64,000 nucleotides of DNA from Pseudidiomarina insulisalsae. GTDB taxonomy: Bacteria; Pseudomonadota; Gammaproteobacteria; Enterobacterales; Alteromonadaceae. The DNA is taken from NCBI RefSeq assembly GCF_003987065.1, contig NZ_PIPY01000007.1, positions 1-64,000 of the forward strand. Direction: 5' to 3'. Below the pieces are notes generated by a model, which was not told where the DNA came from, made no database searches, and saw only the letters and a program-made list of their open reading frames with translations. A program made the position numbers and the translations under genes. Every line of letters starts with the position of its first letter. Positions within the stretch are counted from its first letter, which is position 1. Shown here in pieces: positions 1-64,000 of this stretch.

Positions 1-44
1 TCAGCAAGGTCAGGCTCATCATGGCTCTCCGTAAAAGAGAGTAT

Positions 45-597
45 ATGATCACGACTAAAACTGATCGTCAAATCGATCAATTATTTATTAGCCCAACTGG
101 TCAAGAAACGTTCACGATCTTGCCCTGTAAAGGGTGATGCTAATTCAAGCCTGATTTTAAAAGATAAGACATATGTTGTTTTTGCCGTCTATATTTCAAC
201 CGCCATAGATTTTATGGTTCTAGGGGAAGCCCACTCTTTCCCTGTTTCGATTAGTGCAGTCGATGTTAATGTTATTGATGCCCGTCTTTCAAAATATTGG
301 GTTTATGGCCAAAATCCGAATGAACAATGGTCGGCTTTAATTTCTTTCCCTGAATGGGCAAATGACCCATTCTATTACCAAAATCTGGTTGAAGGTAAAG
401 GTAGTGCGGGTCATATCTTTAGAAGATATGAAGAGCTACTACAAAACGAGCATGCTCCGCCTAATCTTGAGGGATTCGCAAATTTAATTAAAGATAACTG
501 GTATCAGTGTCCGATATGTGAGAAGGCATGGGAGAGTAAAGGCGGGAGTGAAGTAATTACTTGTCCAGGTTGCAATGAAAAGCTAAGAAGACCATAA
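45..597 (+). pseudogene. Frameshifted small protein with zinc-ribbon tail, possible Rhs immunity gene
   Basis: I do not recognise the family. A reading frame starts at the ATG at 45 (GAGAG just upstream; another in-frame ATG lies at 21) and stops at 135-137. The +1-shifted frame then continues without a stop to 597. Removing one G from the GGG at 132-134 joins them into a natural-looking protein of about 183 residues, so this is a frameshifted gene or a sequencing error. The longest ATG-started piece that remains open is 214-597. The C-terminus has two CxxC pairs (CPIC and CPGC) about 18 residues apart, a likely zinc ribbon. It lies directly before an orphan Rhs tip, and base composition is more AT-rich than the core genes. 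By analogy with Rhs loci it may be the immunity gene of a toxin tip encoded to the left of the window; this is inference. Confidence 0.5.
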
Positions 598-637
598 CCG
601 AGCTTGTTCACTTTGAATGCAAAGTCGCCGGCACTAA

Positions 638-1318
638 AAGTCTTTTGGCGACACTTACGAGACGCCAAGCTACGACATCGGCTATACCGGCCATAAGTAT
701 GATGATGACTTAGGGCTGAGTTATATGCAGGCACGATACTATGATCCAGTTATCGGTCGGTTTTACTCGAATGATCCGGTTGGAACTTTAGGGCATTTGA
801 GTCAAGGGAGTATTCAAGGTTTTAACCGCTATGCGTATGCAAATAACAACCCTTATAAGTACACAGACCCTGATGGCAGGAACCCCGTTTGTTTTACTCC
901 TTGGACCGCGGTCGCTTGTGTTAGTGTCGCAGCCGCAGGGTTTGGGATTTATCAATGGACTGAAGATTTAGAGGAGCTTGGCGAGGCAAAGCTTCAAGAG
1001 TTAGAAGCTCAAGAAAGAAGACAGCAAGCCTATATTAATTGTATAAGTTCGGGTGGAAGGAATTGTTCCGGTATTTCGCCCAGCGAAAGTGAGCTGAATG
1101 AAAAACGCCGAGAGTTACTTCAAAAAGCAGGTGAGGCAGCCGAGTCAGGTTGTATTGTGGGAACAAGGACCGGTTGCTTTGGAATGAAATATGGTGACGA
1201 GTATAAATATATTTCTCAAGTGGATTTTAGGATTTACGAAATAAAACTTAGTAGTGAAGATGAAGTTAATATTTACTCGGGTTATCAACCGGCTCCTTTT
1301 GATTATGAAGGCGCCTAG
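638..1318 (+). pseudogene. Orphan Rhs core tip with unknown C-terminal toxin-like domain
   Basis: The frame is open from 638, after a stop at 635-637, and has no good start codon; the first ATG is at 725. The first 80 or so residues are the classic end of an Rhs/YD-repeat core: GYTGHKYDDDLGLSYMQARY, then YDPVIGRF, then YANNNPYKYTDPDG. The roughly 145 residues after that are variable: a hydrophobic stretch (VACVSVAAAGFGIY), a charged helix rich in E, Q and R, a Cys-containing middle, and a tail ending FDYEGA. This matches the known layout of orphan Rhs-CT cassettes, in which a short core piece plus a toxin domain sits downstream of a full rhs gene and can recombine into it. I do not recognise the toxin fold. 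No full-length rhs gene lies in the window. Confidence 0.7.
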
Positions 1319-1347
1319 TAAAAGCTTCTGGTGAGATTGAGGAGTAC

Positions 1348-1533
1348 TTGAAAGAGGTTAGCGAGTGCCACATGGAGTTATCGGGAGAATTCCGAGCCTT
1401 AAATCCTGAACAATCAGATTGGCCTATACTCGGGTTTTTGTATGTTGGTAGCAAACCGGAATTTGATTTCAGCTCGGTGTACGACCTGATTAATGATAAA
1501 TGCAAAGCTTTTAATGTCATGAGTGGCCGTTAG
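1348..1533 (+). CDS. Tiny hypothetical ORF after the Rhs tip, possible immunity remnant
   Basis: This is a 61-residue frame starting at TTG, open further upstream to about 1306 but without a start codon. In another frame, an ATG at 1305 overlaps the stop of the Rhs tip and runs only nine codons to a TGA at 1332. A single-base indel between about 1321 and 1334 would join the two into a protein of about 76 residues whose start overlaps the toxin stop, the usual toxin-immunity arrangement. The product is acidic and has no motif I recognise. It could be a broken immunity gene or chance coding. Confidence 0.3.
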   Translation: MKEVSECHMELSGEFRALNPEQSDWPILGFLYVGSKPEFDFSSVYDLINDKCKAFNVMSGR

Positions 1534-1886
1534 GGTGTCGTTTGAAAAAGAGAGTGGTGACACTCACCGATGCCTTAAACCAAGTGCAGGAGCATCGCAG
1601 CTTTGATGCCTTTGGCAAACCGCGCTATGGTGGCATGGTGGAGGGCAACGGCACGCTCACGAGCCTGACGCAGGGCGCACCGTTTACGCCGCGCGGCTTC
1701 ACCGGGCATGAGCACATCGATAGCGCTAAGCTCATCCATATGAATGGCCGTGGCTATGACTACCAGATTGGCCGCTTTTTAAGCGTGGACCCGTTTATTC
1801 AAGCGCCGGCGAACAGCCAAAGCCACAAGCGCCCAACGTCGCCCATACTCAAAAAAAAGCCCCGCAATCGCGGGGCTTTCGAATAG
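1515..1886 (+). pseudogene. Truncated Rhs/TcC-type core tip
   Basis: The frame is open from 1515 and a TTG lies at 1542. It encodes SFDAFGKPR, then FTGHEHIDSAKLIHMNGRGY and IGRFLSVDPFIQAPANSQS. That is the end of the YD-repeat core found in TcC/insecticidal-complex-like and polymorphic toxin proteins (GFTGHE...LIHMNGR...GRFLSxDPxIQ). In intact members the text continues with a NRYSYV-like segment. Here it stops matching right after NSQS and reads into low-complexity sequence and the transcription terminator of the opposite gene. The fragment is therefore truncated at both ends. Its core differs clearly from the tip at 638-1318, so the two do not look like simple duplicates. Confidence 0.65.
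1851..1877 (-). terminator. Intrinsic terminator of the DUF1329 gene
   Basis: The inverted repeat AGCCCCGC (1858-1865) and GCGGGGCT (1870-1877) has a 4-nt loop. Read on the minus strand it is followed by a run of eight T (1851-1858). It lies 49 bp after the DUF1329 stop codon. Confidence 0.85.
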
Positions 1887-1925
1887 CGAACAGCGAATAG
1901 CAAACATCGCTGTTGTTTTATGTTT

Positions 1926-3281
1926 TTACCGAATACCCATACGACGTAGGGCAGAGGTACTAAAATCACTGCGCTCAGGCGTAATGTCAAAGTTCATATA
2001 CTCTGACTCTTCGTTGGCAAGACCTAACACAATGTACCGGCCTGAGTTCAGGTCATACAGTGCTTCAGCAGCCATCCACGGAGTGTCGTGGTAGTAGAAC
2101 TGGGTGTTGTATGCTTCAGCGACACGCCATAACTCACCACGGTTGTCGTAGTGGTCGATAACGCTTGCAGTCCAGGTGTCTTCGTCAATAAACATATGAC
2201 GGGTCTGGTAAATATGACGCTCGCCGTCTTTCAGCGTAGCTTTGACTTCCCAGACACGGTGCTTCTCGTAACGCACATAGTCCTGGTTCATGTGGCCAGC
2301 GTTAACGATGTCGTCATACGAAAGGTCGGTGTCCATCAACTTATAGTTGTTGTACGGAATGTACATTTCGCGCTTGCCGACCAGCTCCCAGTTGTATTTG
2401 TTCGGCGCACCGTTGAACATGTCCAGGCCGTCAGAGGTACGCAGGCCATCAGACGCTGTACCCGGACCGTCATAAGCAACGTTTGGTGCACGACGTACGC
2501 GACGCTGACCGGCGTTGTACAACCAGGCACGACGACCTTCTTTCACCTGGTTAATGGTTTCATGTACTAACAGTACCGTACCGGTCTGACGCGCAGGGGC
2601 CAGTACTTCCTGCAGGAAGTAGAACAAAATATTGTCATCGGCAGCTTCACGGCCACTTTCTAAGTACTCAGGGAATACCAGTGACTCACGTAACAGCACG
2701 GGTACGAAATTACCGTCTTCAAGTACCGGGAACTGATTCACCAGACGTTGAACCGCGCCGCCACGATAGCGGGTAATGTGGTTCCAGATCACTTCCAGAC
2801 CATTGGCAGGAATAGGGAACGGCACGTGACGCTTGAAGTTTTCCAGACCGTTACCACCTGCAACCAATTCGGCATTGGTGGCATTTTCTTTAATCACATC
2901 ATAAACAACTTGCGGGTAAGCTGCGCTACGATGCGTAGGGTAGATGTTCATTTTGTAGTCAGGGTATTTTTCGAACATCGCAACCTGGCCTGCTGAGAGC
3001 ATATCTTTATGCTCGTCCAGGTTCGCGCTGGTGATGGTGAACAGAATTTCATCATCCGCGTAAGGGTCAGCAGGGCGTGACGGTACTTCGCCGTCGGCGT
3101 CGACACTGTAACCGCCGGTCCAGGCCGGAATAGAGCCGTCGGCATTACCTGCCATTTCGGCACCGACAGGCGTCAAATCATTACCTAAGCGCGCGGCTTC
3201 CTCAGGTGTTACCTTGGCCATAACGCTGACTGAAATTACTGATAGCGCAAAAACCCCAGCCTTCAGCATCATTTTATTCAT
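1926..3281 (-). CDS. DUF1329 family exported protein
   Basis: A 451-residue protein with a clear Sec signal peptide (MNKMMLKAGVFALSVISVSV, cleavage near AMA-KV) and, throughout the mature part, the typical DUF1329 pattern: LTPVGAE, IPAWTGG near the start, YPTHR, and AWLYNAGQRRVRRAPNVAYD in the middle. The family is known as periplasmic or outer-membrane-associated, is often annotated as related to LolA-type lipoprotein or lipid carriers, and has no settled function. It often occurs with DUF1302, YCF48-like and MMPL/RND genes. Here the divergent neighbours are exactly the YCF48-like and RND genes, but no DUF1302 gene is present. I infer a role in moving a hydrophobic substrate across the envelope together with the RND exporter. 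The start has AAGGAAA 9 bases upstream. Confidence 0.85.
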   Translation of the reverse strand: MNKMMLKAGVFALSVISVSVMAKVTPEEAARLGNDLTPVGAEMAGNADGSIPAWTGGYSVDADGEVPSRPADPYADDEILFTITSANLDEHKDMLSAGQVAMFEKYPDYKMNIYPTHRSAAYPQVVYDVIKENATNAELVAGGNGLENFKRHVPFPIPANGLEVIWNHITRYRGGAVQRLVNQFPVLEDGNFVPVLLRESLVFPEYLESGREAADDNILFYFLQEVLAPARQTGTVLLVHETINQVKEGRRAWLYNAGQRRVRRAPNVAYDGPGTASDGLRTSDGLDMFNGAPNKYNWELVGKREMYIPYNNYKLMDTDLSYDDIVNAGHMNQDYVRYEKHRVWEVKATLKDGERHIYQTRHMFIDEDTWTASVIDHYDNRGELWRVAEAYNTQFYYHDTPWMAAEALYDLNSGRYIVLGLANEESEYMNFDITPERSDFSTSALRRMGIR

Positions 3282-3399
3282 GGTTGCATTTCCTTGTTTG
3301 TTCTATGTACTTAGCTAAAGCTACATTAAAAATTAGAAAAATTAAATGCCCAGCTAATACTAGCCTTTATAAGCGTCTCACGGTAAGGTATGAGCTGGT

Positions 3400-3427
3400 T
3401 TGACCTGTCTTAATTTATCCATAGCAT
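3400..3427 (+). promoter_or_regulatory. Possible sigma70 promoter of the YCF48-RND pair
   Basis: TTGACC (3400-3405) and TAGCAT (3422-3427) are separated by 16 bp. They sit in the 216-bp divergent gap between the DUF1329 gene and the YCF48-like gene, about 70 bp before the chosen start at 3498. The -10 element is a weak match. Confidence 0.4.
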
Positions 3428-3497
3428 GTACGGCTTACGGAAAATTTGCAACAGTAAACATAACAATTCTAAGACACAGAAAAAGCAAGAGGGTTCC

Positions 3498-4685
3498 ATG
3501 ATAAGAGCTAAGCTCTGTGCCGCTGCCATTGCACTCAGTTTAAGTCCCACTGTTTCTGCTCAGATAGCAGAACAAGAGCCAGCGCAACCAACCGAACAAG
3601 CTACGCAACCGGTGCAGGGGTATGATGTGATTTATGCACCGGCAATGACCGCACCAGAGGCGACGCAAGCGGTTCTGACGGAGATTGACGCGACGACCTA
3701 CCGTCAGGTCGCAGTAGGTGATTATGGTGTCATTGTTACACGCGCCACTGCCGATGACGCATGGCAGCAAGCCGAGGTTCCTACCAGTGTGTTCCTGACC
3801 AGTCTTAATTTCGCCGACGATCAGCTTGGCTGGGCTGTGGGTCATCATGGGGTGATTCTGCAGACCACTGATGGCGGCATCACCTGGCAGCGTCAGTTGG
3901 ATGGCTTTGAGTACATTGATCTGCAAATTGAACATTACAGCGATCGTGTGGCCGAGCTTGAGGCGTTGCTTGATAACGCAGAAGATCTCAGTGCCGACGA
4001 ACAAAGTGACCTTGAGTTTGCCCTCGATGATGCTCTGTTTAAGTTGGATACCGCAGAAATCGCTCTGGAAGAAGGCCCGACCAAACCATTCCTTGACGTG
4101 TTAGCGCTTTCTCCCAATGAAATATTTGTCAGCGGCGCCTATGGCGCCTTCCTTTACAGTACCGACGGAGGCGAAAGCTGGCAGATTATTGATCATCTGG
4201 TCGAGAACCCTGATGGTTATCATTTGAATGCTCTTGAAGCTGAAGGTGACAACCTTTATCTGGCGGGCGAGTCAGGGCAGTTATTTCGTAGCTTCGATCG
4301 CGGTCAGAGCTGGGAAGTGATCGATTCCCCTTACTATGGTTCATTTTTCGGTGTTCATGTCGATCGCCAGCAACGCCTCTGGGTATTTGGCCTGCGCGGT
4401 AATATTTTCGTCAGCGAAGATCAGGGCGACAGCTTTACGCAGTTAACCCTCGAGGACCCGGTCAATATCAATAATGCGGTAGATGCGCCTGATGGCGGGC
4501 TCTACTTTGTTGGCAATGCGGGCGTGGTGGCCTATTTAAGCGACAGCGGCGAGCTGATTGAGCGCACCCACGAGAGTGGCGCAGCACTGACAGATCTTGT
4601 CGTTAATGCCGATGGTAGTCTCACCTTAGTCGGTCAACGTGGTGTCTTAGCGATGCCCAGTAGTGCGCTAACTGAAAAGGATTGA
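3498..4685 (+). CDS. YCF48-like beta-propeller protein, exported
   Basis: I chose the ATG at 3498 (395 residues) because it has GAGGG just upstream and opens a Sec signal peptide (IRAKLCAAAIALSLSPTVSA); the longer frame from 3426 would bury that signal. The mature part carries repeated BNR/YCF48-type blades (TTDGGITW, STDGGESW, SFDRGQSW, SEDQGDSF) spaced for a beta-propeller. A predicted helical hairpin, rich in D, E, L and A (about residues 140-190), is inserted between blades two and three. YCF48-like proteins next to MMPL/RND genes are thought to be periplasmic partners of the exporter; this is family context, not proof. The stop lies 7 bp before the RND gene, so the two are surely one transcript. 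Confidence 0.8.
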   Translation: MIRAKLCAAAIALSLSPTVSAQIAEQEPAQPTEQATQPVQGYDVIYAPAMTAPEATQAVLTEIDATTYRQVAVGDYGVIVTRATADDAWQQAEVPTSVFLTSLNFADDQLGWAVGHHGVILQTTDGGITWQRQLDGFEYIDLQIEHYSDRVAELEALLDNAEDLSADEQSDLEFALDDALFKLDTAEIALEEGPTKPFLDVLALSPNEIFVSGAYGAFLYSTDGGESWQIIDHLVENPDGYHLNALEAEGDNLYLAGESGQLFRSFDRGQSWEVIDSPYYGSFFGVHVDRQQRLWVFGLRGNIFVSEDQGDSFTQLTLEDPVNINNAVDAPDGGLYFVGNAGVVAYLSDSGELIERTHESGAALTDLVVNADGSLTLVGQRGVLAMPSSALTEKD

Positions 4686-4692
4686 TATCACC

Positions 4693-7032
4693 ATGACTGA
4701 ACAACAACTTAAAAAAAATGAGAAAAGTGTATTTCTGGAGCGCTTGATCTTTAACTTCCGGCCCATGTGGCTGGTTTTGTTTGCCGTGTTGACGGTATTT
4801 CTAGGCTGGAATGCCAGCCAGGTCCGTCCGGAAGCAAGTTTGACCAAGATGATTCCGACCAATCATCCGTTCATTCAGAACTACTTTGAATATCGTGATG
4901 ATTTGGCCAGCTTAGGTAACGTGGTGCGCATTGCGGTGGAAACCACCGAGGGCACTATTTTTACTGCTGAATTTCAGAAAACCCTGCAGGAAATTACTGA
5001 CGAGGTCTTCTTTATACCGGGTGTTGATCGCGCCGGTTTAAAAAGTATCTGGACGCCGAACGTGCGCTGGAGCGAAGTGACCGAAGAGGGCTTCGTCGGC
5101 GGACCGGTCATTCCGGATAACTGGGACGCCTCGCAGGAGTCACTGGAGCAGTTGCGTACCAATGTGCTGCGCTCCGGTGAAGTAGGTAACCTGGTAGCGA
5201 ATAACTTTAAATCGGCGCTGATTTATGTCCCGCTGAATGAAGTCAATCCGGACACCGGTGAACCGCTGGACTACCAGGCGTTCTCAGAGCAGTTGGAAGA
5301 AAAGATTCGCGATAAGTATGAGAGCGACACGGTAAAAATTCATATCACCGGCTTTGCCAAGATCATCGGCGACCTGATTGAAGGGGCCATGCAGGTAGGT
5401 CTGTTTTTCCTGATTGCCATTGTCATTACCCTGGTCATGTTGTTTTTATACAGCCGTTGCTGGCGCAGCTCGCTGACGGTGCTCTCATGCTCGATCATCG
5501 CCGTGGTCTGGCAATTAGGTATTATCGACCTGATTGGCAGTGGTATTAACCCGTACTCGATGTTGGTGCCGTTTTTAGTCTTTGCCATCGGCGTCAGTCA
5601 TGGTGTGCAAATTATTAATGCCATGAGCAGTAACCGGGTGGAGGGACATGACCGCATTATGTCAGCACGCCTGGCGTTTCGTGCGCTCTACGTCGCGGGT
5701 CTGACTGCGCTGGTGTCCGATGCTATCGGCTTTACCACGCTGATGGTCATTGATATTGCCGTTATTCAGGAGCTGGCAATTGCCGCGAGTATTGGTGTGG
5801 CGGTGGTGGTACTGACCAATCTTGGTTTGCTGCCCATCATCATGTCGTACTGTGGCATTTCAGAGCGTGGCCGCGCTTATAGCGAGCGGGTAAAAAATCA
5901 GGATCATCCGGTGCTGACCATGTTCGAGCGCTTCTCAGAACCTAAGTGGGCCTACAGTGCGCTTGTGGTTGCATTGATCGGTTTATCCTGGGGCCTGATT
6001 CAGGGCCAACAGATGAAAATAGGCGACCTTGACGCTGGTGCGCCAGAGCTGCGCCCTGACAGTCGTTACAATCTTGATAACAAGTTCATTGTTGACAACT
6101 ACAGCTCCAGTACCGACATTTTTGTGGTGATGGCCGAGACCGCGCCTGCCAAGTGTATTGCCTATGACAACCTTGAGCTGATGGATCGCTTTAGCTGGCA
6201 TATGGAAAATACGCCAGGGGTTCAGGACGTAAAATCAGTGGTTTATGTCGCAAAAATGGGCGGGTTTGGCCTCAACGAGGGCAACCTGAAATGGTTCAGC
6301 CTCAATCGTAACCAGTATGTACTTAACGCTAATACCAATCGCACGCCTCCAGGGTTAATTAACCCGGACTGTTCGATGGCACCGATCATTATTTATTTAA
6401 ACGATCACAAAGCCGAGACGTTACGTACGGTGGTGAATGCGGTCAATGAATTCAAGTCTGAATACCAACAAGACGGCGTTGATTTTCTGATGGCAGCCGG
6501 CAACTCCGGTATTGAGGCGGCAACCAATCAGGTCATTGAGGACGCACAGTACAAGATGCTGCTATGGGTCTATGGCGTGGTGATTGTGCTGGTGTTTATC
6601 ACTTTCCGCAGTTTACGTACCGTTGCCTGTATTGTGTTGCCATTAATGCTGACCACTATTATGAGTCAGGGCCTGATGGCGGTGCTGGGCATTGGTGTGA
6701 AAGTGGCGACCTTACCGGTGATTGCGTTGGGTGTGGGTATTGGTGTTGATTACGGTATCTATATCTACGCGAAAATCAAAGAAGGTCTCGAGCGTGGTAT
6801 GCACCTGAATGAGTGTTACAAATACGCGCTGGATAATACTGGTAAGGCAGTGGGCTTCACGGGCCTGACGCTGGCTATCGGCGTGGCCACCTGGATCTTC
6901 TCACCGATTAAGTTCCAGGCTGATATGGGTATTCTGCTGACCTTTATGTTCCTTTGGAATATGCTCGGTGCCTTGATTCTGATTCCTGCTCTGGCGCGTT
7001 TGTTCTCGCGCTTTGGTAAGCGAATTCATTAA
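4693..7032 (+). CDS. RND superfamily exporter, MMPL/hydrophobe type
   Basis: A 779-residue inner-membrane protein with the two-fold RND layout: TM1 near residues 28-45, a periplasmic domain, a block of five TM helices (about 230-400) resembling a sterol-sensing domain, TM7 near 420, a second periplasmic domain, and a last block (about 625-775). The second half has the GVGIGVDYG motif, the GxxxD element tied to proton relay. The equivalent place in the first half reads GVSHGVQ, with no Asp. No outer-membrane factor or membrane-fusion gene is nearby. Relatives include HpnN-like and other lipid exporters and the predicted exporters of DUF1302/DUF1329 clusters. The substrate cannot be told from sequence; a hydrophobic lipid-like molecule is the family-based guess. 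Confidence 0.85.
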   Translation: MTEQQLKKNEKSVFLERLIFNFRPMWLVLFAVLTVFLGWNASQVRPEASLTKMIPTNHPFIQNYFEYRDDLASLGNVVRIAVETTEGTIFTAEFQKTLQEITDEVFFIPGVDRAGLKSIWTPNVRWSEVTEEGFVGGPVIPDNWDASQESLEQLRTNVLRSGEVGNLVANNFKSALIYVPLNEVNPDTGEPLDYQAFSEQLEEKIRDKYESDTVKIHITGFAKIIGDLIEGAMQVGLFFLIAIVITLVMLFLYSRCWRSSLTVLSCSIIAVVWQLGIIDLIGSGINPYSMLVPFLVFAIGVSHGVQIINAMSSNRVEGHDRIMSARLAFRALYVAGLTALVSDAIGFTTLMVIDIAVIQELAIAASIGVAVVVLTNLGLLPIIMSYCGISERGRAYSERVKNQDHPVLTMFERFSEPKWAYSALVVALIGLSWGLIQGQQMKIGDLDAGAPELRPDSRYNLDNKFIVDNYSSSTDIFVVMAETAPAKCIAYDNLELMDRFSWHMENTPGVQDVKSVVYVAKMGGFGLNEGNLKWFSLNRNQYVLNANTNRTPPGLINPDCSMAPIIIYLNDHKAETLRTVVNAVNEFKSEYQQDGVDFLMAAGNSGIEAATNQVIEDAQYKMLLWVYGVVIVLVFITFRSLRTVACIVLPLMLTTIMSQGLMAVLGIGVKVATLPVIALGVGIGVDYGIYIYAKIKEGLERGMHLNECYKYALDNTGKAVGFTGLTLAIGVATWIFSPIKFQADMGILLTFMFLWNMLGALILIPALARLFSRFGKRIH

Positions 7033-7038
7033 GCTTAA

Positions 7039-7058
7039 GGCGGCGCGCAGGCGCCGCC
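7039..7058. terminator. GC-rich hairpin between convergent genes
   Basis: GGCGGCGC (7039-7046) pairs with GCGCCGCC (7051-7058) around a 4-nt loop, between the converging stops of the RND exporter and the GMC oxidoreductase. There is only a weak T-run on either side, so it may be an imperfect bidirectional terminator. Confidence 0.5.
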
Positions 7059-7062
7059 GGCT

Positions 7063-8670
7063 TTAGTGGGTGTCGGCAAGGATCAGGTCGGCGCCCAAAT
7101 CCGCAATGACCATCGTCGGCGCGTTGGTATTACCGCTGACGACAGTGGGCATTATCGACGCGTCAACGACGCGTAAGCGCTCAACCCCCCGAACTTTTAA
7201 ACTGGCGTCTACGACAGCGGCGTCGTCATTGCCCATGCGGCAGGTCGAAGTAGGGTGGTAAATAAGACCACAGTGACTGCGTAGGCGTTCCAGCAGTTGC
7301 TCATCATCCGCAACGTCACCAGGCAGTACTTCGCCGCCATTATGCTCAGCCATCGCGGGTTGCTGCATAATGTCACGTACCTGCCGTACGCCCGACAGCA
7401 AGCTTTGCTGATCGCTGTCATTTTGTAGAAAGTCATAGGTAAAGCCGGGCTTTTTACGGATATCCCTGGCATGCAAATAAAGCCGCCCGCGGGCTTGCGG
7501 ACGCAGTACACACACGTGACAGGCAAATCCATGTCGGAACGCCGGTGTCAGATCATAACCGCTGTCATCAAAGCGGGTAGGCACCAGATGCAACTGCAGG
7601 TCCGGTGTTTCAACCTCTGGCTGACTGCGTAAAAAGCCACCCACTTCAGCTGGCGGATGGGCCATTGCGCCGTTGCGCGAATACCAGTAGCGCAGGGCAG
7701 CCATGCCGAGCCGACCAAGTCCGATGGGGGCCAGGTTCAGGCTGTCTTTGCGGGCGTTTTTATAATGCAGCATGACATCGACGTGCTCTTGCAAATTGCC
7801 GCCCACGTCAGGTCGATCGACCAAGGTAGCAATGCCGTGTCGATGCAACTCGCTGGCGCAGCCAATACCGGAAAGCATAAGAATTTGAGGTGAGTGAAAG
7901 GCACCAGCGCTTAGTACGACCTCGCGCCGTGCCGCGAGAAAGCTAAGCTTGCCACCCTGGCGGATGAATACTCCCTCGGCACGCTGCGCGGCAATTTTGA
8001 CGCGTTCCACTTGTGCTTTGGTGAAAACCTGCAGATTTTCACGCTTAAGCGCCGGCTCTAAAAATGCCCGGCGGGTACCGAAGCGCTCACCATTATGCAT
8101 GGTGAACTGAAAAGCCCCCACGCCGTAAAGTGATGGGCCGTTAAAGTCGGTGTTATGGGGCAGGCCTGCTTGTACGCCGGCTTCAATAAACCGGCGCGAA
8201 ACGGCATAGTAAGGCTCAACGTCGGTAACGTGTAACGGCCCGCTGTCGCCATGATAGGCATCAGCGCCACGGCCGTTACGTTCTAATTTGCGAAAGCGCT
8301 CGAGCATAGCCGACCACTGCCAGTTGTCACTGCTTTGTGCGGCCCAACCCTCGTAATCACTCGGTGCGCCACGGGTATAGATCATGGCATTGATGGCGCT
8401 GCTGCCACCCAGACCTTTGCCGCGTGGTGTGTATAATCCTTTGCCACGGCGCAGGTGTTTATCTTCGCTGCGTAACATCCAGTTATGTCGGCGGCTGTGC
8501 AATAACGAGGCAACGGCACCGGGCATGGTTATAAGCGGCGAGCGACCAGAGCCTCCGGCTTCGAGCAGGGCGACGCGGAATTCACCGCTGCGCGACAAGC
8601 GCTCGGCCAGCACACATCCGGCGCTGCCGCCGCCCACAATAATATAGTCGAAGGTCGCTTCTGCGTTCAT
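7063..8670 (-). CDS. GMC family FAD-dependent alcohol/choline dehydrogenase-like oxidoreductase
   Basis: A 535-residue protein of normal GMC length. The ADP-binding fold GGGSAG (13-18) is at the N-terminus with LLEAGG following. GMC signature 1 is seen as GKGLGGSSAINAMIYTRG, signature 2 as SAGAFHSPQILMLSGIG, and the C-terminal catalytic region as HPTSTCRMG with NTNAPT near the end. It resembles AlkJ/BetA-type dehydrogenases that oxidise primary alcohols and pass electrons to the respiratory chain. No betB or betI is nearby, so a choline role is not supported. Its ATG at 8670 comes 1 nt after the sbcB stop, suggesting a shared transcript and translational coupling with a DNA repair nuclease, which is an odd pairing. 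Confidence 0.85.
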   Translation of the reverse strand: MNAEATFDYIIVGGGSAGCVLAERLSRSGEFRVALLEAGGSGRSPLITMPGAVASLLHSRRHNWMLRSEDKHLRRGKGLYTPRGKGLGGSSAINAMIYTRGAPSDYEGWAAQSSDNWQWSAMLERFRKLERNGRGADAYHGDSGPLHVTDVEPYYAVSRRFIEAGVQAGLPHNTDFNGPSLYGVGAFQFTMHNGERFGTRRAFLEPALKRENLQVFTKAQVERVKIAAQRAEGVFIRQGGKLSFLAARREVVLSAGAFHSPQILMLSGIGCASELHRHGIATLVDRPDVGGNLQEHVDVMLHYKNARKDSLNLAPIGLGRLGMAALRYWYSRNGAMAHPPAEVGGFLRSQPEVETPDLQLHLVPTRFDDSGYDLTPAFRHGFACHVCVLRPQARGRLYLHARDIRKKPGFTYDFLQNDSDQQSLLSGVRQVRDIMQQPAMAEHNGGEVLPGDVADDEQLLERLRSHCGLIYHPTSTCRMGNDDAAVVDASLKVRGVERLRVVDASIMPTVVSGNTNAPTMVIADLGADLILADTH

Positions 8671-8671
8671 G

Positions 8672-10105
8672 CTACATGCTCTGTACGTATCGGTAGAGAT
8701 CTTTCAGCAATGCCTGCTTGCGTGCGTCATTGGCATACAGCTCAGCACAATTTTCCAGTTCAATCATAAAGCTGTCGGCTGATAAACCGCGTGGTAGGGG
8801 CTCAAGCAAACGTTGCTGGCAAAACCCGCGCCAGCGCTGTAGTTCAGCGTCGGTTAGCGTGGCCGGGTAGTTGCGCGCGCGATAGCGAAACAGCATTTCG
8901 GGCAGACGGGCGTCACTGAAGTTCAGTTGTAGTGCCGCCAATTGCTGCGGCTCTGTGGCGCGAATGATGGCCATGGTGGAGCGATCCTGATCGCTGAAAA
9001 ATGCACCCGAGTAGAGCTGTAGCTCAGGGTCGCGGGGCACTTCATCAGTTGCCTGAAAGCGGGTGCTTTGGATCAGGCGCTCACGAAGCTCTGGTTGCGA
9101 GGCCAGCCACTGGGCGCGTTCAAGCATGGTAGCGAGCGGTAATTGCCAACGCTGTTGCACTGCTTCGGTAAGCACGCTGCGCGGGGCAAGAAACGGGCAA
9201 CGGTTCAGCATCAGTTGCTGCGCACCATACACGCCCCAGTGTTGCGCGGCACGCTGCTCTTTTGGCGCAAATCGACGCTCCTGTAGCGCGTCATCACTAA
9301 GATTTAGTAACTCTTTAGGGTCTTCACGCAAATTCCAGTACACCAGGGCGTTGGGATTATCCTCCTGATACCCCAGTGGCATAATGAGCGATAGGTAGCC
9401 GTTATCTGCACCGTAAAAGCCGGCCACATGCGCAACCGGTGTAAAGTTTACCAAATCAATCAGCGGCTTGAGCGCCTGCTTACGGCGAATGGAGTAGGCG
9501 TAATCAAACAGCTTGGGTTGCGCCTCGCGCAGTCGTTTCGCCATGGCGATGGTTGCGTAAACATCGGCCATTGCGTCATGGGCCTGACCATGCTCAATGT
9601 TATTGGCAGCGGTTAAATGCTCCAGTCGCATGCTGGCTTGGCCGGCCTCATTTGTGGGCCACTGAATGCCTTCCGGGCGCAATGCGTAGCAGGCACGTAC
9701 CACGTCAATCAGATCCCAGCGGGAATTATTGTGTTGCCAGGTATGGGCGTAGGGATCAATAAAATTACGGTAAAACAGGTGTCGTGTGACCTCATCGTCG
9801 AAGTTCACCGAGTTATAGCCGACGATGGTGGTATGGGGGGTACTGAACTCCGCCGCAATCTTGCCGGCAAAGCTGGTCTCATTCATACCCTGCGCGAGCG
9901 CGTGCTGGGGCGTGATGCCGGTAATCAGCACTGCTTGCGGATGCGGCAGAAAATCGGGCGTCGGCTGGCTGTAAATTGTTAAGGGCCGACCAATGGGATT
10001 GAGCTCCATATCGGTGCGCAATCCGGCGAATTGTGCCGGACGGTCGACCTGAGGCTGCGCGCCCCAGGTTTCATAGTCATGCCAGTAAAAGGTTTCTTGT
10101 GTCAT
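8672..10105 (-). CDS. sbcB: Exodeoxyribonuclease I
   Basis: Exonuclease I digests single-stranded DNA from the 3' end and acts in recombination and mismatch repair. From the ATG at 10105 the protein is 477 residues, close to the 475 of E. coli; the frame is open a further 43 codons upstream, but those residues have no family likeness. The DEDDh exonuclease motif I is seen as HDYETWG (D10, E12). Other motifs are VGYNSVNFDDEVTRHLFYRN, and the ExoIII segment HDAMADVYATI with its catalytic His and Asp. The SH3-like and C-terminal helical parts follow to the end. It is divergent from the isoaspartyl peptidase gene and is followed at once by the GMC oxidoreductase. Confidence 0.95.
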   Translation of the reverse strand: MTQETFYWHDYETWGAQPQVDRPAQFAGLRTDMELNPIGRPLTIYSQPTPDFLPHPQAVLITGITPQHALAQGMNETSFAGKIAAEFSTPHTTIVGYNSVNFDDEVTRHLFYRNFIDPYAHTWQHNNSRWDLIDVVRACYALRPEGIQWPTNEAGQASMRLEHLTAANNIEHGQAHDAMADVYATIAMAKRLREAQPKLFDYAYSIRRKQALKPLIDLVNFTPVAHVAGFYGADNGYLSLIMPLGYQEDNPNALVYWNLREDPKELLNLSDDALQERRFAPKEQRAAQHWGVYGAQQLMLNRCPFLAPRSVLTEAVQQRWQLPLATMLERAQWLASQPELRERLIQSTRFQATDEVPRDPELQLYSGAFFSDQDRSTMAIIRATEPQQLAALQLNFSDARLPEMLFRYRARNYPATLTDAELQRWRGFCQQRLLEPLPRGLSADSFMIELENCAELYANDARKQALLKDLYRYVQSM

Positions 10106-10260
10106 GTAAGGGATTAATTGCGTTGACAATGTTGTCTTGCAGACTACCTGAATGCGGTCACTGCCGCAATTGCTGCGCTCAGTGAAATCATCTGCACTGG
10201 CGACTAAAAGGGAAGCGTGGCACGATAGCAGCACTCGTAATAAAAACAGGAACTAAAAAA

Positions 10261-11301
10261 ATGAACTACTTAGCTGCTATGACCGGTGCGCTGGCGCTGG
10301 TGATGTCGACCGCCGGTTGCACTACCGACGAGCAAAAAACGAATCAGAGCAACAATGCTCAGGCGCCATTTTCCATTGCGATTCACGGCGGTGCCGGCAC
10401 CATTACCCGGGCTGATTTAAGCGCTGAACAAGAAGCGGCATATAAAGCCAAGCTGACCGAAGCGCTGAATGCCGGCCATGCCATTCTGGCTGCAGGCGGA
10501 ACAAGTATGGATGCGGTGATTGCCGCCGTGCAGATTATGGAAGCGTCACCGCTTTTCAACTCTGGGCGCGGCGCGGTTTATACCTTTGATGGTGAGCATG
10601 AGCTCGATGCCTCGATCATGAATGGTGAAAACCTGCAAGCCGGTGCGGTCGCCGGCGTTAAAACCGTGAAAAGCCCAATCGCGCTGGCACGTGCGGTCAT
10701 GGAAGAATCGGTGCACGTTATGCTAAGCGGCGAAGGTGCAGAACAGTTCGCCAAAGAGCAAGGCCTGGAACTGGTCGACAACAGTTACTTCAATACCGAG
10801 CGACGCTTTGAGCAGCTGCAGCGGGCAAAAGAAAAGCTCGGTGTGGCCGACAAGCAGGCATATCTTGCGCTCGATGAAAAATATAAATACGGCACTGTAG
10901 GCGCGGTGGCGTTGGATCAGTCAGGAAATCTTGCCGCCGCAACCTCAACCGGCGGTATGACTGCCAAGCGTTATGGTCGTATTGGCGACTCACCGATTAT
11001 TGGTGCAGGTACCTGGGCCGATAACGCCAGCTGTGCGGTCTCTGCGACCGGTCACGGTGAGTACTTTATCCGTTATCACGTTGCCGCCGATATCTGTAGC
11101 CGGGTGAAATACCTGGATCAGTCCATCACTGAAGCCGGCGACACAGTCATTCATGACGTTTTACTGCCCGCAGGCGGCACCGGTGGCGTGATTATTGTCG
11201 ATGGTGAAGGTAATGTAGCCATGCCATTTAATACCGAAGGCATGTACCGCGCCAGCCGCGTGGGTAATGGTGAAGTTGAGGTTGCTATTTACAAAGATTG
11301 A
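10261..11301 (+). CDS. Isoaspartyl peptidase/L-asparaginase, lipoprotein form
   Basis: A 346-residue Ntn-hydrolase of the IaaA (plant-type asparaginase) family. It removes isoaspartyl residues from dipeptides and hydrolyses asparagine, and matures by self-cleavage before a Thr. The predicted cleavage site is G211/T212 in KYGTVGAVALD. Other family motifs are IHGGAGTI, LFNSGRGAVYT and STGGMTAKRYGRIGDSP. Unlike cytoplasmic family members it starts with a lipoprotein signal whose lipobox is STAGC (Cys20), followed by a Q/N-rich linker, so it should be anchored in the envelope. The start has AGGA 9 bases upstream. It is probably used to recover amino acids from extracellular peptides (inference). 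Confidence 0.88.
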   Translation: MNYLAAMTGALALVMSTAGCTTDEQKTNQSNNAQAPFSIAIHGGAGTITRADLSAEQEAAYKAKLTEALNAGHAILAAGGTSMDAVIAAVQIMEASPLFNSGRGAVYTFDGEHELDASIMNGENLQAGAVAGVKTVKSPIALARAVMEESVHVMLSGEGAEQFAKEQGLELVDNSYFNTERRFEQLQRAKEKLGVADKQAYLALDEKYKYGTVGAVALDQSGNLAAATSTGGMTAKRYGRIGDSPIIGAGTWADNASCAVSATGHGEYFIRYHVAADICSRVKYLDQSITEAGDTVIHDVLLPAGGTGGVIIVDGEGNVAMPFNTEGMYRASRVGNGEVEVAIYKD

Positions 11302-11343
11302 CTATACTTATCTTTAAGCGAATCAACTTGTTGAGGTAGTGCT

Positions 11344-11766
11344 ATGAATTCGATGAAAGTTGCTGATTTTATGCATCGCAGACCCGTGGTCTTCACCGAA
11401 GAGCTGCCGATTGAAGCCGCCGTTGAGCGGCTATTACAATCGCACCAGCGCGGCGGACCTGTGGTGGATAAAGATCGTAAGGTCATTGGCTTTTTATCGG
11501 AGCAGGATTGCCTCGCCGCGATGCTGTGCGATACCTATCACAAAGAAATGTCGGCCAATGTGGCCGACTGTATGTTCCGCGGCGACGTCCTCTGTGTCTT
11601 CGCCGAAGATTCAATTACTGATCTGGCGCAGCGCATGGACGCAAAAAAGCCCAAAGTCTATCCGGTGCTTGACGATTCCACCCGGCAACTGGTCGGGGTG
11701 ATCAGCCGCACCGATGTTCTGGGGGCTATCGACAGTTACTTTCAGGATTCCTACCGGCGACGTTAA
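11344..11766 (+). CDS. Two-CBS-domain protein
   Basis: A 140-residue protein made of a tandem CBS pair (about residues 5-60 and 72-135; VADFMHRRPVVF... GGPVVDKDRKVIGFLSEQDCL and ADCMFRGDVLCV... YPVLDDSTRQLVGVISRTDVL). Such stand-alone Bateman modules bind adenine nucleotides and regulate partner proteins, but the partner cannot be told here. GAGGT lies 6 bases before the ATG. It sits 42 bp after the asparaginase-like gene on the same strand. Confidence 0.85.
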   Translation: MNSMKVADFMHRRPVVFTEELPIEAAVERLLQSHQRGGPVVDKDRKVIGFLSEQDCLAAMLCDTYHKEMSANVADCMFRGDVLCVFAEDSITDLAQRMDAKKPKVYPVLDDSTRQLVGVISRTDVLGAIDSYFQDSYRRR

Positions 11767-11823
11767 CAAGCGTCGCCAGCACTGCTAAACTAACGCTTTC
11801 CTTGCAGTAAATTAGGACAGGGC

Positions 11824-14800
11824 GTGCAGACAAGCATTCAGTTTCCCAGCGAATTGCCGGTAGTTCAGGCAAAAGATGAAATACAGCAGGCAATTCGTGA
11901 TCATCAGGTGATTATCGTAGCCGGTGAAACCGGCTCCGGTAAAACCACCCAGCTGCCGAAAATGTTGCTTGAGCTCGGCTACGGACGCCATGAAGAGGGT
12001 ACGCTGATTGGCCATACCCAGCCGCGTCGTTTGGCTGCGCGCAGTGTCGCGCAACGGATTGCCGATGAGTTGCAGACGCCGCTGGGCGAGAAGGTTGGCT
12101 TTAAAGTACGCTTTCAGGACCAAACTGCGCCAACTACGGCGATTAAGCTGGTGACCGATGGTATGTTACTGGCCGAGCTGCAAAACGATCGGTTGTTACG
12201 CAAGTACGACGCGCTGATTATTGATGAGGCGCATGAACGCAGCCTGAATATCGACTTTTTGTTGGGTGTGATCGCAAAAATTCTGCCCAAGCGTCCGGAT
12301 CTTAAACTTATTATCACCTCAGCGACCATTGAAACCGAGCGCTTTGCCCGGCATTTTGGCGACGCACCGATCATTTCCGTCAGTGGCCGAACCTACCCGG
12401 TCGAAGTGCGTTACCGACCGCTTGAGGGCGACGATGATAGCGGTGACGTGGTACAGGGGGTGTGTGATGCGGTGCAGGAGCTTTACCGCGAGCCGGGAGG
12501 CGATATTCTGGTATTTGCTTCGGGTGAGCGTGAGATCCGCGATTTTGCCGAAGCTCTGGGCGAACTCGATTTAGTAGATACCGAATTACTACCGCTATTC
12601 GCACGGCTTTCATCGGCCGAGCAGAATCGGGTGTTTCAAAGTCATCGTCAGCGGCGCATTGTGATTGCTACCAACGTTGCTGAAACCTCACTGACAGTGC
12701 CCGGTATCCGCTATGTGGTCGATCCGGGAACCGCGCGTATCAGCCGTTACAGTTATCGCACCAAAGTACAGCGCCTGCCCATAGAGAAAGTCTCTCAGGC
12801 CAGTGCCAACCAACGCATGGGGCGTTGTGGACGCGTTGCGCCGGGTATCTGTATCCGTCTTTACAGTGAAGAGGACTTTTTACAGCGCCCCGAATACACT
12901 GAGCCTGAAATTTTACGGACCAATCTGGCGGCCGTTATTTTGCAGATGACCGCGGCAAAACTGGGTGATATCCGCAAGTTTCCGTTTATTGATCGGCCCG
13001 ATGAGCGTTTTGTGAAAGACGGCATGAACCTGTTACAGGAATTGCATGCACTCAAGAGCGCCGGCCAGCGGCGACGTAAAAAAGGCGCTCCGACCGGTCC
13101 GCAACTCACCCAATTAGGTCGCCAGCTGGCGCAACTACCCATCGACCCGCGGCTAGCGCGCATGGTGTTGGCGGCGCGTGATTTTGGCTGTATTCGCGAA
13201 GTGATGGTGATTACTGCGGCATTGAGTATTCAGGATCCACGCGAGCGTCCGCAGCAGGGGCGCCAGAAAGCTGATGAGATGCATCAGCGTTTTCATGATA
13301 AGGATTCTGACTTTATCAGTTACCTCAAGCTTTGGGATTACCTGGGCGAAAAGCAAAAGGAATTATCAAAGTCACAGTTCCGTAAACAGTTAAAATCTGA
13401 GTTTCTGCACTTTTTGCGCGTCCGCGAATGGCAGGACGTTTACAGCCAGATCAGACAAACGGTGCGTGGTTTAGGTTTCAGTATTAATCAGGAACCTGCC
13501 AGCTATGAGGCCGTGCATCGGGCGCTATTGACCGGCTTGTTGTCGCACCTGGGGAATAAGCAGGAAGGGCATGAGTTTCTGGGCGCGCGTAACCGCAAAT
13601 TCTATGTTTTTCCGGGTTCTGGTTTATTTAAAAAAACACCCAAATGGGTGATGGCGGCAGAACTGGTCGAGACCAGTCGCTTATTTGCCCGGGTGAACGC
13701 GCGGATTGAACCTGAGTGGGTTGAGCCAGCGGCGCAGCACCTGGTGAAGCGTAATTACTTTGAGCCACATTTTGCTAAGAAGTCAGGCTCGGTAGTCGCC
13801 GATGAACAGGTGACGCTGTACGGTTTAATTATCGTCCCCCGGCGACGGGTACAGTACGGTCCTGTGGATCCGGTAGCAGCACGGGAAATTTTTATCCGCG
13901 AGGCGCTGGTAAATGCGCAGTTGAAACGGCAACTGCCATTTATTCAGCATAATCAGGCACTGATTGCCGACATTCGTGAACTGGAAGAGAAGTCGCGCCG
14001 GCGTGATATTCTGGTGGATGATGAGGCACTGTACCAGGCCTACGACGCGCATATTCCTGCGGGCATTTATAACGAGCAGTTACTAGCCGGCTGGTGGCAT
14101 AAAGCCGCGAAAGAGCAACCGAAGCTCTTGTTTTTTAAGCGACAGGACTTAATGGCCCAAGCCGCCGAGCATGTCACAGAACTGGAGTATCCTGATAACT
14201 GGCAACAGGGAGATTTCCGCTTACCGTTAAGCTACCATTTCGAGCCTGGCGATCCGCGTGATGGCGTGGCGGTACATATTCCGCTGACATTGGTCAATCA
14301 GATTGAACCACTTGGCTTTGACTGGCAGGTACCGGCATTGCGGGAACAGTTGGTGGTGCATTGGATCAAGTCACTGCCGAAGTCATTGCGGCGGCATTTT
14401 GTGCCAGCCCCGAACTACGCTCAGGCATTTTTAGCTGATACCGGCGCGAAAGAGGCGTTGCAGCGACCCTTGCTGGACTCCCTCAGTGATAAATTACGTC
14501 GGATGTCCGGTGTGACCGTGCCGGAAGACGCCTGGGACGCCAGCCAGATCCCTGACTATCTTAAAATGCGCTTTGTCATTGAAGATGAAAATGGCAAAGC
14601 GGTGGCTGAAAGCCGTGACCTTGAGGCGCTGCAGCATCAGTTACAGGGGCGGGTGCAGCATGCCTTGCGTAAAGCCGTGGCCGAACAACCGAAAGCAAAA
14701 GAGGCCACCGACTGGCAATTTGGTAGCTTGCCGGAGGTGCGTGAACGTGAGCAACGTGGTTATTCGGTAAAAGCCTATCCGGCGCTTGAAGTGGCGGGAG

Positions 14801-15552
14801 AAGGCGTGCATGAAACTTTGTTTGATCGTCCCGAGCAAGCAGCCGCTGCCCATCAGCGCGCGTTGCGTAAACTGCTGCAGTTGCAGCTTCCTTCGCCGGT
14901 ACGCTATCTGCAACAGAGCCTGTCAAATAAGGCCAAGCTGGCGATGTATTACAATCCCTGGGGTAAGGTGGACGCGCTGATTGAAGATTGTATTGATGCC
15001 GCGCTAGATGAACTTATCGCAGCACAGCCGATTCGAAATGCAGCAACCTTTCAACGCGTAAGTGATCATGCCCGCGCCGAGCTCAATGAGCGGGTGACGG
15101 CGATTGCCCGGCAGGTAGAGCCGTGTTTGGTCCTCACGCAAAAGATCCGCAAGCAGTTGAAAGGCTCGGTACCGCTCGATCAAATTCAGGCCCACGGCGA
15201 CATCAAGACGCAACTGGACGGCTTGGTTTACCCGGGTTTTGTCAGTGCTTCAGGAGCAGCGCGGTTACCCGACATTGAACGGTACTTACGGGCAATTGAA
15301 CGGCGACTGGAGAAGTTACCGGTGGATCCCAACCGTGATCGTTTGCATACGCTGACATTAGAGAAGTTGGAACGACAGTATCAGGAGGTGTTGGGTAAGT
15401 GGCCGAAAAGCCAGCCCTATACGGATGATTTGATCGAGATTCGCTGGATGTTAGAAGAGTTGCGGGTGAGTTTTTTTGCCCAGCAACTGGGAACCCGCTA
15501 TCCCATTTCGGAAAAGCGGGTTCAACAGGCATTAAGCGGCGTAAAGCCCTAA
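11824..15552 (+). CDS. hrpA: ATP-dependent RNA helicase HrpA
   Basis: A DEAH-box helicase of 1242 residues, slightly shorter than the 1300-residue E. coli protein because the N-terminal extension is missing. In E. coli HrpA is linked to processing of fimbrial mRNA and to rescue of collided ribosomes. The Walker A is GETGSGKTT (34-42) and the DEAH box is at 134-137 (IIDEAHERS), followed by SATIETERF and the QRMGRCGR motif VI. After the helicase core come the HA2/OB domains and the long DUF3418 C-terminal region typical of HrpA. The start is a GTG at 11824 with AGGACAGG upstream; no earlier start is supported. The last 21 bp overlap the 3' end of the converging grxA gene. Confidence 0.95.
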   Translation: MQTSIQFPSELPVVQAKDEIQQAIRDHQVIIVAGETGSGKTTQLPKMLLELGYGRHEEGTLIGHTQPRRLAARSVAQRIADELQTPLGEKVGFKVRFQDQTAPTTAIKLVTDGMLLAELQNDRLLRKYDALIIDEAHERSLNIDFLLGVIAKILPKRPDLKLIITSATIETERFARHFGDAPIISVSGRTYPVEVRYRPLEGDDDSGDVVQGVCDAVQELYREPGGDILVFASGEREIRDFAEALGELDLVDTELLPLFARLSSAEQNRVFQSHRQRRIVIATNVAETSLTVPGIRYVVDPGTARISRYSYRTKVQRLPIEKVSQASANQRMGRCGRVAPGICIRLYSEEDFLQRPEYTEPEILRTNLAAVILQMTAAKLGDIRKFPFIDRPDERFVKDGMNLLQELHALKSAGQRRRKKGAPTGPQLTQLGRQLAQLPIDPRLARMVLAARDFGCIREVMVITAALSIQDPRERPQQGRQKADEMHQRFHDKDSDFISYLKLWDYLGEKQKELSKSQFRKQLKSEFLHFLRVREWQDVYSQIRQTVRGLGFSINQEPASYEAVHRALLTGLLSHLGNKQEGHEFLGARNRKFYVFPGSGLFKKTPKWVMAAELVETSRLFARVNARIEPEWVEPAAQHLVKRNYFEPHFAKKSGSVVADEQVTLYGLIIVPRRRVQYGPVDPVAAREIFIREALVNAQLKRQLPFIQHNQALIADIRELEEKSRRRDILVDDEALYQAYDAHIPAGIYNEQLLAGWWHKAAKEQPKLLFFKRQDLMAQAAEHVTELEYPDNWQQGDFRLPLSYHFEPGDPRDGVAVHIPLTLVNQIEPLGFDWQVPALREQLVVHWIKSLPKSLRRHFVPAPNYAQAFLADTGAKEALQRPLLDSLSDKLRRMSGVTVPEDAWDASQIPDYLKMRFVIEDENGKAVAESRDLEALQHQLQGRVQHALRKAVAEQPKAKEATDWQFGSLPEVREREQRGYSVKAYPALEVAGEGVHETLFDRPEQAAAAHQRALRKLLQLQLPSPVRYLQQSLSNKAKLAMYYNPWGKVDALIEDCIDAALDELIAAQPIRNAATFQRVSDHARAELNERVTAIARQVEPCLVLTQKIRKQLKGSVPLDQIQAHGDIKTQLDGLVYPGFVSASGAARLPDIERYLRAIERRLEKLPVDPNRDRLHTLTLEKLERQYQEVLGKWPKSQPYTDDLIEIRWMLEELRVSFFAQQLGTRYPISEKRVQQALSGVKP

Positions 15553-15798
15553 GTTCTCACGCGCATAGGCTTCAAACTCAGTGCAGCCACCAATGTGCTG
15601 CTCGTCGATGAAAACCTGCGGTACCGTCAATACGGGCGCGCCAACGGTTTTCTCGAGGTCCGCTTTGGTAATGCCTTCTTCGTGCATGTCGATGTAACGA
15701 AATTCGAAATCGTCACGCTCTTCAGTGAGTTTCTCGGCGATTTGCTTTGCACGAACACAGAATGGACAACCCGGGCGGCCAAAAATTACTGTAAACAT
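15532..15798 (-). CDS. grxA: Glutaredoxin 1 type
   Basis: An 88-residue glutaredoxin starting MFTVIFGRPGCPFC. The active site is CPFC (11-14), and TVPQVFIDEQHIGG is the cis-Pro and glutathione-binding region. GrxA-type glutaredoxins use glutathione to reduce proteins, notably class Ia ribonucleotide reductase, whose genes lie just beyond yfaE on the same strand. The start at 15798 is preferred over the in-frame start 12 nt upstream because it matches the family N-terminus. Its 3' end overlaps hrpA by 21 bp. Confidence 0.9.
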   Translation of the reverse strand: MFTVIFGRPGCPFCVRAKQIAEKLTEERDDFEFRYIDMHEEGITKADLEKTVGAPVLTVPQVFIDEQHIGGCTEFEAYARENLGLYAA

Positions 15799-15896
15799 TG
15801 TTTCTCCCACATTTGAAAATCTACAGGGACTATTCTGCCTGAAACGCTCGAGGAGTGCTAATGATCTTGCCCGATCGGGGGTATCGGTTTAATCGA

Positions 15897-16157
15897 TTAA
15901 TGTTCGATATCTAAATCGGATGCAGGAATGCAACAACAGGCCAGGCATTCACCCGGACGGACAATCGCCAACGGCTCGTTAATGTAGTCGATTTCGCCTT
16001 GTTTCACCTGCGTCCGACAGGCGCCACAAAAGCCATCGCGACAGTGATAGCGGGTTTCGATGCCGGCGGCTTCCATTGCTTCAAGCAATGAGCCTGCGGA
16101 TGGATCAACGGTCAGCTCATGCTGACCGTTGACGCGAACTTTGAAGGTTTTGCTCAT
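15897..16157 (-). CDS. yfaE: 2Fe-2S ferredoxin, ribonucleotide reductase maintenance
   Basis: An 86-residue plant-type ferredoxin. The cluster ligands are CRDGFCGAC followed about 30 residues later by CLACC. YfaE donates electrons to restore the diferric tyrosyl radical cofactor of NrdB. Here it lies 5 bp downstream of nrdB in the same operon, as in E. coli. Confidence 0.93.
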   Translation of the reverse strand: MSKTFKVRVNGQHELTVDPSAGSLLEAMEAAGIETRYHCRDGFCGACRTQVKQGEIDYINEPLAIVRPGECLACCCIPASDLDIEH

Positions 16158-16162
16158 TGGCT

Positions 16163-17293
16163 TTACAGCTCGAAGTCTCCCAAATCTGAAGCACTGACTG
16201 AGCTGTCGATTTGACCCACAAGGTACGAGGTGATCTCAGCTTCTTGCGGTGCGACCTGAACGTTGTCTGAAACAAGGTATTTGTTCATCCAGGGCAGGGG
16301 ATTGTTACGTTGCTTGAACGGCGCGTCAAAGCCAATGGCTTCCATGCGCATGTTGGCAATGTATTCCACGTACTGGCACAAAATTTCCTCATTAAGACCT
16401 ATCATTGAACCATGTCGGAATAGGTAGTGCGCCCACTCTTTTTCCTGTTCGACGGCCTTCATAAAGATTGCCAGTGCTTCTTCGCGTAGCTCTTCAGCAA
16501 TTTCTTTCATCTCCGGATCGTCTTTGCCGTATTGCCAGAGATTAAGAATGTTCTGTGTGGAAACCAGATGAAGGTTCTCGTCACGTGCAATCAAACGGAT
16601 GATTTTCGAGTTACCTTCCATTAAATCACGCTCAGCAAAAGCGAAAGTACAGGCAAAGCTGACATAAAAGCGAATGGCTTCCAGGGCATTGACCGAGTTA
16701 ATGCATAAGAACAGCTTTTTCTTGAGCTCGCGCATGGTGACGTGATGCACTTCACCGTCGACTTCAATGTCGCCTTCACCATGGGTTTGCCAGAGCTGGG
16801 TGTAGAAGATCAAGTCATCATAATATTTCGAGATGTCATTCGCGCGCTTTTGAATTTCTTCGTTAATCACGATGTCTTCGAACACCTGACTGGGGTCGGT
16901 GAACAGATTACGTAAGATATGCGTGTACGAGCGTGAGTGAATGGTCTCAAAAAACGACCAGGTTTCAATCCAGGTTTCCAGCTCCGGAATGGATACGATC
17001 GGCAGCAAAGCAATATTCGGGCTGCGGCCTTGTACCGAGTCCAGCAGCGTCTGATATTTCAGGTTCGAGATGAAGATATGCTTCTCGCTGTCGGTCAGCC
17101 CCTGAAAGTCAACGCGATCGCGGCTGACATCGACTTCTTCCGGTCGCCAGAAAAAACTGATTTGTTTTTCAATGAGCTTTTCAAAAACACTGTGCTTTTG
17201 CTGATCATAACGCGCTACGTTCACCGAGTTACCAAAAAACATAGGCTCATGCAGAGGGTTGATCTGATTTTTATTAAAGGTTGAATAACTCAT
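16163..17293 (-). CDS. nrdB: Ribonucleoside-diphosphate reductase class Ia, beta subunit
   Basis: A 376-residue R2 protein that carries the diiron-tyrosyl radical needed to start reduction of ribonucleotides in NrdA. The radical Tyr is predicted to be Y123 in [11 protein letters not shown]. Iron ligands are visible in [19 protein letters not shown] and in [10 protein letters not shown]. The C-terminal tail ends SDLGDFEL, which docks to NrdA. It lies 17 bp after nrdA and 5 bp before yfaE. Confidence 0.96.
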
Positions 17294-17310
17294 GTTGTTA
17301 GCGCCTTTTT

Positions 17311-19650
17311 TTAGATTTTACATGCACCGCCGGCACAATCATCGTCTTCTTCGGTCACGTCTACCGTGGCTTGCTGATTCTCTTGCTCACGTTGTTTGGC
17401 TTCAACTTTGTCGCGCAGGTCAACCTGGTTATCAGAAGCACCGTCGCGTGTGTTGTGATAATACAAGGTTTTTACGCCCAGCTTGTAAGCGTACAGCAGA
17501 TCTTGCAGTAACTGCTTCATCGAAACCTTGCCGCCCTCAAATTTACTCGGGTCGTAATTGGTGTTGGCCGAAATGGTCTGATCGACAAACTTCTGCATAA
17601 TGCCTACCAGTTCCAGATAGCCCTTGTTATTTGGGATGGTCCAAAGTAGCTCATAAGCATCGCGCAGGTTCTCGTAATCCGGAACCACCTGTTTGGTAAC
17701 ACCATCTTTTGACGCTTTAATACTGATATGTCCGCGGGGCGGTTCAATACCATTGGTCGCATTTGAGATCTGTGAAGAGGTCTCCGACGGCATCAGTGCC
17801 GACAGGGTCGAGTTACGCATGCCATATTGCTTGATATCCTTACGCAATTGATCCCAGTCAAGCCGCAGTGGTTCATTACACACGGCATCGAGATCTTTTT
17901 TGTAGGTATCCGTCGGCATAATGCCCTGAGCATAGGTCGTCTCGTCAAATTTCGGACAAGCACCCAGTTCTTTTGCCAGGTTCATCGAGGCTTTCATCAG
18001 ATAGTACTGAATCGCTTCGAAAGTACGGTGTACCAGGCCATTGGCGGAGCCATCAGAGTAACGCACGCCGTTTTTAGCGAGATAATAAGCAAAGTTAATG
18101 ACGCCAATGCCTAAAGTACGACGGCCCATGGTTGCATTACGGGCTGCCGGCACCGGGTACTCCTGGTAATCTAACAGACTGTCAAGGGCGCGCACTGCCA
18201 TCTCAGCCATTTCTTCGAGGTCGTCGAGGGTCTTAATAGCACCAAGGTTAAACGCCGAGAGTGTACATAACGCGATTTCGCCTTCTTCGTCATTCACATG
18301 AGCGAGTGGCTTGGTCGGTAACGCAATTTCCAGACACAAGTTACTCTGGCGGATCGGCGCGACTTTGGCATCAAACGGGCTGTGCGTATTGCAGTGGTCA
18401 ACGTTTTGCAGGTAGATACGGCCGGTACTGGCGCGCTCCTGCATAAACAAGCTGAACAGCTCGATTGCTTTTATGCGCTTTTTACGGATGGAGTCGTCGT
18501 TCTCGTACTGGACATACAGACGCTCAAACTCAGCCTGATCAGCAAAGAAAGCATCGTACAGCCCGGGCACGTCGGACGGACTGAATAAGGTGATGAAATC
18601 GTCTTTCACCAGGCGCTGATACATCAGACGGTTGAACTGTACGCCATAATCAAGATGACGCACACGGTTCTCTTCAACGCCACGGTTGTTTTTCAGCACC
18701 AACAGGCTTTCAACTTCCAGATGCCAAAGTGGATAAAACAGTGTCGCTGCGCCACCGCGCACACCGCCTTGTGAGCAGCTTTTCACTGCGGTCTGGAAGT
18801 ATTTATAAAATGGAATACAACCGGTATGGAATGCTTCACCGCCACGAATAGGGCTGCCCAGCGCACGAATGCGACCGGCATTAATACCGATACCGGCACG
18901 TTGCGACACGTATTTCACGATGGCGCTTGCCGTGGCGTTGATTGAATCAAGACTATCGCCAGCTTCAATCAGTACGCACGAACTGAACTGTCGGGTGGGG
19001 GTGCGTACGCCTGACATAATGGGCGTTGGCAATGAGATCTTGAACTGCGACGTGGCATCGTAAAAGCGTTTGACGTAATCAAGTCGGGTCTCTTTCGGGT
19101 AGTTGGCGAACAGACAGGCCGCAACCAGAACGTAGAGGAACTGAGCACTTTCAAAAATTTCACCGGTCACCCGGTTTTGCACCAGGTACTTGCCTTCGAG
19201 CTGTTTCACCGCTGCGTAGGAGAAGTTCAAGTCGCGGGCGTGATCGATGAAGTTATTCATCTGCTCGAATTCTTCGCTGCTGTAATCGTCCAGCAAGTGC
19301 TTATCGTAACGACCTGCGGCCACCATTGATTTCACCTGCTCAAGCAAGTGCGGCGGTTCAAACTGACCGTAGGCGAGCTTACGCAAGTGGAAGATGGCGA
19401 GGCGGGCAGCCAGGTACTGATAATCAGGCGCGTCTTCGGAAATAAGATCGGCCGCCGCTTTGATGATGGTCTCATGGATGTCTTCGGTTTTAATGCCATC
19501 GTAAAACTGAATTCGTGACTTAATCTCGACTTCAGAAACTGAGACGTTATCCAGACCTTCAGCGGCCCAGCTAATCACCCGATGGATTTTATCGAGATCA
19601 AGTGGTTCCCGTTCACCACTTCGTTTTGTTACGAAAAGCTTTTGATTCAT
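17311..19650 (-). CDS. nrdA: Ribonucleoside-diphosphate reductase class Ia, alpha subunit
   Basis: A 779-residue R1 catalytic subunit. The ATG at 19650 gives [12 protein letters not shown], matching the family; a GTG 9 nt upstream is less likely. The ATP-cone allosteric domain occupies residues 1-95 or so. The catalytic cysteines are in [20 protein letters not shown] and [10 protein letters not shown], and the C-terminal redox pair is CAGGACKI. It makes deoxyribonucleotides for DNA synthesis together with NrdB. Two NrdR-like boxes overlap its promoter. Confidence 0.97.
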
Positions 19651-19693
19651 GCGGCGCACCCACCAATTTTATCGTTATGTTTTTACGTTGGTA

Positions 19694-19709
19694 CCACAAG
19701 ATATAGTAT
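19694..19709. promoter_or_regulatory. NrdR-like box, promoter-proximal
   Basis: CCACAAGATATAGTAT is close to the known NrdR consensus (ACAC-AATATATT-GTGT type). It overlaps the proposed -10 of nrdA (TACTAT on the minus strand, 19703-19708). The paired -35, TTCACA, is at 19725-19730 with a 16-bp spacer. Confidence 0.6.
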
Positions 19710-19734
19710 GGAATAGGACGTCTGTGTGAAAAAC

Positions 19735-19750
19735 ACACAATATCTTGGGT
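19735..19750. promoter_or_regulatory. NrdR-like box, promoter-distal
   Basis: ACACAATATCTTGGGT is a second NrdR-type site, 41 bp (about four helical turns) from the first, just upstream of the proposed nrdA -35. Paired boxes at whole-turn spacing are typical of NrdR control, which represses nrd operons when dATP or ATP is plentiful. Confidence 0.6.
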
Positions 19751-20022
19751 TGGATTAATTCCTTGTATGCTAGCACTTATGGCTTCGGGATCAAGCGCGA
19801 AATAGTTAAATTTTCAGGGTGAGAGACGCGCGGTTTTTTATCACCGCGCGCAAGCGCTTGCGATTCAAGTCGTTGAGTAAAAGCAAGAGAAAAAATTTTT
19901 TTTCTAAATAATATTTTGCTCTTATAAACGGTTCTCTAATAGAGCAAAAATCTAAGCTACAGAATTAGCGGTTTCTACCACATCTATGGCTGTGATCGTC
20001 GACGGACACTAAATGTAGTGGC
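19751..20022. other. Gene-free stretch with three inverted repeats
   Basis: This is the distal part of the 372-bp gap between the ubiG stop and the nrdA start; no gene is seen. It holds a GC hairpin (CGCGCGGT 19827-19834 with ACCGCGCG 19843-19850), an overlapping 14-bp palindrome CGCAAGCGCTTGCG (19849-19862), and an AT-rich inverted repeat TTTTGCTCT (19914-19922) with AGAGCAAAA (19941-19949). The last could be a weak terminator of ubiG; the others are unexplained. Confidence 0.5.
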
Positions 20023-20742
20023 TCAGTCGTTTTCTGCCGGCATGCGCAGCGCGACAATATAGTTCACGTCAACATTACTCGCGTCGAGGTAGAACCCACG
20101 CCATGGCAAGTAATGAATACCGGTCATTGCCACGGGGCGGGCACCGACCGCATCGGTCATACGCAGCAATTCAGCTGGCTGAATAAATTTGGCATGCTCA
20201 TGCGTGCCTTTTGGTACCCAGCGCAACACGTATTCAGCAGCAACAATACCCAGTAACCAGGACTTCAGATTACGGTTCAGCGTGGAGAAGACCAAAGTGC
20301 CACCGGGTTTCACCAACTGCGCCGCGGCGTTCACAATACTGGCCGGGTCAGGCACATGCTCAAGCATCTCCAGGCAGGTCACCAGATCGTATTGGCCGGC
20401 ATGCTCAGCGGCGAAGGTTTCCGCAGCAATACACTGGTAATCGATCTTCAAGCCGCTTTCCAGGGCATGCAGGCGGGCCACCTGTAATGATTGCTCAGCC
20501 AGGTCGATACCAGTCACTTCGGCGCCAGCCTGAGCCAATGCTTCGGTGACCAATCCGCCACCGCAGCCAATGTCGACCACGCGTTTACCAAATACGCCAT
20601 CACATTGCTGCTGGATAAAGTCAACGCGTAGCGGGTTGATTTGGTGTAGGGGCTTAAATTCACCCTCAGGATCCCACCAACGCGACGCCAGTGCGCTGAA
20701 CTTTTCGATTTCTTTTACATCAACGTTATCAGATTGTGCCAT
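20023..20742 (-). CDS. ubiG: Ubiquinone biosynthesis O-methyltransferase
   Basis: A 239-residue SAM-dependent methyltransferase that carries out both O-methylations in ubiquinone synthesis. The SAM motif is VVDIGCGGGLVTEALA. Family marks include FSALASRWWDPEGEFKPLH near the start, CLEMLEHVPDP, and FSTLNRNLKSWL. The ATG at 20742 gives MAQSDNVDVKEIEKF, the expected N-terminus; the open frame continues 23 codons upstream without family likeness. It is divergent from gyrA. Confidence 0.95.
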   Translation of the reverse strand: MAQSDNVDVKEIEKFSALASRWWDPEGEFKPLHQINPLRVDFIQQQCDGVFGKRVVDIGCGGGLVTEALAQAGAEVTGIDLAEQSLQVARLHALESGLKIDYQCIAAETFAAEHAGQYDLVTCLEMLEHVPDPASIVNAAAQLVKPGGTLVFSTLNRNLKSWLLGIVAAEYVLRWVPKGTHEHAKFIQPAELLRMTDAVGARPVAMTGIHYLPWRGFYLDASNVDVNYIVALRMPAEND

Positions 20743-20909
20743 GGTACTTCTGCTTCGTGAAAAAACTCGGTACAGTGTACTGAAGCTGCCGACGTAAAAA
20801 AAGTAGAACAAAAAAAGCGTCGGAAAAAAGGATGCGAGGGCGCAGCGCTAAGGGTACAATGTGCGCCTAAGACAATTATAAGAAAGACAGATCGTTTAGG
20901 GATATAACT

Positions 20910-23537
20910 ATGAGTGATCTCGCCAGAGAAGTCGTTCCGGTCAATATTGAAGATGAGCTGAAAAGTTCTTACCTCGATTATGCCATGAGTGTTATTGTCG
21001 GCCGGGCCTTGCCGGATGTGCGTGACGGCTTAAAACCTGTGCACCGGCGCGTACTGTTCGCCATGAATGAACTACGCAACGACTATAATAAGCCTTATAA
21101 AAAGTCCGCCCGTATTGTCGGTGACGTCATTGGTAAATATCACCCTCACGGTGACAGTGCTGTGTATGACACCATTGTGCGTATGGCGCAGCCGTTCTCG
21201 TTACGCTACATGCTGGTGGACGGCCAGGGTAACTTCGGCTCGGTAGACGGCGACTCAGCAGCGGCAATGCGTTACACCGAAATTCGTATGGCAAAAATTG
21301 CCGGCGAGCTGCTTTCTGATCTCGACAAAGAAACCGTCGACTTCGTGCCGAACTACGACGGCACTGAACAAATTCCTGACGTGTTGCCAACCCGCGTGCC
21401 GAACCTTCTGGTGAACGGTTCCTCTGGTATTGCAGTAGGTATGGCGACCAACATTCCGCCCCATAACCTGACCGAAGTGATTGATGGCTGTCTGGCCATG
21501 ATCGATAACAACGACATTACTGTTGAAGAGTTAATGGAGTATATCCCGGGGCCGGACTTCCCGACGGCTGCGACGATTTCAGGCCGCGCCGGTATTGTTG
21601 AAGCTTACAAAACCGGGCGTGGTCGCATTCATTTACGGGCCAAAGCTGAAATTGAAACCGACGCCAACGGCCGTGAAGCGATTATTGTCAATGAAATTCC
21701 CTACCAGGTGAACAAAGCGCGGTTGATTGAGAAAATTGCCGAGCTGGTCAAAGAGAAACGCCTCGAGGGTATTAGCGGGCTGCGCGACGAGTCCGATAAA
21801 GAAGGCATGCGCATTGTTATTGAACTGAAGCGCGGCGAAGTAGGTGAGGTGATTCTTAACCATCTGTACGCGAATACGCAAATGCAGGTGGTGTTCGGTA
21901 TTAACATGGTCGCGTTGGATAAAAACCAGCCGCGCCTGTTTAACCTGCGTGACATGCTCGATTGTTTCATCCTGCATCGCCGCGAAGTGGTCACCCGCCG
22001 TTCCGTTTACGAATTACGTAAAGCCCGTGAGCGTGCGCATATCCTCGAAGGCCTGGCGATCGCCCTGGCCAATATTGATGATGTAATTGAACTGATCCGG
22101 CGCTCGCAAACCGCCGCTGAAGCCAAAGCTGCCCTCATCGGTCGCTCCTGGGTTCTTGGTGACGTTGCATCAATGCTCGAACGTGCTGGTGTCGATGCCG
22201 CTCGCCCTGATCATCTCGATGAGCAATATGGTATTCGTGATGGCCAGTACTACCTGACCGAAGAACAGGCACAGGCGATTCTTGATTTGCGCCTGCATAA
22301 GTTAACCGGTCTTGAGCACGAAAAGATTCTTGATGAATATAAGAATCTGCTCGCACAGATCGAAGCGTTATTGCACATTCTGAACAGCTCTGAGCGCTTA
22401 ATGGAAGTAATTCGTGAAGAGCTGGAGAAAATCAAAGCCGAATACGGCGATGCGCGTCGCACTGAGATTACTGCTGCCGCACATGACATCTCGATGGAAG
22501 ATTTAATCAACGAAGAAGATGTTGTGGTTACGTTGTCGCATCATGGCTACGTGAAGTATCAGCCATTAACCGAGTACGAAGCGCAACGCCGTGGTGGTAA
22601 AGGTAAGTCGGCGACGAAGATGAAGGATGAAGACTTCATTGAGCGTCTCTGGGTGGCCAATACCCACGACACTATTTTGTGTTTCTCTACCCGCGGCCGC
22701 ATCTACTGGATGAAGGTCTATCAGCTGCCGCTGGCAACCCGTACCTCGCGGGGCCGGCCGATTGTAAACCTGTTGCCGCTGGAAGCGGACGAGCGTATTA
22801 CCGCGATATTGCCGACCCGTGATTACCCGGAAGATAAATTTATTTTGATGGCAACCCGCAACGGCACCGTGAAGAAAACACCGATGGTGGAATATTCACG
22901 ACCGCGCACTGGCGGTATTATCGCGCTGAACCTGAACGAAGGCGATGAGCTGATTGGTGTTGATATGACTGCTGCCGGCGACGAGGTGATGTTGTTCTCT
23001 GACGCCGGTAAAGTGGTTCGTTTCAGCGAAGAGCAAGTACGCTCTATGGGCCGTACTGCCACCGGTGTACGTGGCATTCGTCTGGAAGAAGGTCAGCAGG
23101 TCGTTTCCCTGATTGTACCGCGACAGATTGAAGACGAAGTGCCGACCATTCTGACCGTTACCGAAAACGGTTATGGCAAGCGCACGCCAATCACCGACTA
23201 CCCGGCGAAGAGCCGTGCGACAAAAGGTGTGGTATCCATTAAGGTCAGCGAACGTAATGGTGCTGTAGTGGGCGCGATGGAAGTGATTGATGCTAATCAG
23301 ATCATGCTGATCAGTAATAAAGGTACTCTGGTACGGACCCGTGTCAGCGAAGTCTCAATTGTCGGCCGTAATACTCAGGGCGTGCGCTTGATTCGTACCG
23401 GCACGGACGAAATAGTGGTCGGTATGCAACGTATTGATGACATTGATGAGCATGACGAGCTTGAAGGCGAGTTAGCCGATGATGATGCAGGCGCAGTTGC
23501 GGCTGACAGTGGTGAAGCTAACGATTCTGAGGAGTAA
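20910..23537 (+). CDS. gyrA: DNA gyrase subunit A
   Basis: An 875-residue GyrA, the breakage-reunion subunit that introduces negative supercoils with GyrB. The active-site Tyr is Y122 ([11 protein letters not shown]). The quinolone-resistance region is wild type at the two key positions (S83, D87 within [10 protein letters not shown]), so target-based resistance is not predicted. The C-terminal beta-pinwheel begins near residue 530 and contains the GyrA box QRRGGKG. The tail is acidic. The serC stop-start gap is 9 bp, so the two are likely co-transcribed. Confidence 0.98.
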
Positions 23538-23546
23538 TAAGGCATT

Positions 23547-24635
23547 ATGACAGCCCCGTTTAATTTTTCTGCAGGCCCGGCAATGTTGCCTGGCGCGGTG
23601 TTGGCAAGGGCTCAGGAAGAGTTACGAAGCTGGCGGGGCTCAGGTATCTCGGTGATGGAAATCAGTCACCGTGATCCTGCCTTCATGCAAATGGCGGCAA
23701 AGGCTGAGCAGGATCTGCGCGAGTTGATGGCGGTGCCGGATAATTATCAGGTGCTGTTTATGCATGGTGGCGGCCGCGGGCAGTTCTCGGCGGTGCCGCA
23801 GAATATCGCCGGCCAGAACGATACTGTGGATTACCTTAACGGCGGTATCTGGTCTGACTTTGCCATTCGCGAAGCGCAAAAATATGTGGCGCGCGTCAAT
23901 GTGGTTGGCGGCCTGATTGACACCCCGCAGGGGCGCGCAATTGCGCCGGTGACGGATTGGCAGTTGCGTGATGATGCTGCGTATTTCCATTACTGTCCGA
24001 ACGAAACCGTCGACGGTATTGCTTTGCATACTATTCCGGAGCAGGTTCAGGCGCCCTTGGTGGCGGACATGTCGTCGTCGATATTGTCTGAGCCACTGGA
24101 TGTGAAACGCTTTGGCATTATTTATGCTGGTGCCCAGAAAAACATTGGTCCTTCAGGTTTTGCCATTGCCATTGTCCGTGATGACTTATTAGGGCGGGCA
24201 CAGACCACTGCCTCGACCGTTATGGATTACACGGTCCAGGCAAAAGAGCGCTCGATGTACAACACGCCAAATACCTGGGCCTGGTATCTGTCAGGGTTGG
24301 TATTTGAGTGGCTGAAAGAGCAGGGTGGCGTTGCCGCTATGGGTGAGGTAAATCAGCGCAAGGCCGACCTTCTGTATCAAACCATTGACAGTTCAGAGTT
24401 TTACCGTAATCCGGTACACCCTGACTATCGCTCGAAAATGAATGTACCCTTCTTACTTGCCGATGACAGCCTTGACGCAGACTTTTTGCGTCAGGCTGAA
24501 CAACAAGGTTTACTGGGGCTGAAAGGGCACCGCTATGTCGGTGGTATGCGCGCCAGTATCTATAACGCAATGCCACTTGCCGGCGTTGAACAGCTTGTCG
24601 AATTTATGCGTGACTTTGAGCAAAAGCACGCCTGA
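23547..24635 (+). CDS. serC: Phosphoserine aminotransferase
   Basis: A 362-residue class V aminotransferase that converts 3-phosphohydroxypyruvate to phosphoserine and also acts in pyridoxal phosphate synthesis. It opens FNFSAGPAMLP as in the family. The PLP lysine is K198 in AGAQKNIGPSG. It is followed by hisC and aroA, an order common in gammaproteobacteria. Confidence 0.97.
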   Translation: MTAPFNFSAGPAMLPGAVLARAQEELRSWRGSGISVMEISHRDPAFMQMAAKAEQDLRELMAVPDNYQVLFMHGGGRGQFSAVPQNIAGQNDTVDYLNGGIWSDFAIREAQKYVARVNVVGGLIDTPQGRAIAPVTDWQLRDDAAYFHYCPNETVDGIALHTIPEQVQAPLVADMSSSILSEPLDVKRFGIIYAGAQKNIGPSGFAIAIVRDDLLGRAQTTASTVMDYTVQAKERSMYNTPNTWAWYLSGLVFEWLKEQGGVAAMGEVNQRKADLLYQTIDSSEFYRNPVHPDYRSKMNVPFLLADDSLDADFLRQAEQQGLLGLKGHRYVGGMRASIYNAMPLAGVEQLVEFMRDFEQKHA

Positions 24636-24678
24636 TAAGCCCATCTGACCATAGAACAACATTAAAAAGAATGTAGTT

Positions 24679-25779
24679 ATGACCACTTTTAACGCGAAGC
24701 AACTTGCCAATCGAGGCGTCCGTAATTTGCAGCCGTATCAGGCTGGTAAACCCATTGAAGAGCTGGAGCGCGAGCTCGGCGTCAGTGACATTGTAAAACT
24801 GGCGTCGAATGAAAATCCGCTTGGAATTAGCTCTAAGGTGCGCAGCGCACTGCAAGATACCTTGTCAGGTTTGGCACGTTACCCCGACGCTAACGGCTTT
24901 TACCTGAAATCGAAGTTAGCCAAAAAGTTTGGCATTGCCACCAATCAGATCACTTTGGGTAATGGCTCAAATGACGTACTGGAACTCGTCGCCCGTACCT
25001 TTGTCAACGAACAGCACGAAGTTATTTTCTCGCAGCATGCGTTTGTGGTGTATCCGCTGGTCACCCAGGCCATTGGCGCCACCGGCGTTGCCGTGCCGGC
25101 AAAAGATTATGGCCATGATCTGGACGCCATGCTGGCGGCAATCACCGAAAACACCCGGATGATCTTCATTGCCAACCCGAACAATCCTACCGGTACCTTT
25201 TTAACCACCGAAGCGCTTGCTGCTTTTCTGGCAAAAGTACCGGAGCAGGTGTTAGTGATTCTCGATGAAGCCTATTACGAGTATGTTCCTGAGCAGGAGC
25301 GTGCGCCGTCGCTTGCGTGGCTAAATGACTATCCGAATTTGCTGGTCAGCCGGACTTTTTCTAAGGCGTACGGACTAGCAGGTTTACGCGCGGGTTACAT
25401 GGTGTCGCATCCGGACGTTGCCGATTTGATGAACCGCGCCCGTCAGCCTTTTAACATGAACAGCCTGAGTCTGCGCGCGGCCGAAGTTGCGTTAGATGAC
25501 GAAGACTATCTGCAACAGTCGGTGGCAGTCAATGCCGCGGGTATGGAGCAACTGGTCGCGTTTTGCGAAAAACACGGGCTGAATTATATTCCGTCCTACG
25601 GTAATTTTCTGACCATTGAGGTTGGTGAACGTGCCGGTGAGCTTTATCAGCAATTGCTGCATGAAGGCGTGATCGTACGTCCGGTAGCGGGCTATGAATT
25701 ACCGCATCATCTGCGGGTCAGTATTGGCCTGCCAGAAGAAAATGATGCCTTTATTCGCGCCATGGAAAAGCTGCTGTAA
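24679..25779 (+). CDS. hisC: Histidinol-phosphate aminotransferase
   Basis: A 366-residue class I/II aminotransferase. Motifs are ASNENPLG near the start, NPNNPTGT, DEAYYEY, and the PLP lysine K229 in RTFSKAYGLAGLRAGY. It works in histidine synthesis; the longer hisC2-type found next to aroA may also serve aromatic amino-acid transamination, which is inference from context. It ends 1 nt before the aroA start. Confidence 0.93.
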   Translation: MTTFNAKQLANRGVRNLQPYQAGKPIEELERELGVSDIVKLASNENPLGISSKVRSALQDTLSGLARYPDANGFYLKSKLAKKFGIATNQITLGNGSNDVLELVARTFVNEQHEVIFSQHAFVVYPLVTQAIGATGVAVPAKDYGHDLDAMLAAITENTRMIFIANPNNPTGTFLTTEALAAFLAKVPEQVLVILDEAYYEYVPEQERAPSLAWLNDYPNLLVSRTFSKAYGLAGLRAGYMVSHPDVADLMNRARQPFNMNSLSLRAAEVALDDEDYLQQSVAVNAAGMEQLVAFCEKHGLNYIPSYGNFLTIEVGERAGELYQQLLHEGVIVRPVAGYELPHHLRVSIGLPEENDAFIRAMEKLL

Positions 25780-25780
25780 C

Positions 25781-27061
25781 GTGGAAACTCTTCGTCTGCA
25801 AGGGCTGCGGCAGTGTGCCGGGCGCGTCGATTTGCCTGGCTCAAAAAGCATTGCCAATCGTGCGCTGCTGATGGCGGCCTTATGCCAGCAAGGACAAACC
25901 ACGGAACTGCGACATATGTTGCGCAGTGACGATACGGCACGTATGCTCGAAGCCTTGGCAGCGTTAGGTGTCAGCATGACTGAAATCGACCGCACCACAT
26001 TGCGTATTAAAGGCTGTCAGGGCCATTGGCCGCAGCATCCGCAGTCATTATATCTCGGTAACGCGGGCACAGCCATGCGCCCACTGACTGCGGTGCTTGC
26101 CGCGACAGGCCCGTGCCCCATCACCCTGACAGGCGACAGCCGTATGCAGGAACGCCCGATCGGCGATCTGGTGGCGGCGTTGCTTGCAGGTGGTGCGACC
26201 GTTGATTATCAGGGCATTAACGGCTATCCGCCGCTGACTATTACCAACTGCATGCAAGGTGGTAAGGTTCAGGTCAACGGCAGCGCTTCCAGTCAGTATA
26301 TTTCCGCCTTACTGATGGCATTACCACTGTTAGCGCAAGATACCACGCTGGAGTTGGTGGGGGACGTCGTTTCCTGGCCCTACATTCAGCTTACGCTGAG
26401 TATGCTCGCTGCGTTTGGTATTGTGGTTGAGCAGCCGCAGCAGCAACAGTTTTTTATTCGTGGTGGGCAGATCTATCAGTCGCCGCAAACCTATTGGATT
26501 GAGGGCGACGCCAGTGCTGCCAGTTACTGGCTGGCCGCAGGGGTACTTGGTGGCGGGCCGCTGCGGATTGATGGCATCGGTCACAAAAGTATCCAGGGGG
26601 ATATTCAGTTTGTCGACTACCTGCGGCAAATGGGTGGCCAGGTGGTACTGCACGACGAATACGCTGAAGTGCAGGGCGGTGAGCTTGTCGCCCTGGACGC
26701 GGACCTTAACGCGATTCCCGATGCCGCCATGACCTTTGCCACTTTGGCTTTGTTCGCGCAAGGAACTACCTGTATCCGTAATGTGGCGAACTGGCGTATT
26801 AAAGAAACCGACCGACTGCATGCGATGGCAACCGAATTGCGAAAAACCGGTGCGCAGGTAGAAGAGGGCGCGGACTTTATTTGTATTACGCCGCCACAGC
26901 AATTACAGCACGCGCGCATCGCAACCTATGATGATCACCGCATGGCCATGTGCTTTTCACTACTGGGCTTTAGTGACGCGGGCGTGACCATCGAAGATCC
27001 TGCCTGTTGTGCAAAAACCTACCCTGATTATTTTCAGGAATTCAACCGACTGTGCCGCTAA
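25781..27061 (+). CDS. aroA: 3-phosphoshikimate 1-carboxyvinyltransferase (EPSP synthase)
   Basis: A 426-residue EPSP synthase of the shikimate pathway. I chose the GTG at 25781, 1 nt after the hisC stop, because it gives the family N-terminus (METLRLQGL... LPGSKSIANRAL). Other active-site motifs are GNAGTAMRPL and RIKETDRLHAM. Translation is probably coupled to hisC since there is no good ribosome binding site. The GNAGTAMRP pattern is that of class I enzymes, which are sensitive to glyphosate by family knowledge. Confidence 0.96.
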   Translation: METLRLQGLRQCAGRVDLPGSKSIANRALLMAALCQQGQTTELRHMLRSDDTARMLEALAALGVSMTEIDRTTLRIKGCQGHWPQHPQSLYLGNAGTAMRPLTAVLAATGPCPITLTGDSRMQERPIGDLVAALLAGGATVDYQGINGYPPLTITNCMQGGKVQVNGSASSQYISALLMALPLLAQDTTLELVGDVVSWPYIQLTLSMLAAFGIVVEQPQQQQFFIRGGQIYQSPQTYWIEGDASAASYWLAAGVLGGGPLRIDGIGHKSIQGDIQFVDYLRQMGGQVVLHDEYAEVQGGELVALDADLNAIPDAAMTFATLALFAQGTTCIRNVANWRIKETDRLHAMATELRKTGAQVEEGADFICITPPQQLQHARIATYDDHRMAMCFSLLGFSDAGVTIEDPACCAKTYPDYFQEFNRLCR

Positions 27062-27141
27062 AACTGACGCCTTTCTCTTACGTGTCATTAACTTTTCCGC
27101 AAAGCTTCATCTAATTGAGATGCAATTTTCTGCCGATTCCG

Positions 27142-27147
27142 TATAAT
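27142..27147 (+). promoter_or_regulatory. Probable -10 element upstream of cmk
   Basis: A perfect TATAAT lies 30 bp before the cmk start. No -35 at standard spacing is clear: TTGAGA at 27115-27120 gives a 21-bp spacer and TGCAAT at 27121-27126 gives 15 bp. Confidence 0.45.
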
Positions 27148-27176
27148 TGCGGCGCTTTTCATTGCTAGAGGATGCT

Positions 27177-27881
27177 ATGACCGATTCAATTCCAGTCATT
27201 ACCATTGACGGCCCCGGCGGGGCAGGTAAAGGCACAGTTAGCCGTATCTTGGCCGAGAACCTGGGCTGGCACTTGCTTGACAGTGGCGCTATCTATCGTG
27301 TCCTTGCTCTTGCTGCATTGCATCATGGCTTTGCGCCCGACGACGAGGAAAGTCTGGTCGCGTTGGCCAGCAACCTTGATGTGAAATTCGATGTCGAACC
27401 GGAAGAGTCTCTCACCCATATTATTCTTGAAGGCGAAGACGTCACTATGGCCATTCGTACCGAAGATGTGGGTAATATGGCTTCCAAAATTGCCGCCTTG
27501 CCACGGGTTCGTGAAGCTTTATTACGGCGTCAGCGGGCGTTTAAAGAGCTTCCGGGGCTTATTGCGGATGGTCGCGATATGGGCACCGTAGTCTTCCCTT
27601 CGGCGGCAGCAAAAATTTTTCTTACCGCAAGTGCGCAGGAACGCGCGCGACGCCGCTACAAACAATTGCTCGAGAAAGGAATTACTGCTAAAATCGACCA
27701 ATTAATCGCCGAAATCCAGGAACGTGATGATCGCGATGCAAATCGCTCGGTAGCGCCAATGAAGCCTGCCGAAGACGCGCTTCATGTGGATTCGACGGAT
27801 TTGAGCATCGATGAAGTGGTGGATCAAATCTTACGCTTTGCGCATAGCAAGCTAACAAATACTGAGAAGGCAGGCTCGTAA
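27177..27881 (+). CDS. cmk: Cytidylate kinase
   Basis: A 234-residue (d)CMP kinase. The P-loop is GPGGAGKGT near residue 10 and the NMP-binding motifs include [19 protein letters not shown] and RRRYKQL. The ATG at 27177 has AGAGGA 6 bases upstream. It supplies CDP and dCDP and lies before rpsA, the classic cmk-rpsA arrangement. Confidence 0.96.
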
Positions 27882-27989
27882 ACCTGTCAACTTAGGGGTC
27901 TGTAGCACGGATGCCAACAGATTGATTTTAACAACCCCGCCTTTCCGGATTGTTTGGTGGATGTACTTAACTGAAGTAAGTTAACTCAT
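27882..27989 (+). promoter_or_regulatory. rpsA leader, likely S1 autoregulatory region
   Basis: The 108-nt leader lacks a strong Shine-Dalgarno sequence. Just before the ATG a 6-bp hairpin TTAACT (27967-27972) with AGTTAA (27979-27984) shows GAAG in its loop, and several GGA triplets occur further upstream. In gammaproteobacteria the rpsA start region is known to fold into hairpins with GGA/GAAG loops that S1 itself controls; the match here is by pattern. Confidence 0.5.
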
Positions 27990-29666
27990 ATGTCAGAAAA
28001 TTTTGCACAGCTGTTTGAAGAAAGCCTCAAAGAGGTTGAAACTCGCCCAGGTTCTATCGTTAAAGGTACTGTTGTCGCTATCAACCGTGACGTCGTACTG
28101 GTTGACGCTGGCCTGAAATCTGAAAGTGCTATCCCAGTAGAGCAATTCCGTAACGCTGAAGGCGAAGTAGAGATCAACATTGGTGATCAGGTTGACGTAG
28201 CCCTTGACGCGGTAGAAGACGGCTTTGGCGAGACAATCCTGTCACGCGAAAAAGCGAAGCGTCACGAAGCTTGGTTGCAGCTGGAAAAAGCTTACGAAGA
28301 TCAAGAAACTGTTACCGGTGTTATCAGCGGTAAGGTTAAAGGCGGTTTCACAGTTGATTTAGGTGGCGTGCGCGCGTTCTTACCAGGTTCACTGGTAGAC
28401 GTTCGTCCGGTTCGCGAAACTGCACACCTGGAAAACAAAGATTTAGAATTTAAAGTGATCAAGCTGGACCAGAAGCGCAACAACGTTGTTGTTTCACGTC
28501 GTGCTGTTATCGAAACCGAGACCAGTGCAGAGCGCGAAGAGCTGCTGGAGAGCCTGCAAGAAGGTCAGGAAGTTAAGGGTATCGTTAAGAACCTGACTGA
28601 CTACGGTGCGTTCGTTGACTTAGGTGGCGTAGACGGCTTGTTGCACATCACTGATATGGCTTGGAAGCGCGTTAAGCACCCAAGCGAAGTTGTCAATGTT
28701 GGCGACGAAATTAACGTAAAAGTATTGAAGTTTGACCGTGAGCGCACGCGCGTTTCACTTGGCCTGAAGCAATTGGGCGAAGATCCATGGTCAGATATCG
28801 CTGCGCGTTACCCTGAAGGTCACCGTCTGGAAGGCCGTGTAACTAACCTGACTGACTACGGTTGCTTCGTTGAAATCGAAGAAGGCGTTGAAGGTCTGGT
28901 ACACGTTTCTGAAATGGATTGGACCAACAAAAACGTACATCCTTCTAAGGTTGTTAACCTGGATGACGTGGTTGAAGTTATGGTTCTGGAAATCGACGAA
29001 GAACGTCGTCGTATTTCACTTGGCCTAAAACAGTGCAAGCCGAATCCTTGGGAAGAGTTCGCGAAGAACTTCAACAAGGGTGAGAAAGTAACTGGTAAGA
29101 TCAAGTCAATCACTGACTTTGGTATCTTTATCGGTCTTGACGGCGGTATCGACGGCCTGGTTCACCTGTCAGACATCAGCTGGAACACTGCTGGTGAAGA
29201 AGCGGTTCGTGAATTCAAGAAAGGCGAAGAAGTGACTGCGGTTGTTCTGCAGGTCGACGCAGAGCGCGAGCGTATTTCTCTTGGTATCAAGCAATTAGAA
29301 GAAGATCCGTTCAATAATTACCTGGCGACGCACAAAAAAGGTGCTATCGTTACTGGTAGGGTCATCGAAGTTGATGCCAAAGGCGCTAAAGTTGAATTAG
29401 CGGAAAGCGTTGAAGGTTATGTACGTGTTGCTGACATCTCACGTGACCGTGTTGAAGATGCCACCACCGAACTGAAGCTTGGTGATGAAATCGAAGCACG
29501 TTTCATGGGCGTTGATCGTAAGAACCGTACCTTGAGCTTGTCAATCAAAGCGAAAGACGAAGCTGAAGAGAAAGAAGCTCTTGAGTCAGTGAACAAGCAG
29601 CAAGACGAAGGCGACTTCACTAACGCAATGGCAGAAGCTTTCAAAGCAGCGAAAAGCGACGACTAA
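27990..29666 (+). CDS. rpsA: 30S ribosomal protein S1
   Basis: A 558-residue S1 with six S1/OB repeats; repeats 3 to 6 are plain from the recurring [62 protein letters not shown] and [11 protein letters not shown] segments. It recruits mRNA to the 30S subunit. Codon use is strongly biased, as expected for a highly expressed gene. Confidence 0.98.
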
Positions 29667-29712
29667 TTCGCGCGAAAGTGCCCGGCATTGACGCAACCAA
29701 GAGGAGCTTAAG

Positions 29713-29997
29713 ATGACAAAATCGGAACTGATCCAACAGTTAACGTTATTGTATCCCGAGCTTTCTCCGCGTCAGGTAGAAGATGCGGTGAAGGAACTTA
29801 TCGAACAGATGGCGCAGCAGCTTGCTGCGGGCGATCGAATTGAAATTCGTGGCTTTGGTAGTTTCTCACTGCATTATCGCGCCGCACGTGTCGGGCGTAA
29901 CCCGAAAACTGGCGAAAAAGTCGAGCTTGAAGGTAAATATGTACCGCATTTCAAGCCAGGCAAAGAGCTGCGCGAGCGCGTAGACAACGTTAGTTAA
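29713..29997 (+). CDS. ihfB: Integration host factor beta subunit
   Basis: A 94-residue DNA-bending HU/IHF protein. It has the family arm signature [20 protein letters not shown] and opens [10 protein letters not shown]. It pairs with IhfA. It follows rpsA by 46 bp with GAGGAG upstream, and a strong terminator comes after it. Confidence 0.97.
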
Positions 29998-30029
29998 ACG
30001 GGCGTTAATTTCGCGTCGAGTTCAGCAAA

Positions 30030-30064
30030 ACGGCATGCTATAGTTAGGCATGCCGTTTTTTTTT
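30030..30064 (+). terminator. Intrinsic terminator after ihfB
   Basis: ACGGCATGC (30030-30038) pairs with GCATGCCGT (30048-30056) around a 9-nt loop and is followed by nine T. It ends the cmk-rpsA-ihfB transcript. Confidence 0.9.
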
Positions 30065-30097
30065 GAGTTGCGCTCACACTAAGCACTAGGACTTGCG

Positions 30098-30361
30098 ATG
30101 CTGCGTTTTATTTTTATAGGCCTTCCTTTGTTAGTTCTGTTTCTGCTGGCGGTTGCTTTTGGCGCCCTGAACAAGCAGGCAATTACCTTTAACTTTCTCA
30201 TTGGCGAAGTGACACTACCGGTCGCGGTGCTGGCGGGTTTATTTATCGCTCTTGGCTTTATTGTCGGTCTGTTGGCGATGACCGCGAAGCAAATCGCACT
30301 ACGTAATGAAAACCGCAAGTTACGGCGTCAGGTGACTCAGCGGGACAGTGCGAATGCTTGA
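30098..30361 (+). CDS. lapA: Lipopolysaccharide assembly protein A
   Basis: An 87-residue membrane protein with two TM helices (about 4-24 and 42-63) and a basic cytoplasmic tail, matching LapA/YciS. LapA and LapB help set the level of LpxC and so balance lipopolysaccharide against phospholipid. It overlaps lapB by 8 nt. Confidence 0.9.
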   Translation: MLRFIFIGLPLLVLFLLAVAFGALNKQAITFNFLIGEVTLPVAVLAGLFIALGFIVGLLAMTAKQIALRNENRKLRRQVTQRDSANA

Positions 30362-31511
30362 GCTGTTGTTCCTGTTGTTACCGGTCGCGGCCGCTTATGG
30401 CTGGTTTATGGGGCGCAACAGCGTCCGTAACGAAGATCGCCGCGAACAGGAAGAGTTCTCTAAACAGTATGTTACCGGCTTAAATTTACTGCTTTCTGAT
30501 CAACCCGACAAAGCGGTTGATCTCTTCATTGAGTTACTTGATGTCGACTCCGATACCCTGGAAACGCACTGGACGCTCGGTAAACTATTTCGTCGCCGCG
30601 GTGAAGTTGACCGCGCGATCAAAATCCATCAGAACTTAACCTCACGACCGAACATTAGCGAAAGCCAACGCCGGCACGCCATGTTTGAGTTGGGGCTGGA
30701 TTATCTGGCCGCAGGTATTTTCGACCGCGCCGAAGAAATGCTGGTGTCATTGCAAACTGATAAGGAGTTTGCCGAACCTTGTCAGCGCTATCTGCTGGAG
30801 CTTTATGAATCGACCCATGAGTGGGACAAGGCTATCAAGGTAGCACTGAAACTGGCGCGTCATGATAAATCGGCAGAAGCATTGGTAGCGCAGCTGTATT
30901 GTGAGCTCGGCAGTCTTCAGGACGATCCGCAGCTAAGTGAAAAGTATTATCAGAAAGCCCGCAAACATGACCCTGACAATGTTCGCGCAGCGCTCTCGTT
31001 GGGCCGTATGTGGTATGAGCAAGGTGAGCTCGGCAAGGCCCAACGCATGTTGATGAGCATTCTCGATGCTGATCCAGCCTTTATTTCTGAAGCGCTGCCC
31101 ATACTGAAAGCCTGTTTTGCCAGTCAGAATGACGAGGCAGGCTTCGTGCAGTTTCTGCATAAGTGTGTCAGTGAGGCTAACTCGACGACCGCAGCGATGA
31201 TGCTTTCCGAGGCGGTGGCGAGGGCGTCCTCGATTGAAGAGGCTGAGCAGTTTATGCAATCGGCCTTATTACGTAATCCTACCATGAAAGGTTTTCATCA
31301 GTTGATGGACTTTCATATCCGCGCTGCCGACGTAGGTAAAGCGCGCGATAGCTTACAAATGCTGCAGAAACTGGTGCAGCAACAGTTGCAGCAACGTCCG
31401 AAATACCGTTGTCGCCATTGTGGCTTCGCCGGCAGCACGCTGTATTGGCACTGCCCGTCGTGTCGGGTTTGGGGCGAGATTAAACCAATAACAGGACTGG
31501 ATGGAGGTTAA
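30354..31511 (+). CDS. lapB: Lipopolysaccharide assembly protein B
   Basis: A 385-residue protein with an N-terminal membrane anchor (MLELLFLLLPVAAAYGWFMG), a TPR array, and a C-terminal rubredoxin-type metal site (YRCRHCG then WHCPSC). In E. coli LapB presents LpxC to the FtsH protease. The ATG at 30354 is chosen over the GTG at 30348 because it gives the family N-terminus. It overlaps lapA by 8 nt and its stop is followed directly by the pyrF start. Confidence 0.95.
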   Translation: MLELLFLLLPVAAAYGWFMGRNSVRNEDRREQEEFSKQYVTGLNLLLSDQPDKAVDLFIELLDVDSDTLETHWTLGKLFRRRGEVDRAIKIHQNLTSRPNISESQRRHAMFELGLDYLAAGIFDRAEEMLVSLQTDKEFAEPCQRYLLELYESTHEWDKAIKVALKLARHDKSAEALVAQLYCELGSLQDDPQLSEKYYQKARKHDPDNVRAALSLGRMWYEQGELGKAQRMLMSILDADPAFISEALPILKACFASQNDEAGFVQFLHKCVSEANSTTAAMMLSEAVARASSIEEAEQFMQSALLRNPTMKGFHQLMDFHIRAADVGKARDSLQMLQKLVQQQLQQRPKYRCRHCGFAGSTLYWHCPSCRVWGEIKPITGLDGG

Positions 31512-32210
31512 ATGAAGTCGTCGCCGTTAATTTTTGTCGCGTTAGATTATCCGGATGCACAAAGCGCCTGGCCATTGGTCAGGCAGTTGGATCCGCAGCT
31601 ATGTGGTGTGAAAGTAGGAAAAGAGCTTTTTACCAGTGCCGGCCCGCAATTTGTTCGTGAGTTAGTGGAGCGTGGTTTCAGAGTTTTTCTCGATCTTAAG
31701 TTTCATGATATTCCCACTACCGTTGCCAAAGCGGTGAAGGCTGCTGCCGAGTTGGGTGTCTACATGGTGAATGTCCACGCCGCGGGTGGTCGGCGTATGT
31801 TAGAAGCGGCGCGCGCAGCATTGGCTGAGCGCGAACAACGTCCGTTATTAATTGCGGTAACCGTTCTGACCAGCATGACCGCCGATGATTTGCACGAGTT
31901 GGGGCTCAATGTCACCCCCGCGGAACAGGTATCGCGCCTGGCCAGACTAACCAAAAGCGCAGGCCTGGACGGTGTGGTGTGTTCTGCGCAGGAAGCGGAA
32001 ATGTTACAAGAGCAGTGTGGCAACGACTTTGTATTGGTTACCCCCGGTATTCGTCCGGCGGGTAGTGAGCAGGGTGATCAGAAGCGCGTGATGACGCCCG
32101 AGCAGGCGGCGCGGCAGGGTATTCAGTACCTGGTCATCGGTCGTCCCATTACGCAGGCCAGCTCACCGGCAGAGGCGCTACAACAGATTCAGGCATCGCT
32201 GACAGCTTAA
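31512..32210 (+). CDS. pyrF: Orotidine 5'-phosphate decarboxylase
   Basis: A 232-residue enzyme that makes UMP from OMP. The catalytic signature is [25 protein letters not shown] and YLVIGRPIT form the phosphate-binding end. Its ATG directly follows the lapB stop codon. Confidence 0.97.
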
Positions 32211-32247
32211 TCGGCGATATCCGCTCGCTTCGGCTCGCCCAGCAGAC

Positions 32248-32290
32248 TAAGCTCCTTGTACTGCTTTCGCAGTCTCAAACAAGGAGCTTA
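32248..32290 (+). promoter_or_regulatory. Hairpin that sequesters the ribosome binding site of the comEA-like gene
   Basis: TAAGCTCCTTGT (32248-32259) and ACAAGGAGCTTA (32279-32290) are perfect 12-bp arms. An inner 5-bp helix ACTGC/GCAGT (32260-32264 with 32269-32273) stacks on them. The Shine-Dalgarno AAGGAG (32281-32286) is inside the right arm, 3 nt before the ATG at 32294. There is no T-run, so a terminator on this strand is unlikely. Confidence 0.7.
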
Positions 32291-32293
32291 AAA

Positions 32294-32617
32294 ATGTTAC
32301 GGAAAACCCTTTTTCTTGCCCTGTTCGTCGCGTCTGGCGCGCTGACAAGCGTCGCTGCGACCGCACAACCACTCACCGTTCAACCGACGCAGCAACAAAA
32401 CGCGTTGCAGCAGCAGCAAGTCATTAACGTGAATATTAATACCGCCAGTGCGGCGGAATTAGCGATGTCGCTGACTGGCGTGGGGCAACGCCGCGCCGAA
32501 GCCATTGTGGCGTTACGCGAACAACTGGGTGGCTTTACCGATGCCAATCAGTTAATGCAGATTAAAGGCATTGGCCCGCGGTTGATCGAACTGAATAAAG
32601 AGCGTATTGAGCTCTAA
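32294..32617 (+). CDS. ComEA-like helix-hairpin-helix protein, exported
   Basis: A 107-residue protein with a signal peptide (about residues 1-24, ending ATAQ), a Q-rich linker, and a ComEA/YbaV-type helix-hairpin-helix domain (NINTASAAELAMSLTGVGQR... LMQIKGIGPRLIELNKERI). Gammaproteobacterial ComEA proteins are periplasmic DNA binders that ratchet in DNA during transformation; similar short proteins also exist with no proven uptake role. It is unusual in having its ribosome binding site in a long hairpin. It overlaps the converging rhombosortase gene by 4 bp. Confidence 0.85.
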   Translation: MLRKTLFLALFVASGALTSVAATAQPLTVQPTQQQNALQQQQVINVNINTASAAELAMSLTGVGQRRAEAIVALREQLGGFTDANQLMQIKGIGPRLIELNKERIEL

Positions 32618-33222
32618 TCGTCTGACAGCCGGGCAAGTTTCGCCAGGCGGCGGTTGTGTAGCCACCAGGCAAGGATGCCGGTAAGGATACCAGCGCCATG
32701 CAATTGCCAGACTTCGCGAACTTGCCCGGCTGTCAACATGCTCTGCCACCAACCTGCGGCTTCGGCCAACCACTTCGCCAATAATAGCACTGTGATCAGG
32801 AATAGCAGTTGACGTTGCCTGGCAGAGTTGCGCTGCTGCCATTCAAAACATAAGCCCATCACTAGTAGGCCATGATTGACGATGGAGAGGCCGACAAAGT
32901 GGTGCTCAAAGCCCACAGCCCACAATAACCCCGAGCTACCCAACGTTATAATCACCAGCGCGTTGAGGTAGGTGCGAACGGTAAAGTAATGGGCAAATAG
33001 TACGGTCAACAGCAGTAATGCCGCGATGTTAGCCAGCCAGTGACTTTGACTGAGATGTAAAAAATGTGCGGTCAGCAGCCGCCATGGCTCTTGCCATAAT
33101 AACTGCGGAGCATAATCAAATTGCTCAAGTAAAGCCGCATACTCAAACTGATAGTAATAAGCCCAGACCGCAACTGCGGCTAGCACGATGCTACATATAA
33201 TGACTTGAAGACGGTCAGACAT
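32614..33222 (-). CDS. rrtA: Rhombosortase-type rhomboid protease
   Basis: A 202-residue membrane protein with about six TM helices. It has the rhomboid marks HWLAN (H61, N65), the nucleophile region VGLSIVNHG (predicted Ser113) and the TM6 histidine in LHGAGILTG (H175). The short form with GLSxxxHG fits rhombosortases, which cleave proteins carrying a GlyGly-CTERM tail for release or surface anchoring. I saw no GlyGly-CTERM protein in this window. The ATG at 33222 is chosen; the frame is open 21 codons further upstream without a good N-terminus. Confidence 0.75.
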   Translation of the reverse strand: MSDRLQVIICSIVLAAVAVWAYYYQFEYAALLEQFDYAPQLLWQEPWRLLTAHFLHLSQSHWLANIAALLLLTVLFAHYFTVRTYLNALVIITLGSSGLLWAVGFEHHFVGLSIVNHGLLVMGLCFEWQQRNSARQRQLLFLITVLLLAKWLAEAAGWWQSMLTAGQVREVWQLHGAGILTGILAWWLHNRRLAKLARLSDD

Positions 33223-33329
33223 AAGTCGTAGATTCACTTTACTGGCGTTGTGATAAAAGCATAAGCCCTTTATGATAGAAGCCACCTATCACTCTGTAAA
33301 CCAGAACCTTTGACAGCAAAGGAATATTT

Positions 33330-35099
33330 ATGAAACGCACTTGTCTAGCCGTCGTGCTGTTGCTTGCCTGTGGTGGTCTGTTTGGCTGCACTACCGATGT
33401 CGACGAATCCGCTGTTCGAGATAAGCGGGAGCCCGAAGCTGCGACCGGGATCACTGCCAAACAGGCAGTGCTTAGCAATGACTTTATGGTTGCGGCAGCA
33501 ACGCCACAGGCGGCAGCCGCGGGCCGCGCGATATTGGCCGAGGGGGGCAGCGCCATTGATGCGGCAGTTGCCGTGCAGGCCATGTTGACGCTGACAGAGC
33601 CGCAGTCTTCCGGCATCGGTGGTGGCGCTTTTATTCTTTACTGGGACAATCAGACTAAGCAGCTCTATACGATTGATGCCCGTGAAAAAGCGCCGATGAC
33701 GGCGCAGCCTGACCTGTTTTTAAATGCTGAGGGTGAACCACCGGAGAATTTCTGGGACGCGGTCATTGGCGGGCGTTCCGTGGGCGCACCGGGAGTACTG
33801 AAGGGTCTCGAGCTTGCCCACGCACGCTGGGGCAAAACGCCCTGGGAAAAGTTATTTGCCGAGACCATCACTGCGGCAGAAGAGGGCTTTGTTGTTTCCC
33901 CGCGCCTGCAGCGGTTATTAGAAATGGAGCTAAACCCGGGGTTGCCGCAGCTTGAACCTGCAGCGTCTTATTTTTATCCGGGTGGTACAGCGTTACAGGC
34001 GGGGACCGTCAAGCAAAACCCTGAACTCGCCTGGGCGTTACGGTTGATTGCAGAACAGGGCGCAAATGCGTTTTATCGCGGTCCTATTGCTGAAAAAGTA
34101 GTGACGGCGGTGCGTTCAAGTAGTGTTTCGCCTGGCCTTTTAACGTTAGACGATATGGCCAACTATCAGGCGGTGGTGCGCGAGCCTGTGTGTCATGGCT
34201 ACCGCATTTATACTGTCTGCGGGATGGGACCACCAAGCTCAGGCGGGCTTACTGTTTTACAGATTCTTGGCATTCTGGAAAATTTCCCAGTTGCAAACTG
34301 GGAGCCTGACAGCGTAACCACGGCCCACTATTTTACCCAGGCGTCACGTCTGGCCTTCGCCGATCGAAACCGCTACATTGCTGACAGTGACTACGTTGAT
34401 GTGCCCATCACCGGCATGTTGCAAAAGAGCTATCTGGCCGAACGTTCGCGCTTAATTGGCAACCGCGATCTGAAAAAAGCACAGCCAGGTCATTTTGACA
34501 GCATTGGGTTAGCTGACGATCAGTCGCCAGAATTTCCGAACACCAGTCATATTTCTATTGTAGATGCGGCCGGCAATGCGGTGTCAATGACCACCAGTAT
34601 TGAAATGGGATTCGGCTCGGCCGTCATGGCGAGTGGCTTTTTGCTGAACAACCAGCTGACCGACTTCTCGCTAGTGCCACGCGAGGATGGGCGTCTGATC
34701 GCAAACCGCGTGCAAGCTGGTAAGCGTCCGCGTAGTTCAATGGCGCCGACCATGGTGTTTGATGCCGAGGGCGATGACCTGTTACATGTGGTTGGCTCTC
34801 CCGGTGGCGCGCGGATTATCGATTACGTCGCCCAAACGCTGCTTGGTTTACTGGACTGGAAACTGAACATGCAACAGGCCATTGATCTGCCGCATGTCAC
34901 CAATCTCAATAATTATACCGCGCTCGAAGAAAACACTGTCATGGCTGAGCTCAAAGGTAAGCTGGAAAGTAAGGGACACAACGTCCGCGTTACCGATCTG
35001 AATAGTGGCTTGCACGGTATTTCATTGTTGCCGGGCGGCCAGTTACTCGGTGGTGCGGATCCGCGCCGCGAGGGGGTTGCCTTAGGAGAGAACGAGTAA
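33330..35099 (+). CDS. ggt: Gamma-glutamyltransferase, lipoprotein form
   Basis: A 589-residue Ntn-hydrolase that splits gamma-glutamyl bonds, for example in glutathione, outside the cytoplasm. The precursor self-cleaves before the Thr at 405 (PNTSHISIVDAAGNAVSMTT). Other marks are EPQSSGIGGGAFILYWD and RPRSSMAPTMVFD. It begins with a lipoprotein signal with lipobox LFGC (Cys20). The stop codon abuts the stop of msrAB on the other strand, and together they form a perfect palindrome. Confidence 0.92.
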   Translation: MKRTCLAVVLLLACGGLFGCTTDVDESAVRDKREPEAATGITAKQAVLSNDFMVAAATPQAAAAGRAILAEGGSAIDAAVAVQAMLTLTEPQSSGIGGGAFILYWDNQTKQLYTIDAREKAPMTAQPDLFLNAEGEPPENFWDAVIGGRSVGAPGVLKGLELAHARWGKTPWEKLFAETITAAEEGFVVSPRLQRLLEMELNPGLPQLEPAASYFYPGGTALQAGTVKQNPELAWALRLIAEQGANAFYRGPIAEKVVTAVRSSSVSPGLLTLDDMANYQAVVREPVCHGYRIYTVCGMGPPSSGGLTVLQILGILENFPVANWEPDSVTTAHYFTQASRLAFADRNRYIADSDYVDVPITGMLQKSYLAERSRLIGNRDLKKAQPGHFDSIGLADDQSPEFPNTSHISIVDAAGNAVSMTTSIEMGFGSAVMASGFLLNNQLTDFSLVPREDGRLIANRVQAGKRPRSSMAPTMVFDAEGDDLLHVVGSPGGARIIDYVAQTLLGLLDWKLNMQQAIDLPHVTNLNNYTALEENTVMAELKGKLESKGHNVRVTDLNSGLHGISLLPGGQLLGGADPRREGVALGENE

Positions 35100-35111
35100 T
35101 TACTCGTTCTC
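35088..35111. repeat. 24-bp perfect palindrome over two abutting stop codons
   Basis: GAGAACGAGTAA is followed immediately by its reverse complement TTACTCGTTCTC. The TAA of ggt (35097-35099) and the TAA of msrAB (35100-35102, minus strand) meet with no base between. It could fold as a cruciform or RNA hairpin and may be an imperfect bidirectional terminator, though it has no loop and no T-run. Confidence 0.85.
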
Positions 35112-36251
35112 GTTTTCGTTCTCGTTTTCGTCAGTAACCGCCGGAATATAGTTTCCGTAACCTTCCTCAGCCATGTCCTCTAACGGAATAAAGCGCATGG
35201 CTGCGGAATTCATACAGTAGCGCAGGCCGGTAGGTTCAGGGCCGTCTTCAAAGACGTGGCCAAGGTGAGAGTCAGCATAACGACTGCGCACTTCCGTACG
35301 GGTCATAAACCAGGAGCGATCGGTCTTGGTTTCAATAAACTTATCGTCGATAGGGCGGGTGAAACTGGGCCAACCGGTGCCCGACTCAAATTTGTCGGCG
35401 GACGAAAACAGCGGCTCACCGCTGACGATGTCGACGTAGATGCCTTGCCGGTCTTCATCCCAGTAGTCATTTTCAAAGGCGCGCTCGGTTTTGCCTTTTT
35501 GCGTGACGGCGTACTGCATTTGTGTCAGTTGTTCTTTGAGTCGCTCCGCTGAGGGCTTTTCAAAATCTGCAAAATTCATCGTCTGCTCCTCTTGTTGGCT
35601 ACTGGCCGCGGATGTGGGTTCAAAAGCGTCTTCTAAATCATTTTTAAACTTGGTGAAGTCGACATCGTAATTATCGCCCCACACCTCTTCGGTGAACTGA
35701 AAGCGGCCTGAGTTACGGGTGTAAACCCAGTATCTGGCTGGATTTTTCTTGTAGAAGTTCTGGTGGTATTCCTCAGCTTTATAAAAAGTGGTCAGCGGCT
35801 CAATGGGAATTTTTACCGGCTCTTCATATAAGCGCATGGCTTCGAGTTGTAACTTTTCGCGCTGGGCAATACGTTTTTGCTGTTCATTGTGGTAAAAAAT
35901 CGCCGGGCGGTACTGCTTGCCGCGATCGACAAACTGACCGTCAAGGTCGGTCGGATCCATCATCCGCCAGAAGGCCTGAATAAGGCCCGTGTAGGTAACT
36001 ACATCGGGATCATAGTAAACCTGAACGGCCTCAGTGTGCCCCGTACGTCCTTGTGAAACTTCTTCATAGGTAGGGTTTTCTTGGCTCCCTCCAGTATAAC
36101 CGGAGACCGCTTCACGAACCCCCTGAACATCTTCAAACGCTTTCTCAACACACCAAAAACAGCCGCCGGCAAAGGTGGCGACACGCTCTTCGGCGGACCA
36201 GCTTGCTGCACTTAACAGCAGCAAGCTTAGTGTTAAGGTTTTACCCCGCAT
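35100..36251 (-). CDS. msrAB: Periplasmic fused peptide methionine sulfoxide reductase MsrA/MsrB
   Basis: A 383-residue two-domain enzyme with a signal peptide (about 1-19). MsrA (about 22-205) has GCFWC with catalytic Cys31; MsrB (about 232-365) has [15 protein letters not shown] and catalytic Cys346 in RYCMNS. It repairs both S and R forms of methionine sulfoxide in exported proteins. The MsrB part lacks the two CxxC zinc pairs of some relatives. The protein ends in an odd [10 protein letters not shown] tail coded by alternating GAAAAC/GAGAAC hexamers. It lies 11 bp downstream of the DUF1499 gene on the same strand. Confidence 0.93.
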
Positions 36252-36262
36252 ACGACCTCCGA

Positions 36263-36994
36263 CTAACTGGTTGCCAGTGTCTGTCGCAGTTGCGCAAAAA
36301 AGTTTTTGATACGCTCGGCATTTTTGCCGACGTCACTGCGACCTACTCGTGATTTACTACGTACATCAACACGAACTTGATCATCTTCTGGCTGAATCCG
36401 GATGACGACATCGTCTTCAAAGCCGAACCAAAAGGTGGTATCGGTGGCTTCAATACGGCCTTCTGACAGGTCACTGGCGACCAGCTGCCAGCCCATGTCA
36501 TTGACCACCGTCAACGCCGCCTGAAAGACCCGCTGGTAATCGCGATCAAGGTACAGGGGTTGAATATCCGGATAGGCTTGACGTTGCTGGTTAGCGGTGT
36601 CCTCGCCAGCGTAACCTGCGGGATTTGGCGCGTCGACCCGCAACGGCGCGACGGCAACAAAAGCCGGTGGGTCCATCAAATCGGTCGAAATGTCATGAAT
36701 CGGTGGCACTGAGCGTGCCGTCTGTAACTGCTGATAAGGCATGTAAAAACTGATAAAGCCGATGAGTGCAGCAACCGTCAGCGCCGCCAGGCGATAGCCG
36801 CGTGGGCGTTGCCAGATAAGAAAAACGATGATCAGAATGACTGCTGCGAGACCGACATAAGCGGCCCAGCGCAGTAAGGTAAAGCCCAGACTTAAATCAA
36901 TCAGTTGCCAACGGTACAGCGGCCCGGCGAGGATGAGTAAAAAGCCCGCAATCAAGCCTAAGGCAATCAGAAAAGAACCCAGTTTCCGAATCAT
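36263..36994 (-). CDS. DUF1499 family membrane protein
   Basis: A 243-residue protein with three or four N-terminal TM helices (about 5-25, 38-60, 68-88) and a soluble C-terminal DUF1499 domain ([54 protein letters not shown]). The domain's function is unknown. It probably shares a transcript with msrAB and is divergent from the ynjB-like gene. Confidence 0.8.
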
Positions 36995-37129
36995 GACCTG
37001 CTCCTAATGTTGTCATCTCAGGATTACGTTACTGTTTATACTCTAGATCAGAACCTGGTAAAGACATAACCGACGGGCATAATATTTATCAATGCGTTAG
37101 AGTAGTCGTAACGGAACAGAAGGAGGTGA

Positions 37130-38245
37130 TTGTTGAGACAGTTTCACCTGGCATTGCGCATGACTGTAGTGGTCTTTTTATGGCTGACCTTCAGTTTTAG
37201 CAGCAATGCCGCAGAACAACAGCCGGTGCGATTTTATGCCTGGGGCGGTTCAGCTGAGGTCAATGCGTATATCGAATGGGCCAGTACCGAGCTTGCCGCA
37301 GAGCATGGTATCGCGCTGGAACATGTGCGCGTGGCTGACATTAGTGAGGCTGTGACCCTGTTACTTGCAGCCCGGCCCGATGAACCTGTGGCCATCGATT
37401 TGTTGTGGATTAATGGTGAAAACTTTGCCGCACTGAAACAAGCCAACCGTCTGCTCGGTGAGTTACCCCGACAAGTACCCAATGCGGTGAACCTACGTGA
37501 GGATCTGAACTGGCAGAATGACTTCGGCACGCCGGTTGATGGTTATGAGTTACCCTGGGGAATTGCTCAGTTGCAGCTGATTGTAAGATCATCCAGACTG
37601 GAGACTGGACAAACCATACTTGCTCCCAGTCAGCTACTGGCGTTGGCACAGCAGACGCCGGGTCGCTTCAGTTATCCGAAACCACCTTCGTTTCATGGCA
37701 CCAGCTGGTTAAAGGCACTGGCGTTTCAATTGCTCGAGCAACCTGAACAACTGTTAGAACCGGCCCCGCAACACGCCGCTGAAGTACTCGCGCCCCTTTG
37801 GCGTTACCTTGACCAGTTGCACCCACTGCTCTGGCGTGGCGGCGAGGAGTTTCCGGTGACTGCAGCGCGGCAGCGTCAGCTTTATAATCAGGGCGTCGTC
37901 GATAACAGTGTCACCTTTAACCCCAATGAGGTTGCTGCCTTACAACAACAGTTAAAGCTGGCTCCTGATGCCGTGAGCGTCAGCCTGGGATCGCGCGCCT
38001 TGACGAACTTTCATTATTTGGCCGTGCCAGTTGCGAGTCAACGTCAGCAGGCGGCTTTACAGGTGATTCAGTTTTTCCTGAGTGCGGCGGCACAGCAACG
38101 TAAAGCGGATCCGTCAGGGTGGGGTGATCCGAGCGTGGTGCGAATTGATGAATCGCAGGCGCGCCTTTTCCCCAGCCATCCTGAGCCACATGTGTCCTGG
38201 AATCACGCGCTTGAACAGGGCTGGTTAGCAAGGTATCAACGATGA
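37130..38245 (+). CDS. ynjB: YnjB-like ABC transporter substrate-binding protein
   Basis: An exported binding protein of about 371 residues with a signal peptide (about 1-27, ending SNAA). It resembles E. coli YnjB (RFYAWGGSAEVNAYIEWAS, DLLWINGENFAALK, YELPWGIAQ, SFHGTSWLKALA). The substrate is not known; the family is grouped with ABC importers for small organic compounds. A perfect ribosome binding site AAGGAGG lies at 37120-37126 followed by two TTG codons (37130, 37133); the second is better spaced. It overlaps ynjC by 4 nt. Confidence 0.85.
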   Translation: MLRQFHLALRMTVVVFLWLTFSFSSNAAEQQPVRFYAWGGSAEVNAYIEWASTELAAEHGIALEHVRVADISEAVTLLLAARPDEPVAIDLLWINGENFAALKQANRLLGELPRQVPNAVNLREDLNWQNDFGTPVDGYELPWGIAQLQLIVRSSRLETGQTILAPSQLLALAQQTPGRFSYPKPPSFHGTSWLKALAFQLLEQPEQLLEPAPQHAAEVLAPLWRYLDQLHPLLWRGGEEFPVTAARQRQLYNQGVVDNSVTFNPNEVAALQQQLKLAPDAVSVSLGSRALTNFHYLAVPVASQRQQAALQVIQFFLSAAAQQRKADPSGWGDPSVVRIDESQARLFPSHPEPHVSWNHALEQGWLARYQR

Positions 38246-39879
38246 GAAAAAAGCTCGCCTGGACCATGGCCATCAGCCTTATTCTGGTATTTCTGGCATT
38301 GCCGTGGCTGCTCGCGCTACAGGGGTTAAGCTGGAACCTGCCAGGGCTGACGGCTGAACTTTGGCGCTATCCCGGAATTGGCACGGCCATCACCACCAGC
38401 TTGCTGTGTGGCGTCAGCGCGACGTTACTCAGTACCTGTCTGGCGAGTCTGTTTATCAGTAAGAGTGAGGGCAGTCGTCAACTAAAAGGAAGTGGGCTAA
38501 GCCTGACATTTGCCGCGCCACACCTGGCGTTTGCGATCGCATTTTTATGGTTGCTTACCCCTTACGGCTGGATCGATCGCCTGATTCCCTGGCTGACGCT
38601 GGGCTTTGAGCAACAGTCACTGACGACGCTAATCACGATTCTGGTGATTAAAGAAACGCCTTTTCTAGTGGTACTCGGTCGTCAGCAACTGGCGCAGTTA
38701 CCGCATCAGCAGTGGTTATTGCAGGCGCAGATATTGGGTGCTTCCAGAACGCGTGGCTGGTGGCTGGTGGTCTTTCCCGCATGGCTGCGCCAGATGCGGT
38801 TACTGATCATTGCCGTGGCAATTTACAGCGTGGCGGTGGTGGATATTGCCTTGGTGGCTGGTCCGCTGAATCCACCCTTGCTGGGTCCGTTACTGATGAG
38901 CTGGCAGCAGCAGTTTGGCGTGGCTGAACAGAACCTTGCGGCGCAGGGACTTTGGCTGGTGCTGGCAGCGGGGGTCTTTATGGTGGCGTGGGTGAAGCTC
39001 CAGGAGTGGTCGGTGAAGCGCCTGTGTCGGGGTCTTTTGCGCCGCGCCGGAGGAAATCATCGCTGGTTACCTGAGGGCGCGATCAGTGTGTCGCTGCAGT
39101 TACTGAAGTGGGTCTTGTTGGCGGTAACTCTATTGAGTGGGTTGGCGTTGCTGGCCATGAGTCTGGGGCAGGGCTGGTTTTATCCGCGGTTAACACCGCT
39201 TGAGTGGCAGTTCGCCGAAGCCTGGCAGCTGGCACTTGGTAGTTTGCCGGTGGTGGTCATGACGCTGGCACTAGCGCTTGCGACAGCCGTCATGGTGACC
39301 GTGATACTGGTGACCTTGCGGGAATGGCAACGACTGCGTGGTCATGAGTTTGCCGATATCTGGTTCATAGCTGCGTTGCTGATCCCGCAACTAGGTTTGG
39401 TCATTGCCTGGTTACAGGCAGAAAGTTTACCCGTGGTAAGTATGCATGCGGAGCATGCCTGGTTACTGACCTGGTACGCACATTGCTGGTTTGCCTTTGC
39501 CTACAGCTATCTGAGCTATGCCCCGGCAGAACGGGCCTGCAGCCAAATGCACCTGAATCTTGGTCGTAGTCTTGGCTATGGCTATTGGAAAAGCTGGTGG
39601 TACTTTAAACGCCCTGCATTACGCGACGCGCTCAAACATTGCCTGTTGGTCAGTTTTTTAGTCAGCCTTGCGCAGTATGTGCCAACGGTGCTGCTAGGCA
39701 GTGGCTACATTCAGACGCTGACGACTGAGCTGGTCGCGCTCAGCAGCGGCGCAGAGTTGCGGTTACCCGCTATCATTGCCAGTGTACTTTGGGTCCTGGC
39801 AGCACTGGCGATTTTAATGACTGCCCGCGGTGCACCGGCATCTGCGCCAATTCGGAAATTAACCGGGAGAGAAGAATGA
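38242..39879 (+). CDS. ynjC: YnjC-like ABC transporter permease
   Basis: A 545-residue inner-membrane protein made of two fused permease modules, each with about six TM helices; EAA-like loops are visible near LLQAQILGASRTRGWWLVVF and LGRSLGYGYWKSWWYFKRPA. It forms the channel for the ynjB/ynjD system. It starts and ends with ATGA-type overlaps with its neighbours. Confidence 0.87.
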   Translation: MRKKLAWTMAISLILVFLALPWLLALQGLSWNLPGLTAELWRYPGIGTAITTSLLCGVSATLLSTCLASLFISKSEGSRQLKGSGLSLTFAAPHLAFAIAFLWLLTPYGWIDRLIPWLTLGFEQQSLTTLITILVIKETPFLVVLGRQQLAQLPHQQWLLQAQILGASRTRGWWLVVFPAWLRQMRLLIIAVAIYSVAVVDIALVAGPLNPPLLGPLLMSWQQQFGVAEQNLAAQGLWLVLAAGVFMVAWVKLQEWSVKRLCRGLLRRAGGNHRWLPEGAISVSLQLLKWVLLAVTLLSGLALLAMSLGQGWFYPRLTPLEWQFAEAWQLALGSLPVVVMTLALALATAVMVTVILVTLREWQRLRGHEFADIWFIAALLIPQLGLVIAWLQAESLPVVSMHAEHAWLLTWYAHCWFAFAYSYLSYAPAERACSQMHLNLGRSLGYGYWKSWWYFKRPALRDALKHCLLVSFLVSLAQYVPTVLLGSGYIQTLTTELVALSSGAELRLPAIIASVLWVLAALAILMTARGAPASAPIRKLTGREE

Positions 39880-40556
39880 ACAAGCACCGCGCAGCAGACA
39901 GCAGCGTAGAACTTAGCCGCTGCCAGTTGTTATGGCGCGACGGCAAGCAAGTGGAACTACCGCCATGTCAGCTTGCACCGGGTGAAACACTTGGGGTAAT
40001 GGGGCCGAGCGGTTGTGGAAAGTCGACCTGGCTGCGTTGGCTGCTGGGCGTTCAGCAAGACTACGTGGACGTGGCCGGCGCCATATATTTTGGCTCGCGC
40101 AGGGTTGATCATCTCCCCATTGAGGAACGCAGCACCGGCATGGTCATGCAGGACCAGTCATTATTTCCTCACTATAGCGTGGCGGACAATCTTGCCTTCG
40201 CTCTGCGCGCGCAGCGATTAGGCCGTCAGCAGCGTCAGCAGGTGATCGCCGGGCAACTGGATGCGCTGGGACTTGCGGGCTACCAGCAGCGTCTGCCACA
40301 ACAACTCAGTGGCGGCGAAAAAGCACGCATTAGCCTGTTGCGCGCAGTACTCGCGCGCCCACAGCTGATCTTGCTGGACGAGCCATTCAATGGTCTTGAT
40401 GCTGCGCGGCGCCGGCAAGTTTGTGAATGGACCTACGCATTTTTACGTGAGCAGCGCATCGCCGCTATCATTGTCAGCCATGATGCGGCTGATCTGAGTG
40501 GCGCGCAGCAGCGTTTACAATGGCCTGAAAGCGGCAACCGAAAGGACGAAGAATAA
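39876..40556 (+). CDS. ynjD: YnjD-like ABC transporter ATP-binding protein
   Basis: A 226-residue ATPase. Walker A is GPSGCGKST, Q-loop VMQDQSLFPHYSV, signature LSGGEKARISLLRA, Walker B LILLDEPFNGLD and switch His SHDAAD. The ATG at 39876 overlaps the ynjC stop (ATGA). It powers the YnjBC transporter. Confidence 0.9.
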   Translation: MNKHRAADSSVELSRCQLLWRDGKQVELPPCQLAPGETLGVMGPSGCGKSTWLRWLLGVQQDYVDVAGAIYFGSRRVDHLPIEERSTGMVMQDQSLFPHYSVADNLAFALRAQRLGRQQRQQVIAGQLDALGLAGYQQRLPQQLSGGEKARISLLRAVLARPQLILLDEPFNGLDAARRRQVCEWTYAFLREQRIAAIIVSHDAADLSGAQQRLQWPESGNRKDEE

Positions 40557-41198
40557 ATGATAGATGCTATTTTGTATCCTAAGCTCAAGCCGGTATTAGA
40601 GCGGGCAGCGCGACCCTTTCTGAAAGCCGGAATGAATGCCGATCAGATGACCGTGGTTGGTTTTTTGATTGGACTTGGCGTGGTCCCGGCGCTCGCGTAT
40701 CAACATTACTCGCTGGCATTGCTCTGTATTGTCTTAAACCGCCTCAGTGACGGCCTTGATGGCGCGATGGCGCGGCAAACGCAACGTACCGACGCAGGTG
40801 GCTATCTTGATAGCGTTTGCGACTTTATTTTTTATATGGCGGTGCCTTTTGGTTTTGTACTTGCCGACCCGGTCAACTTCGGCCCTGTTGCCGCGCTACT
40901 GATGTTCAGCTTTATGGGCACCGGTGCAACGTTTCTGGCGTTTGCCATTCTTGCCGGCAAGCACGGTATTGAAAACCCGCGCTATCCGAATAAATCACTG
41001 CACTATATGGGTGGGCTTACCGAAGGCTTCGAAACAATTCTGGCCTTTGTCATTTTCTGTGTCTGGCCGCAAGCCTTCGTGGTAACCGCCAGTATTTTTG
41101 CAGCATTGTGCTGGTTTACTGCGCTGACCCGTCTTTCTCTTGGTTATCGGACCCTGCGTCAGCTTGATCGGGTTGCCGGAAAGGAATTGCCAGAATAA
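40557..41198 (+). CDS. ynjF: YnjF-like CDP-alcohol phosphatidyltransferase
   Basis: A 213-residue integral membrane enzyme with about six TM helices and the CDP-alcohol phosphotransferase signature DGLDGAMARQTQRTDAGGYL followed by DSVCD (pattern DG-x2-DG-x2-AR-x8-G-x3-D-x3-D). It should transfer a phosphatidyl group from a CDP-activated lipid to an alcohol acceptor; the acceptor is unknown. The start follows the ynjD stop with no gap, so it is in the ABC transporter operon as in E. coli, here without ynjE. The last 83 bp overlap the 3' end of the sterol desaturase gene on the other strand. Confidence 0.85.
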   Translation: MIDAILYPKLKPVLERAARPFLKAGMNADQMTVVGFLIGLGVVPALAYQHYSLALLCIVLNRLSDGLDGAMARQTQRTDAGGYLDSVCDFIFYMAVPFGFVLADPVNFGPVAALLMFSFMGTGATFLAFAILAGKHGIENPRYPNKSLHYMGGLTEGFETILAFVIFCVWPQAFVVTASIFAALCWFTALTRLSLGYRTLRQLDRVAGKELPE

Positions 41199-41958
41199 AG
41201 CGCAAATGGGTGCTGTCACTGTTTGCCGGGTATTCTTTCAGGCCTATATCAATACCATCGGAGCCTTTTTTGGGCGTGGCAGTATAAGAGCGGAAAATAC
41301 GGTCCCAAATCGAAAAGTTAAAGCTGTAATTACTGTTGGTTTCGCGCGGGATCTGACTATGATGAATGCGATGCATCTCCTGCGTCACAATCAGCGCCCG
41401 CACCGGACCTTCAAGCCTACGGGGCAGGGCAACATTGCCATGATTAAATAAAGAGGTTGCGTTCAGTGCTATCTCAAAGATCAACACCACCGTAGCGCCA
41501 ATACCAAACACCGCCACCACCGCGATCTTCAGTAGCATACTCAGCAAGATCTCCAGCGGATGAAAACGCAAGCCGGTGGTGGTATCAAAGTCGGTGTCGG
41601 CGTGATGCACGCGATGAATACGCCACAGTAATGGCACTTGATGGAGAATCCGGTGTTGCCAGTAAATAGCGCAGTCCAGCAGCAAAAAACCAATCACGGC
41701 ATGCAGCCAAAAGGGCCAGCTAACTTGCTGTAACAGTCCGAATTGCTGGTGCTCTGCCCATACCGCTGCGCCTATGGCGCCCGCTGGGATCAGCACGCGT
41801 AGTGCCAGCGTATTGATGGCAACAATACCAAGATTGGCCGGCCAGCGCCGGCGCGCGGGAAGTTTTGCCTGGCGCTTGGGGCGCAATCGCTCCCACAGCA
41901 TCATCAGCGCCAGGACGCCCAAAAAGCAACCCAGACGCCAATAGAGTTCGGTCTGCAT
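41116..41958 (-). CDS. Sterol desaturase/fatty acid hydroxylase family protein
   Basis: A 280-residue membrane protein with the three histidine clusters of the diiron hydroxylase family: HRILH, HRVHH (with FHPLE following) and HRIHHS. The TM helices lie around residues 5-20, 38-65 and 75-100, with a further hydrophobic region near 140-165. It should hydroxylate or desaturate a lipid. The substrate is unknown. The last 28 residues are encoded antisense to the end of the ynjF-like gene, so this tail may be a recent extension. Confidence 0.85.
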   Translation of the reverse strand: MQTELYWRLGCFLGVLALMMLWERLRPKRQAKLPARRRWPANLGIVAINTLALRVLIPAGAIGAAVWAEHQQFGLLQQVSWPFWLHAVIGFLLLDCAIYWQHRILHQVPLLWRIHRVHHADTDFDTTTGLRFHPLEILLSMLLKIAVVAVFGIGATVVLIFEIALNATSLFNHGNVALPRRLEGPVRALIVTQEMHRIHHSQIPRETNSNYSFNFSIWDRIFRSYTATPKKGSDGIDIGLKEYPANSDSTHLRFILAIPFRQPDQADAGSDNQEKDGSAQ

Positions 41959-41985
41959 GTGGGTTGCTCCTAGCTGGCCTCAGGG

Positions 41986-42357
41986 CTACTGACTTTTCTT
42001 TTCGCTGTTGGCATAAGGCGGCCAGCCCAGCACTTGTCCGGCTAATACGTGCAGGTGGATGTGATAAACAGATTGGCCGCCATTTTCATTACAATTCATG
42101 ACCGTGCGGTAGCCGTCTTTAGCAAAACCGTGCTGGACGGCTATTTTGCGGGCGGCAACGAACAAATGACCGACCAACTCGCGATCGTCTTCGTCGATAT
42201 CGTTGATCGTCGCAATACGTTTTTTCGGGATGATAAGTAAATGCACGGGCGCTTGCGGATTAATGTCTTTAAAGGCCAGTACTTTATCGTCCTCATAAAC
42301 AATATCGGCGTCGATCTCACGCTCAATAATCTTATCGAAAATCGTTTTACTGGTCAT
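41986..42357 (-). CDS. hinT: HIT family purine nucleoside phosphoramidase
   Basis: A 123-residue HIT protein with the triad motif HIHLHVL, and APVHLLIIPKKRI and MNCNENGGQSVYH around it. HinT enzymes split adenosine phosphoramidates. GAGGT lies 5 bases before the ATG. Confidence 0.93.
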   Translation of the reverse strand: MTSKTIFDKIIEREIDADIVYEDDKVLAFKDINPQAPVHLLIIPKKRIATINDIDEDDRELVGHLFVAARKIAVQHGFAKDGYRTVMNCNENGGQSVYHIHLHVLAGQVLGWPPYANSEKKSQ

Positions 42358-42406
42358 AGCTTACCTCGTTCTTACTGAATGTGGCTGGCAGTTATACTAA
42401 AACAAC

Positions 42407-43597
42407 TCAACCTCTTAGTACCAGACCCTTAAGGTACAGAGATTCCGGGAAATTGGTTCTTACCGGATGATCGGGCCCCTGGAATAAACGCTCGATAATA
42501 TGCATCGGACGTTTGGCATCAAGCGCTGCATCGGCAACCACTTTCTGGAACAACTCGCCACTGAGCAGCCCCGAGCATGAGAACGTCAGTAAGGTCCCGC
42601 CCGGGTTCAATAATTTGCATGCCATCCGGTTGATATCTTTGTAGCCGCGACAAGCGCTGATCAGGTTCGCTTTGCTGTCGACAAATTTGGGCGGGTCGAG
42701 CACGATGGTGTCAAAGCGCTCGCCGCTGTGATGAAAATCACGCAGCGCCTGAAACACGTCTTGCTGCAGGTTTTTTAACGTTGCCGCAGGCAGGTCATTG
42801 CGTTCGTGATTGGCGGTTGCCTGGGCCAGAGCCGGTGCTGAGACGTCCAGGTTGACCACTTCCGAGGCGCCCGCATGGGCGGCAAAAAGTCCGAAGCCAC
42901 CGGTATAACTAAACGCGTTCAGTACGCGGCGCCCGTTGCTGTAGCGAGTGATGGCAAGGCGGCTGTCACGTTGATCAAGGTAATAACCGGTTTTATGGCC
43001 ATTGACGATATCAATGCCCAGTTGCAGGCCGTTTTCCTCAATCCACAGCGTGGCCGGTGGGGTGGCGTTGTCATAACTGAAAAGCACCCCCGTCGTCGGC
43101 GGCAGGCCTTCTTTCTGACGTACGTCAACATCGGATCGCTCGTAAATATTGCAGTCGGGGAAGTGCTCCCTTAAGGCGGCCACAATTGCCTCGCGCCAGG
43201 CTTCAGCGCCGGTACTCAGCAACTGGCATACCAGCCACTGGCCATATTTATCAATCGTAACGCCGGGCAATTCATCGGCTTCAGCGGCAACCAGACGCCA
43301 GGCGTCGGTGTTTAACGCAAGTCCATCACGTAATGCCTTGGCTGCAGCGATGCGACGACTAAAAAAGCCCGGGTCGATGGTTTCGCTTTGCTGAAAACTC
43401 CAGACCCTGGCCCGAATTTGTGATTGTGGCGACCAGGCAGCGTAGCCCAGCCAGTCACCTTCAGCGCTATGCAGGCTGACGGTATCGCCGGCGCCGGGGT
43501 TACCTTTGACGCGGGCAATGGCGCCGCTGAATACCCACGGGTGCAGGCGGCGCAAAGATTTGCATTTTTCGGGCTTAAGATGAACCGTTGGCAGCAT
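42407..43597 (-). CDS. rlmI: 23S rRNA (cytosine1962-C5)-methyltransferase
   Basis: A 396-residue RlmI with an N-terminal PUA domain (LKPEKCKSLRRLHPWVFSGA), the EEI-like middle part and a Rossmann methyltransferase (VLNAFSYTGGFGLFAA, DTIVLDPPKF, LLTFSCSG with the catalytic Cys). It methylates C1962 of 23S rRNA. Its start is 3 bp after the metG stop, so they share a transcript. Confidence 0.93.
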   Translation of the reverse strand: MLPTVHLKPEKCKSLRRLHPWVFSGAIARVKGNPGAGDTVSLHSAEGDWLGYAAWSPQSQIRARVWSFQQSETIDPGFFSRRIAAAKALRDGLALNTDAWRLVAAEADELPGVTIDKYGQWLVCQLLSTGAEAWREAIVAALREHFPDCNIYERSDVDVRQKEGLPPTTGVLFSYDNATPPATLWIEENGLQLGIDIVNGHKTGYYLDQRDSRLAITRYSNGRRVLNAFSYTGGFGLFAAHAGASEVVNLDVSAPALAQATANHERNDLPAATLKNLQQDVFQALRDFHHSGERFDTIVLDPPKFVDSKANLISACRGYKDINRMACKLLNPGGTLLTFSCSGLLSGELFQKVVADAALDAKRPMHIIERLFQGPDHPVRTNFPESLYLKGLVLRG

Positions 43598-43600
43598 CTA

Positions 43601-45628
43601 TTATTTCACTCGCATGCCAGGTTTCGCGCCTTCATGGGGATTCAGAATGAAGAGCTCCTCACCACCCGGGCCGGCCGCCAGGACCATGCCTTCAGACATA
43701 CCAAAGCGCATTTTGCGTGGCGCAAGATTCGCGACCATCACCGTGTGTTGCCCAACCAGCGTCGCCGGATCATAGGCTGACTTAATACCGGCAAATACCT
43801 GGCGCGTTTCGCCGCCAAGGTCGAGGGTCAGCTTCAGCAGCTTATCAGCACCCTCAACATGTTCAGCGTTGGCGATGCGAGCCACCCGCAGGTCAATCTT
43901 GGCAAAATCGTCAAAACTAATTTCTGCTGCGATCGGGTCTTTGCTCAGCTCACCATTGTCACTGGCCGCGCTGGCGGTATTCGCTGCTTTCGAGGCATCA
44001 ATCATGTTGTTTACGTTATCCATATCAATACGTTGTAAGAGGGCTTTAAAAGGTTCGATAGCGTGACCTTTCAGTAACTGGCGATGACTGTCCCAACTGA
44101 AGTCTTCATTCAGGAACTGCTGGACGCGCTGGGCCAGATCGGGAACCACCGGCGTCAGGTAAATCATCAATAAGCGGAACAGGTTGATACCAATCGAGCA
44201 GATTTCATGCACCCGTTCGGCTTTTGCAGGATCTTTAATCAGCTGCCATGGCTCTTCTTCCGCTATGTAGAAGTTGGCCTTATCAGCGAGCGCCATAATG
44301 TCGCGCATGGCGCGTGAGAATTCACGCTTTTCATAAGCTTCGGCAATAGTGTTGGCCGCTGCCTGGAACTCATCAAGCAGATCGGTTTCCTGCAGTTCAG
44401 ACTTCAGCTTACCGTCAAACTTTTTCTGGATAAAACCGGCGCAACGACTGGCAATATTCACCACTTTACCAACCAGGTCGCTGTTTACCCGTTGTGCGAA
44501 ATCACTGAGGTTGAGATCAAGATCATCAATCCGCGCAGTCAGTTTGGCAGCAAAGTAGTAACGCAGGTAGTCCGGATCAAGATGGTCTAAATAGGTACGC
44601 GCCATAATGAAGGTACCTTTTGACTTCGACATCTTGGTGCCGTTGACCGTAATAAAGCCGTGCGCCCAGACGTTGGTGGGCTGACGGAAGTCGGCACCTT
44701 TGAGCATGGCCGGCCAGAACAGACTATGGAAATAGATAATATCTTTACCGATGAAGTGGTAGACCTCGGCGTCACTGCCAGGCTGCCAGTAACTGTCAAA
44801 GTCGGCATTCCCCGTTACGGTGCAGTAGTTTTTAAAACTACTCATGTAACCGATGGGAGCGTCGAGCCAGACATAAAAATACTTGCCCGGCGCGTCTGGA
44901 ATCTCAAAGCCAAAGTAGGGCGCATCACGACTGATATCCCAGCGTTGCAGCCCGGCATCAAACCACTCGTTAAGCTTGTTCGCCATTTCTTCCTGCAACG
45001 AACCCGAACGGGTCCACGCTTTTAACATGTCTTCAAAGGCTGGCAGGTCGAAGAAATAGTGCTCTGACTCGCGCAATTCAGGTGTCGACCCGGAAACGGC
45101 AGAAGTTGGATTCTTCAGTTCGGTAGGCGCATAAGTTGCACCACAGACATCACAGTTATCGCCATATTGATCCGCGGCGCCACACTTCGGACAGTCACCT
45201 TTCACAAAGCGATCAGGCAAAAACATCTCTTTGTCAGGATCATAGAGCTGCGAAATCGTCTTGGTCTTAATATGCCCCGCATCGCGCAGACGGGTGTAAA
45301 TCAACTCGGCAAGCTCGCGGTTTTCCGGGCTGTGAGTGGAGTAATAATGATCAAAAGCAACATGGAAGTCGGCAAAGTCGGCTTGATGCGCCTGATTCAT
45401 TTCCGCAATCATCTGTTCCGGCTCAACACCTAACTGCTGAGCTTTGAGCATGATAGGGGTGCCATGGGCATCGTCGGCGCACATGTAATGACATTCATGG
45501 CCACGCATCTTTTGAAAGCGCACCCAAATATCAGCCTGAATATAGCCGAGCATATGGCCAATATGAATCGGGCCATTGGCGTACGGCAGCGCATTCGTTA
45601 CCAGAATCTTACGCGTTGCTGTTGTCAT
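43601..45628 (-). CDS. metG: Methionyl-tRNA synthetase
   Basis: A 675-residue class I synthetase. It has the HIGH motif ([13 protein letters not shown]), the KMSKS motif, a zinc knuckle ([18 protein letters not shown]) and a C-terminal tRNA-binding OB domain ([20 protein letters not shown]) that also gives dimerisation. I chose the ATG at 45628 ([16 protein letters not shown]); the frame is open 29 codons upstream without family likeness. It is divergent from mrp, as in many gammaproteobacteria. Confidence 0.97.
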
Positions 45629-45746
45629 GTATTTCGTCCATCTACCTTCAAGTTTCACAAAGCTCGAAGTGTACCTCAAAGAGCACTGGCAATCCACCTG
45701 GACTCGCCGTATCATGCGGGCTTAAACCTTTATCAGGGAGTTGTCC

Positions 45747-46829
45747 ATGATTGGTAAATGGTGGCCGAGAAAGACCTCGGAAAAATCGACCGCACCCGCC
45801 GGGTCGTCGGCATTGCCGGCGCAGCTGGCCTCAGCTGTAGCGCAGTTTCGTCTGCCGGGCTGGTCAACCGCAGTACCGCAACACTGGTGGCAGCTGGAGG
45901 GCCAACAGTTACAACTGAAGCTGCCTTTCGCGGCAACTGATGCGGTGCTAGCCCCCTTGCGGGACATGCCGCAACTGAATGATTATCAGATCAGTTTGCG
46001 GTGCACTATTGAAAAATTACCCAATTCGCAGCCCGATTTACCTTTGGTATATGGCAATGTCATCGTGGTTTCCTCAGGAAAAGGCGGTGTCGGCAAGTCT
46101 TCAGTGGCAGTACAGCTGGCCCTGGGACTGGCTGAGAGTGGCGCAAAAGTAGGTTTGCTTGACGCCGATGTCTATGGCCCGTCATTACCGACCATGCTCG
46201 GTGGCAGCGCTGAAAAGCAGGGCATTAACGCACAAAATAAAATGGAACCCCATTTGCGTCACGGCGTTTATGTCAGTTCGCTCGGCTATCTGGCTGATGC
46301 CAAAGATGCTGCCATCTGGCGTGGGCCCATGGCCAGTGCTGCGTTACAACAACTGTTTAAAGATACACAATGGCCGCGGCTGGATTATCTGATTATTGAT
46401 ATGCCGCCCGGCACCGGCGATATTCAACTGACCATTGCCCAGAAAATTCCGGTGACCGGCGCGGTGGTGGTGACCACGCCACAAAATGTGGCATTAGCGG
46501 ACGCCGAAAAGGGTATTGCGATGTTCCGTAAAGTGGGCATTCCCATTACCGGCCTGATTGAAAATATGAGTTACTTTAAATGTTCGGCATGCGGTCACCT
46601 TGATCCGGTATTTGGCAGTGAAGGGGGCGTGCGCGTCGCCAGCGAGCATGAAGTTCCACTGCTGGCACAGTTGCCGCTGGCAAGTAAAATTCGGCAAGCA
46701 CTCGATGAAGGCGAACCGTTACTGGTAAGTGCGCCGCAACATGAACTTAATCAACCCGTCCGGGACATGGCCGTAGCGGTGGCCGGGCAGCTCTACCAAC
46801 AAGCGAACAAACACCAGCGTGCTGGTTAA
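45747..46829 (+). CDS. apbC: Fe-S cluster carrier ATPase Mrp/ApbC
   Basis: A 360-residue P-loop protein: an N-terminal MIP18-like region, a deviant Walker A (VVSSGKGGVGKSS), DADVYGPS, PPGTGD, and the cluster-binding CxxC in YFKCSACGH. It carries or loads iron-sulfur clusters. The ATG at 45747 is preferred over the TTG at 45741 because GGGAG is well spaced before it. It is followed 18 bp later by dcd. Confidence 0.93.
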   Translation: MIGKWWPRKTSEKSTAPAGSSALPAQLASAVAQFRLPGWSTAVPQHWWQLEGQQLQLKLPFAATDAVLAPLRDMPQLNDYQISLRCTIEKLPNSQPDLPLVYGNVIVVSSGKGGVGKSSVAVQLALGLAESGAKVGLLDADVYGPSLPTMLGGSAEKQGINAQNKMEPHLRHGVYVSSLGYLADAKDAAIWRGPMASAALQQLFKDTQWPRLDYLIIDMPPGTGDIQLTIAQKIPVTGAVVVTTPQNVALADAEKGIAMFRKVGIPITGLIENMSYFKCSACGHLDPVFGSEGGVRVASEHEVPLLAQLPLASKIRQALDEGEPLLVSAPQHELNQPVRDMAVAVAGQLYQQANKHQRAG

Positions 46830-46847
46830 AATTAGTGGAGTGCGCGC

Positions 46848-47438
46848 ATGCGTTTAACTGATGAACAGATAGAACAATACCTTGACCGTGGTTTGATTGG
46901 TATTGAGCCGCGACCGTTGAGTGCCGACATTAGTGGCGTCACGGTGGATATTCACCTGGGCAATGAATTTCGCGTGTTACAGGATCACGCCGCACCCTTT
47001 ATTGATATCAGTGGTCCGCGTGAAGACATTGAGCGCGCGATGAATCAGGTCATGAGCGACGCTATTATTTTAAAGCCGGAACAGGCGTTTTTCATTCATC
47101 CGGGCGAATTTGCCCTGGCGGTCACTCACGAAAGCGTGACCCTGCCTGATAATATGGTGGGCTGGCTCGACGGCCGCTCGTCATTAGCACGGCTGGGACT
47201 GATGGTTCATGTTACCGCCCATCGTATTGATCCAGGTTGGTCGGGGCAGGTGGTGTTAGAATTTTTTAATAGCGGTAAGCTGCCCCTCGCCTTGCGACCG
47301 CAGATGAAAATCGGCGCCTTAAGTTTTGAGCAGCTGGAACAGTCCTGCGCGCGCCCTTACAGCAAACGCAAAGACGCCAAATATAAAGATCAGCGCGGCG
47401 CAGTCGCCTCACGCATCAGCGCCGACACCAACAACTAA
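46848..47438 (+). CDS. dcd: dCTP deaminase
   Basis: A 196-residue homotrimeric enzyme that turns dCTP into dUTP on the way to dTTP. Motifs are [44 protein letters not shown] and the C-terminal lid [14 protein letters not shown]. It probably shares a transcript with mrp and ends at a strong terminator. Confidence 0.96.
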
Positions 47439-47449
47439 TATCCACTAAC

Positions 47450-47477
47450 AAAAAGGCCCGCAACCGCGGGCCTTTTT
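47450..47477. terminator. Bidirectional terminator between dcd and the M14 peptidase gene
   Basis: GGCCCGC (47455-47461) pairs with GCGGGCC (47466-47472), flanked by AAAAA on the left and TTTTT on the right, so it can end transcripts from both sides. Confidence 0.9.
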
Positions 47478-47487
47478 ACTGTTTCTA

Positions 47488-50148
47488 TCAACGCAACGGC
47501 GTGGCGTGCGAAGCACCACCGAAGATAGCATTCATCAAAGTAATATTAAGACCGTCAAGATAAGCGCGGTAGGTCGGCTCCTGCGCGAAGCTGATCACCA
47601 TGCCCCGACCTCGGGGTTGCCACATCAGATAAGGTTTATAGGCAAGTTGTTGTTTGTTTTCCTGCCATAAATAGCCACTCACCAGTAGCTCATCCTCTGC
47701 GGCGTAGTTCATCAGGTTACGACCGTTATTAATGGTCAACGGACGGTAGATTTGATTGCCCACGGTCAACGCGTTGACCGTCTCAGGCACACCTGCGGTT
47801 AACCAGTGCTCCTGATCAACGTCCAGTTGGGTGAGTACACCAGAGGTCCAGTACGGGTCAGTTGCTGCGCCATTTTCATAATTGTGCAGATGTTGCACCG
47901 ACTCGAGCAGCATGCCACTTACCCGCGGTTCACTGTGTACGTCAACGGTTTGTGCCTGCGCTTTCTGTTCCAGCGCGCTGGCAAGCAGGCCGGCATCCAC
48001 TGCCCATTGGGTTGCATTGCTCATGGTAATCAGCACGCCACCACGCTCAACCCACTGCTGAATATTCTTCTGGCCTTGTTCGCCGAAAGTCGCCTGCAGA
48101 TTGCCATATACCGCCGGCAGAATAAGCACCTGATAGCGGCTCAGATCGGCCTGGCGAAGTTGCTCAGCGCGAATTGCGGTCACCGGATAATTGAACTGGC
48201 GCTCAATGATAAAGCGCGTATGGCCGGTATTCAGGCTGCTAAAGGGCTCGTCCCAGGCCAGCGCAATACGTGGCGCATGCAATTGTTGCACGTTGTCGGA
48301 GCCAAAGTTAGGACCATCGACAACCCAGCTGGTATCGACTCCGGTAATATGAGCGCCGGTAGAGCCAGCCAGAGCTTGCAGCTCGCTGGCCAGTTGAGCG
48401 TTGTTATCGGCACGGGTAAAGATCAGCGAGCCGGCCGGATAACGGTCGCCATTTTTCAGGGTGAAAGGCAAATCACTTTGCTTAACCTGTAAGCCGGCGC
48501 GCAGGGCTGCAGTGAGTAAACGGCCCGTATTCATATCACCCCAGCGGGCAAGAAAAGCCACTTTAGCGTCAAGATTGCTAATGCTGCCCGGTGCGATCAA
48601 TTGTTCGCCCACCTCAGTCAGCTGCAAGCGCGGAATGCGCGCGCAACGTTGTTGCTCGAGGTTGAACATCAGCGGCAGTGACCAACCTGTCACGTCGTAA
48701 ATTTGATCAGGCAGGTTTTGACTGCGGCGGCGCTCTTGTTCGGCTAAAAAGTCAGCCGCCATATCCACTTGTTCGTCGAGCAGCGTGCGCGCCATGTAAT
48801 GCGCAGGCTGGGCATTGTCAATGACGAAGCTACCGGCACTGAAGTTGGTACCGCAGGCCTCAAAGCTTTGTTCAGCGCGCTGCACCGTCACACCATGGCG
48901 ACTTAATAAGCCGGCTAAACGCTGGCTGCCAGCGGCATCAGGTTGTGCGTCAATAACAATGTAGCGTTCTTTACTGGCTTTGCCGTCGGCCAGCGCCTGC
49001 TTACGATAGTTCCAGAAATCACGCAGTAACCGTTCGCGTTGTTGGCTGGCGGTTTCAATGGTCGCCAGCGAGGCGACGAAATGCCGTTGTACGCCATCGC
49101 CGTAAGTCAGAACATCGCCGTCGCGGGTGCGGAATTTATGCCCACGCGCGGACGCCATTTCATAAGTCATCGCCAGGGTCCCGTGATAAAGCGGCCAGCT
49201 GGCGCCATAACCGGGATAAAATGCGTCAAAGATTTCGCGGGTGAAGTAGTCATAGCCGAGTTTGTCGAACCACTTGCCGTTATTCTCACCGATATCCCAC
49301 AACGCGTCGCGCTGGCTCTCTGCGATTAACGGATTATAGGGGCGCGCTTCGGGCGTAAAGTAATAGCTCTGGTCGCCACTCATTTCGTGTAAATCAACAA
49401 AAATCAGTGGAAAGGTTTCCAGCAGAGCGTCAACCTGTCCCGCAACCTCAGGTTGTGTCAGGGCAATCCAGTCGCGATTGAGATCAAATAAGTAGTGATT
49501 GCTGCGACCGCTGGGCCAGGGTTCATTGTGTTCGGCGGAGATACGATCGGCACTGTGTTCCATGCCTGCGGTCATATAATAGCGGCTGACAAAGCGGGCA
49601 CGACCGTCGGGATTTTGTACCGGATCGATAAAGACTAAGGTGTTGTCCAGCAAACGCTTAGTCTCTGCATCGGTTGCAGCCAGTAAATGCCAGGCGGTTA
49701 AGATAGCAGCTTCAGGTGAAGAGATTTCATTTCCGTGGACACCGTAAGAAAGCCAGACACTGGATGGTAGTTCACTGATAAGCCGCTGTGCTTCACTTTC
49801 ACTGGTGCCCTGTGGGTTAGCAAGCGCCTGCATGCCGCCGCGAAAATCACTCAGCGCGGCCATGTTATGCGCGCTGCCTACAGCGACATAATAAAGCGGC
49901 CGACCTTCCCAGCTCTCGCCGTAGTGAATAATATTGACTTGTTCAGGGTGCGCTTCGGCGAGTGCCTGAAAATAGTCGTAGATAGCAGCAGGTGAGGAAA
50001 TTTTACTGCCTAACGGGTAGCCAAGTACCTGCTCGACGCTCGGTGTCTGTTGTTGATAATTGACGTCGAGCCCCAACGGAGCTGTGGACTCGGCATGGGC
50101 AACGGCCGAGCCAAATAAGAAAAGGGCAGCGATGGTCTTCAATTTCAT
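47488..50148 (-). CDS. M14 family zinc carboxypeptidase, exported
   Basis: An 886-residue protein with a signal peptide (cleavage near AHA-ES). The zinc ligands are H138 and E141 in YGVHGNEISSPEA and H254 in FVDLHEMSG; E330 in MTYEMASA is the likely catalytic base. The long C-terminal half (about 390-886) has no metal motif; one part (VLILPAVYG... ERGGVLITMSNAT) resembles a class I glutamine amidotransferase-like fold. This layout is known from large M14 peptidases of marine gammaproteobacteria. It likely digests peptides in the periplasm or outside. It lies 20 bp after the YvcK-like gene. Confidence 0.87.
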   Translation of the reverse strand: MKLKTIAALFLFGSAVAHAESTAPLGLDVNYQQQTPSVEQVLGYPLGSKISSPAAIYDYFQALAEAHPEQVNIIHYGESWEGRPLYYVAVGSAHNMAALSDFRGGMQALANPQGTSESEAQRLISELPSSVWLSYGVHGNEISSPEAAILTAWHLLAATDAETKRLLDNTLVFIDPVQNPDGRARFVSRYYMTAGMEHSADRISAEHNEPWPSGRSNHYLFDLNRDWIALTQPEVAGQVDALLETFPLIFVDLHEMSGDQSYYFTPEARPYNPLIAESQRDALWDIGENNGKWFDKLGYDYFTREIFDAFYPGYGASWPLYHGTLAMTYEMASARGHKFRTRDGDVLTYGDGVQRHFVASLATIETASQQRERLLRDFWNYRKQALADGKASKERYIVIDAQPDAAGSQRLAGLLSRHGVTVQRAEQSFEACGTNFSAGSFVIDNAQPAHYMARTLLDEQVDMAADFLAEQERRRSQNLPDQIYDVTGWSLPLMFNLEQQRCARIPRLQLTEVGEQLIAPGSISNLDAKVAFLARWGDMNTGRLLTAALRAGLQVKQSDLPFTLKNGDRYPAGSLIFTRADNNAQLASELQALAGSTGAHITGVDTSWVVDGPNFGSDNVQQLHAPRIALAWDEPFSSLNTGHTRFIIERQFNYPVTAIRAEQLRQADLSRYQVLILPAVYGNLQATFGEQGQKNIQQWVERGGVLITMSNATQWAVDAGLLASALEQKAQAQTVDVHSEPRVSGMLLESVQHLHNYENGAATDPYWTSGVLTQLDVDQEHWLTAGVPETVNALTVGNQIYRPLTINNGRNLMNYAAEDELLVSGYLWQENKQQLAYKPYLMWQPRGRGMVISFAQEPTYRAYLDGLNITLMNAIFGGASHATPLR

Positions 50149-50168
50149 AAGCGTGCAGTCCTGTGTAG

Positions 50169-51092
50169 TTAGGTGGCGTCTCGGATCAGGCCCAGAGCCC
50201 GATTTAACGTTTCCCGTAAGCTTTCTTTGGCATGTCGTTGCGGAGCTGCGCTGTCCGCCTGAATGCTATTCAGGTGCGGTAAGGTCACTGCCGGATCAGC
50301 ATCATTAGTAATAATCACGTCAATCAGCTGCTGGCCCAATTGCGCATGGAGCCAATCGATACGTTCGCTTAAGCGCAAGAGCCCCGCGGGACTTTGTTCC
50401 GGTAGCAGATTATCAATAAAGATGACCGGTGCAGGGCTATTCGCGATGGTTTCCACAATTCCGTCGACTAGTAGCGGCGGCATAATGGAGGTCAAAAAGC
50501 TGCCGGGACCGATGATAATCAGATCGCTGCGACGAATATGCTGCAAGACTTCCGGCGTTGCGCTGACCGGGCTTGAGAGGCGAAGCTTACGCGGCATATG
50601 CTGTAACTGATCCACCAGCAGTTCGCCAAAACACTCCAGACCTTCCTCGGTATCGGCGACCAGGTCGACCGGTGTCTCCGACATGGGCAGCAAACGCGTG
50701 TTTACGTTCAGCAACCGACTTAACAGCTGGATACCGTCCAGAGGCCGGGCGCTGACCTGATTCAGTGTGTGGAGTAATAAATTCCCCAGATTGTGCCCAG
50801 CCAGGCGTTCATCTTCATTGAAGCGATAATTGAGGACATCGGCGGCTAACGGCTGATCGACCAGTTGCGACAGGCAGTTGCGGATGTCGCCCCAGGCAAT
50901 GGTTTGGTGGGAGCGGCGTAGCAGGCCACTGGCACCACCATTGTCTGTGGTCGCGACAATGCCCACCAGCCGGCGTTGTAAAAATTGTAAACTCGACAAA
51001 ACCCGCCCCAAACCGTGTCCGCCACCGATGGCGGTGACGCACTTAAGTTCGCTTAATAAACAATGCTGCTCGGCGCTTGCAGAGGAGGGCAT
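50169..51092 (-). CDS. yvcK: YvcK/YbhK-like (CofD superfamily) protein
   Basis: A 307-residue protein with the family start AIGGGHGLGRVLSSL, VATTDNGGASGLLR, GDIRNCLSQL, GHNLGNLLL and LIIIGPGSFLTSI. YvcK of Bacillus binds UDP-GlcNAc and links central carbon use to cell-wall synthesis; the E. coli relative is YbhK. The role here is by family only. Confidence 0.85.
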   Translation of the reverse strand: MPSSASAEQHCLLSELKCVTAIGGGHGLGRVLSSLQFLQRRLVGIVATTDNGGASGLLRRSHQTIAWGDIRNCLSQLVDQPLAADVLNYRFNEDERLAGHNLGNLLLHTLNQVSARPLDGIQLLSRLLNVNTRLLPMSETPVDLVADTEEGLECFGELLVDQLQHMPRKLRLSSPVSATPEVLQHIRRSDLIIIGPGSFLTSIMPPLLVDGIVETIANSPAPVIFIDNLLPEQSPAGLLRLSERIDWLHAQLGQQLIDVIITNDADPAVTLPHLNSIQADSAAPQRHAKESLRETLNRALGLIRDAT

Positions 51093-51327
51093 GAATGCAT
51101 TCCTTTAATAAAACATAATCGAAATTTAAACAAAAATGTACTTTAAGCGTAAACGTATCTTTTAGCAATTTTTTGCCGCTGAAAAACGTCCGTTCAAGAC
51201 CCTCTGAAGTGTAAGATATTTGCAAATCAACCCATCAAGATACGTTATGTAGGCTAGGATCTTGTATGTAAATTAAACAAATAAACCTTTTAACCGAACA
51301 ATTTTAACGTAAAGGTCGTTTATACCA

Positions 51328-51356
51328 TTGCAAAATTATGAGCGCTTCGGTATAAC
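51328..51356 (+). promoter_or_regulatory. Sigma70 promoter of the DUF4382 gene
   Basis: TTGCAA (51328-51333) and TATAAC (51351-51356) are 17 bp apart, placing a start near 51363, 25 bp before the ATG at 51388. The rest of the 295-bp gap (51093-51387) is AT-rich and holds no gene I can see. Confidence 0.6.
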
Positions 51357-51387
51357 GTTCTTAAAATACCATAGGAGGTATATCGTC

Positions 51388-52362
51388 ATGTTAAATAAAC
51401 GTTTTTCTCGTGGTCTAATTGTTAGTGCTACTGCCTTGGGCCTGGTTGCCTGTGGTGGCTCCTCTGATGATAACGCAAATGAACAAATGGCGCGCTTTTC
51501 ATTAGCGGTAAGTGATGCTCCTGTGGATAACGCCGACGCAGTGGTGGCGTGTTTTAACGCGATTGAGCTGGTGGGCAATGACCAGGGCTCACAAGTTTTC
51601 ACCATTGGTGAATCAACGAACACCATTGAGCCAAACGATGTCTGTAAAGACGCCAGTGGTAATACGATTCCAAATACTGTCGGCATTGACTTATTAAGTT
51701 ACACCGGCTCTGACTCGGTGAACCTGGTTGACGGTATCGAAGTTGCGCCAGGCACTTACGGACAATTGCGTCTGGAAATGTCAGAAGGCTCTTATGTGCA
51801 GGTTGGCGAAGAACAGTTGCCATTGCGCGTGCCTTCAAATGAATTGAAGTTCGATGGCGTCACCTTAGATGTGGCCGGTAATGCGTCCTACACCGTTGAA
51901 TTCGATCTGCGCCAGGCAATGGTCGATCCGGTGGGTATTGACGGTTATTTCCTCAAGCCGCGGGGCGTCCGTTTGGTGAACAATCTGCAGATTGGTCACA
52001 TTGAAGGCACTTTGGCTGAGGAACTGTTAATTACAAATTCTTGCACGGTCGCACCAAGCGACGTGTCTGAACCAGTGGCTGTGGTTTATTTCTATGAGGG
52101 ATCTGATTTAGAAATAACCACCCTGGCAGATGTAGGTGGGGCAGAGACCCATCAGCCGTATGCTGTTGCAGCAGTGTACTTTGATGGTGTTTCTGCCTAC
52201 ACCTTTTCTGTCGGTTACGTGGCGGCAGCTGATTACTCCGCTGCGTGGACCTGTCAGACGGATGACGATCCTGAGGCAGATGATGACCTAACATTTAACG
52301 GAGTTGTAAATGTTAGTGTTAGTGGAGGTGAGGCAGTGACGACTGTTGATATCTCCGGATAA
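51388..52362 (+). CDS. DUF4382 domain lipoprotein
   Basis: A 324-residue lipoprotein with lipobox LVAC (Cys22) and a Gly/Ser/Asp linker. A DUF4382 domain covers about residues 32-190 (ARFSLAVSDAPVDNADAVVA, VDGIEVAPGTYGQLRLEM, GYFLKPRGVRLV). DUF4382 has a beta-sandwich look and no known function. The remaining 130 residues are an acidic beta-rich domain I do not recognise. AGGAGG lies 9 bases before the ATG at 51388; a longer frame from 51328 would start inside the promoter. Confidence 0.85.
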   Translation: MLNKRFSRGLIVSATALGLVACGGSSDDNANEQMARFSLAVSDAPVDNADAVVACFNAIELVGNDQGSQVFTIGESTNTIEPNDVCKDASGNTIPNTVGIDLLSYTGSDSVNLVDGIEVAPGTYGQLRLEMSEGSYVQVGEEQLPLRVPSNELKFDGVTLDVAGNASYTVEFDLRQAMVDPVGIDGYFLKPRGVRLVNNLQIGHIEGTLAEELLITNSCTVAPSDVSEPVAVVYFYEGSDLEITTLADVGGAETHQPYAVAAVYFDGVSAYTFSVGYVAAADYSAAWTCQTDDDPEADDDLTFNGVVNVSVSGGEAVTTVDISG

Positions 52363-52412
52363 ACACACTAACAACTGCAGTTAGCCCATGTTTATCACTT
52401 TGTTCTCCAATT

Positions 52413-52437
52413 AAAAGCCCCGCAAGGGGCTTTTTTG
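52413..52437 (+). terminator. Intrinsic terminator after the DUF4382 gene
   Basis: AAAAGCCCC (52413-52421) and GGGGCTTTT (52426-52434) enclose a GCAA tetraloop and are followed by more T. Confidence 0.88.
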
Positions 52438-52523
52438 GCTTTTTTTTCCCTGTCATTCAGGCCATACTTGAGCGCTCGATCGTACAATCGACGTGTAATT
52501 GTAACTGTAAATGTGAGTGAAGC

Positions 52524-53033
52524 ATGTTCCGAACAAAACACACCCTCGCTAGTGTCCTGCTGCTTGCATGTGGCTACCTGGCCCCGTTGCACGTTCAGGC
52601 GCAAACGGACTGCACTACCGACGCTGACAATCAATGCAGTTACCAAACGACGCAATTATGTATTGCTGATGTCCCGGGGGCCACACCTATGCAGGTTGAG
52701 ATTGCCGATACTTTTGGTAAGCGCGCACGTGGCCTCATGCATCGTGACGGCTTGCCGACACATCAGGGCATGTGGTTTTTGTATGACAGTGAGCGACCGG
52801 GTTATTCAGGCTTTTGGATGTACAACACCCGTATTCCCCTTGATATCGCCTACTTAGATGAAGATTTGCGCGTGGTAAAGACGTTCACTATGCAACCTTG
52901 CACCAGCGTTAACCCGCGTAACTGTCCGAGCTACAAGCCCGGAGCAAACTATTGGTCCGCACTGGAAATGTCAGCGGGCTATTTTGACCAATATGGCATT
53001 ACGTCAGGCACGCAACTACAACTTTGTGATTAA
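52524..53033 (+). CDS. DUF192 family exported protein
   Basis: A 169-residue protein with a signal peptide (about 1-26, ending VQAQ) and a DUF192 domain (VEIADTFGKRARGLMHR, GMWFLYDS, FWMYNTRIPLDIAYLDED). The domain function is unknown. It has extra cysteines near the start and in the middle that could form disulfides outside the cytoplasm. It precedes the M28 peptidase gene by 14 bp, so they are probably co-transcribed. Confidence 0.85.
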   Translation: MFRTKHTLASVLLLACGYLAPLHVQAQTDCTTDADNQCSYQTTQLCIADVPGATPMQVEIADTFGKRARGLMHRDGLPTHQGMWFLYDSERPGYSGFWMYNTRIPLDIAYLDEDLRVVKTFTMQPCTSVNPRNCPSYKPGANYWSALEMSAGYFDQYGITSGTQLQLCD

Positions 53034-53047
53034 CAGGAGAGCAACCG

Positions 53048-54712
53048 ATGAAGAAGATTTCGGTACTGGCCGCCAGCATGCTGATTATTGCATGCTCACC
53101 TGCCAGTGAACCCGAGACGACACAAACCCCTCAGGTTGATGTCGATCCGTACAGCTTTAACGAAAATTACCGTGATTATCTGCGCACCCTAAGCTCTGAT
53201 GAGTTTGAAGGGCGGGCGCCGGCGAGTAAAGGCGAGGAGCTGACCGTTGAATTTGTCGAAGAGAAATTCCGTAACTGGGGCTTAAAACCATACGATCAAG
53301 AACAAAACAGCTACCAGCAACAAGTACCTCTGGTCAAAATGACGCCTTATAACGTCTCTGATATGACGTTTTCGAACGCTGATCTTAATGCATTTGCTTA
53401 CAAGCAGGACATGATGGCCTGGTCGCCACGCGTGCAGGAAGAAGTGCAGCTGCAAGACAGCGAAATGGTCTTCGCCGGCTATGGCATTGTCGCACCTGAG
53501 TACGGCTGGAATGACTACGAAGGCCTGGATGTCGAAGGCAAAACAGTCGTGGTACTGGTGAACGATCCTGGCTACGATTCGGGCGACCCGGAAGTCTTTA
53601 ACGGTAAGGCGATGACCTACTATGGTCGCTGGACCTACAAGTTTGAAGAAGCCTCCCGTCAGGGCGCGGCGGGTGTCATCGTGATTCATGAAACCGGTCC
53701 GGCTGGCTATGGCTGGGGAGTCATTGCCGGTGGTTCACCGGTGCGCTTTGATCTTGCGCGCGAGAACAAGAATATGGATCGTACGCAAATTGAGGGCTGG
53801 ATCACCATGGAAGCGGCCGATAAGCTGTTTGCCCGGGTGGGTTCCTCGTATGCCGACATGCGCGCGCGTGCGCAACAACCTGACTTTGAGCCGGTCGCGC
53901 TTGATACGGCCTTGTCAGTATCCGTACAAAGTGACTTTGAATACCTGAATTCCCCCAACCTGATTGGCTATATTGAGGGAAGCAAAGCACCGGAAGAACA
54001 CGTGATCTACATGGCGCACTGGGATCATCTGGGGATGAACCCGATTGCCAGCGATGACCAGATTTACAATGGTGCACAAGATAACGCTTCAGGTACCGCA
54101 GGGGTGATGGCGATTGCCGAGTTTTTCGCCAGCCAACCGCAGCCTGAACGTTCTGTTGTGTTTGTGCTGGTAACTGCTGAAGAGCGCGGCTTACTGGGCT
54201 CGCAGTGGTATGCGAACAATCCGATGCTGCCGTTAAGCAAAGCGGTTGCGGGCATCAACATGGATGTCATGAACGTATACGGACCCATGCGTGACATGGT
54301 GGTCGTCGGCCATGGTAACTCTGAGTTAGAGGACTATCTGGCGAAATATGTTGAGCAACAAAACCGCTATGTCGCTCCTGAACCAACACCGGAAGCTGGC
54401 TCGTTCTACCGCTCAGATCACTTTAATCTGGCAAAACGGGGCGTGCCCATGTTGTATGCCAAAGGCGGTAATGACCACATTGAACATGGCGAAGCCTACG
54501 GTAAAGAAAAGCGCGCCGAGTATGTGCAGGTGGCCTATCATAAACCAGCTGACGAATATGATCCGGAATGGGATCTACGTGGCGTACAGCAGGATCTGTG
54601 GCTCTATTACTGGATTGGTAACGAGCTGGCGAATTCAGAAGCCTGGCCAAACTGGTATGCAGGTAATGAGTTCCGCGCAATTCGGGATGAAACTGCCGGC
54701 GAACGTCAGTAA
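53048..54712 (+). CDS. M28 family aminopeptidase with PA domain, lipoprotein
   Basis: A 554-residue peptidase. The lipobox is LIIACS (Cys16). A PA (protease-associated) insert lies around residues 140-255. The M28 zinc site is complete: H324 and D326 in AHWDHLG, D345 in AQDNASG, the E378/E379 pair in AEERGLLGS, D406 in NMDVMN, and a later His in the RSDHFNL region. It probably trims peptides at the cell envelope. A strong terminator follows. Confidence 0.9.
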   Translation: MKKISVLAASMLIIACSPASEPETTQTPQVDVDPYSFNENYRDYLRTLSSDEFEGRAPASKGEELTVEFVEEKFRNWGLKPYDQEQNSYQQQVPLVKMTPYNVSDMTFSNADLNAFAYKQDMMAWSPRVQEEVQLQDSEMVFAGYGIVAPEYGWNDYEGLDVEGKTVVVLVNDPGYDSGDPEVFNGKAMTYYGRWTYKFEEASRQGAAGVIVIHETGPAGYGWGVIAGGSPVRFDLARENKNMDRTQIEGWITMEAADKLFARVGSSYADMRARAQQPDFEPVALDTALSVSVQSDFEYLNSPNLIGYIEGSKAPEEHVIYMAHWDHLGMNPIASDDQIYNGAQDNASGTAGVMAIAEFFASQPQPERSVVFVLVTAEERGLLGSQWYANNPMLPLSKAVAGINMDVMNVYGPMRDMVVVGHGNSELEDYLAKYVEQQNRYVAPEPTPEAGSFYRSDHFNLAKRGVPMLYAKGGNDHIEHGEAYGKEKRAEYVQVAYHKPADEYDPEWDLRGVQQDLWLYYWIGNELANSEAWPNWYAGNEFRAIRDETAGERQ

Positions 54713-54733
54713 AATAGGCGTTCTAAGTTGATA

Positions 54734-54770
54734 AACGGCGGTAACTGTCAGCAGTTGCCGCCGTTTTTTT
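54734..54770 (+). terminator. Strong intrinsic terminator after the M28 peptidase gene
   Basis: A 14-bp stem (54734-54747 with 54752-54765, one G-U pair) with a TCAG loop is followed by seven T. Confidence 0.93.
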
Positions 54771-54803
54771 CGCTCCCGGTAAAAATGATAAAAGGGAAGT
54801 GGT

Positions 54804-55364
54804 TTGTATAGTTACAGTGCAGAAGTATTTGGCGTTATTGCCCTGATCATCAATTTTATTGCCTACCGCCAGCCGACTGCGGATCGTTATCGTATTATGT
54901 CGGCACTGGCACTCGGCTGCCTGTCGATCCATTTTTTCATGCTCGATGCCATTGCTGGCGGTATCGTCACAGGTATTGCGGTACTACGTAATTTTATCGC
55001 GCTGCGTTGGCAGGGGCCCTTTGTGCTGTGGGGATTTGTTGCCCTTAACCTGGTATTTCTGGTCATTGAATGGCTGTTCCCGATTGCCTGCATACAGCTG
55101 ACCGATGGCTTTAGCATTACCTTCTCTGAGCAACCGAGTCATTGGTCCATCTGGATCGCTTATACTTCGTCGATCATTTTCACCGTAGGTTCTATTAAGC
55201 TCAACGACCCTGACCGTATTCGCCGCTGGTTCCTGCTCGCTGAATTACTGGGTCTGATCTATGCGATTATCGTGGGTAGCGTGTCCGGTACGATTTTTAA
55301 TATCGTCAACCTGTCGAGCATTATTCTTAAATTGTTACAGGATAGACAGCTTCGACGCTTGTAA
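54804..55364 (+). CDS. YgjV-like inner membrane protein
   Basis: A 186-residue membrane protein with about six TM helices and the YgjV-type start (AEVFGVIALIINFIAYRQ). Function unknown. The start is a TTG at 54804 with AAGGGAAG upstream; no in-frame ATG gives a full-length protein. Confidence 0.7.
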   Translation: MYSYSAEVFGVIALIINFIAYRQPTADRYRIMSALALGCLSIHFFMLDAIAGGIVTGIAVLRNFIALRWQGPFVLWGFVALNLVFLVIEWLFPIACIQLTDGFSITFSEQPSHWSIWIAYTSSIIFTVGSIKLNDPDRIRRWFLLAELLGLIYAIIVGSVSGTIFNIVNLSSIILKLLQDRQLRRL

Positions 55365-55420
55365 TTTCACGGTCTGGCCGCAATAGTATAGGAAGACATG
55401 AAGTAAACGATGTGAGAGTT

Positions 55421-55765
55421 ATGCTTATTTATATTCGCCAGTGGCAGCAAAAAATGAAACCCCAACCCGGCGCCAATCCTCTGGTGGTGCTGCTCAGCTG
55501 GTTTGTCTTCGGTATCTTTCTGTTACTTGCGCTGGGTATTGGTCTGATTGTGCTCATTGTGGGCTGGATTCTGTTGTTGCCGCTCATGTGGCGCAAGCGC
55601 CGGCAACTGAAGCAGATGTGGCAGTTCAATAAAGCAGCGCAACAAGCCCAGCGTCAGGCACAGCAACGCTATCAGCAACAACGTGAGCAGCAGCGTGATC
55701 GCGCCGACAGCTCAGTGATTGAGGGCGAATATAGCGTGAAAGAGGACGATCAGGAGCGCCGCTAA
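55421..55765 (+). CDS. Small membrane protein with Q/R-rich tail
   Basis: A 114-residue protein of unknown family. Two close TM helices (about 21-55) are followed by a basic patch (WRKRRQLKQMW) and a Q/R-rich, probably helical, tail. The ATG at 55421 has GAGAG 4 bases upstream; a GTG at 55412 is also possible. It overlaps the converging DUF2937 gene by 4 bp. Confidence 0.65.
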   Translation: MLIYIRQWQQKMKPQPGANPLVVLLSWFVFGIFLLLALGIGLIVLIVGWILLLPLMWRKRRQLKQMWQFNKAAQQAQRQAQQRYQQQREQQRDRADSSVIEGEYSVKEDDQERR

Positions 55766-56277
55766 CGGTGGCGTTGTTGGACCGAGCGTCGGCGGCGCAA
55801 CGTTCGTTTACCGAGTCCGGTAATAATATCCACCAGTACCACCAGGGCCAGCGCCAACAAGGCTCCTGTCGCCAGCGCCTGCTGATTCAGTGGTACGTTA
55901 AAGCTATACTGCTCCAACGTACCGCTTAATAATTCATCATCATGACGCCATACCAGCGCCCACAGCTGCTGTACATAGTTCTGCTGCTGCAGTTGTAACT
56001 GCTGCTCAAAGCGCGCCACACGTTGCACCAGCTTCTCAATGATCTTCGCTTCTTGCTGAAAGGCAGGCTCAGGACTTTGCTTGTGGGCCGCTATGAGTCG
56101 CTCCAGCTCGCCGTTATAGAACTGGTCGGCTAGCTGCTGATAATCACGGTAATACACCATAGCTTCGGCATATTGCGCAGCCAAACGTTGTTGATACTGA
56201 GTCAGCAGGTTGGGGGCCTGAATGCCGATAAGCAGGGTTACGGCGGCAAGGCAGAGAATGAAATAACGGTAAATCAT
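55762..56277 (-). CDS. DUF2937 family membrane protein
   Basis: A 171-residue protein with TM helices at both ends (about 5-22 and 133-155) and a long helical, Q-rich middle that should lie in the periplasm. It matches the layout of DUF2937, whose function is unknown. It lies downstream of the acrAB-like pair on the same strand; a 15-bp hairpin holding its ribosome binding site separates them. Confidence 0.7.
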   Translation of the reverse strand: MIYRYFILCLAAVTLLIGIQAPNLLTQYQQRLAAQYAEAMVYYRDYQQLADQFYNGELERLIAAHKQSPEPAFQQEAKIIEKLVQRVARFEQQLQLQQQNYVQQLWALVWRHDDELLSGTLEQYSFNVPLNQQALATGALLALALVVLVDIITGLGKRTLRRRRSVQQRHR

Positions 56278-56278
56278 G

Positions 56279-56314
56279 GCTAAGGTTACCTCAGGTCAAT
56301 GAGGTAACCTTAGC
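56279..56314 (-). promoter_or_regulatory. 15-bp hairpin over the ribosome binding site of the DUF2937 gene
   Basis: Perfect 15-bp arms (56279-56293 and 56300-56314) enclose a 6-nt loop. On the minus strand the 3' arm contains GAGG (56289-56292) and ends 1 nt before the ATG at 56277. There is no T-run after it. It may block translation of the DUF2937 gene or mark the 3' end of the acrAB-like transcript. Confidence 0.75.
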
Positions 56315-56333
56315 ATGAGGTCAGCGGGAAGTT

Positions 56334-59300
56334 CTAATCTTCTTCACGCGTTTTCGGTGGGAAAGCGCTACGGATAACGTAGAACAGTAGCGGTACGAAG
56401 AAGATTGCCAAAATGGTGCCACCTAGCATGCCGCCCAGTACGCCCGTACCGATGGCCTGACGACTGGCCGCACCCGCGCCGGTACTCAGCGCCAGCGGCA
56501 GAACGCCGAAGGTGAACGCCAGTGAGGTCATCAGAATAGGGCGCAAGCGTAACCGTACCGCTTCCAAAGTAGCTGCCAGCAACTCTTTCCCCTGCGCTTG
56601 TAAGTCTTTGGCAAATTCGACAATAAGAATAGCGTTACGCGCTGAAACCCCAACTGTCGTCAGCAATCCGACCTGGAAATACACATCGTTTTCGAGGCCC
56701 CGTAAACTGGCCGCAATGACTGCGCCAAGAATACCTAGTGGTACCACCAGCATCACTGAGAACGGTATCGACCAGCTCTCATAAAGCGCTGCCAGAAAAA
56801 GGAATACGATCAGTAATGACAGAGCATAAAGCAATGGCGCCTGATCACCGGACTGTTTCTCTTCCAGCGAGATGCCGGCCCAGGCATAACCGATTCCGTC
56901 GCCAAGCTTAGCGATATGCTGCTCCATTGCCATCATTGCGGCACCTGAGGAATAGCCCGGTGCGGCCTCACCCTGAATATTCATTGCTGGTACACCGTTA
57001 AAGCGCTCTAGCCGTTGCGGGCCGAAGGTCCAGCTGGTGCTGGCGAAGGCCGAGAAGGGCACCATTTCGCCTTGATCGTTGCGTACATACCACTCGGCTA
57101 AATCTTCGGGCACCATGCGCGCCTCGGCAACGCCCTGCACGTAGACGCGTTTCACCCGACCACGGTCAATAAAGTCGTTGACATAGGTCGAACCGAACGC
57201 CGTGCCCAGGGTGCTGTTAATCGCATCAATCGACAGCCCCAGAGCTTTGGCCTTCTGAAAGTCGACCTCGACTCTGAACTGCGCCCGGTCTTCGAGACCA
57301 TTCGGGCGCACACCTACCAGGCGCTCGTCTTGGGCAGCCATGCCAAGTAGTTGGTTACGCGCCTGTAATAAGGCGTCATGGCCGACACCGCCACGGTCCT
57401 GCAGATACAGGTTAAAGCCGCTGGCGTTACCAAGTTCCGGAATAGATGGCAGGTTGAACGCGAAAATCATTGCTTCACGGATCTGACTGAAATAGGCCAT
57501 TGCGTTACCAATTATCGCCTCAATCTGCAATTCAGGAGTAGTACGTTCCGACCAGGGGTCCATGCGCACGAAGGCGATACCCGAGTTCTGGCCCTGACCG
57601 CTGAAGCTAAAGCCGACGACGGAGAAAACTGAGCGAATGCCTGCGGCTTCATCAAGATAGTAGTTCTCGATCTTTTTCATGGTTTGCAGCGACTGTTCCT
57701 GAGTAGCACCTGGAGGTAGTTGCATTTGCGTCAGGAACACACCACGGTCTTCATTCGGAATGAAGGAGCCGGGCATGCGTAAGAATAAGTACCCCAATAC
57801 CGCCACAAGTGCCAGGTAGATAAACACAAACCGCACGCTGCGCTTGATAATGCCACGCACCGATTCGGCATAGCGCTCGGTGACGCGCTCCAGACCTCGG
57901 TTGAAAGCCCCGAGAATACCTTTTTTCTGCTTCTCATGATCCACCGGTTTGAGCAGCGTCGCGCAAAGTGCCGGGCTGAAAATGATGGCGACCATGACTG
58001 ACAATGCCATGGCTGAGATGATGGTAATCGAAAACTGTCGATAGACCGCGCCCGTCGAGCCACCGAAGAAGGCCATGGGTACGAATACCGCAGCCATGAC
58101 CAGACCGATGGCGATCAGCGCACCGGTGATCTGACCCATGGACTTAATGGTCGCCTTACGCGGCGAGAGCTTCTCTTCGCTCATCAGGCGCTCGACATTC
58201 TCGACCACGACAATGGCATCGTCGACCAACAAACCGATGGCCAGCACCAGGCCAAACATCGTTAAGGTATTAATGCTAAAGCCAAACGCTGACATGATGC
58301 CAAAGGTGCCCAGCAAGACCACAGGTATTGCCAGCGCCGGAATTAAGGTAGCACGCAGGTTCTGCAGAAAAATAAACATCAGCAGGAACACCAGTACCAC
58401 GGCTTCAAACAGTATTTTGACCACTTCGGTGATAGAGATCTCGACAAATGGCGTTGTGTCGTAGGGGATCACCAGCTCAACGCCGCTGGGAAAATACTGT
58501 TCCAATTCAGCTACGCGCTCTTTTACTGCGGCAGCAGTGTCAAGTGCATTGGCGCCGGTCGCAAGAGTGACCGCCAGGCCGGTGGCAGCGTCGCGGTTGT
58601 AGCGCGCGATGGTATTGTAATTTTCACCACCAAGTTCAACATGCGCGACATCAGCAACGGTCACTTTCGAGCCATCCGGATTCACTTTAAGTAGGATTTG
58701 CTCAAACTCTTCCACAGTTTCCAGGCGTGTCTGCGCAATGATCGAGGAGGTCAACCGTTGCCCCTCAACAGCGGGCGTGCCACCGAGCTGGCCTGCGGCA
58801 ACCTGGTTGTTTTGCTCCCGCAGTGCCAGTACTACGTCCTGAGTAATCAGGTTATAACGGGTCAGCTTTTGCGGGTCGAGCCAGATGCGCATGGCGTAAG
58901 GTGCTCCGAACAGCTGCACGTTACCCACACCCGGGGTACGGGCAATAGGATCCTGCAAATTACTGGCGATATAATCGCCAAGGTCAATCTGGTTAATTTC
59001 CGGATTGCTCGAGGTCAGTGCCAGTACCAACAGGAATGCATCATTCGCCTTCGCGACAATCACGCCCTGATCCTGAACTGCCTGAGGCAGCAGTGGCAGC
59101 ACCAGCTGCAGTTTATTCTGCACCTGCACCTGAGCGATATCCGGATCGGTACCTGCAGCGAAAGTCAGGGTAATGCTGGCATTGCCGGCCGAGTCACTGG
59201 TCGACGAAAAGTATTCAAGATTGTCGACCCCATTGAGGTTTTGCTCAATCAACTGGGTAACACTTTCTTCCAGTGTTTCTGCCGTCGCCCCCGGATAGGT

Positions 59301-59441
59301 TGCGTTAATCTGCACGGTTGGCGGTGCAATTTCAGGATATTGCTCGACCGGCAACTGGGTTACTGCCAAAGCACCGCCCAGCATGATAACAATTGCAATC
59401 ACCCATGCGAAAATGGGTCGGTTAATAAAAAATGTTGCCAT
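56334..59441 (-). CDS. RND multidrug efflux pump, HAE1/AcrB type
   Basis: A 1035-residue inner-membrane drug/proton antiporter, AcrB-like along its whole length: [20 protein letters not shown] at the start, two large periplasmic domains and 12 TM helices. The TM4 aspartates are present in [14 protein letters not shown]. In TM10, where AcrB has the essential Lys940 (GLSAKNAIL), this protein has Arg935 (GVSARNAIL). The membrane-fusion partner is encoded 3 bp upstream; no TolC-type gene is in the window. Substrates cannot be told from sequence. Confidence 0.93.
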
Positions 59442-59444
59442 GTT

Positions 59445-60593
59445 TTATTTCACTTCTTCCGTTTGTACCGCTGCGCCGGGTTGGATTTTTTGCAGGCCTT
59501 CGACAATTACTTTGTCGCCGGCTGAAAGACCTGAGCGTACCACCCAGTTGCCATTTGAAGTGGCGCCTAACGTCAGATAACGCTGCTCAACTTTACCCTC
59601 ACTATTGACCACCATGGCCACGGCGCGACCACGAGGGTCGCGGTTGACACCTTCCTGAGGTGCCAGAATAGCACCCGTCAAGGTGCCGGTTTCAACCTCA
59701 GCGGTCACGTACATACCCGGTAAAATACGCATATCAGCGTTAGCAAATTTTGCCCGCAGGGTAATGGAACTGGTGCTTGGCTGTACGGTAACTTCATTGA
59801 ACAACAGCTGACCCTCAGCGATGACCTCGCTACCGCCGTTAGCATATAACTTCACCGCAGCCCGATTCAGACCATCAGTGACAATGCGGCCTGAGGCAAT
59901 GGCCTGTTGCAGGTCGAGGTAGTCCTCGCTGCTTTGCTGAATATCGACATAGATCGGATCAAGCTGATGAATGGTGGCCAGCGGTTGTGCCTGGGCCACA
60001 TTAACCAGTGCGCCTTCTGTAAGCAGGGAGCGGCCAATACGACCGCTGATAGGCGCCTTCACCTTGGTATATTCAAGGTTGACTTCGGCGCGCTGCAGCT
60101 GTGCCTGAGCGGTTTTCAACGTTGCACGGGCCTGCAGGTAAGCCGCCTGGGCCTCGTCAAATTCCTGTTGGCTCACGGCTTTTCCGGCCAGTAATTCCTG
60201 AAATCGCTCAAAGCGTGCGGTAGCGGCGTGCAAATTCGCTTCGGCCTGGGCAACGGCTGCTTCTGCTGCACTGACATCCGCTGCATAAGTGGCCGGGTCA
60301 ATTTGATACAATGACTGGCCGGCGCTAACGGTGCTACCTTCGGTAAACAACTGCTGCTCTATAATGCCACTTACCTGAGGACGCACTTCTGCGCTACGAA
60401 ATGCCGTGGCACGGCCTGGCAGTTTAACCTGCAGATCAACTTCCTGTGGGGCAATGGTGACAACCCCGACAGTTTGCTGCTGTTGTTGGCCTGCTTGTGC
60501 TTGCTGGCCTTCTTCGCCATTACTGCAACCAGCAAGAAACAGAGCACTGCTCAAGACAGCTACAGCAATCGGTGATAGGGTACGTTGACGCAT
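59445..60593 (-). CDS. RND efflux membrane fusion protein, AcrA type
   Basis: A 382-residue periplasmic adaptor with lipobox LAGC (Cys23), lipoyl halves (RATAFRSAEVRPQVSGIIE and KVKAPISGRIGRSLL), an alpha-hairpin between them, and a beta-barrel plus membrane-proximal domain. It joins the AcrB-like pump to an outer-membrane channel. Its promoter carries an AcrR-like operator. Confidence 0.93.
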   Translation of the reverse strand: MRQRTLSPIAVAVLSSALFLAGCSNGEEGQQAQAGQQQQQTVGVVTIAPQEVDLQVKLPGRATAFRSAEVRPQVSGIIEQQLFTEGSTVSAGQSLYQIDPATYAADVSAAEAAVAQAEANLHAATARFERFQELLAGKAVSQQEFDEAQAAYLQARATLKTAQAQLQRAEVNLEYTKVKAPISGRIGRSLLTEGALVNVAQAQPLATIHQLDPIYVDIQQSSEDYLDLQQAIASGRIVTDGLNRAAVKLYANGGSEVIAEGQLLFNEVTVQPSTSSITLRAKFANADMRILPGMYVTAEVETGTLTGAILAPQEGVNRDPRGRAVAMVVNSEGKVEQRYLTLGATSNGNWVVRSGLSAGDKVIVEGLQKIQPGAAVQTEEVK

Positions 60594-60659
60594 TAAAGTC
60601 TACCTCGTAAATTTTTTAGGTCGCGCGAAGCGTTATTGTTTCCGTTTTCAAGGTGCTCA

Positions 60660-60688
60660 ATTATACATACATACATGAATGTTTGTAA
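60660..60688 (-). promoter_or_regulatory. acrA-type promoter overlapped by an AcrR/TetR-like operator
   Basis: On the minus strand, -35 TTACAA (60683-60688) and -10 TATAAT (60660-60665) are 17 bp apart. Between and over them, a 24-bp near-palindrome (60664-60687), with half-sites TACATACAT and ATGTTTGTA, matches the E. coli AcrR site closely. No tetR-type gene is adjacent. Confidence 0.75.
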
Positions 60689-60739
60689 GTGGGGTAGCGG
60701 TATTTATTTAGGGGTACGCAGGGGAAAAGGTAAAAGTTT

Positions 60740-61186
60740 ATGTCTGTTTCATTTCGTAAAAGCCTTATGGTCGGTGCCGTCGTGCTACTCGCCGGCGTTA
60801 TCTTGATTTTCGTCTGGCGTACGTTCAGTGATGACGATAGTTCGCGCGCGCGCAACGAGCTTTATACTGAACTGCTGTCCATGTCGGGACAGCTGAATCG
60901 CGATTTACCGCGGCTATTGGATCGTCAGACGCGTTTTGATCGCGCTGAAGTCGCAAACTATGGTATGCGTTTCTATTACACCTTGGTTCGTGTGGATCGC
61001 TTTGTCCATGACGAGGCGGAACTGGCTACGCAAATTGAACCGCAAATGCGTCGCGAGTATTGTCATGGCGAAGCACTTGCATTTTATCGCGAAGAAGCGG
61101 ATTTTGTGGAGTTTCAGTATCTTGATCAAAATGGGCTGAAGCTTTTCAACTTTCGTTTTACGCCCGGGGACTGTGCGCAGTCTTAA
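60740..61186 (+). CDS. Hypothetical membrane-anchored protein
   Basis: A 148-residue protein I do not recognise. One N-terminal TM helix (about 9-27) is followed by a soluble charged domain with two cysteines (in REYCHGEA and PGDCAQ). It occupies the place where acrR sits in E. coli but has no helix-turn-helix. It is divergent from the efflux pair and 31 bp before the second M28 gene. Confidence 0.65.
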   Translation: MSVSFRKSLMVGAVVLLAGVILIFVWRTFSDDDSSRARNELYTELLSMSGQLNRDLPRLLDRQTRFDRAEVANYGMRFYYTLVRVDRFVHDEAELATQIEPQMRREYCHGEALAFYREEADFVEFQYLDQNGLKLFNFRFTPGDCAQS

Positions 61187-61217
61187 GTACAATAGTTTGA
61201 GTCAAAAGGTAGTTACT

Positions 61218-62591
61218 ATGAGAACAATTTCTGTATCCCTGGCCCTGGCTTTGGCAGTGGCGAGCGCCGGTGCCTCGGCGTCGAGCCCTGCTTATCAGGA
61301 ACAACAAAAACTGCATGATATTGCCGGGGCGGTTTCAGCAGAGCGGATTAAGCAGGACATTACGAAACTGGTTAGTTTTGGCACCCGCCATACCTTGTCA
61401 GAAACAACTTCGGACACCCGTGGCATAGGGGCGGCACGCCGCTGGATTAAAGCGGAGTTTGATAAAATCTCGGCCGCGTGTGGCGGTTGTCTCGAAGTTT
61501 ATTATCAGAGTGACGTGATTAGTGGTGAGCGACGCATCCCCGAGCCGACTGAAGTGGTGAGCGTGATTGCCGTACAACGTGGTAATGTCGATCCGAGCCG
61601 TTACGTCATTATGTCGGGTGACATTGACTCCCGTGTTTCCGATGTTATGGACGCGACATCCGACGCGCCGGGTGCCAATGATAACGCCTCAGGCGTTGCC
61701 GGCACGCTTGAGGCCGCGCGGGTATTGAGTCAGTATGAATTTGCCGGGTCTATCGTTTATGCTGCTCTGGCAGGCGAAGAGCAGGGACTGTTTGGTGGTA
61801 AAATTATGGCAGCACAGGCGCAGGAAGACGGTTGGCGCATTAAAGCCGTACTGAATAACGATATGATTGGTAACGTTGAGGGCATTAACGGTGTGGTCAA
61901 CAATACTACCGCGCGTATTTTCGCCGAGGGTACCCGCATGGATGAGACCGATGCCGATGAACGGCGCCGCCGCTTTACCGGAGGGGAGGTTGATTCACCG
62001 AGTCGTAATCTGGCCCGCTACATTGACTGGATGGCGGACCGCTACATCACCAATCTTGATACCATGGTCATTTACCGACTCGATCGTTTTGGCCGGGGCG
62101 GTCACCATCGACCATTTAACGACTTAGGTTATCCGGGTGTGCGGATTATGGAAACCAACGAAAATTACCATCGTCAGCACCAGGATATCCGCGTCGAAGA
62201 CGGTATTCATTACGGTGACACCCTTGATGGCGTTGATTTTGATTACGCCGCCAAACTCACGGCCTTAAATGCAGTGTCATTGGCCAGTATGGCCTGGGCC
62301 CCCAGCCCGCCGGCAGAGGTAAGTATTAAAGGTGCGGTAAGCCCGGACACCACGCTGTCCTGGCAAGCGCCGAGCGCCGCCGAGCAGGAATTGATTGCCG
62401 GCTATCGTATTTACTGGCGCCACACGGACGCGCCAAACTGGGAGTTCAGCCGCGATGTCGGTCTGGTCAATGCGTACACTTTAGAGAATATTGTTATCGA
62501 TAACTATTTCTTTGGGGTGGCCAGTGTTAGTAAGGACGGCTTTGAGAGTCCTGTGGTCTTTCCCGGACCCGCCGGAGCCTTTGGTGAATGA
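61218..62591 (+). CDS. M28 family peptidase with Fn3-like tail, altered zinc ligand
   Basis: A 457-residue exported protein with signal peptide (about 1-22). The M28 core has D155 in GANDNASG, E187/E188 in AGEEQGLFGG, D215 in NNDMIG and His318/321 near the end. But the first zinc-ligand motif, normally GHxDS, reads GDIDS (D135 in place of His). A fibronectin III-like domain follows (about 368-450; LSWQAPSAAE, IAGYRIYWRHTD). The ATG at 61218 is chosen because it opens the signal peptide. It overlaps the next gene by 4 nt. Confidence 0.85.
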   Translation: MRTISVSLALALAVASAGASASSPAYQEQQKLHDIAGAVSAERIKQDITKLVSFGTRHTLSETTSDTRGIGAARRWIKAEFDKISAACGGCLEVYYQSDVISGERRIPEPTEVVSVIAVQRGNVDPSRYVIMSGDIDSRVSDVMDATSDAPGANDNASGVAGTLEAARVLSQYEFAGSIVYAALAGEEQGLFGGKIMAAQAQEDGWRIKAVLNNDMIGNVEGINGVVNNTTARIFAEGTRMDETDADERRRRFTGGEVDSPSRNLARYIDWMADRYITNLDTMVIYRLDRFGRGGHHRPFNDLGYPGVRIMETNENYHRQHQDIRVEDGIHYGDTLDGVDFDYAAKLTALNAVSLASMAWAPSPPAEVSIKGAVSPDTTLSWQAPSAAEQELIAGYRIYWRHTDAPNWEFSRDVGLVNAYTLENIVIDNYFFGVASVSKDGFESPVVFPGPAGAFGE

Positions 62592-63187
62592 CACCTCCAC
62601 CTAAACCGGATGACCCTCAGGCCAATAAGTGGCTTGAGCGCATTCTGCGTTCGCGAAGCATTCTCTGGATGATTTTTATATTGTCCATGCTCGAGTCGAT
62701 CATTATTCCGGTGCCGCTGGAACTAGTGTTGATCCCATTACTCATTCATGAACGTGAGCGCTGGTTCAGTATTGCTACAGCAACGCTGGCGGGGTGTCTG
62801 GTGGGCGCCACTATTGGCTATGCAGTCGGCTTTTACTTGTTTGATTCGGCGGGGCAGTGGCTGCTAAACCTGTGGGGTTACGAGGCAGCGTTTGCCGAAC
62901 TGAAAGCTGACTTCAGCGAACATGGGTTTGCCACCTTGTTGCTGGTAGGCATTACTCCTATTCCGTTTCAGGTGGGGATGTTAATCGCCGGGACAACGCA
63001 TTATCCCTTTTATCTGTTCCTGCTCGCGACATTGATCGCCCGCGGTATCCGCTACTACGGGCTGGCGGTGTTGGTCTACTGGCTGGGCGTCCAGTTATGG
63101 CACTGGTGGCAGAATCATCACCGTCGACTGGGTTGGACCGTACTGTTGGCAGGCACTGCAATTTACCTTTTGGTGGTGCTGGTTTAA
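62588..63187 (+). CDS. YqaA/DedA-superfamily membrane protein
   Basis: A 199-residue membrane protein with about five TM helices and a SNARE-associated/VTT-like domain (ESIIIPVPLELVLIPLL, GATIGYAVGFYLFD, GITPIPFQVGMLIAG). DedA-superfamily members flip phospholipids or keep the proton motive force; this branch is less studied. The start overlaps the M28 stop (ATGA) and its end overlaps the ArsA-like gene by 4 bp. Confidence 0.78.
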   Translation: MTPPPKPDDPQANKWLERILRSRSILWMIFILSMLESIIIPVPLELVLIPLLIHERERWFSIATATLAGCLVGATIGYAVGFYLFDSAGQWLLNLWGYEAAFAELKADFSEHGFATLLLVGITPIPFQVGMLIAGTTHYPFYLFLLATLIARGIRYYGLAVLVYWLGVQLWHWWQNHHRRLGWTVLLAGTAIYLLVVLV

Positions 63188-64000
63188 AGCTTCTCCAAGG
63201 GTGTTGCGGTTATTTCCTGCTGCAGGTGTTGTAAGCCTTGCAAGCCGACCAGATCCGTCGCAAAAAGTGGCAGGAAGGCTGCCGCAATACCTTTAAAACT
63301 GGTGCGGATCTGCTGCTGATATACGGCCTCCTGCTGTCGGCGTTGGGCCAGAAAATCGCCGTCCGCCGTTGCTGGTAAATTGCGGTTAATCCATAACGCT
63401 GCCAGTGGCAGCCGCTGTTCCTGCAACTGTTGCACCGCCCGCTGAGTTTCCAGAATGGGTAGTTTTTCCGGGGTTAAAACAAGGGCAATCGCGCAGCGTT
63501 TCGGGTTTTTTAGCTCATGGCGTACGCGTTGAAATAATTGTTGCCGCTGACGCAGCCGCGTTGCAATTTGCGCATTACGGTCGGCTAACGCCGTCACATC
63601 ATGTTGTTGTGGCTCAGCCAACGGGTGACCCGGGGCCACGCGGCGATCCGTGGAAAGATGATCGACCACACCTTTCAGTTGCCGGGCTTTATCAGTCGTT
63701 TTCAGCATGCCCTGAGTCCAGGCCGCCATGGCCTCAGGTAAGATCAGTAAACGTAATGTATGACCGGTGGGCGCGGTATCAAAGATCAGCACGTCGTACC
63801 CCTGTTGTTCGCGGGTATCAATAAGTTTGGCAATGGCTTCGAGCAGTGCCGCTTCCTGAGTGCCGGGCGACTGTGCGGTAAGCTTTAACTGGCGCTCGAT
63901 CTGTGGATACATTGCCGGTTTGCTGAGCTGCTTCATGCTGGCCAGGACTTCGGCTATATGGGCTTCGACCTGGCTGTCGGGATCGAGCTCAAGTGCGTAA
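63184..64000 (-). CDS. ArsA/GET3-type ATPase, 5' end outside the window
   Basis: The frame is open to the right edge, so at least 271 residues are seen and the N-terminal P-loop is missing. Visible marks are ALELDPD near the edge, YDVLIFDTAPTGHTLRLL (the switch region of ArsA ATPases), a central region with RQLKGVVDHL, ALVLTPEKLPILETQRAV and LWINRNLP. Stand-alone ArsA-like ATPases in marine gammaproteobacteria are not tied to arsenic; no ars genes are present. Role unknown. Confidence 0.85.
   Translation of the reverse strand, partial: YALELDPDSQVEAHIAEVLASMKQLSKPAMYPQIERQLKLTAQSPGTQEAALLEAIAKLIDTREQQGYDVLIFDTAPTGHTLRLLILPEAMAAWTQGMLKTTDKARQLKGVVDHLSTDRRVAPGHPLAEPQQHDVTALADRNAQIATRLRQRQQLFQRVRHELKNPKRCAIALVLTPEKLPILETQRAVQQLQEQRLPLAALWINRNLPATADGDFLAQRRQQEAVYQQQIRTSFKGIAAAFLPLFATDLVGLQGLQHLQQEITATPLEKL

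Follow-up and report, generated by a model that had tools for sequence, protein, structure and literature searches.

Within the window, the 64,000-nucleotide stretch of Pseudidiomarina insulisalsae DNA analysed here, a comEA-type gene (32294-32617, plus strand; 107 aa) lies downstream of pyrF, which encodes orotidine 5'-phosphate decarboxylase (31512-32210, plus strand; NF001273 327 bits, cut-off 193). The ComEA helix-hairpin-helix region is present in the predicted gene product, which matches HHH_3 with an E value of 2.5e-18 and TIGR00426 at 74 bits (cut-off 53.1), bearing out the ComEA-like assignment of a preliminary description of this DNA. Against the fuller model TIGR01259 the product reaches 58.5, short of the cut-off of 152.35. 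A rhombosortase-like gene (32614-33285, minus strand; TIGR03902 79.5 bits, just below the cut-off of 84) is convergent with comEA and overlaps its last 4 bases. TfoX_N gave no match in the window's genome, with E. coli and Caulobacter vibrioides positive among 14 controls.

This arrangement recurs across the genus. comEA was found in all 26 genus genomes examined, with 63-79% protein identity for the six named Pseudidiomarina relatives. At every one of these loci an ORF of 231-236 codons, identified as PyrF by family models in the window copy only, ends on the same strand 50-160 nt upstream of comEA. The gap is 83 nt in the window and 75-137 nt in 25 loci, a shorter overlapping ORF having been picked for L007. 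A scan for intrinsic terminators detected none upstream of comEA at any of the 26 loci, and pyrF is presumed to be the source of read-through RNA into comEA.

A hairpin encloses the ribosome binding site of comEA

The ribosome binding motif (SD) of comEA, AAGGAG at 32281-32286, is enclosed by 12 perfect pairs between a left, anti-SD arm TAAGCTCCTTGT (32248-32259, plus strand) and a right arm ACAAGGAGCTTA (32279-32290, plus strand) that ends 3 nt before the ATG (32294-32296). Between the arms sits an inner stem-loop, ACTGC-TTTC-GCAGT (32260-32273, plus strand), with a predicted stem of 32260-32264 with 32269-32273 and a TTTC loop. The MFE of 32235-32320 is -27.7 kcal/mol against a shuffle mean of -14.7 (z -5.0; equalled by 0/200 shuffles), and the SD arm paired with the upstream 88 nt gives a duplex of -19.7 kcal/mol (z -6.45; equalled by 0/100 shuffles). 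The hairpin as first described, with its perfect 12-bp arms, is thereby confirmed. When the same SD-arm test was applied to 26 other starts in the window, namely those with ATG and an SD-like motif among 51 kept ORFs (the ORF filter having lost comEA itself), a single one was equally extreme (56277, minus strand, z -7.41) and the other 25 had z of -1.12 or above.

Several other readings of the hairpin were considered and set aside. An intrinsic terminator or attenuator was rejected, as the scan found no terminator-like site with a GC-rich hairpin and U run at 32248-32290, where AAA and then the ATG come after the right arm. An alternative pairing of AGACT (32244-32248) with AGTCT (32271-32275), suggested earlier as the basis of a switch, does exist in the window but has an equivalent in only 3/26 genus members, the window's included, and was discarded as a switch. 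The Rfam 15 covariance models, run on 31900-32700, returned as their sole match a chance-level hit to isrG on the other strand (10.5 bits, gathering 100).

The exact form CTCCTT..AAGGAG..ATG occurs at two places in the genome, the window site and L155 (G000:C14:149968-150018), where the repeat precedes the ATG of a small ORF that looks secreted by eye. The other extreme start in the window belongs to a DUF2937 gene (ORF 55762-56277, minus strand), before which a 15-bp hairpin at 56279-56314 ends 1 nt from the ATG. This gene is present in 23/26 genus genomes. At nine of the 23 loci a terminator-like hairpin is followed by a T run that reaches right up to the ATG; at 11, as in the window, the hairpin lacks a T run; at one, hairpin and T run lie further upstream, and at two there is no such hairpin. 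From this pattern it seems that a terminator became a hairpin at the start site, or that the change went the other way.

Pairing is kept across most of the genus, with compensatory changes

Pairing of the comEA SD persists in most of the 26 genus genomes despite changes in arm sequence from species to species. Against the upstream 88 nt, the SD-arm duplex has a mean z of -3.14 over the 26 loci, with f ≤ 0.05 at 17 and f ≤ 0.01 at 12, and duplex energies range from -8.9 to -24.1 kcal/mol. CTTG/CAAG in the arms becomes CTGG/CCAG in L003 and L004, for example, and L018, L020 and L022 carry GAATACACTTCTG/CAGGAGTGTATTC as arms. L025 is an exception with no good helix at the promoter, its cognate arms pairing more weakly (-5.1) than the mean of non-cognate combinations (-7.4).

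Two kinds of comparison show that the arms have changed together. When arms were swapped between 22 loci, cognate combinations had 220/242 cells paired against a swapped mean of 186 (maximum 202 in 2000 shuffles), the register having been chosen on cognate arms, so that these are favoured in this comparison as in the 22-locus tree below. Two versions covering all 26 loci carry no bias to the cognate arms: with the register re-optimised for each pairing the count is 247/286 against a mean of 217 (maximum 231), and with a fixed GGAG register 230/286 against 207 (maximum 221). On a tree built from PyrF and ComEA, 15 double changes from one pair to another were inferred for 22 loci (L013, L017, L024 and L025, with fewer than 8 pairs, were dropped) against a permuted mean of 3.7 and maximum of 11 in 500 permutations, together with 12 single changes that kept the pair, 14 losses, 5 gains and 1 unpaired change. 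The fixed register, which gives cognate arms no advantage, yields 11 double changes over all 26 loci (permuted mean 3.9; 1/500 permutations reaches 11), alongside 12 single changes, 28 losses, 13 gains and 5 unpaired changes. The compensatory changes for which the preliminary description proposed a search in relatives are therefore present, and together with the kept SD helix they support translational control as the class of mechanism. That the helix is a maintained RNA structure over the comEA SD is well supported by these comparisons.

The inverted repeat might instead act as DNA, as an operator or cruciform, and its overlap with a promoter-like hexamer (see below) would fit such an element. 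We regard this as highly improbable. G-U pairs are frequent, making up 29/230 paired cells, as would be expected if the pairing occurred in RNA and not in a DNA palindrome; the SD lies within one arm, the sequences differ among species and the end of the left arm lies anywhere from -29 to -98 relative to the ATG across loci.

Outside the genus SD-arm complementarity is weak, with a mean z of -0.43 for 85 family loci (two genomes being included twice, as L052/L079 and L055/L087), -0.55 for 16 order loci and -0.55 for 8 loci from two neighbouring genera; beyond the genus a rule was used to pick the start codons, some of which may be wrong. A plain extension of the helix to the family or order was accordingly rejected, since it is weak overall and the positional effect described below appears only in loci selected by promoter.

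A promoter-like pattern overlaps the left arm

The outer half of the left arm coincides with a -10-like hexamer, TAAGCT (32248-32253, plus strand), and a TANNCT hexamer lies in or adjoining the left arm at all 26 genus loci. In the window CTCGCT (32224-32229, plus strand) occupies the -35-like position, 18 nt before the hexamer. In ungapped columns counted from the hexamer, T is found at -23 in 24/26 loci, G at -21 in 23/26 and C at -20 in 20/26. An exact TTnGC occurs 18 nt upstream of the hexamer in 13/26 loci and in fewer than 3 at every other offset tested. The hexamer is kept in nine loci where, in the best register, it is not fully paired (L010, L011, L013-L017, L024 and L025). In L017, L021 and L024 the best anti-SD arm does not extend beyond the first base of the hexamer. 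A sigma-70 scan of the window did not report the CTCGCT/TAAGCT site, which is weak; any promoter here would consequently be weak or need an activator. Window positions 32200-32247, which take in the last bases of pyrF and those following the stop codon (TGACAGC.TAATCCG in many relatives), lie at a near-fixed distance from the hexamer, as if an activator were bound across the pyrF stop; a block where the upstream gene ends is also conserved.

From the position of the hexamer, transcription is predicted to start at about 32260, that is, at the inner stem-loop. In the genus the 32 nt after the predicted start fold with a mean of -7.7 kcal/mol; the two preceding stretches of 32 nt average -2.8 and -3.6, and the stretch after the start folds lowest of the three in 18/26 loci. 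A set rule applied outside the genus recovered a TTGACA-like/TA promoter at the matching place in 29/109 loci, of which 26 are distinct (the 29 include the duplicates L052/L079 and L055/L087 and the similar pair L152/L154). These promoters resemble TTGACA-17-TAAACC, with TAAACC itself in 13 of the 26 distinct loci, and in all 26 the first MFE pair falls within 3 nt of the predicted +1. With L052, L055 and L154 dropped, as also for the accessibility analysis below, the stretch after the start has a mean fold of -8.8 kcal/mol against -0.9 and -2.1 for the preceding two and is the lowest in 23/26.

The overlap of arm and hexamer bears on which RNAs would carry the hairpin. Since the arm overlaps the predicted -10 hexamer, the left arm would be found only in RNA arriving from upstream, from pyrF. 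It had been noted earlier that a promoter leaving the left arm untranscribed would speak against control by the hairpin; this situation appears to hold for one transcript.

A trans-acting arrangement would read the locus differently, with ComEA made only from hairpin-bearing RNA that a small RNA or protein opens in competence. The tfoX gene of V. cholerae and its small RNA TfoR offer a precedent for a hairpin opened in trans. The maintained helix over the SD is in keeping with this reading, as is the sequence conservation of the inner CTGC/GCAG stem in one part of the genus, which would be expected of a binding site. It leaves unexplained, however, the TANNCT hexamer in 26/26 loci, its 18-nt spacing and the stem-loop at the predicted +1, and no Rfam family was matched. 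The anti-SD arm also varies among species, which a small RNA with a fixed seed would presumably not favour. On balance we consider this reading, which takes in the small-RNA target offered at first, unlikely.

The hairpin could also be a constant damper, always present in a comEA transcript that starts upstream of the left arm and keeping ComEA low. The parallel would be the small hairpin at the ribosome binding site in the leader of B. subtilis sigG, where such hairpins are described as damping translation 2-4 fold (PMC5942855). Against this, the predicted SD accessibility of 0.001 in the long RNA is nearer to off than to damping and the promoter-like pattern within the arm would go unexplained, so that a damper seems distinctly unlikely.

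Complementarity to the SD lies in the predicted promoter segment

In the genus, SD complementarity of the segment from -32 to -1, just before the predicted start, has a mean z of -2.83, with f ≤ 0.05 at 17/26 loci and f ≤ 0.01 at 10. The preceding 32 nt have a mean z of 0.18 (0/26) and the leader 0.22 (0/19, seven leaders being too short). In the 29 family loci, which were selected by promoter alone, the corresponding segment has a mean z of -1.34, with f ≤ 0.05 at nine and f ≤ 0.01 at six, against 0.09 for the preceding 32 nt (2/29; none with f ≤ 0.01) and -0.19 for the leader (5/29; two with f ≤ 0.01). The gene's own predicted transcript would thus lack the sequence complementary to the SD.

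Predicted SD accessibility was compared between the two RNAs. For the window it is only 0.34 in the short RNA and 0.001 in the long RNA at 37 °C. Across the genus it averages 0.44 for the short RNA and 0.09 for the read-through RNA, and shuffling the upstream 60 nt gives 0.32; read-through is less accessible than shuffled in 23/26 loci, all but L019, L023 and L031. The corresponding averages for 26 family loci are 0.50, 0.36 and 0.41, and read-through is lower than shuffled in 16/26, which is not significant (p 0.068, with p-values here treating related genomes as independent). Temperature has little effect in the model. An RNA thermometer opening on warming was among the readings offered at first, and a helix over the SD is indeed the hallmark of one, but accessibility in the window's long RNA stays at 0.000-0.001 from 10 to 50 °C and reaches only 0.003 at 60 °C. 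The wide spread of duplex energies within the genus and the absence of an Rfam match also disfavour this reading, to which we give scarcely any credence.

Discussion

The best explanation for the comEA hairpin is probably isoform-specific translational silencing of read-through RNA. It builds on the computed helix, its compensatory evolution, its position relative to the promoter-like pattern and the difference in SD exposure between the two RNAs. The left arm would play two roles, contributing to the -10 region of the promoter of comEA itself and being antisense to the comEA SD. RNA polymerase running on from pyrF would produce a long RNA with both arms, in which the SD would be locked in the 12-bp helix and from which no ComEA would be made. 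When the comEA promoter fires, transcription would begin just downstream of the left arm (+1 at about 32260), and the resulting short mRNA would open with a small stem-loop, lack the left arm and leave its SD more open. ComEA synthesis would in this way be tied to the gene's own promoter and insulated from the upstream housekeeping gene. The argument has two limbs: maintained pairing implies that some RNA includes the left arm, and an overlapping promoter implies another RNA from which it is absent, which taken together suggest a locked read-through RNA and an open own mRNA. The first limb is well supported, and the second draws on sequence patterns. From these we infer use of a promoter and a start at this place, read-through from pyrF and a difference in translation between the two RNAs.

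A co-directional upstream gene with no detected terminator is also common in the family, where complementarity is weak, and the lock would therefore not be required wherever read-through is possible. The notion that the helix substitutes for a terminator was rejected on the same loci: the 76/85 family loci with no detected terminator have a mean z of -0.46 and the nine with one -0.19, so the helix is not predicted by the state of the terminator.

If the message of a DNA-uptake receptor is indeed locked by a conserved element built into its promoter, this would illustrate how regulated genes manage to sit behind a housekeeping gene with no terminator in between. The signature is simple, with SD complementarity in the promoter segment and not elsewhere, and other genomes can be screened for it. 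A broader claim is possible, though on the doubtful side: that in comEA genes of the family one stretch of DNA serves as both core promoter and anti-SD, both functions being selected while the sequence changes, as an instance of a general class of silencer. Were this true, isoform-specific translational silencers of this type would form a class that has mostly escaped attention and that shields regulated genes from the housekeeping genes beside them; in any genome its members could be recognised by an SD with its complement in the promoter and nowhere else.

Comparison with known systems

Translational control of a competence gene has a parallel in the sxy leader of Haemophilus influenzae, where regulation is reportedly by purine availability. 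Both sxy and comEA would be competence genes under translational control, predicted in the case of comEA, and they differ in that sxy is an activator and comEA a DNA receptor; we know of no promoter-in-arm arrangement at sxy. No report of RNA control at comEA was found among titles and opening lines of abstracts in the open-licence literature. V. cholerae comEA is described as having its own mapped promoter near the gene, with a short leader and a start at -24, and as being controlled transcriptionally by TfoX, CRP and QstR (PMC4299799); the main text of that paper never uses the terms 'untranslated', 'UTR' or 'posttranscription'. A close promoter of its own is also predicted for the gene described here, and the difference lies in the transcriptional control described for V. 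cholerae; in the window's genome TfoX_N found no match.

Closer precedents for the proposed lock come from other genes. The available part of PMC12802891, considered as one of them, concerns convergent promoters and was set aside. In phage T4, long early transcripts that reach gene e (lysozyme), and also soc, 49 and I-TevI, from upstream carry a helix that sequesters the SD, and for related phages the DNA of the helix's 5' strand is described as containing a late promoter (PMC3014915). Gene e would resemble the arrangement predicted for comEA in having an SD-sequestering helix in the long RNA and a promoter in its 5' strand. It differs in being a phage lysis gene with late promoters, measured 5' ends and an effect of about 100-fold, whereas comEA is a bacterial competence gene for which the arrangement is predicted only. 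For B. subtilis sigG, a large hairpin is proposed to block translation of read-through RNA and is unable to form in transcripts started at the sigG promoter itself (PMC5942855). As at comEA, this is a chromosomal gene following an operon for which a read-through-blocking hairpin is proposed; unlike comEA, to which it has no homology, it encodes a sporulation sigma factor of the Firmicutes and its hairpin has 20 or more pairs. The account of the large sigG hairpin in PMC5942855 describes no compensatory evolution. Compensatory changes at the comEA locus would supply evolutionary evidence for an arrangement already known at T4 gene e and put forward for B. subtilis sigG, and the lock is probably a further case of read-through silencing of the gene e and sigG type.
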